Positions 1 through 37,465 are shown, counted from the stretch's first letter. The stretch: 37,465 bases of DNA from Clostridia bacterium (GCA_017441705.1 JAFRWU010000067.1:1-37465); one strand, 5' to 3'. Notes: a model not told the origin generated them from the letters alone. Numbers and translations are program-made.

Positions 1-53
1 AGCGGGAGAATGAGGGTAACTACGAGCACTGTGGCAAGCAGGCGCTTTTTCAT
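1..53 (-). CDS. N-terminus of a secreted or membrane protein (runs off the left edge)
   Basis: Reading leftwards from an ATG at 53, the 17 complete codons give MKKRLLATVLVVTLILP, the start of a signal peptide: a Lys/Lys/Arg N-region followed by an uninterrupted hydrophobic core. A purine-rich GGAAAGAAG lies about 8 bases upstream of the ATG and can serve as the ribosome site. It lies 86 bases after the FAD oxidoreductase stop on the same strand and could be cotranscribed with it. The cleavage site and the mature protein are outside the window, so lipoprotein versus secreted protein cannot be decided and no function can be given. Confidence 0.6.
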   Translation of the reverse strand, partial: MKKRLLATVLVVTLILP

Positions 54-139
54 GGCGGTGACTTCTTTCCGGGATGATCTGCATCCCATGTATTTCTTTA
101 TGCTTTCTTTCGTTATATCGTTCTGTGTCCGGTGCCGTT

Positions 140-1471
140 TCACATCCCGGGGACGATCATGCCGTTCCGGGACAGGGTCTTTCTCAGTTCGTCCGTATCC
201 AGTTCCGGTGCGGGGACGCCCTTTCCGGCCGCCAGGGCGGCCGCTGTGCCTGCTGCTTCCCCGGTGGCCATGCAGGTCGCCTGCACGCGGTAGGCGCTCT
301 GCGCGCGTCTGTCGCCCGAGATGATGCGTCCCGCCGTGAGGAGGTTTTCGAATCCCTTCACCGTGAGCGCTCCGTACGGGATGCCGGGCACTTTTCCTTC
401 TTCGAGATAGACGTTGTCAAGAGGTTTATTCTCGTCCTTTCCCCGGTGGACGTCGATCGGATAGAAGGAATAGCAGACCGAATCGGGCGGCACGACGCCT
501 GCCACGTAATCCTTTCCCGTGACATACGCGTTCCCGATCACACGGCAGGACTCCCGGGCGGAGACCAGCGGGGCGCAGGAGGCGACGTACGCGTCCTCGT
601 AACCCGGGATCCCGTTCATCCAGTCCATGACGCGGGCGATCGATTTCCGGCCTTCGATCTCGCCCTTCGTCCGGCTTTCGTTGTCGGCGCCGTTGAAGGG
701 ATACACGTGGTTCAGATTGCTCCCGACGTTGATAACGTAGCTTTTGTCGTAGGCGGCGGCGCGTCCGCGTCCTTTCCCGGTGAAAAGCGGCCCCGCGTTC
801 ATCCCCCAGACGTCGTGCTGGTCTATTTCTCCCTTTTCCACGCGTCCGGCGAAATCCTTGTTCCAGATTTCCTTATCCGGGCTCTCTTCATCGCAGTTCA
901 TGAAGATGCTGTTGAGACTCGCGGGCTGCAGCTCCTCCGAGATCTCGATTTCAGCCCCGGAGAGCCTGGAGAGAACGGCGTCTCCCGTGCAGTCGATGAA
1001 GATCTTCGCCTTGACGCGCTCGAGACCTTCGAACGTGCCGACGAGAATTGATATGACGCGGCCTTCCCGGACTTCGGAATATACGACGCTCTGATGATAC
1101 CGCATTTTGACGCCGGAGTCCAGCATCATTTTGTCGATCTCGGTCTCGGCGCGGAACGCGTTGAGCTCCACGGCCATCTGCGGATGCCTGAGGTCATACG
1201 GCGCCGGCGGAAGCTCGGCGTATCCCTTTTCGGCGAGGCGTGTCATCAGCTCCCAGCCGATCCCGGCGATGATCTGCTTCCCGTGGGCATGAAAAAGCGC
1301 GGGGGCCGATACGCCTCCGACCGTCATGGTGCCTCCGCACGCGCCGAACCGTTCGATAACGGCGGTGTCGGCTCCCATGCGAGCCGCGGCGATCGCGGCG
1401 CAGAACCCGGCCGTTCCTCCCCCGCATACGACGACGTCGTATGTGCTTTCTCTTTTGATCTCTATCTCCAT
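140..1471 (-). CDS. FAD-dependent oxidoreductase (FAD_oxidored, PF12831-type)
   Basis: 443 residues. The N-terminus carries a Rossmann dinucleotide-binding fingerprint (VVCGGGTAGFCAAIAAARMG, about residues 14-33) ending in the acidic residue of TAVIE, followed by the FGACGGTMTVGG segment typical of PF12831 flavoproteins. The middle has the IDCTGDAVLSRLSGAEIE motif, and the C-terminus has the FAD-contacting AGRIISGDRRAQSAYRVQATCMATGEAAGTAAALA region, cited here only by position (about residues 383-417). Members sit in polysaccharide-degradation clusters of gut bacteria and are presumed to oxidise a sugar-derived alcohol, but the substrate is unknown. There is no signal peptide, so it is cytoplasmic. 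The start is the ATG at 1471, with AAAGGAG about 10 bases upstream. It follows the DUF6259-like gene on the same strand after 177 bases. Family assignment is firm, substrate is not. Confidence 0.85.
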   Translation of the reverse strand: MEIEIKRESTYDVVVCGGGTAGFCAAIAAARMGADTAVIERFGACGGTMTVGGVSAPALFHAHGKQIIAGIGWELMTRLAEKGYAELPPAPYDLRHPQMAVELNAFRAETEIDKMMLDSGVKMRYHQSVVYSEVREGRVISILVGTFEGLERVKAKIFIDCTGDAVLSRLSGAEIEISEELQPASLNSIFMNCDEESPDKEIWNKDFAGRVEKGEIDQHDVWGMNAGPLFTGKGRGRAAAYDKSYVINVGSNLNHVYPFNGADNESRTKGEIEGRKSIARVMDWMNGIPGYEDAYVASCAPLVSARESCRVIGNAYVTGKDYVAGVVPPDSVCYSFYPIDVHRGKDENKPLDNVYLEEGKVPGIPYGALTVKGFENLLTAGRIISGDRRAQSAYRVQATCMATGEAAGTAAALAAGKGVPAPELDTDELRKTLSRNGMIVPGM

Positions 1472-1543
1472 CCGTCAAAACTCCTTTCGGAAGTCTGATC
1501 GATTGATTCGTTCTGTCTTGTATTTCAGTCAGTTCTGATTCTT

Positions 1544-1568
1544 GATCTCACACGGCGGGGATCTCACA
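1544..1568. repeat. 9-bp direct repeat upstream of the FAD oxidoreductase gene
   Basis: GATCTCACA occurs at 1544-1552 and again at 1560-1568, a spacing of 16 bases (about 1.5 helical turns). It lies in the 177-base gap between the DUF6259-like gene and the FAD oxidoreductase gene. A 12-bp palindrome, CGCCGTACGGCG, sits just beyond it at 1577-1588. Operator function is only a guess: no convincing -35/-10 pair was found beside it. Confidence 0.3.
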
Positions 1569-1648
1569 GATCTTCGCGCCGTACGGCGGGGTATCATGCC
1601 TTTATACGGGGCTGGCACTCCGTCGCCTTGCGGCCCGGAAGGACCGGC

Positions 1649-3481
1649 TCAGTCTCCCTTCGTGAGCGCATACGTTCCGCTGTTGAAATCGACCTCTGCC
1701 GCGTACCCGCCTTCGAACCAGGTCTTCTGGCGTCCGGGATCGCCGCCCGCCATCTCGTGGCGGAGCATCTCCCTGTTCTGGACCTGTTTCTGCCAGTCGG
1801 TGATGATCTTCACCTTTTCGATGGTCTTCTCGTCCGCATCCAGGTTCACATAGGCCGCGCCGCCGTGGAGCAGGGCGAATAGCATGCCATCGTCCGCTCC
1901 GTCTTCTCCGGACCCGTCGCCGGTATGCGTCCAGGGAATCACGATGCAGTCATGATACACCAGATCCAGGAGCGGGATCCGGATCCCCGTATACTCTCCC
2001 GGGCGGAAGTCCACCGCGGCATGGGGCGCGTGATGGAGGAAAGCCAGTCCCGGGAACGCCCAGTCGACGCCCTCCTCGGACTGGATCAGCGTGCCGCGCA
2101 TGCCGGCCTCCCGGAAACAGCGGAGGCGCCAGGCGGCGCATTCTCCCCTGGTCATGGGATGCTCGGGATGGAAGCACTCGTCCAGCTCCACGCAGGAGAA
2201 AACGTCCAGATAGGCATTGTCGGGCAGGATCCCGTGGTCATAGAGCGCGTCATAGTTCCGGCGCACATAATAGGGCGCCTGCGTGGCGCAGAGAAAAGTC
2301 TGTTTCCCTCCCATCCAGATCGCGTGTGTCGCAACACAGCCGTCCTCCCCATGGACGGCGAGCTCCTCGTCAAAGGTCTCGGCGTCGTAGAAGTAATCCC
2401 GGTACTGGTCGTGGATGCCGAAGAAGTATCCCAGTTCATGGCAGGCGTCCTGGAGATCCTTCATGCCCTGCCAGCCGCCCAGCTCCTCCGCGGGCGGCAG
2501 ATAATCCGGGTGCTGGTTGTCGTAGCCCCGGCGTCCCCATCCGTCCAGATGGAGCACCGCCTTCTCCTGCCCTCTGGCGCGCAGCCGGCGGAGATGTTCG
2601 GCGACGCAGGCAAAGCTCTGTTTCCTATCGTTGTTCTCGGGATGCTCCGCGTCGTAGGCGTCGCTCTCGGGGACGGTGTGGTACCAGATATACGTGTGGA
2701 CGATGGGCCGGCCTATAAGCTCACGGACCTTGGGATTGGCCGCCGCCTTCTCCCGCAGGGTGACGAGCTCGCCGATGGAGCGGACGTACGCGCGGTACGC
2801 CTTGGCCATGTCGTTGTAGTCGGCCCCGGCCGGGAAGAATTTCACCCGGAGCTTGCGCGCGTATCCGACCTTGCCCAGAGATTCCCTCCAGCGCGGTCCG
2901 ACGACCACGGGCTGTTTCCCGCCGCACCGGGGCAGCATGCCGCCGTCGTAGCGGGTCTCGAAGATGCTCATCACGGCGCCGCCGGCGTCGTACTGCCCGA
3001 AAAACTGCATGTACATGGATCTTGCGCAGCTGTATCTCCCCCGCTCGAACGGGATGCCCATGTACCAGAGCCAGTCGTCGGGCAGCTCCTCTTCCGTATA
3101 GTTGGGGATGAGGCATCCGTGCATCAGGGGCAGGACCGTCATCGCCTCTTCCGCCTCGTTGGCAAAGGGAGCCGGCCAGAGGATCTCCCGGACGGGAGCG
3201 TCCGAAAGAGGGATCATCTCGAAGAGGACGTCCCCCGTGGCGTCTTCGCTCCAGAGCCGGCATTCCAGGACCAGGCCGGGGATGCCGGGAAAATCCCTGT
3301 ATAGGATCCTGTATCCGGAACCCGCGCCGGTGATATAGGGGCGCGTCTCCGCCTTTGCCGCAGAGAAAGGGACTTCACTGCCGTCCTTCAGAAGGACGCG
3401 GCACTCCCACGGCGCGCTTTTCCATATCCTGCCCCCGGCTTCGATCGAGAAGCCGGAGGAAAACTCGAGGATCCTGCTCAT
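1649..3481 (-). CDS. Putative glycoside hydrolase, DUF6259-like
   Basis: 610 residues from the ATG at 3481, which has an AGGGGGG ribosome site 8 bases upstream. The frame stays open upstream to 3631, but that extension covers the promoter and is not used. An N-terminal beta-rich region (about 1-230) precedes a barrel-like half with aromatic and acidic strand ends typical of glycosidases: HTYIWYHT (about 250), VLHLDGWGRRGYDNQHPD (about 310), FFGIHDQYRDYFYDAE (about 355), YLDVFSCVELDECFHPEHP (about 430). It resembles the DUF6259-type proteins and is distantly like the gene at 24294-26369. There is no signal peptide. It has its own promoter, divergent from the GH29 gene, and is followed on the same strand by the FAD oxidoreductase. 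Substrate unknown; family placement is by eye. Confidence 0.65.
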   Translation of the reverse strand: MSRILEFSSGFSIEAGGRIWKSAPWECRVLLKDGSEVPFSAAKAETRPYITGAGSGYRILYRDFPGIPGLVLECRLWSEDATGDVLFEMIPLSDAPVREILWPAPFANEAEEAMTVLPLMHGCLIPNYTEEELPDDWLWYMGIPFERGRYSCARSMYMQFFGQYDAGGAVMSIFETRYDGGMLPRCGGKQPVVVGPRWRESLGKVGYARKLRVKFFPAGADYNDMAKAYRAYVRSIGELVTLREKAAANPKVRELIGRPIVHTYIWYHTVPESDAYDAEHPENNDRKQSFACVAEHLRRLRARGQEKAVLHLDGWGRRGYDNQHPDYLPPAEELGGWQGMKDLQDACHELGYFFGIHDQYRDYFYDAETFDEELAVHGEDGCVATHAIWMGGKQTFLCATQAPYYVRRNYDALYDHGILPDNAYLDVFSCVELDECFHPEHPMTRGECAAWRLRCFREAGMRGTLIQSEEGVDWAFPGLAFLHHAPHAAVDFRPGEYTGIRIPLLDLVYHDCIVIPWTHTGDGSGEDGADDGMLFALLHGGAAYVNLDADEKTIEKVKIITDWQKQVQNREMLRHEMAGGDPGRQKTWFEGGYAAEVDFNSGTYALTKGD

Positions 3482-3514
3482 GGGTCCGCCCCCCTGTTTC
3501 GTAATTCTCAGATT

Positions 3515-3543
3515 ATCATAATACAAGGCCCCGCCCGTGTCAA
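3515..3543 (-). promoter_or_regulatory. Sigma-A promoter for the DUF6259-like gene
   Basis: On the minus strand the -35 is TTGACA (3543-3538), the spacer is 17 bases and the -10 is TATGAT (3520-3515). The start codon at 3481 lies about 27 bases beyond the expected transcription start. The match is close to consensus. The rest of the 348-base gap (3482-3829) holds no convincing gene, only this promoter and the divergent one for the GH29 gene. Confidence 0.75.
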
Positions 3544-3767
3544 TAAGGGGAAGTCCTAATGCAGGGTTCTGCGGCTGCCTGTTCTCTGGAAGAAGGCAGG
3601 ACGTTCGGTTCTGTCGGGCCCTGAAAAACACGCCTGCGTTCTTCTTGCCGGTCTGTATTGCGCGGAAGCCGGTTTCTTTTTCCTGTCAGACGTTCCTCCA
3701 TACTGAGACGTCGCCAGCGAAAACTGCCGCCCCGGGGCAAATCTCGCGCTTTCAGGACAGGTTCTCC

Positions 3768-3797
3768 TTGTATTCCGAGGCGCATATGAGATATAAT
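3768..3797 (+). promoter_or_regulatory. Sigma-A promoter for the GH29 fucosidase gene
   Basis: -35 TTGTAT (3768-3773), spacer 18 bases, perfect -10 TATAAT (3792-3797). The ATG at 3830 follows with GGAGGAAG about 7 bases before it. It is divergent from the promoter at 3515-3543, with about 225 bases between the two that could hold shared control sites; none was recognised. Confidence 0.7.
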
Positions 3798-3829
3798 AGG
3801 GCGAGAACACCGATCGGAGGAAGAGACAT

Positions 3830-4807
3830 ATGACGAGCAGAGAATGGTTCAAGCAGGCGAAATTCGGCATGATGATCCACTGGGGGCTTTACGCGCTGCC
3901 GGCGGGCGAATGGAAAGGCCGGAGGATGGAATACATCGGCGAATGGGCGCAGCAGTATTTCCGCATCCCGAACGCGGAATACGCCCGCCTCGCCTCCGCC
4001 TTCAACCCGATCCTCTTTGACGCGGACGAGTGGGTGAAGCTCGCGAAGGACGCCGGGATGCAATACATGGTTTTCACCTCGAAGCACCACGACGGCTTCG
4101 CCATGTACAAATCCGACGTGTCGGAATACAATATCGTCGATGCGACTCCCTTCGGGCGCGACGTCGTGGGAGAGCTTGCCGAAGCCTGCCGGAAACACGG
4201 GCTGAAATTCGGGCTTTATTATTCCCAGGATCTGGACTGGAACCACCCGGACGGAGGCGGATACAAGACCGGCAAGACCTGGTGCGGCGGCGCCGCGTAC
4301 TGGACCAACAACTGGGATTATCCGGATGCGGAGAAAAAGGACTATTCCCGCTGCTTTGAGGAGAAGATCAAGCCGCAGGTGACGGAGATCCTCACCCGGT
4401 ACGGAGACCTCTGCCTGATCTGGTTCGATGTACCGTTCACCATTTCTCCCGAACAGACCGACGAGCTTTACGCTCTGGTCAAGAAATACCAGCCGGATTG
4501 CCTCGTGAACTCCCGCATCGGCAACGGCCGCGGCGATTATTCCTCGGCCGGCGACAACGAGATCCCCGACGACGACAAGGGCGAAATGCTCTTCGAGACC
4601 CCGGCGACACTCAACGACACCTGGGGATACAAGAGCTTCGACAACAACTGGAAATCCGCCGACGAGGTGATCCGGCTGAAAACCCACCTGAACGAGCGCG
4701 GGATCAATTACCTTCTGAACGTCGGTCCCGACGCGCTCGGACGCATCCCCGCGCCCGCCTGCGATATCCTCCGGGAGGTCGGGAGACGGATCGGCGGGAA
4801 AGAATAA
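3830..4807 (+). CDS. Alpha-L-fucosidase, GH29
   Basis: 325 residues; starts at the ATG at 3830 with a GGAGG ribosome site. The sequence is typical of GH29: FGMMIHWGLYALPAGEW (12-28), SKHHDGFAMY (84-93), LKFGLYYSQDLDW (125-137), and LIWFDVPF, whose Asp200 is at the position of the catalytic nucleophile. The C-terminal part has LLNVGPDALGRIP, the usual end of the catalytic barrel. At 325 residues it is catalytic domain only, without the C-terminal beta-sandwich of longer members. There is no signal peptide, so it would act on imported fucosylated oligosaccharides in the cytoplasm. It is monocistronic: its own promoter lies upstream and a strong terminator hairpin follows 144 bases after the stop. 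Linkage specificity cannot be read from the sequence. Confidence 0.93.
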   Translation: MTSREWFKQAKFGMMIHWGLYALPAGEWKGRRMEYIGEWAQQYFRIPNAEYARLASAFNPILFDADEWVKLAKDAGMQYMVFTSKHHDGFAMYKSDVSEYNIVDATPFGRDVVGELAEACRKHGLKFGLYYSQDLDWNHPDGGGYKTGKTWCGGAAYWTNNWDYPDAEKKDYSRCFEEKIKPQVTEILTRYGDLCLIWFDVPFTISPEQTDELYALVKKYQPDCLVNSRIGNGRGDYSSAGDNEIPDDDKGEMLFETPATLNDTWGYKSFDNNWKSADEVIRLKTHLNERGINYLLNVGPDALGRIPAPACDILREVGRRIGGKE

Positions 4808-4950
4808 GGAGAGGGAAACGGAACACGCCGCCGGGCGGCGTGCGTCCTCCATCCGCAGGAAGCTTTTGAGAGCGCTTTTCTCCCCCGGCTTCCCCATATT
4901 TCCCGTACCGCACGAACGCTGCCGAATCCTTAACCTTTCAGCATGCAAAG

Positions 4951-5016
4951 CTCCGTATCTCCGCGGAAGCGCCGCAAAACGGCGTTCACCGCGGAAATAC
5001 GGAGTTGTCTTTTTCT
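4951..5016 (+). terminator. Long rho-independent terminator downstream of the GH29 gene
   Basis: Arms at about 4951-4974 and 4980-5004 form a stem of roughly 24 bp with a few mismatches around a CAAAA loop. It is followed on the plus strand by a T-rich stretch (TTGTCTTTTTCT, 5005-5016). The minus strand has no T run after the hairpin. It lies in the 342-base gap 4808-5149, the rest of which is GC-rich and shows no gene. The distance from the GH29 stop (144 bases) is longer than usual. Confidence 0.75.
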
Positions 5017-5149
5017 GTCTTACGCTTTGCGTCCGGCGCGGGCGTCGTTTCCGCCTGTCGGATCCGCGGGCGTCGCAGACCGCCCGGCACAGGCGTAAAT
5101 CCCCGCCGGAACCCGATCCGGGCCGGCGGAGCGGGCTGCCGCCCGTTCC

Positions 5150-6541
5150 TTAAAACAGTTTTCCGGGATTGAGGATCCCGTTCGGGTCGAAGACCTTCTT
5201 AATGCCGCGCATCAGTTCCACCTGCTTTTCGCCGCAGACCTCGCGCATATACCGCTTTTTGGCGTATCCGATCCCGTGCTCTCCGGAGACCTGGCCGTTC
5301 AGCTCCGCCGCCCGCGCGTACATCTTCCGGAAGGCCGTCTCCATCCGCTTCTCCCATTCTTCCTCTGAAAGTCCGTCGCGGCACAGGTACACGTGCAGGT
5401 TCCCGTCCCCCGCGTGACCGAAGCTGGGGATCCGGAGCCCGGTCTCCTCCGCGAGCGCGTGCGTGTACTCGACGAACTCCGCCACCCGGCTGCGCGGCAC
5501 CACCACGTCGCACTCGTCCATTTCCGCGGCGGACGCCTTGATCGCCTCCAGAAAAGCTCCTCTCGCCTTCCATACCGCGTCCTTGCGTTCTTCCGTATCC
5601 ACGAGGTACGCGTCCGCGGCGCCTTTCTCCATGCAGAGCGAGGCAACCGACGTCATTTCACGGTCCACCACGTTCCGGTCATTTCCGTCCACAGTCAGGA
5701 GAAGATAGGCCGGATACCGGGTGTCGGGGAATCTTTTTCCCAGATATTCCTCCGCGAAGAGCACCGTTTCCCTCTCGAAAAACTCGATGGCCGTCAGGGA
5801 CGCCTTGCTCCGGATGATCTCGGGCACCGCCCGGATCCCTTCGCGCACCGAACGGAAGGGCACCAGAAGGCTCTCCGTGATCTTCGGCAGCGGCACGAGC
5901 TTCAGGATCGCCTCCGTGATGACGCCCAGAGTCCCCTCGGAGCCGATCATCAGGTTCAGAAGGCTGTAGCCGGTGCTGTTCTTGACGATCTTTCCTCCCA
6001 GCTTCTCCACGCTGCCGTCGGGCAGGACGACCGTGAGGCCCCGTACGTAATCGCGGGTGACGCCGTATTTCACGGCGCGCATCCCGCCGGCGTTGGTGCT
6101 GATGTTCCCCCCGATCGTGGCGGATTTCTCCCCCGGATCCGGCGGATAGAGAAAATCATGCTCCTCGGCGAACGCCGCGAGATCCATCAAAAGAACGCCC
6201 GGCTCTACCGTCACCGTCAGGTTTTCCTCGTCCAGCTCCAGGATCCGGTTCATTCCCAGCGTCTCCAGCATGACGCCGCCCTCCAAGGCCACCGCCGCAC
6301 CGACCAGGCCGGTCCCGCTCCCGCGCACCACCACGGGGAGCTTTTTTTCGTCGGCGTACGCCATGACCGCCGAGATCTCCTCTGTGGACCGCACCTTGAG
6401 CAGCACGTCCGGCAGCCTTCTGACGCCGTCCAGCTCGTCGTGGCTGTATTCCTCCGCGATCCTGTCTCCGGAGAGCACCCGTTCCTCTTCCAGAACGCTC
6501 CGGAAGAATGCGACGTCGTTTTCATCCACTTTCTTATACAT
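5150..6541 (-). CDS. FAD-linked 2-hydroxyacid dehydrogenase, GlcD/LctD-type (probable D-lactate dehydrogenase)
   Basis: 463 residues. The FAD_binding_4 (PCMH-type) domain spans about 35-215, with [15 protein letters not shown], the [20 protein letters not shown] segment and [12 protein letters not shown]. The FAD-oxidase C domain follows, with [11 protein letters not shown] (about 376-386) and [14 protein letters not shown] near the end. These are hallmarks of the GlcD / D-lactate dehydrogenase family. The gene begins inside the end of etfA (8-base overlap). In Acetobacterium woodii the same trio (LctB, LctC, LctD) forms the lactate dehydrogenase/ETF complex, which drives endergonic lactate oxidation with NAD+ by co-oxidising ferredoxin. 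The same role is inferred here. Glycolate or another 2-hydroxyacid is a possible substrate. No lactate permease or racemase is in the window. Confidence 0.87.
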
Positions 6542-7721
6542 GGCTGGTCTCCTCTATCCTTCGGATCAACAGGGGCAGCACCTCATAGAGGTCCCCTGTG
6601 AAACCTTCATGAGCGATATCAAAGATCGGAGCGTGCGGATCTCGGTTCACCGCAATGATCCGGTCCGAATTCCGCATTCCCGCCGCAAACTGCACCGAGC
6701 CGGAAATCCCCAGCGTGATGATGAGCTTGGGCTTGACCGTGCGGCCTGAGAGACCGATCTGGCGTCTGGGATCGAACCATCCCGCTTCCACCAGAGGCCT
6801 CGTGCAGGCGATCTGCGCTCCGAGCTTTTCCGCCAGCGCCGCGGCGAGACGCACGTCCTCCTTTGTCTTCAGTCCTCTTCCCACCGCCACGATGACCTCC
6901 GCGTCGGAGATGTCGATCTCCTCCGGCTTCCGGATCACCTTCAGGACCTCCGTGCCGCCCCGCAGCAGGTCTTCCGTGACCGCCATCCGGACGATCTCTC
7001 CCCGCGGCTCGCGGCGCTCCGGTGCGGAAAAGATCTTGTACCGGACCGTGCAGAACTGCGGGCGGGTATTGGGCGTGACGATCTGCGCCATGATGTTCCC
7101 GCCGAAGGCGGGCCTGATCTGCACCAGATCCGTGTTTTCCTTCATCTCCAGCCTCGTGCAGTCCGCGGTCAGTCCGGCACGCATCCGCGCCGCCGCCTTC
7201 GGCGCCAGCGAACGGCCCAGAGCCGTGGCTCCGACCAGGACGGACGAAGGCTTCGCCTTTTTCAGGAAGTCTTCAAACAGATTCGCGTAGGGAGAAATGA
7301 GAAAGTCCGCGCATGCGGGATCGTCGTATACATAGACGCGGTCCGCGCCGTACCGCAGGAGCTCCTCCGCGGCTTTCTCCATCCGGTGGCCGATCAGGAC
7401 GGCCAGCACGGGATGGCCGGTCACCGCGGCCAGCTCTCTCGCTTTTCCGAGAAGCTCCAGCGACACAGGATGCACGCTCCCGCCGTGCTGTTCCGCGAAC
7501 ACCGCCACGCCGTTCCATTCCTCTTTTCTGCAGACGGGCTTCGTCTCTTCTTCAAAGGTAACGGCCCCTTCGGGTCCCTTCTTCACGCAGAGCCTGCACA
7601 TCTTGCATGCGGCGCCGATCTGCAGCGTCCCGTCGTACGAAATGGCTCCGAACGGGCAAAGCGCGGCAAGCTTCGCTGCCGCCGCCGCGTCGATCTTTTC
7701 CTGATGGATCACAAGTCCCAT
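6534..7721 (-). CDS. etfA: Electron transfer flavoprotein alpha subunit with N-terminal iron-sulfur domain
   Basis: 395 residues from the ATG at 7721, chosen because GAGGTG lies 5 bases upstream; a GTG at 7733 overlapping the etfB stop is a weaker alternative. The N-terminal extension is ferredoxin-like: Cys22 in CPFGAI plus Cys39, Cys42 and Cys45 in CKMCRLC, enough for one [4Fe-4S] cluster. The position of a fourth Cys after the CxxCxxC run is Gly (CVKKGPEG). Such N-terminal domains occur in LctC and CarE. The rest is a standard ETF alpha: an N-terminal domain around 75-250 and the C-terminal FAD-binding domain with [30 protein letters not shown] and [21 protein letters not shown] (cited by motif; about residues 275-380). 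It is cotranscribed and overlapping with etfB upstream and the dehydrogenase downstream. Confidence 0.9.
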
Positions 7722-7729
7722 ACGGCACC

Positions 7730-8521
7730 TCACAGAAATTTCCCGGAACGGAGGATCCCGTAAAGCTCGTCTGCGAGCTGTTCTCCGTCCCCTTCGTGCA
7801 TCTCCCTGCCGCCGCCCTTTTCCGGCGGGAAGATCCTTTCCACCTGCGTGGGCGAGCCTTTCAGGCCGCAGCGCGACAGATCCAGATCCGGTACGTCGGC
7901 CGCGGTGAAGACGGTGACGGCGTCCTCTTTCGTCGCGAACTTCCTTCGAAACGAGGGGAGCCGCGGCGTGCAGGCGTCTTTTTCAATGGTCAGGAGGCAG
8001 GGAAGCTTCATCCGCTGCGTCTGGATCACCTGATCCAGATTCATGGTGACCGTCACGCTGTCTTCGCAGATCTCGTCCACCGAAAGCACGTTGGAAGCGT
8101 GCTCGATCCCCAGCTGCTCCGCCAGTTCGGGGCCGACCTGCGCGGTATCCCCGTCGGTCGTCTGCTTTCCGCACAGGATCAGGTCGAACTTTCCCAGCTT
8201 TTCGACGCCGCACTTCAGCGCGTAGCTGGTGGCCTGCACGTCCGCGCCCGCGAAAACGCGGTCGCTGAGGAGATACGCCTCGTCCGCGCCCATGTACAGG
8301 GTCTCGAGCAGGCTGGATACCGCCTGTCCGGGTCCCATGGAAAGCGTCCGGACCCTGGCCTGCCCGATCCTCTCCTTCAGCCGGAAGGCCGTTTCCAGCG
8401 CAAACAGATCGTAGGGATTGAGCTTGCCTGCCGCCCCGTCCCTTTTCAGTACGCCCGTTACCGGATCCACCTCCACGTGGGAGGTCCCCGGTACCTGCTT
8501 GACGCATACGATGATGTCCAT
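7730..8521 (-). CDS. etfB: Electron transfer flavoprotein beta subunit
   Basis: 263 residues from the ATG at 8521, with AGGAAGG about 8 bases upstream; the open frame extends further but without a ribosome site. It begins MDIIVCVKQVPGTSHVEVDP, the conserved ETF beta start, followed by NPYDLFALETA. SMGPGQA and the GKQTTDGDTAQVGPELAEQL segment are the nucleotide and flavin-contacting signatures seen in the bifurcating ETF group. It pairs with the EtfA encoded next to it and passes electrons between NADH, ferredoxin and the GlcD-type dehydrogenase in the cytoplasm. It is first in the three-gene operon. No clean sigma-A promoter was found in the 160 bases upstream. Confidence 0.92.
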   Translation of the reverse strand: MDIIVCVKQVPGTSHVEVDPVTGVLKRDGAAGKLNPYDLFALETAFRLKERIGQARVRTLSMGPGQAVSSLLETLYMGADEAYLLSDRVFAGADVQATSYALKCGVEKLGKFDLILCGKQTTDGDTAQVGPELAEQLGIEHASNVLSVDEICEDSVTVTMNLDQVIQTQRMKLPCLLTIEKDACTPRLPSFRRKFATKEDAVTVFTAADVPDLDLSRCGLKGSPTQVERIFPPEKGGGREMHEGDGEQLADELYGILRSGKFL

Positions 8522-8681
8522 ACCCGTTTTCCTTCCTGTCGTCATTCTTTGTCTCTGTCGGAATGGTATCATGATTCTTAAGAGGATATCCGGCCGTTCT
8601 TCCGCAGATCCCGTCAGCCGGCTCCCGGACTCTTTTTATCCGGGGCACGATCTCCTTTTTCCCTCTGCGGGGGGGACCGCC

Positions 8682-10100
8682 CTATTCGCGGATCTTCAGC
8701 GTCTTCCACTTTCCGGTGCGGACGCGGAGCCAGTAGAGCAGGAAGCGCACGTAGCTGTCGATCACCATGCAGGCGACGCACTCCGGGAGCCTCAGGCCCA
8801 GGATCTGGATGCAGACGATCGCGCCGAGGAACGCGCGGAAAAACCACATGCAGCTCGCCGTGATGATCATCGGCCAGAGCGTGTCTCCCGCTCCGCGCAG
8901 GCCTCCCGCGAAGACCATCGCTCCGGTCTGGGCGGGCTGCAGGATCGCGGCGATGCGCAGACAGCGCGTCGCGAGGGCGATCACGTCGGGATCCTGGGAA
9001 AAGAGGACCACCACGTACCGCCCGAAGAAGAAGAGCCCCAGCCCCGCGACCGTCATGACCACGACCGAGGCGCGCACGCAGGTGAACATGTACCGGTCCG
9101 CGAGGCCGGTCTTTTTCGCCCCGAGCGACTGGCCGACGAGCGTCGTGCTCGCGGCGGCAAAGGCGAAGCCCGGCATGAAGGCGATGGATTCCGCCGTCAC
9201 GTAGACGGTGTTCGCCGCGATGGTCACCGTGCCCAGACTCGCGATGGAGCGGCTGATCACGACGTTCGCGCTGGACATGCAGACGCGTTCCAGCATGGCC
9301 GGGACGCTGATCTTGAAGATCTTCCCTACCAGCTTGAAATCCAGCCGGTAGCTTTCGCGGAGCGTGATGTGCATCGGGGAGTTCTTTCTTACGAAAAGGA
9401 GGGCGATGGCGATCACTCCGCCGGCCGTCATGGATACGGCGGTCGCCGCAGCCGCGCCGTCGACGCCCCAGCCGGCGCCGATCATCGGCACCGAGAGGCC
9501 GAAAAGGTCCATCCTGCGCGTCGGATAGATCAGAAAGAAGTTTCCGACGACGTTGAGCACGTTCACGCCGATGTTGATCCGGAGCGGCGTTTTCGTGTCG
9601 CCGATGCCGCGGAGCGCGGAGAAGATCAGCATCGAAGCGATGCTGAAAAAGCGGCCGAAGGCGACGATCAGATTGTATGAGGCGGCGTAATCGATGATAT
9701 CCTCGCCGGCTCCCATCAGTTCGGGGATCAGCCGGTGCCCGGCTCCGAGGACCACGGTGATGGGGATGCCCAGATAGAGCAGGATCAGGACCGCGTGCTT
9801 TGTAAGCTTGCGGGTCATGTCGAAGTCCCGGGCGCCGATGGACTGAGAGATCATGGCCGTGACGCCGATCCCCAGGGACATGATGACGCCGTTCAGCAGA
9901 AAGACGACCGAATTGGAGATGGATACCGCCGCCGTCGCGTAGGCGCCCATCGTCCCCACCATGGCGGTATCCGCATAACCGACCAGCGTGGCAAGTACGT
10001 TTTCGAGAAAGATCGGCCAGGTCAGATGCAGGATGTTCCGGAGCGGGGAGCGCGATTCGTCCACGTAACTGACGGCATTTTTGCTTTTTGCATCACTCAA
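8682..10100 (-). CDS. MATE family multidrug/metabolite exporter
   Basis: 472 residues, twelve predicted membrane segments in two MatE halves. The first half opens with LRNILHLTWPIFLENVLATLVGYADTAMVG (about 20-49), the conserved MATE start, and has GVTAMISQSIGARD. The second half has FKISVPAMLERVCMS and TTLVGQSLGAKK. It is an inner-membrane Na+ or H+ antiporter; the substrate cannot be read from sequence. The Shine-Dalgarno before the ATG at 10100 is weak, but a good promoter lies 33 bases upstream of the ATG. It is transcribed separately from the etf operon that follows it on the same strand. Confidence 0.9.
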   Translation of the reverse strand: MSDAKSKNAVSYVDESRSPLRNILHLTWPIFLENVLATLVGYADTAMVGTMGAYATAAVSISNSVVFLLNGVIMSLGIGVTAMISQSIGARDFDMTRKLTKHAVLILLYLGIPITVVLGAGHRLIPELMGAGEDIIDYAASYNLIVAFGRFFSIASMLIFSALRGIGDTKTPLRINIGVNVLNVVGNFFLIYPTRRMDLFGLSVPMIGAGWGVDGAAAATAVSMTAGGVIAIALLFVRKNSPMHITLRESYRLDFKLVGKIFKISVPAMLERVCMSSANVVISRSIASLGTVTIAANTVYVTAESIAFMPGFAFAAASTTLVGQSLGAKKTGLADRYMFTCVRASVVVMTVAGLGLFFFGRYVVVLFSQDPDVIALATRCLRIAAILQPAQTGAMVFAGGLRGAGDTLWPMIITASCMWFFRAFLGAIVCIQILGLRLPECVACMVIDSYVRFLLYWLRVRTGKWKTLKIRE

Positions 10101-10132
10101 AAGGAATCACTACCCATTTCTCTTTTTCTCTG

Positions 10133-10161
10133 ATTATACACTGACGGGCCGGAAACGACAA
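10133..10161 (-). promoter_or_regulatory. Sigma-A promoter for the MATE exporter gene
   Basis: On the minus strand: -35 TTGTCG (10161-10156), 17-base spacer, perfect -10 TATAAT (10138-10133), 33 bases before the ATG at 10100. Confidence 0.7.
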
Positions 10162-10385
10162 GACCTTTTTCCTTCGCCGTCCGGAGCCGGGCACGGAAAG
10201 AAGCACTTCTGCGGGGTCAAATGAGGAGGCGCCCGGCGCTTTCGCGCAGAACGGCGATACCTCCCACCGTCCGCGGAGGCGGGAGAATTCCTGCCGTTCC
10301 ATACGAAAGAAGGCCCGTCGGGCTGCATCAGGCCTTCTGTATATTCCGTTGGCCGGAAAAATTTTCAAAAAAATGTTCCGCTTCC

Positions 10386-10413
10386 GCAACATTCCGGGAA
10401 GCAGAGCTGTATA
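10386..10413 (+). promoter_or_regulatory. Candidate ECF-sigma promoter of the lipoprotein/sigma/anti-sigma operon
   Basis: GCAAC (10386-10390), 17 bases, then TGTATA (10408-10413). This fits the general ECF layout of an AAC-containing -35 element followed after 16-17 bases by a CGTA/TGTA-like -10. No good sigma-A -35 is present at the right distance. The operon encodes an ECF sigma factor, so autoregulation is plausible. The ATG at 10470 is about 50 bases beyond the expected start. Assigned on pattern alone. Confidence 0.45.
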
Positions 10414-10469
10414 TATGGCAGAACGCAAAAAGCGTTCGGAAAAATCAACCGGAATGTGAGGGATCACGT

Positions 10470-11525
10470 ATGAAAAGAATGACAGCAGCTTTCCTGATTC
10501 TCGCCCTGTTCGCTTCCATGGGCGCCGTCCTTTCCTCCTGCGGGGAGGATATCACCGACTCCTCCGCCATCGCCGAAGGGATCGACGGAGGCTGGACGAA
10601 GCCCGCCTCGCCCGTGGTCACCGAAGAGCTGAAGAAGATCCTCGACAAGGCCTGCGAGACCCTGGCCGGCATGGAATACATTCCCGTCGCCTATCTCGGT
10701 AGCCAGGTCGTGGCCGGAACGAACCATTCCTTCCTCTGCAAGGCGCGTGCCTCCTACGAAGACGCCGAGGCGTATTACGCGGTCGTCACCGTCTATGAGG
10801 ATCTCGAAGGAAACGCCGAGATCCTGAACGAGGTCATGACCGACATCGTCGCGGAAAGCGGCGACGCTCCCGGCGCCTGGACCGAGACCGCGACCCCCGA
10901 GCTGACCGACGAGGCGAAGGACGCTCTCGCAAAAGCCTGCGAAGCCCTGACCGGCATGGAATACACGCCCGTGGCGCTGCTCGCGACCCAGGCCGTCTCC
11001 GGCACGAACTACCGCATCTTCTGCGAGGCCGCGGCTTCGGTCCCCGGCGACGTCTCGAGCTACGTGATCCTCGTCGTGAACCGGGATCCCCAGGGCGGCG
11101 CGGAGATCGTCGAGACCCTCCTCTTCGAAAAGGAGGAATACACCCAGATCGCGAATCCCGTCGTGGAATACGGAAGCGACGAGGAGTCGCTCGAGAGCGC
11201 CGAGAAGCACGTCGGCTTCCGGCTGGATATCCCGGCGGACATCAAGGCCGACCAGTATATCGTGATCAGCGGGAAGATCCTGGAAGTGGATTTCGAAGCG
11301 GGATACATCCGCAAGTCCGCGGGCTCCGACGACATCAGCGGAGACTATAACGAGTACGCCGAGACCGCGGAAAAGGACATCGGCGGAAAAACAGTCACCC
11401 TGAAGGGCAACGGAGGCAGGATCTATCTTGCAATCTGGACCGACGGCGGGTATACTTACTGTGTCGGCATGTACGACGGCGTCACGGAAGACCGGATGGC
11501 GTCGCTCGCGGAAGCCGTAAAATAA
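10470..11525 (+). CDS. Lipoprotein with two cystatin-like repeats and a DUF4367-like C-terminal domain
   Basis: 351 residues from the ATG at 10470 (GAGGG 7 bases upstream). The frame is open upstream, but only this Met gives a signal peptide: MKRM, a hydrophobic core, then lipobox LSSC with Cys24. Two repeats follow at about 40-125 and 136-220. Each opens GGWT or GAWT, has a helix of the KACETLAGMEY type, and then SQVVAGTNHSF (78-88) or TQAVSGTNYRIF (173-184). The QxVxG core is the signature of the cystatin fold. From about 229 to 351 the sequence matches the C-terminal domain of the anti-sigma factor two genes downstream: SGDYNEY versus SGDLNEY, KTVTLKG versus LTVTLRG, DGGYTYCV versus DGYSFSI. 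It is therefore likely an exported, membrane-anchored partner or antagonist of the anti-sigma sensor domain. The role is inferred. Confidence 0.85.
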   Translation: MKRMTAAFLILALFASMGAVLSSCGEDITDSSAIAEGIDGGWTKPASPVVTEELKKILDKACETLAGMEYIPVAYLGSQVVAGTNHSFLCKARASYEDAEAYYAVVTVYEDLEGNAEILNEVMTDIVAESGDAPGAWTETATPELTDEAKDALAKACEALTGMEYTPVALLATQAVSGTNYRIFCEAAASVPGDVSSYVILVVNRDPQGGAEIVETLLFEKEEYTQIANPVVEYGSDEESLESAEKHVGFRLDIPADIKADQYIVISGKILEVDFEAGYIRKSAGSDDISGDYNEYAETAEKDIGGKTVTLKGNGGRIYLAIWTDGGYTYCVGMYDGVTEDRMASLAEAVK

Positions 11526-11548
11526 CAGCAGGAGCCGGGTGAAGAAAG

Positions 11549-12139
11549 ATGACTGGAGCCGCGTATCGATCTCTGTCCCCCATATATCTCTTCGGGAGGT
11601 ACGCCCTCCTTCTTCTGGCGCCGCTCTCCGGCGCGGGATACGAAACCGAGGACGACGCGGCTCTCGTGCGGGAAAAGGCCGGATACTTCTTCGACGCCTT
11701 CGGCGATTCGATCCTCCGCCTCGCCTATTCCTATCTGCACAATATGGATGACAGCGAGGAGGTCCTGCAGGACACCCTCATCCGCTACCTCCGTTCCGCG
11801 CCGAAGTTTCTGAACGACAGGCACGCGAAGGCCTGGCTGATGCGCGTGGCCGCGAACCTCAGCAAAAACCGGATCCGGTACAACACGATCCGCCGCGCGG
11901 ACGAACTGAACGAGGAACTGGCCGCCGAGGAGCGCGAGGATCTCTCCTTCGTGTGGGAGGCCGTGAAGAGCCTGACGCCGAAATACCGGGAGGTCATCCA
12001 CCTCTATTACGAGGAAGGATATTCCGCCTCCGAGATCGCGGAGATCCTGGGAAGAAACGAAAACTCGGTGCGTTCCGACATGAAGCGCGGCCGGGAGAAG
12101 CTGAAGGAGATCCTGAAGGGAGGGTACGATTTTGAGTAA
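11549..12139 (+). CDS. RNA polymerase ECF-family sigma factor
   Basis: 196 residues. Sigma-70 region 2 lies at about 43-110 (ILRLAYSYLHNMDDSEEVLQ, then KAWLMRVAANLSKNRIR). Region 4 lies at about 134-190 (VKSLTPKYREVIHLYYEEGY, then ASEIAEILGRNENSVRSDMK), giving the DNA-binding helix-turn-helix for the -35 element. The order lipoprotein, sigma, anti-sigma with a 4-codon-scale overlap to the next gene indicates one transcript. The start is uncertain: the ATG at 11549 gives an extra 40 residues with a hydrophobic stretch (about 11-27, YLFGRYALLLLAPL). AGGAG is 14 bases upstream, which is far. A GTG at 11666 would give a normal-length ECF sigma but has no clear ribosome site. Function as a sigma factor is firm; regulon unknown. 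Confidence 0.9.
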   Translation: MTGAAYRSLSPIYLFGRYALLLLAPLSGAGYETEDDAALVREKAGYFFDAFGDSILRLAYSYLHNMDDSEEVLQDTLIRYLRSAPKFLNDRHAKAWLMRVAANLSKNRIRYNTIRRADELNEELAAEEREDLSFVWEAVKSLTPKYREVIHLYYEEGYSASEIAEILGRNENSVRSDMKRGREKLKEILKGGYDFE

Positions 12140-12737
12140 GTACAGCGACGTGATGGAACATATCGCGGTCACTCCCGAGATGAGGGAAAGGATCCTTGAC
12201 CGCGCCGTATCCGCCGGACGCATAAAGGCCCGCCCTTCCCGCTTCCGGTCGGCCGGCCGGATCCTGGCGCTGGCCGCCTGTCTTGCGCTGCTCGTCGCCG
12301 GCGCGGCCGCCGTGAGCAGCCGTTTCGCGGAGAACCGGGCGGAAGAGTTCACATCGGAGCTGACTCTGGGTCCCTCGCAGTACGAAAGCGCGGAGGAGCT
12401 CTCAGGCGCGGGCGGCATCCCGATCCGGGATCTCTCCTGGCTTCCCTTCGAGGCAGAGGAAACGGTCTATCAGTCTTTCGGAACCGGTTTTTCCGAGATC
12501 GTATATACCGGTGAGGACGATCGCGTCTGCTACCGCGTCTCGACCGGGAGCGGGGACACCTCCGGCGACCTGAACGAATACTCCTGGGTCGAAACGAGAG
12601 TCATGGACGGGCTGACGGTGACTCTCCGGGGCGAAGAAGGGCTCGTCCACTGCGCCTTTTACGAAAAGGACGGATACTCTTTCTCCATCACCTCCGAAAA
12701 AGGTCTGACTCCCGAACAGATCGAAAAAATGATCTGA
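12132..12737 (+). CDS. Transmembrane anti-sigma factor with DUF4367-like sensor domain
   Basis: 201 residues from a TTG at 12132 that overlaps the sigma stop by 8 bases and has GGAGGG 7 bases upstream, so translation is probably coupled. Residues 1-42 are a short cytoplasmic region (MEHIAVTPEMRERILDRAVS), fit for binding the sigma factor. Residues 43-62 are one membrane helix. Residues 63-201 are outside the cell and end in a domain (about 90-201) homologous to the C-terminus of the lipoprotein encoded at 10470-11525. Its cytoplasmic part is shorter than a classical zinc-binding anti-sigma domain and has no HxxxCxxC motif. It presumably holds the sigma factor inactive until the outer domain senses its signal. 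The assignment rests on gene order, topology and the shared domain. Confidence 0.8.
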   Translation: MSKYSDVMEHIAVTPEMRERILDRAVSAGRIKARPSRFRSAGRILALAACLALLVAGAAAVSSRFAENRAEEFTSELTLGPSQYESAEELSGAGGIPIRDLSWLPFEAEETVYQSFGTGFSEIVYTGEDDRVCYRVSTGSGDTSGDLNEYSWVETRVMDGLTVTLRGEEGLVHCAFYEKDGYSFSITSEKGLTPEQIEKMI

Positions 12738-13150
12738 CACGCGGAAAACGGAATCCGTCTTCCGCCTTCCGTCTGCGGGCACGGCAGGAGAAGGCGGGAC
12801 ACCGCCTGAAGAATGAACGGATCCGTCAAGCGGGAACAGATTGCTCCCTCCGTGAAAGGCGGCGCGAAAAAGCCGCCTTCCACGGAGGGAGCACCTTTCT
12901 TTTTGGTTCTCTGCCGGATACCCCGGCTGTTGACAGACAGCCTGTCAAAATGCGCATAGAATGCTTATCGGCCTGGCGGCATACGGATCATGAATTCCCG
13001 GGCGGTATGATATCGTGATATCAGAACGGACATGCCGGGAAAGGAACGCAAACGGGAATACGGGGAAAATGCCGTCTTTACAGGGATGCCCCGCTCTTTT
13101 TATAGGTTCCTCCCCAAGTCATCCTTCGCTTCTCATTTCAGAACCTTCCG
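12738..13150. other. Convergent intergenic region with terminator and two perfect inverted repeats
   Basis: 413 bases between the end of the anti-sigma gene (+) and the end of the oxidoreductase gene (-). It contains the terminator at 12842-12905 and two operator-like inverted repeats: TTGACAG-N5-CTGTCAA (12930-12948) and TGATATC-GT-GATATCA (13008-13023). A CGGGG/CCCCG hairpin with a T run (about 13074-13103) lies beyond them. No protein-coding frame with a ribosome site was found. A small RNA cannot be excluded. Confidence 0.4.
12842..12905 (+). terminator. Rho-independent terminator of the lipoprotein/sigma/anti-sigma operon
   Basis: Near-perfect stem of over 20 bp: TGCTCCCTCCGTG plus AGGCGGC pairing with GCCGCCT plus CACGGAGGGAGCA, with a short A-rich loop, followed by CCTTTCTTTTT. 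It lies 105 bases after the anti-sigma stop. Confidence 0.9.
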
Positions 13151-14161
13151 TCACGCGTCCGGCATGACCGTCTTTCCCGTCGCGGCGGATTCGTAGACGG
13201 CGAGGATCACCCGGACCGTGTCCGCCGCGTCCCGCGCCGTATACCGGAGAGGCTCTTCGCCCCGCAAGGCGGCGGTGATGTTCCGGTACTGCGCCGTGTG
13301 CAGATCTGCGCCGAACGCGGAAGGCTCCTTCCAGTTCCCGTTCGCCGTGGGGACGCCGCCGGTCAGATCGATCCCCTCGGCGGACACGAGCGCGTCCTCC
13401 TCGATCGTCACGGAGGCCCGCGTGCCGCAGATCTCCAGGCGTCTCGGCCTGGCGTGCCGGACGGCGGTGCTGGCGTCTATGACCCCCAGCGCGCCGGAGG
13501 GAAAGACCAGGCTGGCCGCGGCGGAATCCTCCACCTCGATGTCGTGGCAGAGCGTGGCGACATACCCCGAGATCCGCGTCGGGACGCCGAGCAGTCCGCA
13601 CATCACGTCGATCCCGTGGATCCCCTGGTTCATCAGGGCTCCCCCTCCGTCCATGGCCTTCGTGCCGCGCCAGGTCCCCGCGTAGTATTCCGGGGACCTC
13701 CAGTATTTCATGGACAGGGAAGCCGTCAGGATCCGGCCGAAAGCTCCGTTTTCCACGGCAGTTTTCACCGCTCTGTACGTTTCGGAAAAGCGCAGCTGGG
13801 AGATCGGGGCGCAGATCCTTCCGGTCTCCCGTTCCGCCTCGAGGATCCGGCGGCAGTCTTCGCTGGTCAGCGCGATCGGCTTTTCCACAACGACGGATTT
13901 CCCGCTCCGCATCAGCGAAACGGCCAGATCGGCGTGGGTTCCGCTCGGCGTGCAGATCGCCGCGAGGTCGGAAGCGTCCGACAGCAGTTCTTCCGGGGAT
14001 CGGTACGCGCGGATCCCGTTCTCTTCCGCGAAGCGGACGGCGGACGCCGTATCCAGGCTGTAGACGCCGGCGACGTCGATCCCGTTTCCGCGCATGGCGG
14101 CCAGATGGGTCCCGGCGATCATGCCGCTGCCGATCAGGACAGCTTTGATATTCGTACGCAT
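13151..14161 (-). CDS. Gfo/Idh/MocA family NAD(P)-dependent oxidoreductase
   Basis: 336 residues; ATG at 14161 with AAGGAG 6 bases upstream. Residues 1-120 are the Rossmann domain: KAVLIGSGMIAGTHLAAMRG carries the nucleotide-binding turn (GSGMIAG), AICTPSGTHADLA follows, and VVEKPIALT (about 93-101) holds the family EKP motif with its catalytic Lys. The C-terminal alpha/beta domain has GGGALMNQGIHGIDVMCGLLG, also typical. Members oxidise or reduce sugars, inositols or their derivatives. Last gene of the leftward run from 21.4 kb, 60 bases after the MBL-fold gene, so a role in sugar metabolism is likely. The sugar is unknown. Confidence 0.9.
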   Translation of the reverse strand: MRTNIKAVLIGSGMIAGTHLAAMRGNGIDVAGVYSLDTASAVRFAEENGIRAYRSPEELLSDASDLAAICTPSGTHADLAVSLMRSGKSVVVEKPIALTSEDCRRILEAERETGRICAPISQLRFSETYRAVKTAVENGAFGRILTASLSMKYWRSPEYYAGTWRGTKAMDGGGALMNQGIHGIDVMCGLLGVPTRISGYVATLCHDIEVEDSAAASLVFPSGALGVIDASTAVRHARPRRLEICGTRASVTIEEDALVSAEGIDLTGGVPTANGNWKEPSAFGADLHTAQYRNITAALRGEEPLRYTARDAADTVRVILAVYESAATGKTVMPDA

Positions 14162-14221
14162 GATGTCTCCTTATGATCATCTTCCGGTTGGGGAATCTCC
14201 GCACGGCGTTGCTCTCCGCCG

Positions 14222-14908
14222 TCACTCCAGAACGATCTCTTTTCCCGCTTCGAGGATCAGGCGCCCCGGAGCGTCGAACTTCTCCGCGCTTTTCCGGTCG
14301 AAGAGTTTTCCGGGCGCCATGTGGTACGGGATGCTGTGCCGCGCCCCCACGAGCTTCGCGCAGGCTGAGGCTTCCTCCGCGTCCATGTTGTACACCCCGT
14401 CGCAGACGAAGAAGGCGTAATCGATCTTCCGGTCCGCGAGTTCCTTCATCTGTTCCGTGGCCGAAGTGTCTCCCGTCGCGTAAACGGTGATCCCGCCCGG
14501 GAGCGTGATCAGCCATCCGACGCACGACCGGATGTCGTGGTTTTTGTTGTTTCCCGCCTGGACCGCCTCGACGGCGGCATAACCCAGATCGAAGGTCTTG
14601 TACTCCCCTTTGACCAGGGCTTCCTTCCAGGTGATGGTCCGGCAGCCGGCGTTCTTCTGTTCGATCCGGTCGACCGCCGTATGGTCCGAATGGCCGTGCG
14701 TGATGAGGATCAGGTCGGCCGGGAGGTCGTATCCCTCCCCCGCGTACGGGTCCACGTAGATGACCTTGCCTTCGGCCGTGACGATCCGGAGGCTGCCGTG
14801 GCCCTGGTAGAGCAGTCTGTTTTCTCCGTCTTGTCCTCCCCCGGCCGCGCCGCAGCCCGCGAGGAGGGCGATGGAAAACAGGATGCCGGACAACAGGATC
14901 TTCTTCAT
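14222..14908 (-). CDS. Metallo-beta-lactamase-fold lipoprotein (UlaG-like hydrolase)
   Basis: 228 residues; AAAGGAG 6-7 bases before the ATG at 14908. Signal peptide with lipobox LAGC (Cys19). The body is a short MBL-fold domain: LYQGHGSLRIVT at the start, LITHGHSDHTAVDR with the HxHxDH metal motif (about 70-75), GWLITLPGGITVYATGDTSA, and a final ARHSIPYHM His strand. This arrangement is that of the UlaG / YtnP-like 'beta-lactamase superfamily' branch. It would act as a metal-dependent hydrolase anchored outside the membrane. It is unusual that this is the only exported protein in the 13-21 kb carbohydrate run. Substrate unknown. Confidence 0.85.
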   Translation of the reverse strand: MKKILLSGILFSIALLAGCGAAGGGQDGENRLLYQGHGSLRIVTAEGKVIYVDPYAGEGYDLPADLILITHGHSDHTAVDRIEQKNAGCRTITWKEALVKGEYKTFDLGYAAVEAVQAGNNKNHDIRSCVGWLITLPGGITVYATGDTSATEQMKELADRKIDYAFFVCDGVYNMDAEEASACAKLVGARHSIPYHMAPGKLFDRKSAEKFDAPGRLILEAGKEIVLE

Positions 14909-14962
14909 GATAAGCTCCTTTCTCCAAATGCGATGTCTTCTTCCTTGTCGATACGTCGCCTT

Positions 14963-16312
14963 CTATGCCAGGCGGATCCCGCCGCGCCGCATCGTCTTCT
15001 CGAGAAGAGCTGCGAAATCGCGGTCCGGATCCCAGCAGGCCTCCGCGAACAGGGCGAGCGGGAGCGGGATGCCGTTCTCGATCAGGTTGTCCTCCGTGAG
15101 GGTCTCCAGGGAAGCTTCGGGGCATTCCTTTGCGATAAGCGAGACGGTCTTCAGCACGCTTCCCCCGAACCGCGCCCAGCGGCTCTGGTCGTCGCGGCGC
15201 CAGGCGTCGCGGAGTCTTTTCTTTGCCTCCGTCTCTTCTTCTGCGCTTTCGCCGAGGACGCAGGGACCGGTCTGATGCTCGAAAAGCGTCCAGTCGAGGT
15301 TGGTCTGTCCCTTCAGGACTCCTCCGAATCCGCGCCCGCCGCGAAGCCGGCAGATATCCCGCGTAAAGGAAAGGGTCTCCCCGTCGACGTCCGCAACCTC
15401 GTACCACCAGGGGAAGCCTCCGCAGTCTTCCCAATAAATGACGACGCGCGGATCGACGCCGGAAATGACGTCAAGGTGGTTTTTTACCGAGATCGCGTGC
15501 AGGCCGAACTCGATCTTGAGATCCGGCCATCTTTCCAGAAGATCCGAAGAGATCGTGTTGACCCATCTCACCGCCTCGGAGGCGATCAGGAGTCCGTCCT
15601 TGTATTCGTCGGTCGTCTCGGTAAAAAGCTGGAAATAGATCCCGTCGCCGCCGGCGTCCATATGGGCTTCGGTTCGCTCCATGACGGTCTTCCGCATCCG
15701 TTCCAGGGATCCCGGATCGGAGACGTCGATCTCCTCCCCCCAGCCCCACGAATAGCCCCATATGACGTCTATGCCGAGTCTGTGTGCGAAATCGGCGGCC
15801 TCCCGCCCGTTCACCGGCGGGAAATCGTTCCAGATCGTCACGCGGTTCAGCTTCAGGCGCGCCATCGCCCGGAAAAATCTCCTGTAATCGTAGATCACGT
15901 GTCCCCAGGTCCAGACGCCGCGCGAGGCGATCGCCGGTCCGGACGAAACGTGATATGACGGAAGCTTCATGTCGAGAAGCGCCCTCGACGCCGCGCGGCG
16001 CCCGAGAAGCGGTGTAAGCCAACCGTCGGCAAAATCGAAGGCCGCGTACATGCAGGCCGTCTCCGATCCTCCCGAAGCCGACGCTCTGTCATTCTCAGCG
16101 TCGATCCGGATCCGGTCGGGTTCCAGCGCCGGATCGACGAAGACCCGGACGACGCCGCAGGGGTATCCCGGCTCTTCCGGCAGTACCGGCGGGATATACG
16201 GCAGATTCGCACGCAGAGCCGCCGAGACGGTATGGACCGCTTCGCGGCAGCTCCCGTACGACGGGGCTACGATGACCCATCTTTTCGTGGGATGCTCTTT
16301 CGTGAATTCCAT
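14963..16312 (-). CDS. Putative glycoside hydrolase, GH20/GH67-like barrel
   Basis: 449 residues from the ATG at 16312, with GGAAAGG 11 bases upstream. The open frame extends to 16471 but that part overlaps the rhamnosidase end and lacks a ribosome site. Residues 10-110 resemble the alpha/beta N-terminal domain found before GH20 and GH67 barrels (ETACMYAAFDFADGWLTPLL). The barrel starts at SRGVWTWGHVIYDYRRFFRA (about 130-149) and continues with NRVTIWNDFPPVNGREAADF, WGYSWGWGEEID and GIYFQLFTETTDEYKDG; Glu232 in FTETTD is a candidate catalytic acid. No signal peptide. It sits 89 bases after the rhamnosidase gene in the same orientation. Exact family and substrate unknown. Confidence 0.6.
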   Translation of the reverse strand: MEFTKEHPTKRWVIVAPSYGSCREAVHTVSAALRANLPYIPPVLPEEPGYPCGVVRVFVDPALEPDRIRIDAENDRASASGGSETACMYAAFDFADGWLTPLLGRRAASRALLDMKLPSYHVSSGPAIASRGVWTWGHVIYDYRRFFRAMARLKLNRVTIWNDFPPVNGREAADFAHRLGIDVIWGYSWGWGEEIDVSDPGSLERMRKTVMERTEAHMDAGGDGIYFQLFTETTDEYKDGLLIASEAVRWVNTISSDLLERWPDLKIEFGLHAISVKNHLDVISGVDPRVVIYWEDCGGFPWWYEVADVDGETLSFTRDICRLRGGRGFGGVLKGQTNLDWTLFEHQTGPCVLGESAEEETEAKKRLRDAWRRDDQSRWARFGGSVLKTVSLIAKECPEASLETLTEDNLIENGIPLPLALFAEACWDPDRDFAALLEKTMRRGGIRLA

Positions 16313-16401
16313 GATACACCGAACCTTTCCGCAGCATGCTTTTGTCCCAAACCCGGCGTCCTCCTTTCCGCTGAACGGAGAACCGGAGGATCCGCACGTC
16401 G

Positions 16402-18567
16402 TCACGCTTTTTCGTAGAAGATATAGGAGCCTTTCTCCACCGTTTTTCGTCTGCCGCCGATCACGACGCACGCTTTCCCCGGCACCGTGATCTCATACCG
16501 CAGTCCGCCGTCGACGGTGTACGCCCATCCGGAGGATATCGTACCCTTCTCCGTCTCCAGCGAGGCTTCCAGCCACTCGAGACGCCTGTCCGGATGCGGG
16601 TCGATGATCAAATCGCCGAAGCCAGCCGATCCTTCCGCCTGCCGGATCCCGGCAGCCACCTCATATACCCATTCCGCGACGGCGCCGTATGCATAATGGT
16701 TGAAGGAATTCATTCGCGCGGGCCACATTTCGCCTTCTTTGTTGATCCCGTCCCAGTGTTCCCACATGGTGGTGGCGCCGAGATTTACCGTATACAGCCA
16801 GGAGGGGAACTGTTCCTGCAGCAGGAGCGTATAGGCAAGATCCGTGCGTCCGTTTTCGCTGAGCGCGTGCAGGATGTGCGGGGTCCCCACAAACCCTGTG
16901 GACATCCGGTCCCCGTTTTCCCGGATCATTCTCACCAGAAGAGCCGTCGTCTTTTCCGGATCGGGCGTGAGACGGAACCGCAGGGCAAGGATGCATTCCG
17001 TCTGCGTATGGTATTCCGGAAAATCCTTCCGGAACCGTTCAACGATCTTCTCATGCAGTCTGCGGTAAGCTCCGCCGTCCCGTCCCAGTACCTCGAGGGC
17101 GTCCGCCAGGATCTCCGTATCACAGGCGTAATACGCCGCCTGCAGGAAATCGGGATCGGTCGCGCCGCTGTACGTTGTGGATACGAACTCCCCTCCCCGG
17201 TCCCTGTCCAGCGAATCGGTCGCCAGCCAGTCCCCGAACTGCCGGAGGTTCTTCCCGCCGCGCCACGTATACGGCTCTTCGCTCTCGCGGCCGATCATGT
17301 CCACGTGAGCCTGCATCGTATCGATCATATCCTCCAGAAGCCGTCTGTCGCCGTAGATACGATACACGTTCCACGGAACGATCACGGCGGCGTCCGAGTA
17401 GGCGGCCGCGATCGGCGTTCTGCCGCCGGGGACCGTAAAGCCGACGTACCCCGTTCTCCTGCGCAGGGAATCCATATCGTGCAGCCATTTCCGGAAAAAG
17501 CGCAGCACGTTGAAATTATAGCAGGCCGTTTTGCTGAAGACCTGCGCGTCGCCCGTCCATCCGAGCCGCTCGTTCCTCTGCGGACAGTCGGTCGGGACGT
17601 CCAGGAAATTGGATCTCTGTCCCCAGAAAACGTTGGAAAAGAGCCGGTTCAGCTTCGTGTGGGAGCAGGCGATGCGGCCGGTCTGCCGGATATCGGAATA
17701 CACGGCGACCGCGGTAAACGTATCTTCGTCCAGCACGGCCGATTCCGGGAAACAGTCTACGCGGATGTACCGGAAACCGTAGAATACGCAGCGCGGCTTG
17801 TAGGTCTGCAGACCGTCCCGGCAGGTATACCGGTACTGACACCGGGCGGTCCTGTAGTTCTCCGTATAGAAATTGCCGTCCTTATCCAGCACCTCCGCAA
17901 AAGAAAGGCTGATCACCTCGCCCGCCTTCGCCCGTACGGTCACTTCCGGGTATCCCGCCAGATTCTGCCCGAAATCGATCACGGTCTCGCCCTTCGGCGT
18001 TTGGAAAATCCGTGCGGAACAGACGCGCTCCCGTTCGATCACCGGTTCGCCCTCCTGGGGGATCAGCTGGGACGTTCCGGCTTCCTCATCCACCCGGACG
18101 GGCACAAGACCGCCTGTCGGCACGGTCGCGTCGTATACTTCCCCGTCGTACCAGTCCGCGAACCGTACGGGGCCTTCACCGGCCAGCCACGAGGAATCGG
18201 TACCGTATACGGTCCTTTTTCCTTCCGCGTCCTCCAGAACGATCTCGCCGATGATCTCGGGAGACCACGTTCCGCGGGAATACCACCCGCCTGCGACGGT
18301 GACCTCCAGAACGTTTTCCCCCTCCCGGAGAAGCCCGGTGATATCATACGTCTGATACTGCAGCCGGTCCGTATACTCCGTATATCCGGGGGCAAGTATG
18401 AAATCCCCGACCCGCCGGTGATTCAGTTCGGCGTAATACACGCCCTTTGCCGTTACGGCAAGCGTCGCTTTCCGGGATCCCGTGCTCACAAAGCTCTTGA
18501 CGAATACCGGGCACGGTCCCGCGTTCTTTATCCTGTCCGCACAGATCCATTTCTGATTCGTGATCAT
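16402..18567 (-). CDS. Alpha-L-rhamnosidase, GH78
   Basis: 721 residues; ATG at 18567 with GGAAGGG about 8 bases upstream. Domain order is that of GH78: N-terminal beta domains (AELNHRRVGDFILAPGYTEY at about 46, NVLEVTVAGGWYSRG at about 85), the concanavalin-like domain (VIDFGQNLAGYPEV, about 210), the six-hairpin (alpha/alpha)6 catalytic domain with VPTDCPQRNERLGWTGDAQ (about 325-343, containing the catalytic acid region), and a C-terminal beta domain ending with the VEKGSYIFYEKA stretch. No signal peptide, so it releases L-rhamnose from imported oligosaccharides or glycosides. It is the central recognisable enzyme of the 13-21 kb run. Its first codons and leader are nearly repeated at the ANT(6)-like gene (see 21376-21440). 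Confidence 0.93.
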   Translation of the reverse strand: MITNQKWICADRIKNAGPCPVFVKSFVSTGSRKATLAVTAKGVYYAELNHRRVGDFILAPGYTEYTDRLQYQTYDITGLLREGENVLEVTVAGGWYSRGTWSPEIIGEIVLEDAEGKRTVYGTDSSWLAGEGPVRFADWYDGEVYDATVPTGGLVPVRVDEEAGTSQLIPQEGEPVIERERVCSARIFQTPKGETVIDFGQNLAGYPEVTVRAKAGEVISLSFAEVLDKDGNFYTENYRTARCQYRYTCRDGLQTYKPRCVFYGFRYIRVDCFPESAVLDEDTFTAVAVYSDIRQTGRIACSHTKLNRLFSNVFWGQRSNFLDVPTDCPQRNERLGWTGDAQVFSKTACYNFNVLRFFRKWLHDMDSLRRRTGYVGFTVPGGRTPIAAAYSDAAVIVPWNVYRIYGDRRLLEDMIDTMQAHVDMIGRESEEPYTWRGGKNLRQFGDWLATDSLDRDRGGEFVSTTYSGATDPDFLQAAYYACDTEILADALEVLGRDGGAYRRLHEKIVERFRKDFPEYHTQTECILALRFRLTPDPEKTTALLVRMIRENGDRMSTGFVGTPHILHALSENGRTDLAYTLLLQEQFPSWLYTVNLGATTMWEHWDGINKEGEMWPARMNSFNHYAYGAVAEWVYEVAAGIRQAEGSAGFGDLIIDPHPDRRLEWLEASLETEKGTISSGWAYTVDGGLRYEITVPGKACVVIGGRRKTVEKGSYIFYEKA

Positions 18568-18605
18568 GACGTACGCCCTTCCGGTTCCTTTCGTTCGTTT
18601 TCCGG
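18539..18605 (-). repeat. Leader and first codons of the rhamnosidase gene, copy 1 of a dispersed repeat
   Basis: This block holds the ribosome site, the ATG and about nine codons (MITNQKWIC) of the GH78 gene. It aligns at roughly three quarters of its bases with 21376-21440, which holds the same parts of the ANT(6)-like gene. Conserved pieces include AACGAACGAAA, the TACGTCATG start region and the AATCA codons. Confidence 0.75.
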
Positions 18606-18637
18606 CTTAACAGCCGCACCATTCTCAAGACAGATCG

Positions 18638-18687
18638 CGATCCCGCTTCCCGGGATCGGCACTCCGCAGCGGAACGTTCCGCTGTCG
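18638..18687. repeat. Two hairpins between the glycosidase and rhamnosidase genes
   Basis: CGATCCCG-CTTCC-CGGGATCG (18638-18658) and the 16-bp palindrome AGCGGAACGTTCCGCT (18668-18683). They lie in the 143-base gap on the leftward transcript, after the stop at 18711 and before the rhamnosidase start at 18567. Neither is followed by a T run, so they look more like mRNA-processing or stability hairpins than terminators. Confidence 0.45.
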
Positions 18688-18710
18688 GAAGAGAAGGCGC
18701 CGGTCCGGGA

Positions 18711-20426
18711 TCAAAGCTTCCCTTCTTTGTTCTGCCCGTCCTTCCCCCTGGCGACGGCGGCGCGCGTGAGAGGCGTCACCGGCCACGAGGCGTTCCGGGC
18801 ATGGTAGATCTCCGTGAGCTTCCGCATCCAGCTCTCGATGCGGCCGGTCAGGCGCATGCCGTTCGAGACAAGCTCGCAGTCGATGGCGGCGCGAAGGCGC
18901 AGGATCTGCCATCTCCAGCCGTTCCGGATCTTTTCCGGCAGGTCTCTGTCGATCTCCGAAGCCAGTCTCTCCGCCTCGGCGGCCCCGTCCGGCTCCGAAA
19001 GGACGAAGCGCAGGTCTTCCCACGGAAGGCCGCTCTCCTCCCAGGCGACCGGCTCCCCGTCCGCGTTTTCTGACCGGTGCGCCAGGGTGCCTTCCAGGAG
19101 GCGGACCATGCGCACGAACTTCCCGGCGGCTTCGCCGTCCAGGCAGAATTCAAATCGGGCGTACTCGCGAAGCACCTCGTCGGCGGTGCGGAGGCGGCCG
19201 GAGTAGAAGGCCAGCATCATCGCCTTGTTCACGTCCTCGAAGATCCCTTCGGAGTACGGCAGCGCTCCGCAGTAGAGTCCCCCGTTCTCCCTGTAGTTTT
19301 CCTCCAGGCGCCCGGGCATGGGATTCGCGCCGAAGCCGCCCCAGGGCGAGCAGCCGTGCATACTGATCTCCGGGAAGGCGATCATGCGCTTTCCTCCGGG
19401 CATCCGCCCTTCCCGGATGAAGTCCGGAATGGGTTCGCCGTTGGCGAAGTATCCGAAGAGATATTCCACATAATCATATTTCCCTGTCTCGAAGGCGTCC
19501 CGGAAGCCGTCCCATTCGCGCACAAAACGGTCGAAGTACCAGGTGGAGCACAGCAGTTTCGCGTCCGGGAGGATCTCCGCGTACAGGCTTCGGAGCGCGT
19601 TCAGCGTCTTCAGGAAGCCGTTCGCGCCCCAGGGCGAGCATTTTTCGCAGGTGCATCCGCCCTGGTCGTAAGGCCAGATGCTGACATAGTCGATCCGGAC
19701 GCCGCGGAACGCCTCCAGCACGCGGCGGCGCTGACGCTGGATCTCGTCAAGCCCGCCGGGTCTGTTCGGGCAGATCTCCACGTGGTAATGTCCCACGGGC
19801 CGGGCGAAATACCCGTTCTGCGCCCACCATTCCGCGCGAAGAGCCGGATCCGAGCTGCGGAAGGATTCGTTGGCCAGCGTGCCGAACACCGTCTTCATGC
19901 CCGTGAGGGACGCGTGGCGGAAGACAGCCTTCAGGCGTGCGATCATCTCCCGGGACGCCGGGTCGTCCGTGCCGGCGTACTGGTGCATGTCGTACCAGGC
20001 CATGACGGCGTTGCAGCCCTGAAGCGCCAGATCCTCGATGAGGGTCCGGACCTCGTCGACGGGGGCTTCCTCATAGAAATTCCGGAAGTGGCTCGCGAAG
20101 TACATCCCGTGGATGGGATTGACCGGCGTGAAGCCGACGGAGCCGGCGAACGGCCGGAAGCCGCCGCTCCCGTCGAAGGCGCATCGGCGCAGGTAGTCTC
20201 CGGCGCCGGAAAACGCCCCGGCGGTCCCTCCGGCGCGGATCCGGACGGCGTCCCGCGACGCTTCGACGCGGTACGCGTCCTCCTGCAGCGCAGGGTCCGT
20301 TTCGACCGTGACCGGGATCCCGGCCGCTTCGCAGCCGCGTTCCCGAAGCCTGCGCGTCACAGCGGACTCCAGCACAGCGAAGCCCTCCGGATCCATCCCG
20401 TGATCGATGAGCCGGATGCCGTTCAT
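18711..20426 (-). CDS. Putative glycoside hydrolase with GH20b/GH67N-like N-terminal domain
   Basis: 571 residues; ATG at 20426 with GGAGGAAC just upstream. Residues 40-95 look like the small alpha/beta domain before GH20/GH67/GH84 barrels (AYRVEASRDAVRIRAGGTAG). The barrel opens with PVNPIHGMYFASHFRNFY (about 104-121) and has CNAVMAWYDMHQY, GHYHVEICPNRPGG, and the striking IWPYDQGGCTCEKCSPWG (about 247-264), where three Cys sit next to a Trp-Pro-Tyr-Asp strand end; related barrel families keep a similar Cys cluster. A helical C-terminal third (400-571) resembles those of GH20/GH115-type enzymes. No signal peptide. Second gene of the leftward run, 63 bases after the ANT(6)-like gene. Substrate unknown. 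Confidence 0.6.
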   Translation of the reverse strand: MNGIRLIDHGMDPEGFAVLESAVTRRLRERGCEAAGIPVTVETDPALQEDAYRVEASRDAVRIRAGGTAGAFSGAGDYLRRCAFDGSGGFRPFAGSVGFTPVNPIHGMYFASHFRNFYEEAPVDEVRTLIEDLALQGCNAVMAWYDMHQYAGTDDPASREMIARLKAVFRHASLTGMKTVFGTLANESFRSSDPALRAEWWAQNGYFARPVGHYHVEICPNRPGGLDEIQRQRRRVLEAFRGVRIDYVSIWPYDQGGCTCEKCSPWGANGFLKTLNALRSLYAEILPDAKLLCSTWYFDRFVREWDGFRDAFETGKYDYVEYLFGYFANGEPIPDFIREGRMPGGKRMIAFPEISMHGCSPWGGFGANPMPGRLEENYRENGGLYCGALPYSEGIFEDVNKAMMLAFYSGRLRTADEVLREYARFEFCLDGEAAGKFVRMVRLLEGTLAHRSENADGEPVAWEESGLPWEDLRFVLSEPDGAAEAERLASEIDRDLPEKIRNGWRWQILRLRAAIDCELVSNGMRLTGRIESWMRKLTEIYHARNASWPVTPLTRAAVARGKDGQNKEGKL

Positions 20427-20489
20427 GATCGTTCCTCCGTTTCTGTCTTTTGGGAAGGCGGATCCCGTATGATCCCTGCCTGCCTTCCT

Positions 20490-21404
20490 TTATTCCAAGG
20501 ACCGGTCCCTCTGCTTTTGTTCCCTCAGGCGGCGAATGAACTCCGTCATATCGCGTTCGGTCCCGGCCGGGTAGGGGTACCCGCAGCGTTCCGATACGTA
20601 CAGCCCCGTTCTCCTCCACAATTCCGCAGCGGACTCATACGCTTCCCATATCTCTGCATCCTCCGCGTTCGGATAGGTTTTCTCATACAGGCGGTAAAGA
20701 TCCCGATCGAGGACCTCCGCCATCCGGCTGTCCAGGATCCCCATATCCACCGGCCTTCCCGCTTTCAGAAAGACATACCATCGGAGCATCCGGTTCAGCA
20801 GACCGCGCACGGAATGATGAAGGTAGAACATCGCGGGCAGGAGCTCCTCCCGCATGGCATACTCGGCGAAAGTCTTCATTACCCACCAGAACTCGTCGTG
20901 GATGCCGCCGAATTCTTCCCGGGAGGGGACTTCTTCGAAGACCGTCTGCTTTTCCTCCAGCCGTTCGATCTCCGGCAGGATGCCGTCTTTGTCCAGAAGC
21001 TTCTGATACGTGTCTCCGACCCATGCGTCCGCATGAGCGTTCTTTCCGTCGACCCGTGTCAGAAACGTTTCCGCGCCCATCGCGTGGATCACGATCGTGA
21101 CCCCGTCGCGGAACACCATCAGATGCGCTTTCGTACCCGGAAACATCTCCGGATAGTTCCTGTCGCCGCGGAACAGCAGGATCCGGTCTCCGAAGCACTG
21201 ACGGAACACATCTCCGTCGTACTTTTCCGGGTCGCTCACGACAAAGCAGAATTCATAAGCATCCAGGTATTCCCTCTTCGGCAGGAGATTCGTCCGGACG
21301 ACAGCCCGTACGGAGCCGTCCCGCCGGGCCTCGTCCAGAACCGTCTCTATGATCTCGCGTTCGCTTCTCATCGCAGCACAGATCGATTTTTGATTCGCGG
21401 CCAT
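20490..21404 (-). CDS. ANT(6)/AadE-like protein lacking nucleotidyltransferase catalytic residues
   Basis: 304 residues. From Met12 (MRSEREIIETVLDEA) to the end it follows the streptomycin 6-adenylyltransferase (AadE/ANT(6)) layout, with FGDRILLFRG, HDEFWWVMKTFAEYAMREEL, LHHSVRGLLNRMLRWYV and the C-terminal YESAAELWRRTG. The catalytic parts are gone: the GSRTN segment is shortened to RTN, the DYD metal motif reads AYE (49-51), and the third acidic position (KIDL in family members) reads TIVI (103-106). It should therefore not adenylylate antibiotics by the usual mechanism. Residues 1-11 (MAANQKSICAA) are not of this family and match the rhamnosidase N-terminus. First gene of the leftward run, with its own promoter at 21515-21543. 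A binding or regulatory role is possible. Confidence 0.8.
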   Translation of the reverse strand: MAANQKSICAAMRSEREIIETVLDEARRDGSVRAVVRTNLLPKREYLDAYEFCFVVSDPEKYDGDVFRQCFGDRILLFRGDRNYPEMFPGTKAHLMVFRDGVTIVIHAMGAETFLTRVDGKNAHADAWVGDTYQKLLDKDGILPEIERLEEKQTVFEEVPSREEFGGIHDEFWWVMKTFAEYAMREELLPAMFYLHHSVRGLLNRMLRWYVFLKAGRPVDMGILDSRMAEVLDRDLYRLYEKTYPNAEDAEIWEAYESAAELWRRTGLYVSERCGYPYPAGTERDMTEFIRRLREQKQRDRSLE

Positions 21405-21440
21405 GACGTATTCCTTTCCGTCTTTTTCGTTCGTTTTCGG
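21376..21440 (-). repeat. Leader and first codons of the ANT(6)-like gene, copy 2 of a dispersed repeat
   Basis: Matches 18539-18605 across the ribosome-site region (AACGAACGAAA), TACGTCATG and the first nine codons (MAANQKSIC versus MITNQKWIC). The match ends where the genuine AadE-type sequence begins at Met12, which places a recombination point there. Confidence 0.75.
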
Positions 21441-21514
21441 ATATCAGCCTTCCCGGCGCTTTCCATCGTCGGCTCATCCGGTCCCGCTGCCTCCCGGCGG
21501 CCCGTACCGATTTG

Positions 21515-21543
21515 AATATAGCACAGATCGGAAGAAAAAGCAA
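21515..21543 (-). promoter_or_regulatory. Sigma-A promoter for the leftward glycosidase run
   Basis: Minus strand: -35 TTGCTT (21543-21538), 17-base spacer, -10 TATATT (21520-21515). It lies about 110 bases upstream of the ANT(6)-like ATG, which leaves a leader of roughly 100 nucleotides that includes the repeated segment. Confidence 0.6.
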
Positions 21544-21570
21544 CGGAACGGGAAAAACCGGCCTGATATC

Positions 21571-21607
21571 AACGGGCGTCCCTGCCCGGAATGCAGGGAC
21601 GCCCGTT
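21571..21607. terminator. Hairpin after the GH78 remnant
   Basis: Perfect 15-bp arms AACGGGCGTCCCTGC and GCAGGGACGCCCGTT around a 7-base loop. On the plus strand it ends in TTTTC; on the minus strand, where it follows the stop of the rhamnosidase remnant, only GTTGATATC follows. It is probably the old terminator of the GH78 gene and may work in both directions. Confidence 0.6.
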
Positions 21608-21610
21608 TTC

Positions 21611-21835
21611 TCATTCTTCCGTGAATTCATAGGAGCCGGCGGATACCTCGGTTTCCTTTCCATCCGGCAGACGGATCAAAGCCGTGCAGTTCGGCGGGAC
21701 CGTCACGCGGAAAACCGTCTTGCCGTCCTTTCTCTCCCAGCCGCTCTCCACTTCTCCCCAGGCGCTCTTCCAGCGCGCCTTTGCAAAGGCAAAGCTTCCC
21801 CCGGGGAGCGGTTCGATCCGGAAGAGGATCTGCAT
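21611..21835 (-). pseudogene. C-terminal remnant of a second GH78 alpha-L-rhamnosidase
   Basis: About 74 residues in frame to a stop at 21611. It reads like the last beta domain of GH78: ILFRIEPLPGGSFAFAKARW, GEVESGWERKDGKTVFRVTV, PPNCTALIRLPDG, and the ending VSAGSYEFTEE. The intact rhamnosidase here ends in the same way (TISSGWAYTVDG, TVPGKACVVI, VEKGSYIFYEKA). The homology stops at about 21832, where the AraC remnant begins on the other strand. No ribosome site precedes the internal ATG. It is the tail of a gene whose first 650 or so residues are lost. Confidence 0.8.
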
Positions 21836-22094
21836 CGAAAAGATGGCGGAGGAATTCTATCTCAGCCGTCCCTATCTTTCGGCAAAATTCAAGCAGGAGA
21901 CCGGCAGGACCCTGACGGATTTCATTCTGAGCGAAAAAACCGAAGAGGCGAAGCGCCTGATCCGCTATACGGACAAATCCCTCTCCGTCATCTCTTCCTA
22001 TCTCGGCTTTTCTTCCCAGAGTCACTTCAGCCGCGTCTTCCGGCGGTATGCCGGATCGAATCCCGGAGATTACGTGGAAAAATACCGGAAATGA
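21832..22094 (+). pseudogene. C-terminal DNA-binding remnant of an AraC/XylS family regulator
   Basis: About 86 residues ending at the TGA at 22092-22094. It has the second half of an AraC helix-turn-helix domain: IEKMAEEFYLSRPYLSAKFK, QETGRTLTDFILSEKTEEAK, RLIRYTDKSLSVISSYLGFS, SQSHFSRVFRRYAGSNPGDY. The domain is well conserved, but the sensor domain and any start are missing; upstream the same frame runs antisense through the GH78 remnant. It could only be translated from an internal start, and none with a ribosome site was seen. AraC regulators next to GH78 genes usually control them, so this was probably the local regulator. Confidence 0.82.
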
Positions 22095-22156
22095 GGCGGT
22101 CGTCCCTCCGCTCTGTTCGCCCCGCCGCAAGTCATAATCGAATTCTCCGCGAAGTC

Positions 22157-22185
22157 TTGTACTGTTCGCTCCGCTTTGCTATAAT
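22157..22185 (+). promoter_or_regulatory. Sigma-A promoter for the serine acetyltransferase gene
   Basis: -35 TTGTAC (22157-22162), 17-base spacer, perfect -10 TATAAT (22180-22185). The ATG at 22230 is about 38 bases beyond the expected start. No T-box or riboswitch fits in the short leader. Confidence 0.8.
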
Positions 22186-22229
22186 AGCCGCATAAGGCGC
22201 GGCGCCGCAGCCGTCGAGGAGGTACCGGC

Positions 22230-23159
22230 ATGGATAACCTGACGCAGGAAATCGACAAAACCGTCCGGGCGATTCTGGAGGATTATTCCGGGAACCGCAC
22301 CATCGATTATCTGAACGAGAATCACGATCTTCCCAACCGGGAAGCGATCATTCAGATCATTGAAAGTCTTCTGAAGATCGTATACCCCGGCTATATCCGG
22401 GATCAGACCTACAAGAACTACCATCCGGAAAACCATATCGCGACCCTGATCGAAGACGTCATATACCGTCTGAACCAGCAGATCCTGAAGGTCGGAAAAT
22501 ACCAGGAAAGCTTCCGGAACCTTCCGGAAGAAGAACAGGTCCGTGCCGCTTACGACGTCACTCTGGCCTTTATGAACCGGATCCCGTCCGTCAGAGCGTA
22601 TCTGGAAACCGATCTGAAGGCTTCCTTCGACGGAGACCCGGCGGCAGAGAATTACGATGAGATCATTCTGGGCTATCCCGGGCTTTACGCCATCACCGTC
22701 AACCGTCTGGCGCACGAGCTCTATCTTCTGGAGGTCCCCCTGATCCCCCGGATCATGACCGAGCACGCCCACAGTCTGACCGGCATCGACATCCACCCCG
22801 GCGCGACCATCGGGAAATACTTCTTCATCGACCACGGGACCGGCATCGTCATCGGCGAAACCTCGGTCATCGGCAACAACGTCAAAATATACCAGGGCGT
22901 GACCCTCGGCGCCATGTCCACGCGGGGCGGCCAGTCTCTCAGGGGAAGGCGCCGCCATCCGACCATCGAAGACGACGTGACGATCTACTCCGGCGCTTCG
23001 ATCCTGGGCGGGGACACCGTCATCGGACGCGGTTCGGTGATCGGGGGCAACTGCTTTATTACCAAATCCGTACCGCCAGAATCCCGCGTCAGCATCCGCC
23101 AGCAGGAGCTGCAGATCAACGACGGCAGCCGCGCGCCGGATAACGCGCAAGAACAGTGA
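22230..23159 (+). CDS. Serine O-acetyltransferase (EpsC/CysE type)
   Basis: 309 residues; ATG at 22230 with GAGGAGG and ideal spacing. The first 140 residues are the helical N-terminal region of the EpsC branch (HENHIATLIEDVIYRLNQQI-like, PSVRAYLETDLKASFDGDPA). The left-handed beta-helix follows, with YPGLYAITVNRLAHELYLL, GIDIHPGATIGKYFFIDHGT (185-204; Asp187, His189 and His202 are in the active-site region) and GIVIGETSVIGNNVKIYQGV. It converts L-serine and acetyl-CoA to O-acetylserine, the first step of cysteine synthesis. It is monocistronic, between its own promoter and a strong terminator. No cysK lies in the window. Confidence 0.93.
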   Translation: MDNLTQEIDKTVRAILEDYSGNRTIDYLNENHDLPNREAIIQIIESLLKIVYPGYIRDQTYKNYHPENHIATLIEDVIYRLNQQILKVGKYQESFRNLPEEEQVRAAYDVTLAFMNRIPSVRAYLETDLKASFDGDPAAENYDEIILGYPGLYAITVNRLAHELYLLEVPLIPRIMTEHAHSLTGIDIHPGATIGKYFFIDHGTGIVIGETSVIGNNVKIYQGVTLGAMSTRGGQSLRGRRRHPTIEDDVTIYSGASILGGDTVIGRGSVIGGNCFITKSVPPESRVSIRQQELQINDGSRAPDNAQEQ

Positions 23160-23175
23160 TCCGACAGCCGGAAAA

Positions 23176-23219
23176 GCCGCGGCGCGTATATCACGCGCGC
23201 CGCGGCTCGTTCTTTTTTT
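23176..23219 (+). terminator. Rho-independent terminator of the serine acetyltransferase gene
   Basis: Stem GCCGCGGCGCGT / ACGCGCGCCGCGGC with a small bulge and short loop, followed by TCGTTCTTTTTTT, 16 bases after the stop. Confidence 0.9.
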
Positions 23220-23241
23220 GTCTCTTGTCCGGGACCGCCGG

Positions 23242-24009
23242 TTACTTTTTCAGCCTTCCGACGCGGTCCAGCGTGTATTCCTCGATGTGTTTCCAAAGCG
23301 TTCTCAGCTGTGTTTTGTGGAGACACAGCTTTTCCGTGCAGTTTGCGCACTTCAGGTACTCGTTGGTGTTCTCCGAAAATCTCTCCGGATGCCGGTAGTA
23401 GGTGATCTCCCAACGGAAAAGCAATGCGATCGAAAGGGCCAGAAGGCTCCAGGACAGCACGCCCTGCACAAAGAACAGCGGCGTGAACATCATGGCGTAA
23501 TCCCAGTTGTAGATCCGGCAGACCGTACAGCATTTGTTCTTCAGGAACCAGGACTGAAACGGGCAGAAGAACAGGATGCAGATCATGTCGCCGACCGAAT
23601 AGAGGCTGCACAGAAGGATCATGAACCCGTCGTCCAGAAGCCCGATCATGTGCAGGGCGCCGAAAACCGCGTTGCTCACGATCCAGATCAGCGCGACAAA
23701 AACCGTCGCATGATTGTCCGGTATCTCGATCTCGGTATTGCCCGATTTGACGTAGTTCCTTTTGAATTGCTTCTGGCATCCCGGGCTCTCATATTTGGAC
23801 GGGAAAAAGCGGAAAACCATTTCCACGGCAAACAGCGCCCACATAACGATGAAAATGCCTGGCATTCTTTCCAGTCTGCTGGTCAGTTCCTCTCTGTATC
23901 TGACTCTGTAGAGGATATACCCGATCATCAGCAGCACGAAAAGCACGGAGCGGTAGATCAGCCTCACGTAATGCCACGCGCTGACGACGCTTATTTTCCT
24001 TTTCTTCAT
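23242..24009 (-). CDS. Membrane protein of unknown function with two cysteine clusters
   Basis: 255 residues with about five or six hydrophobic segments: YRSVLFVLLMIGYILY (about 20-35), GIFIVMWALFAVEMVF, TVFVALIWIVSNAVF, ILLCSLYSVGDMICILFF, FFVQGVLSWSLLALSIALLF. Two cysteine groups lie in the loops or at the C-terminal end: CCTVCRIYNWDYAM (about 160-173) and CANCTEKLCLHK (about 220-231). They could bind zinc or an iron-sulfur cluster on the cytoplasmic side. I do not recognise the family. A strong promoter (24163-24191) lies about 150 bases upstream of the ATG. It is convergent with the serine acetyltransferase gene and shares the terminator gap with it. Confidence 0.75.
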   Translation of the reverse strand: MKKRKISVVSAWHYVRLIYRSVLFVLLMIGYILYRVRYREELTSRLERMPGIFIVMWALFAVEMVFRFFPSKYESPGCQKQFKRNYVKSGNTEIEIPDNHATVFVALIWIVSNAVFGALHMIGLLDDGFMILLCSLYSVGDMICILFFCPFQSWFLKNKCCTVCRIYNWDYAMMFTPLFFVQGVLSWSLLALSIALLFRWEITYYRHPERFSENTNEYLKCANCTEKLCLHKTQLRTLWKHIEEYTLDRVGRLKK

Positions 24010-24162
24010 GTACGGTTTTCCTCGGTATCATCAAGTATGGTATCGGATATTCCGCGCCGGTCATCATTCATTCCGATATCCGGCAGGCGCCCCGGGTCCG
24101 CGGTCCTTGTCCGCACACATCGGTGAAAACGGCTTGAATCCGGCTTTCCCCCAAACGGATCG

Positions 24163-24191
24163 ATTATAGCACATTCGATCCGTTTCGTCAA
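24163..24191 (-). promoter_or_regulatory. Sigma-A promoter for the cysteine-rich membrane protein gene
   Basis: Minus strand: -35 TTGACG (24191-24186), 17-base spacer, perfect -10 TATAAT (24168-24163). The leader to the ATG at 24009 is about 148 nucleotides, long enough for a regulatory structure; none was recognised. An ORF reading through the promoter was not accepted as a gene. Confidence 0.75.
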
Positions 24192-24293
24192 TCGTTCACG
24201 GGTTTTGCCGGATCCGCTCCTCTTCGCATACCGTCCGCGGATATCATGGATGCCGGTCTTCCCATACCGCCGTGCGTCTTTCCGGATCGCCGT

Positions 24294-26369
24294 TCAGTCT
24301 TCGATCAGGACGAAAAGGATCGAATCCGGCGGCATGGAATCCGGAAGGCCGCTTCCCTCTTCCCCGTCGGCGTTCGCCCAGCCGGAGATCCTCCCGTTTG
24401 TCAGCACAAGCTCCGGCTTCACCGGTTCTTCGCGGTCGTTCCAGAGCGCGGCCGCGCGGCGTCCGTCGGCCGTGACGAAGATATTCGCGTACACGCTGCT
24501 CTTTTCGATCCCCTCGTCGGCGCGGAACGTGCCGAGGATCAGATATTCCTCATACTTTCTGCGCAGATCCGCGACCTTCTTCGCGTACAGGCGCTTTTCC
24601 GGTTCCTCTCCGTTTCGGATGAAGCTGCGGTCGGTGTCGTAGCGGAGCTCCATTTCGAATTTGAAGCCGTAGGCAAAGGCATAGTTCGTCATGCGTTCTT
24701 CCATGTACGGTTTCGGATTGCGCACCGTGATCATCGTTTCGGGGAAGCAGTAGCGGAAGAGTTCCGGCATCATGCACGTTTCGTCAGCGGGCGCATCCGG
24801 CACGGAGCCGGGGACCATCCCGCTGCCGCGCGCGTAAGGCCAGCTCTTGATCCCGTGCACAAGGTCGAGGAACTGGGAATAGAGATCGGTGATATGCTCC
24901 GAAAGGAACGCAAAGCTTTCGTGCTCCGCCGCCTTCTCCCGGATGGCCGGCAAAAGCTTCAGCCTTCCCTGCGTATACGACAGAGCCGGATTGCCGTTCC
25001 TGTGTTCATGCGCTTCGCTGAAGCAGGGATACGGGGGCATGCCGCCGATCTGGTCGTAAAGCGCGCCGTCCGCTCCGAAGCCCGCGATCCAGCCGATCCT
25101 GTCCGCCATCATCCTGCGCCAGACCGGCGCGGAGGGACAGACGTTGGAAAACGCCTTGCGGGAGAAGAAACGAAGCAGATCGCTGTAGCAATACTTGGGG
25201 TAGAACTCATAATAGGGATTGCCCCAGACGTTGCGGCTGTCCCACTTGTAGCCCTCTCTGCGGTAGAAGGGACTGTTCAGATCCATCAGGTGTCCCTGAT
25301 AATAGAGGGTGACGCGTCCTCCTCTTTCCTGAACGGCCCTTATGCCTTTCTTCAGGCCCTCCTCGCCGCCCATCGTGGGGCTGACGTCCAGATCGGGATA
25401 GTTGTTGTCGTGACCGGTGTGATACCAGCCGAAAAGACCCAGACAGCCGCATCCGTGCGCTTCGGCGTAGCCGTAAAGCTCGGGAAGCGTATCGTACGGC
25501 CAGCATTCAAAGCCGTACTGCTGCTTGTTGATCACCAGGAAGTATCCGTTCAGCCTTTTCACCCAGTCCGGCTTTGCGGCCGGACGGCGCCAGGTTTCCG
25601 CCCATTTCACGTATGCGTCCGCGCCTTTGCGCCAGGACCCCGCGTAAAGCCGGAGAACGCATTTCGGGATCTGCCACGAGGCGCCTTTTTTGACGAAGCA
25701 CATCTTCTCCATTTCCAGCGTGACGCCGCCCTCTGCAGAGCCTCTCGCCCGCAGACTCATCACGTGGAAAAGCGGATCGTAACACGCCATGTAAAGGCAG
25801 TTTTCACGGTCGGTCAGCATCATAAAGCTCATGGAGAGAGGCCCCGGATAGATCTCCGTGATCTCATGAAGCTGTTCGCGGCCGGTCATGCTTTTCAGCG
25901 CGGATGCGATATCCCGGATGCGCTCGCCGCTCTGGACCGGGAACAGGAGATCCGGCGCGGAGGAGCCGAGGCTGTCGATCCTTCCGACGCACGGATAGAT
26001 CAGCTCGTCGATCACGGAATCGCTGTCGTTCCGGATCTCACCTCCGAAGACGATCTCTTCTCCCTCGAGAGAAATCGTCAGAAGGATCGAGGCGTCCTTT
26101 TCCCCCATCTCCGTGACGAGGCCTTCTACGCGAATCGTGATGACGCCGTCTTTTTCCTCCGCCGTGATCCTTTGATCCCCGGCAAACGCCGCGTCTTCCT
26201 TGTTCTCGCCCGTATCCAGCGCGTCCTTCGTCCGCAGGATCGCCGCGCGGAAAACCGGGCGCGGTTCGGTGACGATGTTGCCTTTGCCGTTTTTCAGGTC
26301 CTCCAGATGCGTGATCCTGCCGCGCTCGTCCACGTCAAAGCGCAGAAACTCGTTTTTCAGGGATATCAT
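24294..26369 (-). CDS. DUF6259 domain protein, putative glycoside hydrolase
   Basis: 691 residues from the ATG at 26369, with GGGGAGG 8 bases upstream. An N-terminal beta-sandwich of about 230 residues (MISLKNEFLRFDVDERGRIT start) precedes a barrel with RLNGYFLVINKQQYGFECWP (about 272-291), LGLFGWYHTGHDNNYPDLDV, RVTLYYQGHLMDLNSPFY, and GADGALYDQIGGMPPYPCF (about 430-448), where the Asp residues are candidate catalytic groups. A further beta domain closes the protein (RRAAALWNDREEPV). This arrangement is that of DUF6259 proteins. No signal peptide, so it is cytoplasmic. The flavodoxin gene precedes it on the same strand, 155 bases away. Substrate unknown. Confidence 0.75.
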   Translation of the reverse strand: MISLKNEFLRFDVDERGRITHLEDLKNGKGNIVTEPRPVFRAAILRTKDALDTGENKEDAAFAGDQRITAEEKDGVITIRVEGLVTEMGEKDASILLTISLEGEEIVFGGEIRNDSDSVIDELIYPCVGRIDSLGSSAPDLLFPVQSGERIRDIASALKSMTGREQLHEITEIYPGPLSMSFMMLTDRENCLYMACYDPLFHVMSLRARGSAEGGVTLEMEKMCFVKKGASWQIPKCVLRLYAGSWRKGADAYVKWAETWRRPAAKPDWVKRLNGYFLVINKQQYGFECWPYDTLPELYGYAEAHGCGCLGLFGWYHTGHDNNYPDLDVSPTMGGEEGLKKGIRAVQERGGRVTLYYQGHLMDLNSPFYRREGYKWDSRNVWGNPYYEFYPKYCYSDLLRFFSRKAFSNVCPSAPVWRRMMADRIGWIAGFGADGALYDQIGGMPPYPCFSEAHEHRNGNPALSYTQGRLKLLPAIREKAAEHESFAFLSEHITDLYSQFLDLVHGIKSWPYARGSGMVPGSVPDAPADETCMMPELFRYCFPETMITVRNPKPYMEERMTNYAFAYGFKFEMELRYDTDRSFIRNGEEPEKRLYAKKVADLRRKYEEYLILGTFRADEGIEKSSVYANIFVTADGRRAAALWNDREEPVKPELVLTNGRISGWANADGEEGSGLPDSMPPDSILFVLIED

Positions 26370-26492
26370 CAAAAAACCTCCCCTTTTTCCGTCCGCCGAA
26401 ACGCGGAAATCCGTTTCTTACCGTATTGTCGGTTTTTGTTTTGCCAGCGCGGAGGCCGTCCGCCGGCTGTCGGCGCCTTCTTTCCGGTCGCC

Positions 26493-26514
26493 CTGCGCGG
26501 CAGAGCCCGCGCAG
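26493..26514. repeat. Hairpin after the flavodoxin gene
   Basis: CTGCGCGG-CAGAGC-CCGCGCAG, a perfect 8-bp stem 10 bases after the flavodoxin stop. There is no T run on either strand, so termination is doubtful. Confidence 0.4.
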
Positions 26515-26523
26515 AATACCGGT

Positions 26524-26994
26524 TCAGAACCGGTCCGCCCAGCTCTTCAGCTCCTCCGCGGACGCGTTCGCCGCGAAGCGCTTTCCGGGCAGCACTTCCG
26601 CTTTTGTGATCTCACGGGCGCGGGCAGGCGCTTCGACGCCCATGTCGCTGCCGCCGGACGTGGCGAAGAGAACGATCTTCTTCCCGGAAAAGTCATAGGC
26701 CGACAGGAAGCTGTCGACGATCGACGGCTCTCTGTACCACCACACCGGATAGCCCACGAAAACGATCTCCGCTTCCGCGACGGGCGCGGAAACGTCCGCA
26801 AGCGCGGGACGGCAGGATTTGTCCTGCATCTCCAGAGTGGACCGCGATTTCCTGTTTCTCCAATCCAGATCCGCTTCGGTATAGGGTTCGGCGGGCCGGA
26901 TCTCATAGACCGGCGCGCCGATGGCGTCCGCCAGGCGCTTCGCGAGCTTTGCGGTCACGCCGCCTGCCGAAAAATACGCGACGAGCTTTTTCAT
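26524..26994 (-). CDS. Flavodoxin family protein
   Basis: 156 residues; ATG at 26994 with AAGGAGG 8 bases upstream. Residues 3-12 (KLVAYFSAGG) are the start of the FMN phosphate-binding region, where family members read YFSxTGxT; here the second half is SAGGVT. The middle has VFVGYPVWWYREPSIVDSFL (about 79-98) and the strand KKIVLFATSGGSDMG (about 105-119), both typical of the flavodoxin_4 type. It would carry electrons or act as a small FMN reductase in the cytoplasm. It lies between two putative glycosidase genes on the same strand, with 61 bases to the upstream one. A function in sugar metabolism is only suggested by the neighbourhood. Confidence 0.88.
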   Translation of the reverse strand: MKKLVAYFSAGGVTAKLAKRLADAIGAPVYEIRPAEPYTEADLDWRNRKSRSTLEMQDKSCRPALADVSAPVAEAEIVFVGYPVWWYREPSIVDSFLSAYDFSGKKIVLFATSGGSDMGVEAPARAREITKAEVLPGKRFAANASAEELKSWADRF

Positions 26995-27055
26995 CTTCTA
27001 TTCCTCCTTGTCACAGTTATCCGTTATTCCGTCCGGGAGACCGCCCGGCTTCTTT

Positions 27056-29278
27056 TCAACCTTCACGAAACTCTGCTGTCCGGAAGGCCGCCACGAGGTC
27101 TTCCCGCGTTCCGTCGATGCGGAGATACCGCTTGCCGCCGACCGGGATTTCAAGGAAACCCGCGCCGTCCGGTTCCGCTTTTTCCCAGACGCAGGCGATC
27201 TCCTTCGCCGTCTCGGCTCCGGGGAGGCCTCCCGGGATGCGCAGCACGCCCTCCTTGCACACGTGCCAGCAGACGGCGTATTCCCTTCCCCTCCGCGAGA
27301 AGGCGAAGGCGCGGATCCCGTCGTCCCCGGTCTCCAGCCGCGCGACGTCCGCCAGTTCATAGTCTCCGTTCACGTCGATCAGAAGCGTGACTTCGGCTCC
27401 GGGCACCCGGAGCTTTTCTTTGTCTTCCTCCGTCAGGAGCTTTTTGGTGCGGAAGTCCTGCCAGCGCCGGAGCGTCTCCAGGATATCGTCGATCCGCGGA
27501 TGGCGCCGGATCACGTCCAGATTGAACTGGATGGTCGCGGGGCAGTCCCAGGCGGCCGCGTGCGACACGCCGTATTCGTAATGATCCGCCTGCGTTCCGC
27601 AGACCCCGTCCCTGGGTTCGCGGTACAGGTCCCTCTGGAATACGTGGTCTCCCGACGGCGTCCCCGGAAGGGCCATGCTCCACCAGCCGAAATCGACGCA
27701 GGTCAGATCGCGGCGCATCCTCGGCGCCTCCTCGGCGGGATACCGGTCGATCGCCGATTTGAAAAGGTCCGGCGGGAAGATGTCGAAAGCGTTGCCGCGG
27801 GTAAGGAAGTGCCAGCTGAAATGGGCTTTTGCCGCGCCTTCGGTGAAGAGCGGCGCGCTCCCGAGCCGCTTATATACCCGGTACTGGGCGTTTGGCACGT
27901 GGTATTCGTAAGGCGCGTTCACGCCTTCCGATCCGTCGAAGTAGATGAACTCGAATCCCGCATCGTATACGTCCGCCAGTTTCGCGGCGATCTCGTCCTG
28001 CAGATCGGAATTCTGGTCGATGTAGGCGCTGACTCCGCTGAACTCGCTGATATCCAGGATCCCCCCGCGTTCCCCCGCGGGGTGCCCGGTGATCCGGGTC
28101 CCGAGCGCTCCTCTTTTGCAGCCGGTAAAGGCGAAGGGCCGGACGTCGCGGATTCCTTCATAGGAGATCAGCTCCCCGCCGAAGCGAAGGATGCGGCGCT
28201 TCGGGTGCCGTTCGGCGTTTTCCGGGTTTTCCTCCACGCGTATCTCTCCGTCTTCGGACCCGAGAGGCGCCGAGAGCGTATATGCCTCGGTGAGATTCAG
28301 GCGATGATCCGTCACCGGCGTGACGTAACGGCTTCGAAGGCCGATATGCGTATGCAGGAAATGGAGTCCCGGCGTCACGCCGGCCGCCTTGATCTTTGCC
28401 AGCAGTTTGACCAGGTCTTCTCTCCCGTTCGGATACTCCGGCCGGTAATCGTAGTTGCCTTCCAGCGCATAGACGTCCTCTTCCCGGAAGATGGCCGTAT
28501 AGTAGATCTGCATCTTGCGGAAGCCACACTGCCTGATATACCTGAGATGTTCGTCCACGTTCCCCGGATGAATATCGGAGGTGAAGTATGTGTTATCGGT
28601 GAATCTGTCGGGATCGCGCCTTCCCGCGGCGCCCTCCGGGAGCGCGAAATCCCGCTCGAGATCGCCGATCGCGTCGAGGAGCTCCTCCTTCGGCGCGGCG
28701 ATAAGCGCGGCGCCGCACCCCTTCAGACGAATCCCCCGCACGGCGTCGGCCGTGAGGATGCGGCAGTTCTTCCGGCGTTCCGAATCGATCCTTGCATGAG
28801 GCGATACCGCAAGCACGCCGACGGCGGCTCTTTCATACCAGGCCACGTTCAGCCATTCGCCGAATGCTTCTCCCTGCTTTACCGGGATCTGGAGAAGGCG
28901 GAATTCCCTGACGGGCGGAGGCGTCATGCAGAGCCACGCGTAATCCGACGGATGTACGACGATCTCCTCCAATTCAAACGCGAGATACCGTTCTGCTTCC
29001 CGGATGCGGATCCTCGCTTCATACGGAGCGGTCTCGAATCCGGCGATCAGGCGGTCGCCTTCCCGGCGCAGCCGGTTTCCCGGATAGACGGTCCGCTTAT
29101 TGGGATGCGCGAGCTTGATCTCGTTGTTGAACGGCCGGTCCTGCACCGTTGAAAAGAGCGGGATTTCTTCTCCCGGAACGGCGAATTCCTCCCCCGTCTC
29201 AAGAAGCACAAGACTTTTGACCAGGCAGTCCTCTCCCACAGTCAGGCGACAGTATGCATTCTGAAGTACGATATCCAT
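27056..29278 (-). CDS. Large putative glycoside hydrolase of unassigned family
   Basis: 740 residues; ATG at 29278 with CGGAGGAC just upstream. It begins with a beta-rich domain (about 1-220, MDIVLQNAYCRLTVGEDCLV). A barrel-like part follows with NTYFTSDIHPGNVDEHLRYI (about 237-256), FRKMQIYYTAIF, GVTPGLHFLHTHIGLRSRYV, and GFEFIYFDGSEG (about 442-453), whose Asp and Glu are candidate catalytic groups. An insert (FTGCKRGALGTRITGHPAGE) precedes that strand. The last 130 residues form another beta domain. It looks like the unclassified cytoplasmic glycosidases of rumen and gut bacteria. Its own promoter is at 29332-29360. The flavodoxin and DUF6259 genes follow on the same strand. Confidence 0.6.
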   Translation of the reverse strand: MDIVLQNAYCRLTVGEDCLVKSLVLLETGEEFAVPGEEIPLFSTVQDRPFNNEIKLAHPNKRTVYPGNRLRREGDRLIAGFETAPYEARIRIREAERYLAFELEEIVVHPSDYAWLCMTPPPVREFRLLQIPVKQGEAFGEWLNVAWYERAAVGVLAVSPHARIDSERRKNCRILTADAVRGIRLKGCGAALIAAPKEELLDAIGDLERDFALPEGAAGRRDPDRFTDNTYFTSDIHPGNVDEHLRYIRQCGFRKMQIYYTAIFREEDVYALEGNYDYRPEYPNGREDLVKLLAKIKAAGVTPGLHFLHTHIGLRSRYVTPVTDHRLNLTEAYTLSAPLGSEDGEIRVEENPENAERHPKRRILRFGGELISYEGIRDVRPFAFTGCKRGALGTRITGHPAGERGGILDISEFSGVSAYIDQNSDLQDEIAAKLADVYDAGFEFIYFDGSEGVNAPYEYHVPNAQYRVYKRLGSAPLFTEGAAKAHFSWHFLTRGNAFDIFPPDLFKSAIDRYPAEEAPRMRRDLTCVDFGWWSMALPGTPSGDHVFQRDLYREPRDGVCGTQADHYEYGVSHAAAWDCPATIQFNLDVIRRHPRIDDILETLRRWQDFRTKKLLTEEDKEKLRVPGAEVTLLIDVNGDYELADVARLETGDDGIRAFAFSRRGREYAVCWHVCKEGVLRIPGGLPGAETAKEIACVWEKAEPDGAGFLEIPVGGKRYLRIDGTREDLVAAFRTAEFREG

Positions 29279-29331
29279 TTTCGTCCTCCGGCGTCGTCCG
29301 GCGCGTCCGGACGTTTTTCTTTACGGAACGG

Positions 29332-29360
29332 ATTATACCAAATCCCCCGACGCATTTCAA
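29332..29360 (-). promoter_or_regulatory. Sigma-A promoter for the 740-residue glycosidase gene
   Basis: Minus strand: -35 TTGAAA (29360-29355), 17-base spacer, perfect -10 TATAAT (29337-29332), about 53 bases before the ATG at 29278. It may also serve the flavodoxin and DUF6259 genes downstream. Confidence 0.8.
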
Positions 29361-29422
29361 GAAAACGCACCGAAAAACCGGCGTTTTTTCGGTATGCTCC
29401 GCAGCGGGAGCGCGCAGGAAGA

Positions 29423-29458
29423 GCATAAGGCCCGGCGGTTTCCCGTCGGGCCTTATGC
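29423..29458 (-). terminator. Terminator hairpin after the small membrane protein gene
   Basis: 16-bp stem GCATAAGGCCCGGCGG / CCGTCGGGCCTTATGC with a TTTC loop, 36 bases after the stop at 29495. Only a few T residues follow on the minus strand (TCTTCCT). Related in sequence to the hairpins at 34213-34239 and 34989-35024. Confidence 0.65.
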
Positions 29459-29494
29459 GGATTTCTATTTCTTTGACGCGCAAAACGCGGGCGG

Positions 29495-29722
29495 TCAGCG
29501 GATCCTGATCACGATCCCCGTCACAAGCAGCGCGATCCCCGGCACCGCCGCGCCGGCCCCGAGAAGGAGAAAGACACGGCTCGCCGCGAACAGGCGCGCA
29601 ATGAGGTTCGCCGTTCCGTCCATGACGGTAAGTGCCGCTCCGCGGAACAGAAGACCGATCCCGAGAAGGATCACGGCGGCGGCCAGAAGGACCGCGCCGA
29701 CACCGATCATGACTTTCTTCAT
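29495..29722 (-). CDS. Small membrane protein with two helices
   Basis: 75 residues. Two hydrophobic segments, about 5-27 (MIGVGAVLLAAAVILLGIGLLF) and about 49-72 (VFLLLGAGAAVPGIALLVTG), joined by a short loop and ending in basic IRIR. The start at 29722 has no good ribosome site of its own, but it lies 9 bases after the stop of the upstream lipoprotein gene, so translation is probably coupled. No recognised family. It may anchor to or work with the lipoprotein. Confidence 0.65.
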   Translation of the reverse strand: MKKVMIGVGAVLLAAAVILLGIGLLFRGAALTVMDGTANLIARLFAASRVFLLLGAGAAVPGIALLVTGIVIRIR

Positions 29723-29731
29723 ATCGGCATA

Positions 29732-31600
29732 TCAGCGGCTGAAGGTCTTCATCAGGAAGCTTTCCGCATCCTGATCCGGTTCGATGGAGACGAACTCAAA
29801 GAAGATCTGCGCGCCGTTCTCCATACGAAGCAGGTCGAAGCCCACGTATTTCCTGAGATCCTCGTTGAAATACACGAATTGCCGCACGGAACCGACCTTC
29901 AGCGGATCAAACTGAACATACCCCTGTTCTTCCATTGCCGGAACGTAGGAATCGAGATACTTCTCAGCCTCTTCGGCGCTCGCGTACGGCTGATAGACGA
30001 GGAGGAACAGCCCATGGAATTCGCCGATCTCGTAGCGGTATCTGGCCACGTCCCAGGCGGCGATATCGCCGTGGATGTCCGCCTCCGGAAGCCCGTGATC
30101 CCTGAGCAGCTGAAGGACTTCGTCGGGCGTAAGGCTCTTCTTGTCTTTGAAGGTGAGAGCAACGACGTCGTCGGTCTCACTGAACTTGTACTGGAACTCA
30201 ACGCATCCGTTGGTGGACGTATACTGTCCGTTGTCTCCTCCCGCGATAAATCTGCTGACGAAGCCTTTCGCAAGGAGTTTTTCCGCATAGTCCCCGAGAT
30301 AGGCTTTGGCGGCCGCACGGTCCCGGAAGCCCAGTGTGAATGCCATATAGAAATTATAGTCGAAATAATACGACCAGCTTTCGGTTGTCGAATATGTCGT
30401 ATCCTTTGCCTTCCAACCGGTCAAAACGTCGGTTTCCGGGAAAGAGGCGAACCCCTTCTTCTCGACGAGGCTGCCTATCGCTTCCCTGCCTTCGTATTCG
30501 GGCTGTTCGTGGTACAGTGTGCCGACGAGCCTGAGGCCCTTGTCAAAGCTCACTTCCAACTGGGCGCAGGCCTTGTACGCCTCTCTCAGAAGGAGGCGGT
30601 ATACCGTTCCCTCGCTGCCGTCCAGACGCGTCCCTGTCTCCTCCTTGTATCCATGGCTCTTCAGAAGGGCCTTGTAATCCCCGACATCCTTTTCGGTCCA
30701 GTGCGGATCCACCAGGAGGATCCCCGAAAACTGTCTGAACGCGTTCGGGTCAAAGGACATCGCGTAGCTGGAAACCGCCGGGAACGGGAGAACCTTTTCC
30801 CCGTAGTCCTTGAAGAAGACCTGGTCGAGGGCAATGATATCGTCCTCTGTCCAGGACGTTCTCGTCGCAGGATAGACGGGCTTTTTGAGCCATTGATCAA
30901 TGCATTTATGGCTTTTCGCGGCGCCGAAGGTCAGCGTCAGATCCAGATCGTCGTATTTGACGCTCCCGGCATCCGTAACGACCGCGGTGAAACGAACGCT
31001 CGTGGGATCCTCCGCGTCCAGGATCATGTGTACCTCTTCCATGCGGCTCAGGGTAAATTCGCCGTATCCGCCGAGCGCCGCAAGGGTCGTTTTGACGTTC
31101 ATATCGTTCGCGGTGAATTCCAGCGGCGCGTTGGGATCGTTGTAGAAGAATTCCCACATGTTTCCGCCCGCAAGACCGATCCAGCTGTTCGGCAGGATCC
31201 CGCCCGCCACGTCGACGGCGCTGTCGGTTGAAACGAACGTGACGTCTTCGATCCTGTCGGAGCCGCGTTCGATCTTGGTTTCAAAGGTTTCCCCCTTGAG
31301 CGTCATGAAAGCGAAGACGTCGGCGGATCCCTCTTCACCGTATACCACGTAGACCTGTTCGGGCGAGACCACGTTCGTGGTCGGTCCCTGTCCCCCTGCG
31401 ACTCTGTAGTTGCCGGCTTCGAGTTTGGCGACGAAGTTTTCCATCGCCGCCTCCGAAACGTCGGCCGGAGACGCGCCTTCGCCCGTCTTTTTCCCGCCGA
31501 GCAGATTCTTCCCGCCGTCTTTCGCATCTCCTTCGCATGCGCAGAGGGCAAAGAGAAGGCTTGCCAGAAGAATGAGTGATACGATCCTTGTCGTTTTCAT
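29732..31600 (-). CDS. Large lipoprotein with three related internal repeats
   Basis: 622 residues; ATG at 31600 with GGAGG 6 bases upstream. Signal peptide with lipobox LCAC; the anchoring Cys is at about residue 22. I do not recognise the family. The first 250 residues are beta-rich. Then three units of similar pattern follow, each with an aromatic strand, a helix and a Gly-aromatic turn: FSGILLVDPHWTEKDVGDYK (about 295-314), FYMAFTLGFRDRAAAKAYLG (about 413-432) and GLFLLVYQPYASAEEAEKYL (about 530-549), each followed by a sequence like SHGYKE, AKGFVS or EQGYVQ. It is attached outside the membrane. The 75-residue membrane protein gene is coupled to it. It could be a surface binding or structural protein. 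Confidence 0.8.
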   Translation of the reverse strand: MKTTRIVSLILLASLLFALCACEGDAKDGGKNLLGGKKTGEGASPADVSEAAMENFVAKLEAGNYRVAGGQGPTTNVVSPEQVYVVYGEEGSADVFAFMTLKGETFETKIERGSDRIEDVTFVSTDSAVDVAGGILPNSWIGLAGGNMWEFFYNDPNAPLEFTANDMNVKTTLAALGGYGEFTLSRMEEVHMILDAEDPTSVRFTAVVTDAGSVKYDDLDLTLTFGAAKSHKCIDQWLKKPVYPATRTSWTEDDIIALDQVFFKDYGEKVLPFPAVSSYAMSFDPNAFRQFSGILLVDPHWTEKDVGDYKALLKSHGYKEETGTRLDGSEGTVYRLLLREAYKACAQLEVSFDKGLRLVGTLYHEQPEYEGREAIGSLVEKKGFASFPETDVLTGWKAKDTTYSTTESWSYYFDYNFYMAFTLGFRDRAAAKAYLGDYAEKLLAKGFVSRFIAGGDNGQYTSTNGCVEFQYKFSETDDVVALTFKDKKSLTPDEVLQLLRDHGLPEADIHGDIAAWDVARYRYEIGEFHGLFLLVYQPYASAEEAEKYLDSYVPAMEEQGYVQFDPLKVGSVRQFVYFNEDLRKYVGFDLLRMENGAQIFFEFVSIEPDQDAESFLMKTFSR

Positions 31601-31694
31601 ATAACCTCCGTAAAAAACACCAAACCGAAACGACGTCCTGTCCTTGCCTGTTTATGACGTATTTCCACGCGGCTGCGTTCCCGCGCGGAAGCCG

Positions 31695-33089
31695 TTATCT
31701 GTTATACAGTGCGTTTTGTTTTTTCCAGTACGCGCAGTCTATTTTCCCCAGCTGTTCTTTCGTGAACCGGATCGCCCAGTTCCCGTCGGCGACGCCCGGC
31801 GTATTCATCCGCGTATCCATGCCGTATTCGAGAAGATCCTGAACCGGGAAGATCACGCGGTCGGCTGCCGAACGCATGAGCGTCTTGACGACGTACGGGC
31901 AGGCGTATTTCCCGTCTGTCCCGTTGTACCCGATGTAATCGAGCATCTTCCGCCGGTCTTCTTCGGAGAGATCGAAGATGTAGCCGAGCAGGGTGTTGTT
32001 GTCGTGGGTCCCGGAATACGCGACCACGTTCTCCGGATAATAGTGCGGCAGATGGGGGTTGTCGTCCGAAAGGAAGGCGAACTGAAACACTCTCATCCCC
32101 GGAAGTCCCGTATCGGCGAGAAGCCTGACCACGTCCGCGTCAATGTCGCCGAGATCCTCCGCGATGATCAGCTTTTCCCCGGCGATCGCTTTGAGCTCTT
32201 CGACGAATTCTCTGCCGGGTCCGGCGACCCATTTTCCTTCTTTCGCGCTCTTCGCCTCCGCAGGGACCGACCAGTATGCCGAGAATCCCCGGAAATGGTC
32301 GATCCGGATCCCGTCGAACAGCGTGAGCTGATGACGGATCCTGGATTTCCACCACTTGTAGCCGTCCTCCTTCATCCGGTCCCAGTCGTAAAGAGGATTG
32401 CCCCACAGCTGGCCGTCTTCCGCGAAATAATCCGGCGGGACGCCGGCGACGGCGGTCGGCCGCAGGGTATCCGGATCCAGCTGGAAATACTCCGGATGCG
32501 CCTTCACGTCGGAGGACTCCGGATCCAGGTAGATCGGGATGTCGCCTATGATCTCTATCCCCTTCGCGTTTGCATACTTTTTGATCCCGTACCATTCGTC
32601 GAGGAATTCGTACTGCATGAATTCGTGGCAGAAAAGCGCGCCCGCTCCGCCGGATTCCTTTTCCGCCATAAACGCGCAGAAATCGTAAAGCTCCGGGATC
32701 CCCCGGATATACCGGTCGATCTTTTCTCTTTCCGCTGGGCGGATCCTTTCGGAAGCTTTGCGGAGCAGCGCGAGGCGTTCGGCAAACAGGCGTCCGAATT
32801 CGCAGAGGTACGGCGATTTCTGTCTGGCTTCTTCACGTTCTCCGCGTGTGACGAGGCCTTTTTCAAACAGCGTATCGAGATCGATGAAGAAGGGATTTCC
32901 CGCAAACCCGGAAAGCGATTTATAGGGCGAACCGTTCGTATCCGGCCAGCCGAAGGGAAGCGTCTGCCAGATCCGGAATCCGGCTTCCGCAAGAAGGTCG
33001 ACGAATCCCCTCGCTTCTTTTCCGAATGCACCGCAGGAATACTCCCCCGGCAGCATGGAGACGTGCATCAATATGCCTGATTTTCTCAT
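31695..33089 (-). CDS. malQ: 4-alpha-glucanotransferase (amylomaltase), GH77
   Basis: 464 residues from the ATG at 33089, with AGGTG 6 bases upstream; a GTG at 33098 is an alternative. GH77 signatures are all present: SMLPGEYSCGAFGKEARGFV near the start, GNPFFIDLDTL, IIGDIPIYLDPESSDVKAHP, GVPPDYFAEDGQLWGNPLYD, FDGIRIDHFRGF with the nucleophile Asp at about 264, IIAEDLGDI with the acid/base Glu at about 311, and YSGTHDNNTLLG. It transfers maltosyl units between alpha-glucan chains in the cytoplasm for maltodextrin or glycogen use. It is slightly shorter than most bacterial MalQ (about 490-520). The GH20-like gene lies 73 bases upstream on the same strand. No glycogen phosphorylase is in the window. 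Confidence 0.95.
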   Translation of the reverse strand: MRKSGILMHVSMLPGEYSCGAFGKEARGFVDLLAEAGFRIWQTLPFGWPDTNGSPYKSLSGFAGNPFFIDLDTLFEKGLVTRGEREEARQKSPYLCEFGRLFAERLALLRKASERIRPAEREKIDRYIRGIPELYDFCAFMAEKESGGAGALFCHEFMQYEFLDEWYGIKKYANAKGIEIIGDIPIYLDPESSDVKAHPEYFQLDPDTLRPTAVAGVPPDYFAEDGQLWGNPLYDWDRMKEDGYKWWKSRIRHQLTLFDGIRIDHFRGFSAYWSVPAEAKSAKEGKWVAGPGREFVEELKAIAGEKLIIAEDLGDIDADVVRLLADTGLPGMRVFQFAFLSDDNPHLPHYYPENVVAYSGTHDNNTLLGYIFDLSEEDRRKMLDYIGYNGTDGKYACPYVVKTLMRSAADRVIFPVQDLLEYGMDTRMNTPGVADGNWAIRFTKEQLGKIDCAYWKKQNALYNR

Positions 33090-33162
33090 TTCCAACACCT
33101 TGTATCAAAGAATATCCCGTCGGACGATCTTCCGATACGACCGACGGCCGCGGATCCCGCGG

Positions 33163-34116
33163 TCAGGAGCCGTAGACGAGCTTTCTGGCGTCGCCGAAGA
33201 CCTCGGCGTCTCCCATGAGGCAGTGCTTCATCGCGGGCCGGGTGTTCAGCCACGGGGCGGTCATGAAGCCGGCGAGATGATCCTCCGACAGGCTCTTCCG
33301 CCCGAAGATCATCGTGCAGTAGGTATTGCGTTTGGTGCTCCAGGTGGAGGAGGTCGGCACCTGATCGTAGCCGAGTCTGTCGAGATCGAGATAGGTCTGG
33401 ACGTACCGGTTATACTGCCCGTTTTCATGCGGCAGGAAGTCGTTGCCGTAATACCAGTTGGACTGCAGGACCTCCTTCGGCATCTTCCTGACAAAGACGT
33501 CGGGATGATTCCAGTAATAGTCGGACCAGATCCAGGGGCGCGCTCCGTTTTTCTCCACGCAGTCGAGCATACAATAGAAATCCTTCCACCAGTACGTTTC
33601 CCCGCGTATGACCGCGTAGGAGAACCAGCGCTGGTGTTCGGCGGTTTCCTCGTCCATGCCGAGGTGGAAGTAGCGCGGTTTCCCGAACAGTTCGCAGGCT
33701 TCGTCGATGAGGTCTTTGACGACCGCAAGATATTCCGGCGTGGAAAGGCGGTGGCTGTACTCCCCGAGCCAGGCGTCGTGACAGGCGGAGAAGTTCATCT
33801 TCGGGACAGGCTCCATACCGAGCGCGCGGATCTCATCGAGCTTCCGGCACAGCTTTTCCTTCGTCCAGCTCCCCTCGACGGCAAGCTCGGGATGGCTGTC
33901 GTAGACGACGCCCTCGCCGAGGTCTATCACCACCGTATTGATCCCCTGCTGCGGCAGGAAACGCACGACCTCGTCCCAGGTTTTTTCGTCGGTCTGCAGC
34001 GTATCGTGCCAGGCTGGCACGCCCGGTTCGCCGAGAGACGGTTCGGTTTGGCCTTTGTCGTTCCACATGTTGGAGCCGAGATGGATCAGATAGGACCAGA
34101 TTGCGGGCGTTTTCAT
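33163..34116 (-). CDS. GH20-like barrel protein, putative glycosidase
   Basis: 317 residues; ATG at 34116 with AAAGGAAC upstream. It starts directly with the barrel (PAIWSYLIHLGSNMWNDKGQ) and has no N-terminal accessory domain or signal peptide. Strand ends include GINTVVIDLGEGVVYDSHPE (58-77), EPVPKMNFSACHDAWLGEY (102-120) and RYFHLGMDEET (148-158). In the last, Asp155-Glu156 matches the HxGxDE catalytic pair of GH20 beta-hexosaminidases. RPWIWSDYYWNHPD follows, as in GH20. It is shorter than normal GH20 enzymes (over 450 residues). It has its own strong promoter and may share a transcript with malQ. Specificity unknown. Confidence 0.65.
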   Translation of the reverse strand: MKTPAIWSYLIHLGSNMWNDKGQTEPSLGEPGVPAWHDTLQTDEKTWDEVVRFLPQQGINTVVIDLGEGVVYDSHPELAVEGSWTKEKLCRKLDEIRALGMEPVPKMNFSACHDAWLGEYSHRLSTPEYLAVVKDLIDEACELFGKPRYFHLGMDEETAEHQRWFSYAVIRGETYWWKDFYCMLDCVEKNGARPWIWSDYYWNHPDVFVRKMPKEVLQSNWYYGNDFLPHENGQYNRYVQTYLDLDRLGYDQVPTSSTWSTKRNTYCTMIFGRKSLSEDHLAGFMTAPWLNTRPAMKHCLMGDAEVFGDARKLVYGS

Positions 34117-34149
34117 GGTCAGAGTTCCTTTCGACGTTTTTCCTCTGTG

Positions 34150-34178
34150 ATTTTACAATATGGAAGCGGGATTGTCAA
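34150..34178 (-). promoter_or_regulatory. Sigma-A promoter for the GH20-like gene
   Basis: Minus strand: -35 TTGACA (34178-34173), 17-base spacer, -10 TAAAAT (34155-34150), 33 bases before the ATG at 34116. Close to consensus. Confidence 0.8.
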
Positions 34179-34212
34179 CATGCTCCGCCGCCCGGAAAGC
34201 ACGACGTCCAAT

Positions 34213-34239
34213 AAAAAGCCCGGCGGTTTCCCGTCGGGC
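34213..34239 (-). terminator. Rho-independent terminator after the sigma remnant
   Basis: Minus strand: GCCCGACGG-GAAA-CCGCCGGGC with one G-T pair, followed at once by TTTTT (34217-34213). It shares its loop and stem core with the hairpins at 29423-29458 and 34989-35024. Confidence 0.85.
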
Positions 34240-34261
34240 ATTTCCGGCAGCGCATGCAAGT

Positions 34262-34414
34262 GAAAGGGGCTCTTTGTCGTAAGGCGAAAAGGATCCGCCC
34301 AGTGTCCGGTCGATCACCGCGTATACGCAGGGGGTATAGAGGACGATAATTTCTTCCAGCGCCCGTTCGTCTTTATCATAAAGCCTTTCGGCAAGCTCCC
34401 GTTTCTCCGTACAT
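34262..34414 (-). pseudogene. N-terminal remnant of an ECF-type sigma factor
   Basis: An ATG at 34414 with GGAGGAAG directly before it starts a frame that stops after 12 codons. The sigma-like frame is shifted by one base and reads EKRELAERLYDKDERALEEI, then IVLYTPCVYAVIDRTLGGSF. This is the start of sigma-70 region 2. After about 40 residues the match fades (SPYDKEPLSL) and the terminator at 34213-34239 follows. It is therefore frameshifted near its start and truncated. It follows the stop of the ORF at 34454-34834 by 40 bases. No helix-turn-helix part remains. Confidence 0.5.
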
Positions 34415-34453
34415 CTTCCTCCTTCCCCTGACGTTAAGAGATACAGGCGGAAT

Positions 34454-34834
34454 TTACCCCTGCTCCGCGAGGTAGATCGACACGCGGTTCTGGATATACT
34501 CCGCGGCCTGCGCCGCCGTGATCTCGCCCGCGAAATACCGGTCGCCTTCTTCCATAACCACGTCGAATACCTCGCTTCTCCAATACCGGTATTCGTCCGC
34601 ACTCCGGATCCACTCTTCCGTGAGTTCAAGTAAATCCGAACTGCCTCCCGTATCATTCATGATCACCCTGTTTTCCTGTTCGTTCACAGAGAACCCAAAG
34701 ATCGGTTCCGCTTCTATACCCTCCTTGATCAGCACGAAGCGTCCGTTCACGTTTCTGCACTCATCCGCCAGGTCACGGAGGAATACAAACTCCATAAGTT
34801 CCAGCCTCACCTGATTCTTTTTTCTGCCGAACAT
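34454..34834 (-). CDS. Short ORF with a solute-binding-protein-like C-terminus
   Basis: 126 residues from the ATG at 34834 (GAGGTG 5 bases upstream). The second half, from about residue 60, looks like the end of an ABC-transporter family 1 solute-binding protein: EEWIRSADEYRYWRSEVFDV, MEEGDRYFAGEITAAQAAEY, IQNRVSIYLAEQG. Such proteins have a signal peptide and over 400 residues; here neither is present. The first half (MFGRKKNQVRLELMEFVFL, GRFVLIKEGIEAEP) is unrecognised. It may be a chimera made by deletion or an intact small protein of unknown role. It sits next to the sigma remnant in a decayed region. Confidence 0.5.
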   Translation of the reverse strand: MFGRKKNQVRLELMEFVFLRDLADECRNVNGRFVLIKEGIEAEPIFGFSVNEQENRVIMNDTGGSSDLLELTEEWIRSADEYRYWRSEVFDVVMEEGDRYFAGEITAAQAAEYIQNRVSIYLAEQG

Positions 34835-34867
34835 AACGCACCTCACACTTTCTGTTCTCTCAGCCTG

Positions 34868-34891
34868 TCAAAATTCTTTGCACAAATTTTG
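34868..34891. repeat. AT-rich inverted repeat upstream of the short ORF
   Basis: CAAAATT-N9-AATTTTG (34869-34875 and 34885-34891), within the 246-base gap 34835-35080 that also holds two terminators. Function unknown; it may be an operator or the edge of the AT-rich block. Confidence 0.35.
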
Positions 34892-34946
34892 CGAGCCCTC
34901 CTTATCGCGTATTCGTTCGGGTTGCACAAAGTGATCCCAAACAAGC

Positions 34947-34989
34947 AAAAATGCCCTCACCACACTCCCGAAAGAATGCAGTGAGGGCA
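34947..34989 (-). terminator. Second (tandem) terminator hairpin
   Basis: TGCCCTCAC (34952-34960) pairs with GTGAGGGCA (34981-34989) around a 20-base loop. On the minus strand TTTTTGCTTG follows. It lies directly after the terminator at 34989-35024. Confidence 0.6.
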
Positions 34990-35024
34990 AAAAAAGAAGG
35001 CCTGACAGTTTCCTATCAGACCTT
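34989..35024 (-). terminator. Rho-independent terminator of the GNAT gene
   Basis: Minus strand: AAGGTCTGATAG-GAAA-CTGTCAGGCCTT, then CTTTTTTT. It starts 57 bases after the stop of the GNAT gene at 35081. Confidence 0.88.
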
Positions 35025-35080
35025 ATGAATATTCAGTTGTATCATCCAGACAAACTGAAATTAGAAAAACGGCGAAAAGT

Positions 35081-35581
35081 TCAATCACTGAATTGCTTGA
35101 CGCGAAAGTCCATTCCGCCAATCTGTTCTCTGCGTTCCGTTGCAAAGGGTTGCATATCCTTCCTCACGGTAATGATACTTAAACGGTCATAGCCAAGGCG
35201 GTGGTAAAGCCGTAGCGCAGAGATATTATCAGGAACCACATCCATACAAATTCCCTCAACACCTCGCTTTTGCAATTCTTCTTCTACAAGGCCGATGGCT
35301 TTGGAGGCAATTCCCTGCCTTCGAAAACTATCTTCGACAAAGATATCCTCAATCCAGCAGACCGTTGCCCCACGCCAATTGAGATGGACAAATCCCACTG
35401 GAGTCCCATCGCCGAGAATGTCGTAGAGCTCGTGGTCTTCTTTGATCCAATCGGCAAGATCTTCCTTGGCCTGCGCCTCATCAATTTGCGAATGATGCGC
35501 ACGGAAAAAGGCAATAATGAAGCGAACCATTGCTTTTTCACTCGTTCCATCATACGACTTAAGTACAATTTCCATCTGCAT
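35081..35581 (-). CDS. GNAT family N-acetyltransferase
   Basis: 166 residues from the ATG at 35581, with GGTGGTC just upstream; Met at 35575 is equally possible, and the frame is open back to an ATG at 35644. GNAT motifs: IEDIFVEDSFRRQGIASKAI (motif A with the RRQGIA pyrophosphate-binding turn, about 87-106) and the C-terminal NISALRLYHRLGYDRLSIIT (motif B). The N-terminal half (AMVRFIIAFFRAHHSQIDEA) is as in acetyltransferases of small molecules or antibiotics. It is cytoplasmic; the substrate is unknown. The base composition is clearly more AT-rich than that of genes left of 34.9 kb. Confidence 0.85.
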   Translation of the reverse strand: MQMEIVLKSYDGTSEKAMVRFIIAFFRAHHSQIDEAQAKEDLADWIKEDHELYDILGDGTPVGFVHLNWRGATVCWIEDIFVEDSFRRQGIASKAIGLVEEELQKRGVEGICMDVVPDNISALRLYHRLGYDRLSIITVRKDMQPFATERREQIGGMDFRVKQFSD

Positions 35582-35636
35582 GACCACCATCCAAATATCG
35601 ATTTCGTGACATCCCGATAAACGGGAGTATTTTCTC

Positions 35637-35795
35637 CTATACATTATAGCTCATCAACTCTGGTATTGCTCTCTCTTCCTGATAACGACGTAATATATAA
35701 AACAGCAACCGACATGCAATTATAAGAAAAAGGATCACAAGAGTAATATTTCTATAGCTATTCGAGTAAAGAAACTGAATCATATTTCGCGACAT
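35637..35795 (-). CDS. Possible 52-residue single-helix membrane peptide
   Basis: ATG at 35795 to TAG at 35639-35637. The peptide has one strong membrane helix: SYRNITLVILFLIIACRLLF (about 13-32), then YILRRYQEERAIPELM, a basic and then acidic tail as for an Nin-Cout or Nout-Cin small protein. Its stop overlaps an in-frame ATG (35644) of the open GNAT frame (ATGTATAG), as in coupled genes. Against it: no convincing ribosome site, and a promoter-like sequence for the GNAT gene lies inside it. Confidence 0.35.
   Translation of the reverse strand: MSRNMIQFLYSNSYRNITLVILFLIIACRLLFYILRRYQEERAIPELMSYNV
35692..35719 (-). promoter_or_regulatory. Possible promoter of the GNAT gene
   Basis: Minus strand: -35 TTGCAT (35719-35714), 16-base spacer, -10 TATATT (35697-35692), about 110 bases before the ATG at 35581. 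In AT-rich sequence such matches arise by chance more often. Confidence 0.4.
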
Positions 35796-35845
35796 ATATC
35801 AATCTATCAGTTCGTTATCTGTTCTTAGGGGCACTATCAGCTCGG

Positions 35846-36733
35846 TCACATTTGAACAGGCGTAAAGACAGGGTCTTGGACAAGCACAGATGCTCCGTGA
35901 AATTCGCTCTTATTAACCCCACCATAGCAGATATTGTTCCCAAAGCAGAAATGACAAGTACCTGCGACCGTTTCTGCTTCCATGAAGCAGTCTGTGATCT
36001 GGGCGCCGCCACAGAACCCAATGCCGATTTCTGCCAGCTGCTTGTTTACAGGATCCTGCATAACATCTGCTGTCATTCCCAAATATTCCACAGCAATTGC
36101 CTTCCCTTGTTCCGAAGCAGGCCGGACCGTCTGCAGAATACCGTTTTTGATCTCAAATATCAGTTTTTCCTTTATTCTGCGATAAAAAACGGCTCCGTCT
36201 ACAACAATTATTCCGGAGATCGAGTTTTCCACTGGCGCAGTGCAGATCTCAAAGTCCAGAGTCAACCATTTTCGCGCTTTGAAGCAGAGATCTGTACCCA
36301 AGGCTGTTGTAATCCGATACGTAGTATCATCATGCAGTTCCGTTAGAATACGGCGTTTCCGGTCTGCATCTTCCCTCGGCGGAACAGAAAGCATTCTTTC
36401 CAAAGAATCCCGTGGAAAGATCAGCACTCTGGATTTGGATTTCATATGACAGATCCGGGGTTCACCAAGGCTGAAATCGAGATATTCAGGCAACCGGTAT
36501 CGGAGATATGTCTCAGGCTCTGCCAGTAGCAGGACTACTGCATTTTCTCGTAAGCACAAGACATTCGCTACATTTCCCTGCGACTGCGAAGAGAGATTAG
36601 CAATCACTACATTCCCATGGACACTAGCAATACTCGCTGCCAACGCCTCATATGCGCCGTCTACAATCAGATTCAAAGGCTTTTCTGCATAATGAAAATA
36701 ACTGATGAGATGTTCCGCAAGCATTCGTTCCAA
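35846..36733 (-). CDS. M29 aminopeptidase / NicX-like family protein, divergent
   Basis: 295 residues from a TTG at 36733, chosen because AGGAGG lies 8 bases upstream; the next ATG (36724) is too far from it. The C-terminal half resembles M29 aminopeptidases and the related NicX dioxygenase: TALGTDLCFKARKW (about 142-155), a SISGIIVVDGAVFY strand, LAEIGIGFCGGAQ, MEAETVAGTCHFCFGNN (Glu and His), and GGVNKSEFHGASVLV near the end. Two metal positions look kept (Glu in MEAE, His in GTCH). The last motif reads FHGAS where the family has HxD, and the NxPxGE stretch is replaced. It may be catalytically altered. It is shorter than AmpS (about 400). AT-rich; separate from the GNAT gene to the right. 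Confidence 0.6.
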   Translation of the reverse strand: MERMLAEHLISYFHYAEKPLNLIVDGAYEALAASIASVHGNVVIANLSSQSQGNVANVLCLRENAVVLLLAEPETYLRYRLPEYLDFSLGEPRICHMKSKSRVLIFPRDSLERMLSVPPREDADRKRRILTELHDDTTYRITTALGTDLCFKARKWLTLDFEICTAPVENSISGIIVVDGAVFYRRIKEKLIFEIKNGILQTVRPASEQGKAIAVEYLGMTADVMQDPVNKQLAEIGIGFCGGAQITDCFMEAETVAGTCHFCFGNNICYGGVNKSEFHGASVLVQDPVFTPVQM

Positions 36734-36882
36734 AAGTGTTACCTCCTCTATAGGCTCTGACTTAGCGACATCCCATCAAATGAGAATTGTGCATCTCACT
36801 TCCGAGATAATCGACATCAATTCTGTTTTGTATAGTTAATTATGTATTTTATAGTTCACCATCTATCTCACGCAATTCCAAT

Positions 36883-37302
36883 TTACAGAATTGAAAAGCC
36901 TAAGTCTGTTATCACTTGTTTCATCGCCTGGTTGTCTTCTTCCGTTCTTATTGTTGCGGTTTTTCCGTGGTGCAAGATGTATTTCAACACAAAGGAACAC
37001 ACCTGATGAGCATATCCGTTTTTTCGATATTGACGGACAGTGCGAACGTCGCTGACCTCCCATGCATTTGAGGAATATTTCTCAACACATGCTCTGCAAA
37101 TGATTTTTCCGTCAATAAACAGTCCGCAGTATATCGTGCCCTCAGCGTATGCCTGTTCCCATTTTGTTCTTTGAAGAATACGCTGTCCACACAGCTTCAA
37201 ATGCTCACAGAAAATATCGTAATCATCTACTGTCAGCCACCGAATCGTATGGCTAACGCCAGTGTCCTCAATGAAATTAGTGGTAAAATATAGTATCTCC
37301 AT
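36883..37302 (-). CDS. GNAT family N-acetyltransferase
   Basis: 139 residues; ATG at 37302, with GGGGGAAAAC about 6 bases upstream. The N-terminus (TIRWLTVDDYDIFCEHL) and the core CGLFIDGKIICRACVEKYSS are typical, and VSDVRTVRQYRKNGYAHQVC (about 83-102) is acetyl-CoA motif A, with RKNGYA as the pyrophosphate-binding turn. The C-terminus (EEDNQAMKQVITDLGFSIL) is motif B. Substrate unknown. It follows another GNAT gene end (37337) by 34 bases on the same strand, so the two are probably cotranscribed. AT-rich like its neighbours. Confidence 0.85.
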   Translation of the reverse strand: MEILYFTTNFIEDTGVSHTIRWLTVDDYDIFCEHLKLCGQRILQRTKWEQAYAEGTIYCGLFIDGKIICRACVEKYSSNAWEVSDVRTVRQYRKNGYAHQVCSFVLKYILHHGKTATIRTEEDNQAMKQVITDLGFSIL

Positions 37303-37336
37303 CCATGTTTTCCCCCAATAATCCGAATTTGTAGTA

Positions 37337-37465
37337 CTACAGCCTTATCAGATAATATTGGCTAGTTCTTCCTTCTTTATAGTTTTCGTTTTCTGCAATA
37401 AGCGTCCCGCCATTCTTTTGAATGGTTGCTGCAGAGGCCAGATTCTCTTTATAACAGCCAAGTAT
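37337..37465 (-). CDS. C-terminal end of a GNAT family acetyltransferase (runs off the right edge)
   Basis: 42 residues in frame from the window edge to a TAG at 37339-37337. The sequence ILGCYKENLASAATIQKNGG, then TLIAENENYKEGRTSQYYLI, is the usual end of a GNAT protein: a GC-Y-x-x-N-x-x-S motif B followed by the NGG turn and a final beta strand. The acetyl-CoA loop and the start lie outside the window. Confidence 0.75.
   Translation of the reverse strand: MLGCYKENLASAATIQKNGGTLIAENENYKEGRTSQYYLIRL

Follow-up and report, generated by a model that had tools for sequence, protein, structure and literature searches.

The window, as the whole stretch of 37,465 nucleotides analysed here is called, comes from a Clostridia bacterium and contains three consecutive genes that code for a lipoprotein (the exported partner), an ECF sigma factor and an anti-sigma factor. 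The features of the locus are the following, with positions counted from the first letter of the window:

10386-10412, + strand: ECF-type promoter GCAACA-N16-TGTAT, with the -35 element at 10386-10391 and the -10 element at 10408-10412
10470-11525, + strand: lipoprotein (exported partner, P0001), 351 aa, ATG start
10530-10541, + strand: lipobox LSSC, assigned from the sequence, with Cys24 as the putative lipidated residue
10587-10853, + strand: cystatin-fold repeat 1 of the lipoprotein, residues 40-128 (Foldseek/VIA and profile matches to PDB cystatins)
10704-10718, + strand: QVVAG of cystatin-fold repeat 1
10872-11135, + strand: cystatin-fold repeat 2, residues 135-222, with QAVSG (Foldseek/VIA, profile and alignment)
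11145-11522, + strand: shared DUF4367-related domain, partner copy, residues 226-351 (BLASTP, profile-profile comparison and model)
11310-11357, + strand: conserved loop RKSAGSDDISGDYNEY of the partner copy, R281-Y296 (conserved columns; a loop in the model)
11549-12139, + strand: ECF sigma factor, 196 aa, sigma-70 regions 2 and 4 (Pfam PF04542 and PF08281, both over cut-off)
12132-12737, + strand: anti-sigma factor (P0003), 201 aa, TTG start
12375-12734, + strand: shared DUF4367-related domain, anti-sigma copy, residues 82-201 (BLASTP, profile-profile comparison and model)
12534-12581, + strand: conserved loop RVSTGSGDTSGDLNEY of the anti-sigma copy, R135-Y150 (conserved columns)
12842-12904, + strand: intrinsic terminator, a hairpin at 12842-12893 followed by a T tract

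The lipoprotein and sigma genes are separated by 23 bases, and the sigma and anti-sigma genes overlap by eight. The TTG start of the latter is kept in the sister species G004. The sigma factor has sigma-70 regions 2 and 4 only and adjoins a protein that crosses the membrane once and has its N-terminal part in the cytoplasm, which places the pair among the ECF modules. In the model of the anti-sigma factor, two short N-terminal helices that form the cytoplasmic part are followed by one transmembrane helix (about residues 43-62) and the outside domain. The terminator hairpin has a predicted energy of -45.7 kcal/mol (z -8.6). Both flanking large open reading frames that read as genes (8682-10100 and 13151-14161) are placed on the - strand and, therefore, the three-gene operon stands alone. 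The tightly packed operon between one promoter and one terminator, as described in the first-pass annotation, was recovered in all its parts, the promoter being of the ECF type.

The C-terminal domains of the lipoprotein and of the anti-sigma factor, about 120 residues each, had been proposed to be homologous, and three comparisons bear this out. Pairwise BLASTP aligns them at 35% over 66 aa (E 5e-11). Their local score is 117, whereas the best of 5000 shuffles scores 64, so that none of the 5000 reaches the observed value. A profile of 21 partner domains matches a profile of 28 anti-sigma domains over the full length (E 5.5e-45, probability 100). Chance similarity of the two copies is ruled out by these results. 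Of the 19 columns conserved in both the partner and the anti-sigma family, the residue is the same in 17, many of which lie within the loop R281-Y296/R135-Y150, and the densest conserved block in both copies is the loop around D-x-S-G-D-Y-x-x-Y. This concentration of conservation in a loop, and not in the core, suggests a functional surface common to the partner and the anti-sigma factor. The structure predictions, made from shallow alignments (11 and 12 rows) of window and related-locus sequences, give both domains the same fold and not unrelated ones: strand, helix, seven strands and helix in the same order, with pLDDT mostly above 90.

The assignment of the domain to a family depends on its relatives. 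The window's own C-terminal domains match no Pfam family, DUF4367 (PF14285, curated cut-off 22.1 bits) gives no match to either protein up to E 10, and a direct search of the window's own genome with the DUF4367 profile gave zero matches, so that relatives are needed to place the domain. Four partners from operons of the same layout score over the cut-off (L112, 3.6e-9; L114, 1.1e-7; L116, 1.3e-7; L109, 1.1e-5), as does the anti-sigma factor of L114 (4.9e-8). The DUF4367 check suggested earlier is thus positive for relatives and negative for both window copies, and for this reason the domain is named DUF4367-related. Of 391 genomes of the class, 107 contain DUF4367, and the operon module is a minority within this family. 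A literature search, outside which most subscription journals lie, found no mention of DUF4367. Just before the domain, P0001 (residues 226-230) and its relatives carry a QIPNP-type strand conserved at 71-95% per position, which is absent from the anti-sigma copies and could mark a partner-specific contact. At G549:C43:18336-19129 (-), in another genome of the class, two DUF4367 domains are found in separate small open reading frames about 170 bases apart.

A domain search followed by reading of the neighbourhoods gave 20 loci where the gene of a domain-bearing exported protein is next to those of an ECF sigma factor and of an anti-sigma factor with the domain; among these, the contig of L109 ends before the anti-sigma gene and L068 is divergently arranged. 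As a guard against bias, a second survey began from the sigma factor and covered 394 genomes of the order, taking homologues of at least 53% identity (the next best has 45%). Such a homologue is present in 13 of the 394 genomes. All 13 anti-sigma factors carry the domain, and a linked exported partner with the domain is found in 12. In the remaining genome, G330, an exported SLH-domain protein (PF00395, 1.6e-19) that lacks the shared domain fills the partner slot, with a motif of the same form upstream; this protein is encoded at L067 4377-4994 (-) and its upstream motif reads GCAACAAATGCTGGGAGCCAGCTGTATATAAAG. A partner gene usually absent or unlinked in homologous operons had been named as the outcome contrary to the first-pass reading, and the partner is instead linked in 12 of the 13. 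The view that the sensor domain exists twice, once tethered and once in the anti-sigma factor, stands, and the layout is conserved.

The partner is composed of a variable N-terminal part and the constant shared domain. Cystatin repeats make up the N-terminal part in the window, L011 and L058, with a single repeat in L021. Cu_amine_oxidN1 takes this place in eight operons of the order and in L112, L114, L116 and L117 of the class, the last with additional choline-binding repeats. The partners of L022, L024 and L109 have no other recognised domain, and that of L066 (3694-4677, - strand, genome G329) consists of two tandem shared-domain copies with nothing else recognised. Some partners are lipoproteins and many others have an ordinary signal peptide, so that the lipid anchor of the first-pass reading is not essential. 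At L115 and L124 a cystatin-only lipoprotein lies beside the sigma factor and the domain-bearing anti-sigma factor. Together with the SLH protein of G330, these cases indicate that the shared domain itself is not indispensable in the slot. The domain is also found at 18 loci in exported proteins without a linked sigma factor and may therefore have a general role in the envelope.

Residues 40-222 of the lipoprotein, overlooked in the first-pass annotation, form two cystatin-fold repeats. The model of this region matches potato multicystatin 4lzi (Foldseek E 1.8e-5, prob 1.00; VIA Z 10.8 over 181 residues) as well as stefins and other cystatins. A profile of eight such repeats was compared with the PDB and its top twelve matches are all cystatins (best E 3e-4). 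Both repeats carry QxVxG in the first hairpin loop, and the Q and G are invariant in the repeat alignment. Since the window repeats do not reach the Pfam cut-offs (SQAPI 17.2 bits against 31, and no cystatin match over cut-off), they are described as cystatin-fold and not as members of a filed family. Stefins have been reported in Clostridia, and bacterial cystatins have been proposed as inhibitors of host proteases (PMC2784779). The two cystatin-type domains of the window may plausibly act as cysteine-protease inhibitors. The repeats belong to a clostridial family of lipoproteins with conserved QxVxG that is mostly unrecognised by Pfam. Some of its members are joined to the DUF4367-related domain, some stand by themselves next to an ECF/anti-sigma pair, and others have neither nearby. 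Cystatin-fold repeat lipoproteins elsewhere are:

L124, 1017-1709
L115, 4007-4495
L012, 6567-6809
L013, 7185-7778

Upstream of the operon, the 37-base block 10386-10422 is identical in the window and in the sister species G004. A sigma-A reading of the promoter was dropped, as this conserved block has the ECF-type form; a consensus scan of the + strand found no sigma-A promoter directly upstream. The motif was searched as GCAAC-N17-TGT, with the expectation taken from shuffled sequence, and occurs at a fixed spacing upstream of 18 of the 20 operons (0.1 expected). It also precedes four of eight sigma/anti-sigma pairs without a linked partner and one of the 18 standalone domain copies. That single copy is the partner L110 of genome G556, located 1.9 Mb from its own sigma/anti-sigma pair, and both sites carry the motif. 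The first-pass annotation had listed the lipoprotein as a possible target of the pathway, and this option gains strength from a partner that carries the ECF-type promoter of the operon even when unlinked. As judged from the motif before linked and unlinked partners alike, the partner is very probably transcribed by the sigma factor of the operon. The window's 2.8 Mb genome has a single exact match to the motif, the one before this operon, which is the only target found there. No larger regulon was found in this genome: allowing up to two mismatches adds two other hits, within the range of the reversed control. Across the window's order the motif mostly occurs once per genome, again at the operon.

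The history of the pair was followed in a tree of 70 domains, which has few columns and many unresolved forks. The window's anti-sigma copy groups with other anti-sigma copies in a supported set of 16, and its partner copy belongs to a supported set of 29, mostly partner and standalone copies. The pair is therefore old. A recent tandem duplication within the window's genome is excluded, as the tree places the two copies in different supported parts. At least four changes between anti-sigma and exported contexts are required by its supported branches, and the same pair is found at L021 with a different ECF subgroup, the sigma factor being 29% identical to that of the window. On these grounds, the pairing probably arose more than once.

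The first-pass annotation knew of no described system with this layout. A precedent of the principle, and the one that is described, is LbpA in the csfV operon of C. difficile, an ortholog of RsiV without the sigma-binding part that is membrane-bound and binds lysozyme (PMC9044953). RsiV releases its sigma factor by proteolysis, and LbpA gives low-level lysozyme resistance and is reported without a role in sigma V activation or regulation (PMC9044953). In csfV-rsiV-lbpA, as in the window, an ECF operon adds a relative of the outside domain of the anti-sigma factor that lacks the sigma-binding part. In contrast to LbpA, the partner described here is a lipoprotein or a secreted protein that has additional domains; its gene is the first of the operon, and in many cases only the sigma and anti-sigma genes accompany it. 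The RsiV/LbpA families DUF3298 and DUF4163 gave no Pfam match to P0001 and P0003 up to E 10, or to 12 domains up to E 1, and with different sensor families the likeness is one of design and not of membership. The RsiV fold is not among the PDB matches listed for the shared domain, which excludes nothing. A lipoprotein gene in an ECF sigma operon with a negative effect on the system is also known from sigE-cseA-cseBC of S. coelicolor, unlike the present operon in that it has no anti-sigma factor, works through a two-component system and does not have sigE as its own target (PMC6767563). Firmicutes pairs of an ECF sigma factor and a DUF4367-type anti-sigma factor share the order of the genes, sigma first and then a single-pass anti-sigma with a C-terminal outside domain, whereas the present operon adds a third protein, exported and bearing the same domain, under the same promoter. 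Literature searches on decoy copies of anti-sigma domains returned unrelated work only, and no description was found of this DUF4367-related sensor family, of the promoter-defined module or of the cystatin fusion, most subscription journals lying outside these searches.

The conserved layout and the resemblance to LbpA probably point to a ligand-mopping feedback loop. The preferred reading, held tentatively and at just short of an even chance, is that of a nearly self-contained ECF loop whose main output is an exported second copy of its sensor domain, which would bind the same ligand and dampen the signal. In the resting state the anti-sigma factor would keep the sigma factor at the membrane. 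A ligand or envelope signal would then be recognised by the outside domain of the anti-sigma factor and the sigma factor freed, probably by regulated proteolysis; members of the site-2 protease family are encoded in the window's own genome. The freed sigma factor would transcribe its own operon from the GCAACA-N16-TGTAT promoter, and the first gene would yield a surface-anchored or secreted protein whose domain may recognise the same ligand. By drawing the ligand off the anti-sigma factor and the cell, the partner would protect the cell and damp the signal, much as LbpA may do with lysozyme. The variable N-terminal part may set the location of the domain (lipid anchor, wall-binding repeats or secretion) or add an activity.

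Several lines of evidence, drawn from sequences and models, are consistent with the exported-copy loop. The two domains are homologous and agree in their conserved loop and in their predicted fold, the layout recurs in 20 loci and in 12 of 13 genomes, and the promoter precedes 18 of 20 operons and the unlinked partner of G556. The shared domain stays constant while the N-terminal part varies, and LbpA offers a precedent by analogy. Against it stand the 18 unlinked domain loci, 17 of them without the motif, the SLH protein of G330 and the cystatin-only lipoproteins of L115 and L124 in the partner slot, and the placement of RsiV and LbpA in other Pfam families. The feedback component of the loop has no direct precedent, since LbpA is reported to take no part in the regulation of sigma V.

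A possible, though unlikely, alternative is that the partner acts as RseB does, binding the anti-sigma factor domain to domain and shielding it from, or presenting it to, the first protease. As the sigma factor makes the partner, this would be a built-in off switch. In the RseA/RseB (MucA/MucB) systems of Proteobacteria, the outside part of the ECF anti-sigma factor likewise works together with a distinct exported protein. RseB is not known to be a second copy of any domain of the anti-sigma factor that it binds, in which it differs from the present pair. Homologous domains often form pairs, and the gene pairing within one operon is fixed at 1:1. The C-terminal domain of RseB is the best-scoring solved match of both C-domain models (VIA Z 7.7 and 7.4, rmsd 2.5-3.6 over 80-90 residues), but these scores lie below the tool's threshold of 8, in the noise range of models without a true match. 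The Foldseek E values to RseB are 0.1 and above, Mog1, PsbP and LpqN-type folds being also listed, and the weak fold likeness is accordingly a lead only. The MucB/RseB families gave no Pfam match to P0001 and P0003 up to E 10, or to 12 domains up to E 1. In S. coelicolor, expression of sigE is lowered by CseA, the lipoprotein encoded in its operon (PMC6767563), which agrees with a regulatory partner. On the other hand, the most conserved loop is the same in both copies and is also kept in standalone exported copies without a linked anti-sigma factor, as would be expected of a common ligand more than of an interface between the two.

Slightly less probable again is a reading in which the domain is a general envelope-docking module. 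The anti-sigma factor would touch an envelope component with it, and the partner would use it to keep an effector part (cystatin or wall-binding repeats) at that same site, with neither titration nor feedback. The variability of the N-terminal parts, the standalone lipoproteins with the domain and the wide distribution of DUF4367 in the class agree with it. The slot can also be occupied by SLH or cystatin-only proteins in this or a similar module, and in G556 some exported proteins preceded by the motif lack the domain, a YcdB/PepSY protein being among them. However, the partners of L022, L024 and L109, and that of L066 with its two shared-domain copies, would have nothing known to deliver, and the mostly single occurrence of the motif per genome in the window's order, at the operon, also speaks against this surface role. 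A doubtful further reading concerns the cystatin repeats: an extracellular cysteine protease that attacks or docks on the outside domain of the anti-sigma factor could be the signal, the domain of the induced lipoprotein serving as bait while the two fused cystatins would disarm the protease and so turn the signal off. If so, the exported slot could be a swappable position for bait and counter-measure across Clostridia. The absence of any functional tie, with a common envelope domain placed twice in one operon through ordinary duplication or shuffling, would suit a domain that is common in Clostridia and has changed context at least four times, but is already disfavoured and very improbable given the pair kept in 12 of 13 close sigma homologues, the separate supported tree sets of an old and retained pair, its presence with the different ECF subgroup of L021 and the promoter common to linked and unlinked partners.

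ECF sigma factors rank among the most common bacterial signalling systems, and few ligands of anti-sigma factors have been identified. An exported sensor copy would be a soluble and separately testable sensor, and its binding target would reveal the signal. The comparison suggests a broader design, that of ECF systems exporting a twin of their sensor, of which the C. difficile arrangement with LbpA would be one instance, and it would link bacterial cystatin-fold proteins to regulated envelope defence. The promoter motif marks little else in the window's genome. The regulon is larger in G556, where the motif also precedes two more exported proteins, L127 1740-3026 (+) and L143 3-1277 (-), one with YcdB/YcdC and PepSY and the other without a Pfam match. 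In G587 (L142, L138) a second ECF sigma gene has the motif at its start and a further exported protein is preceded by it, so that cross-regulation between ECF systems is possible there.
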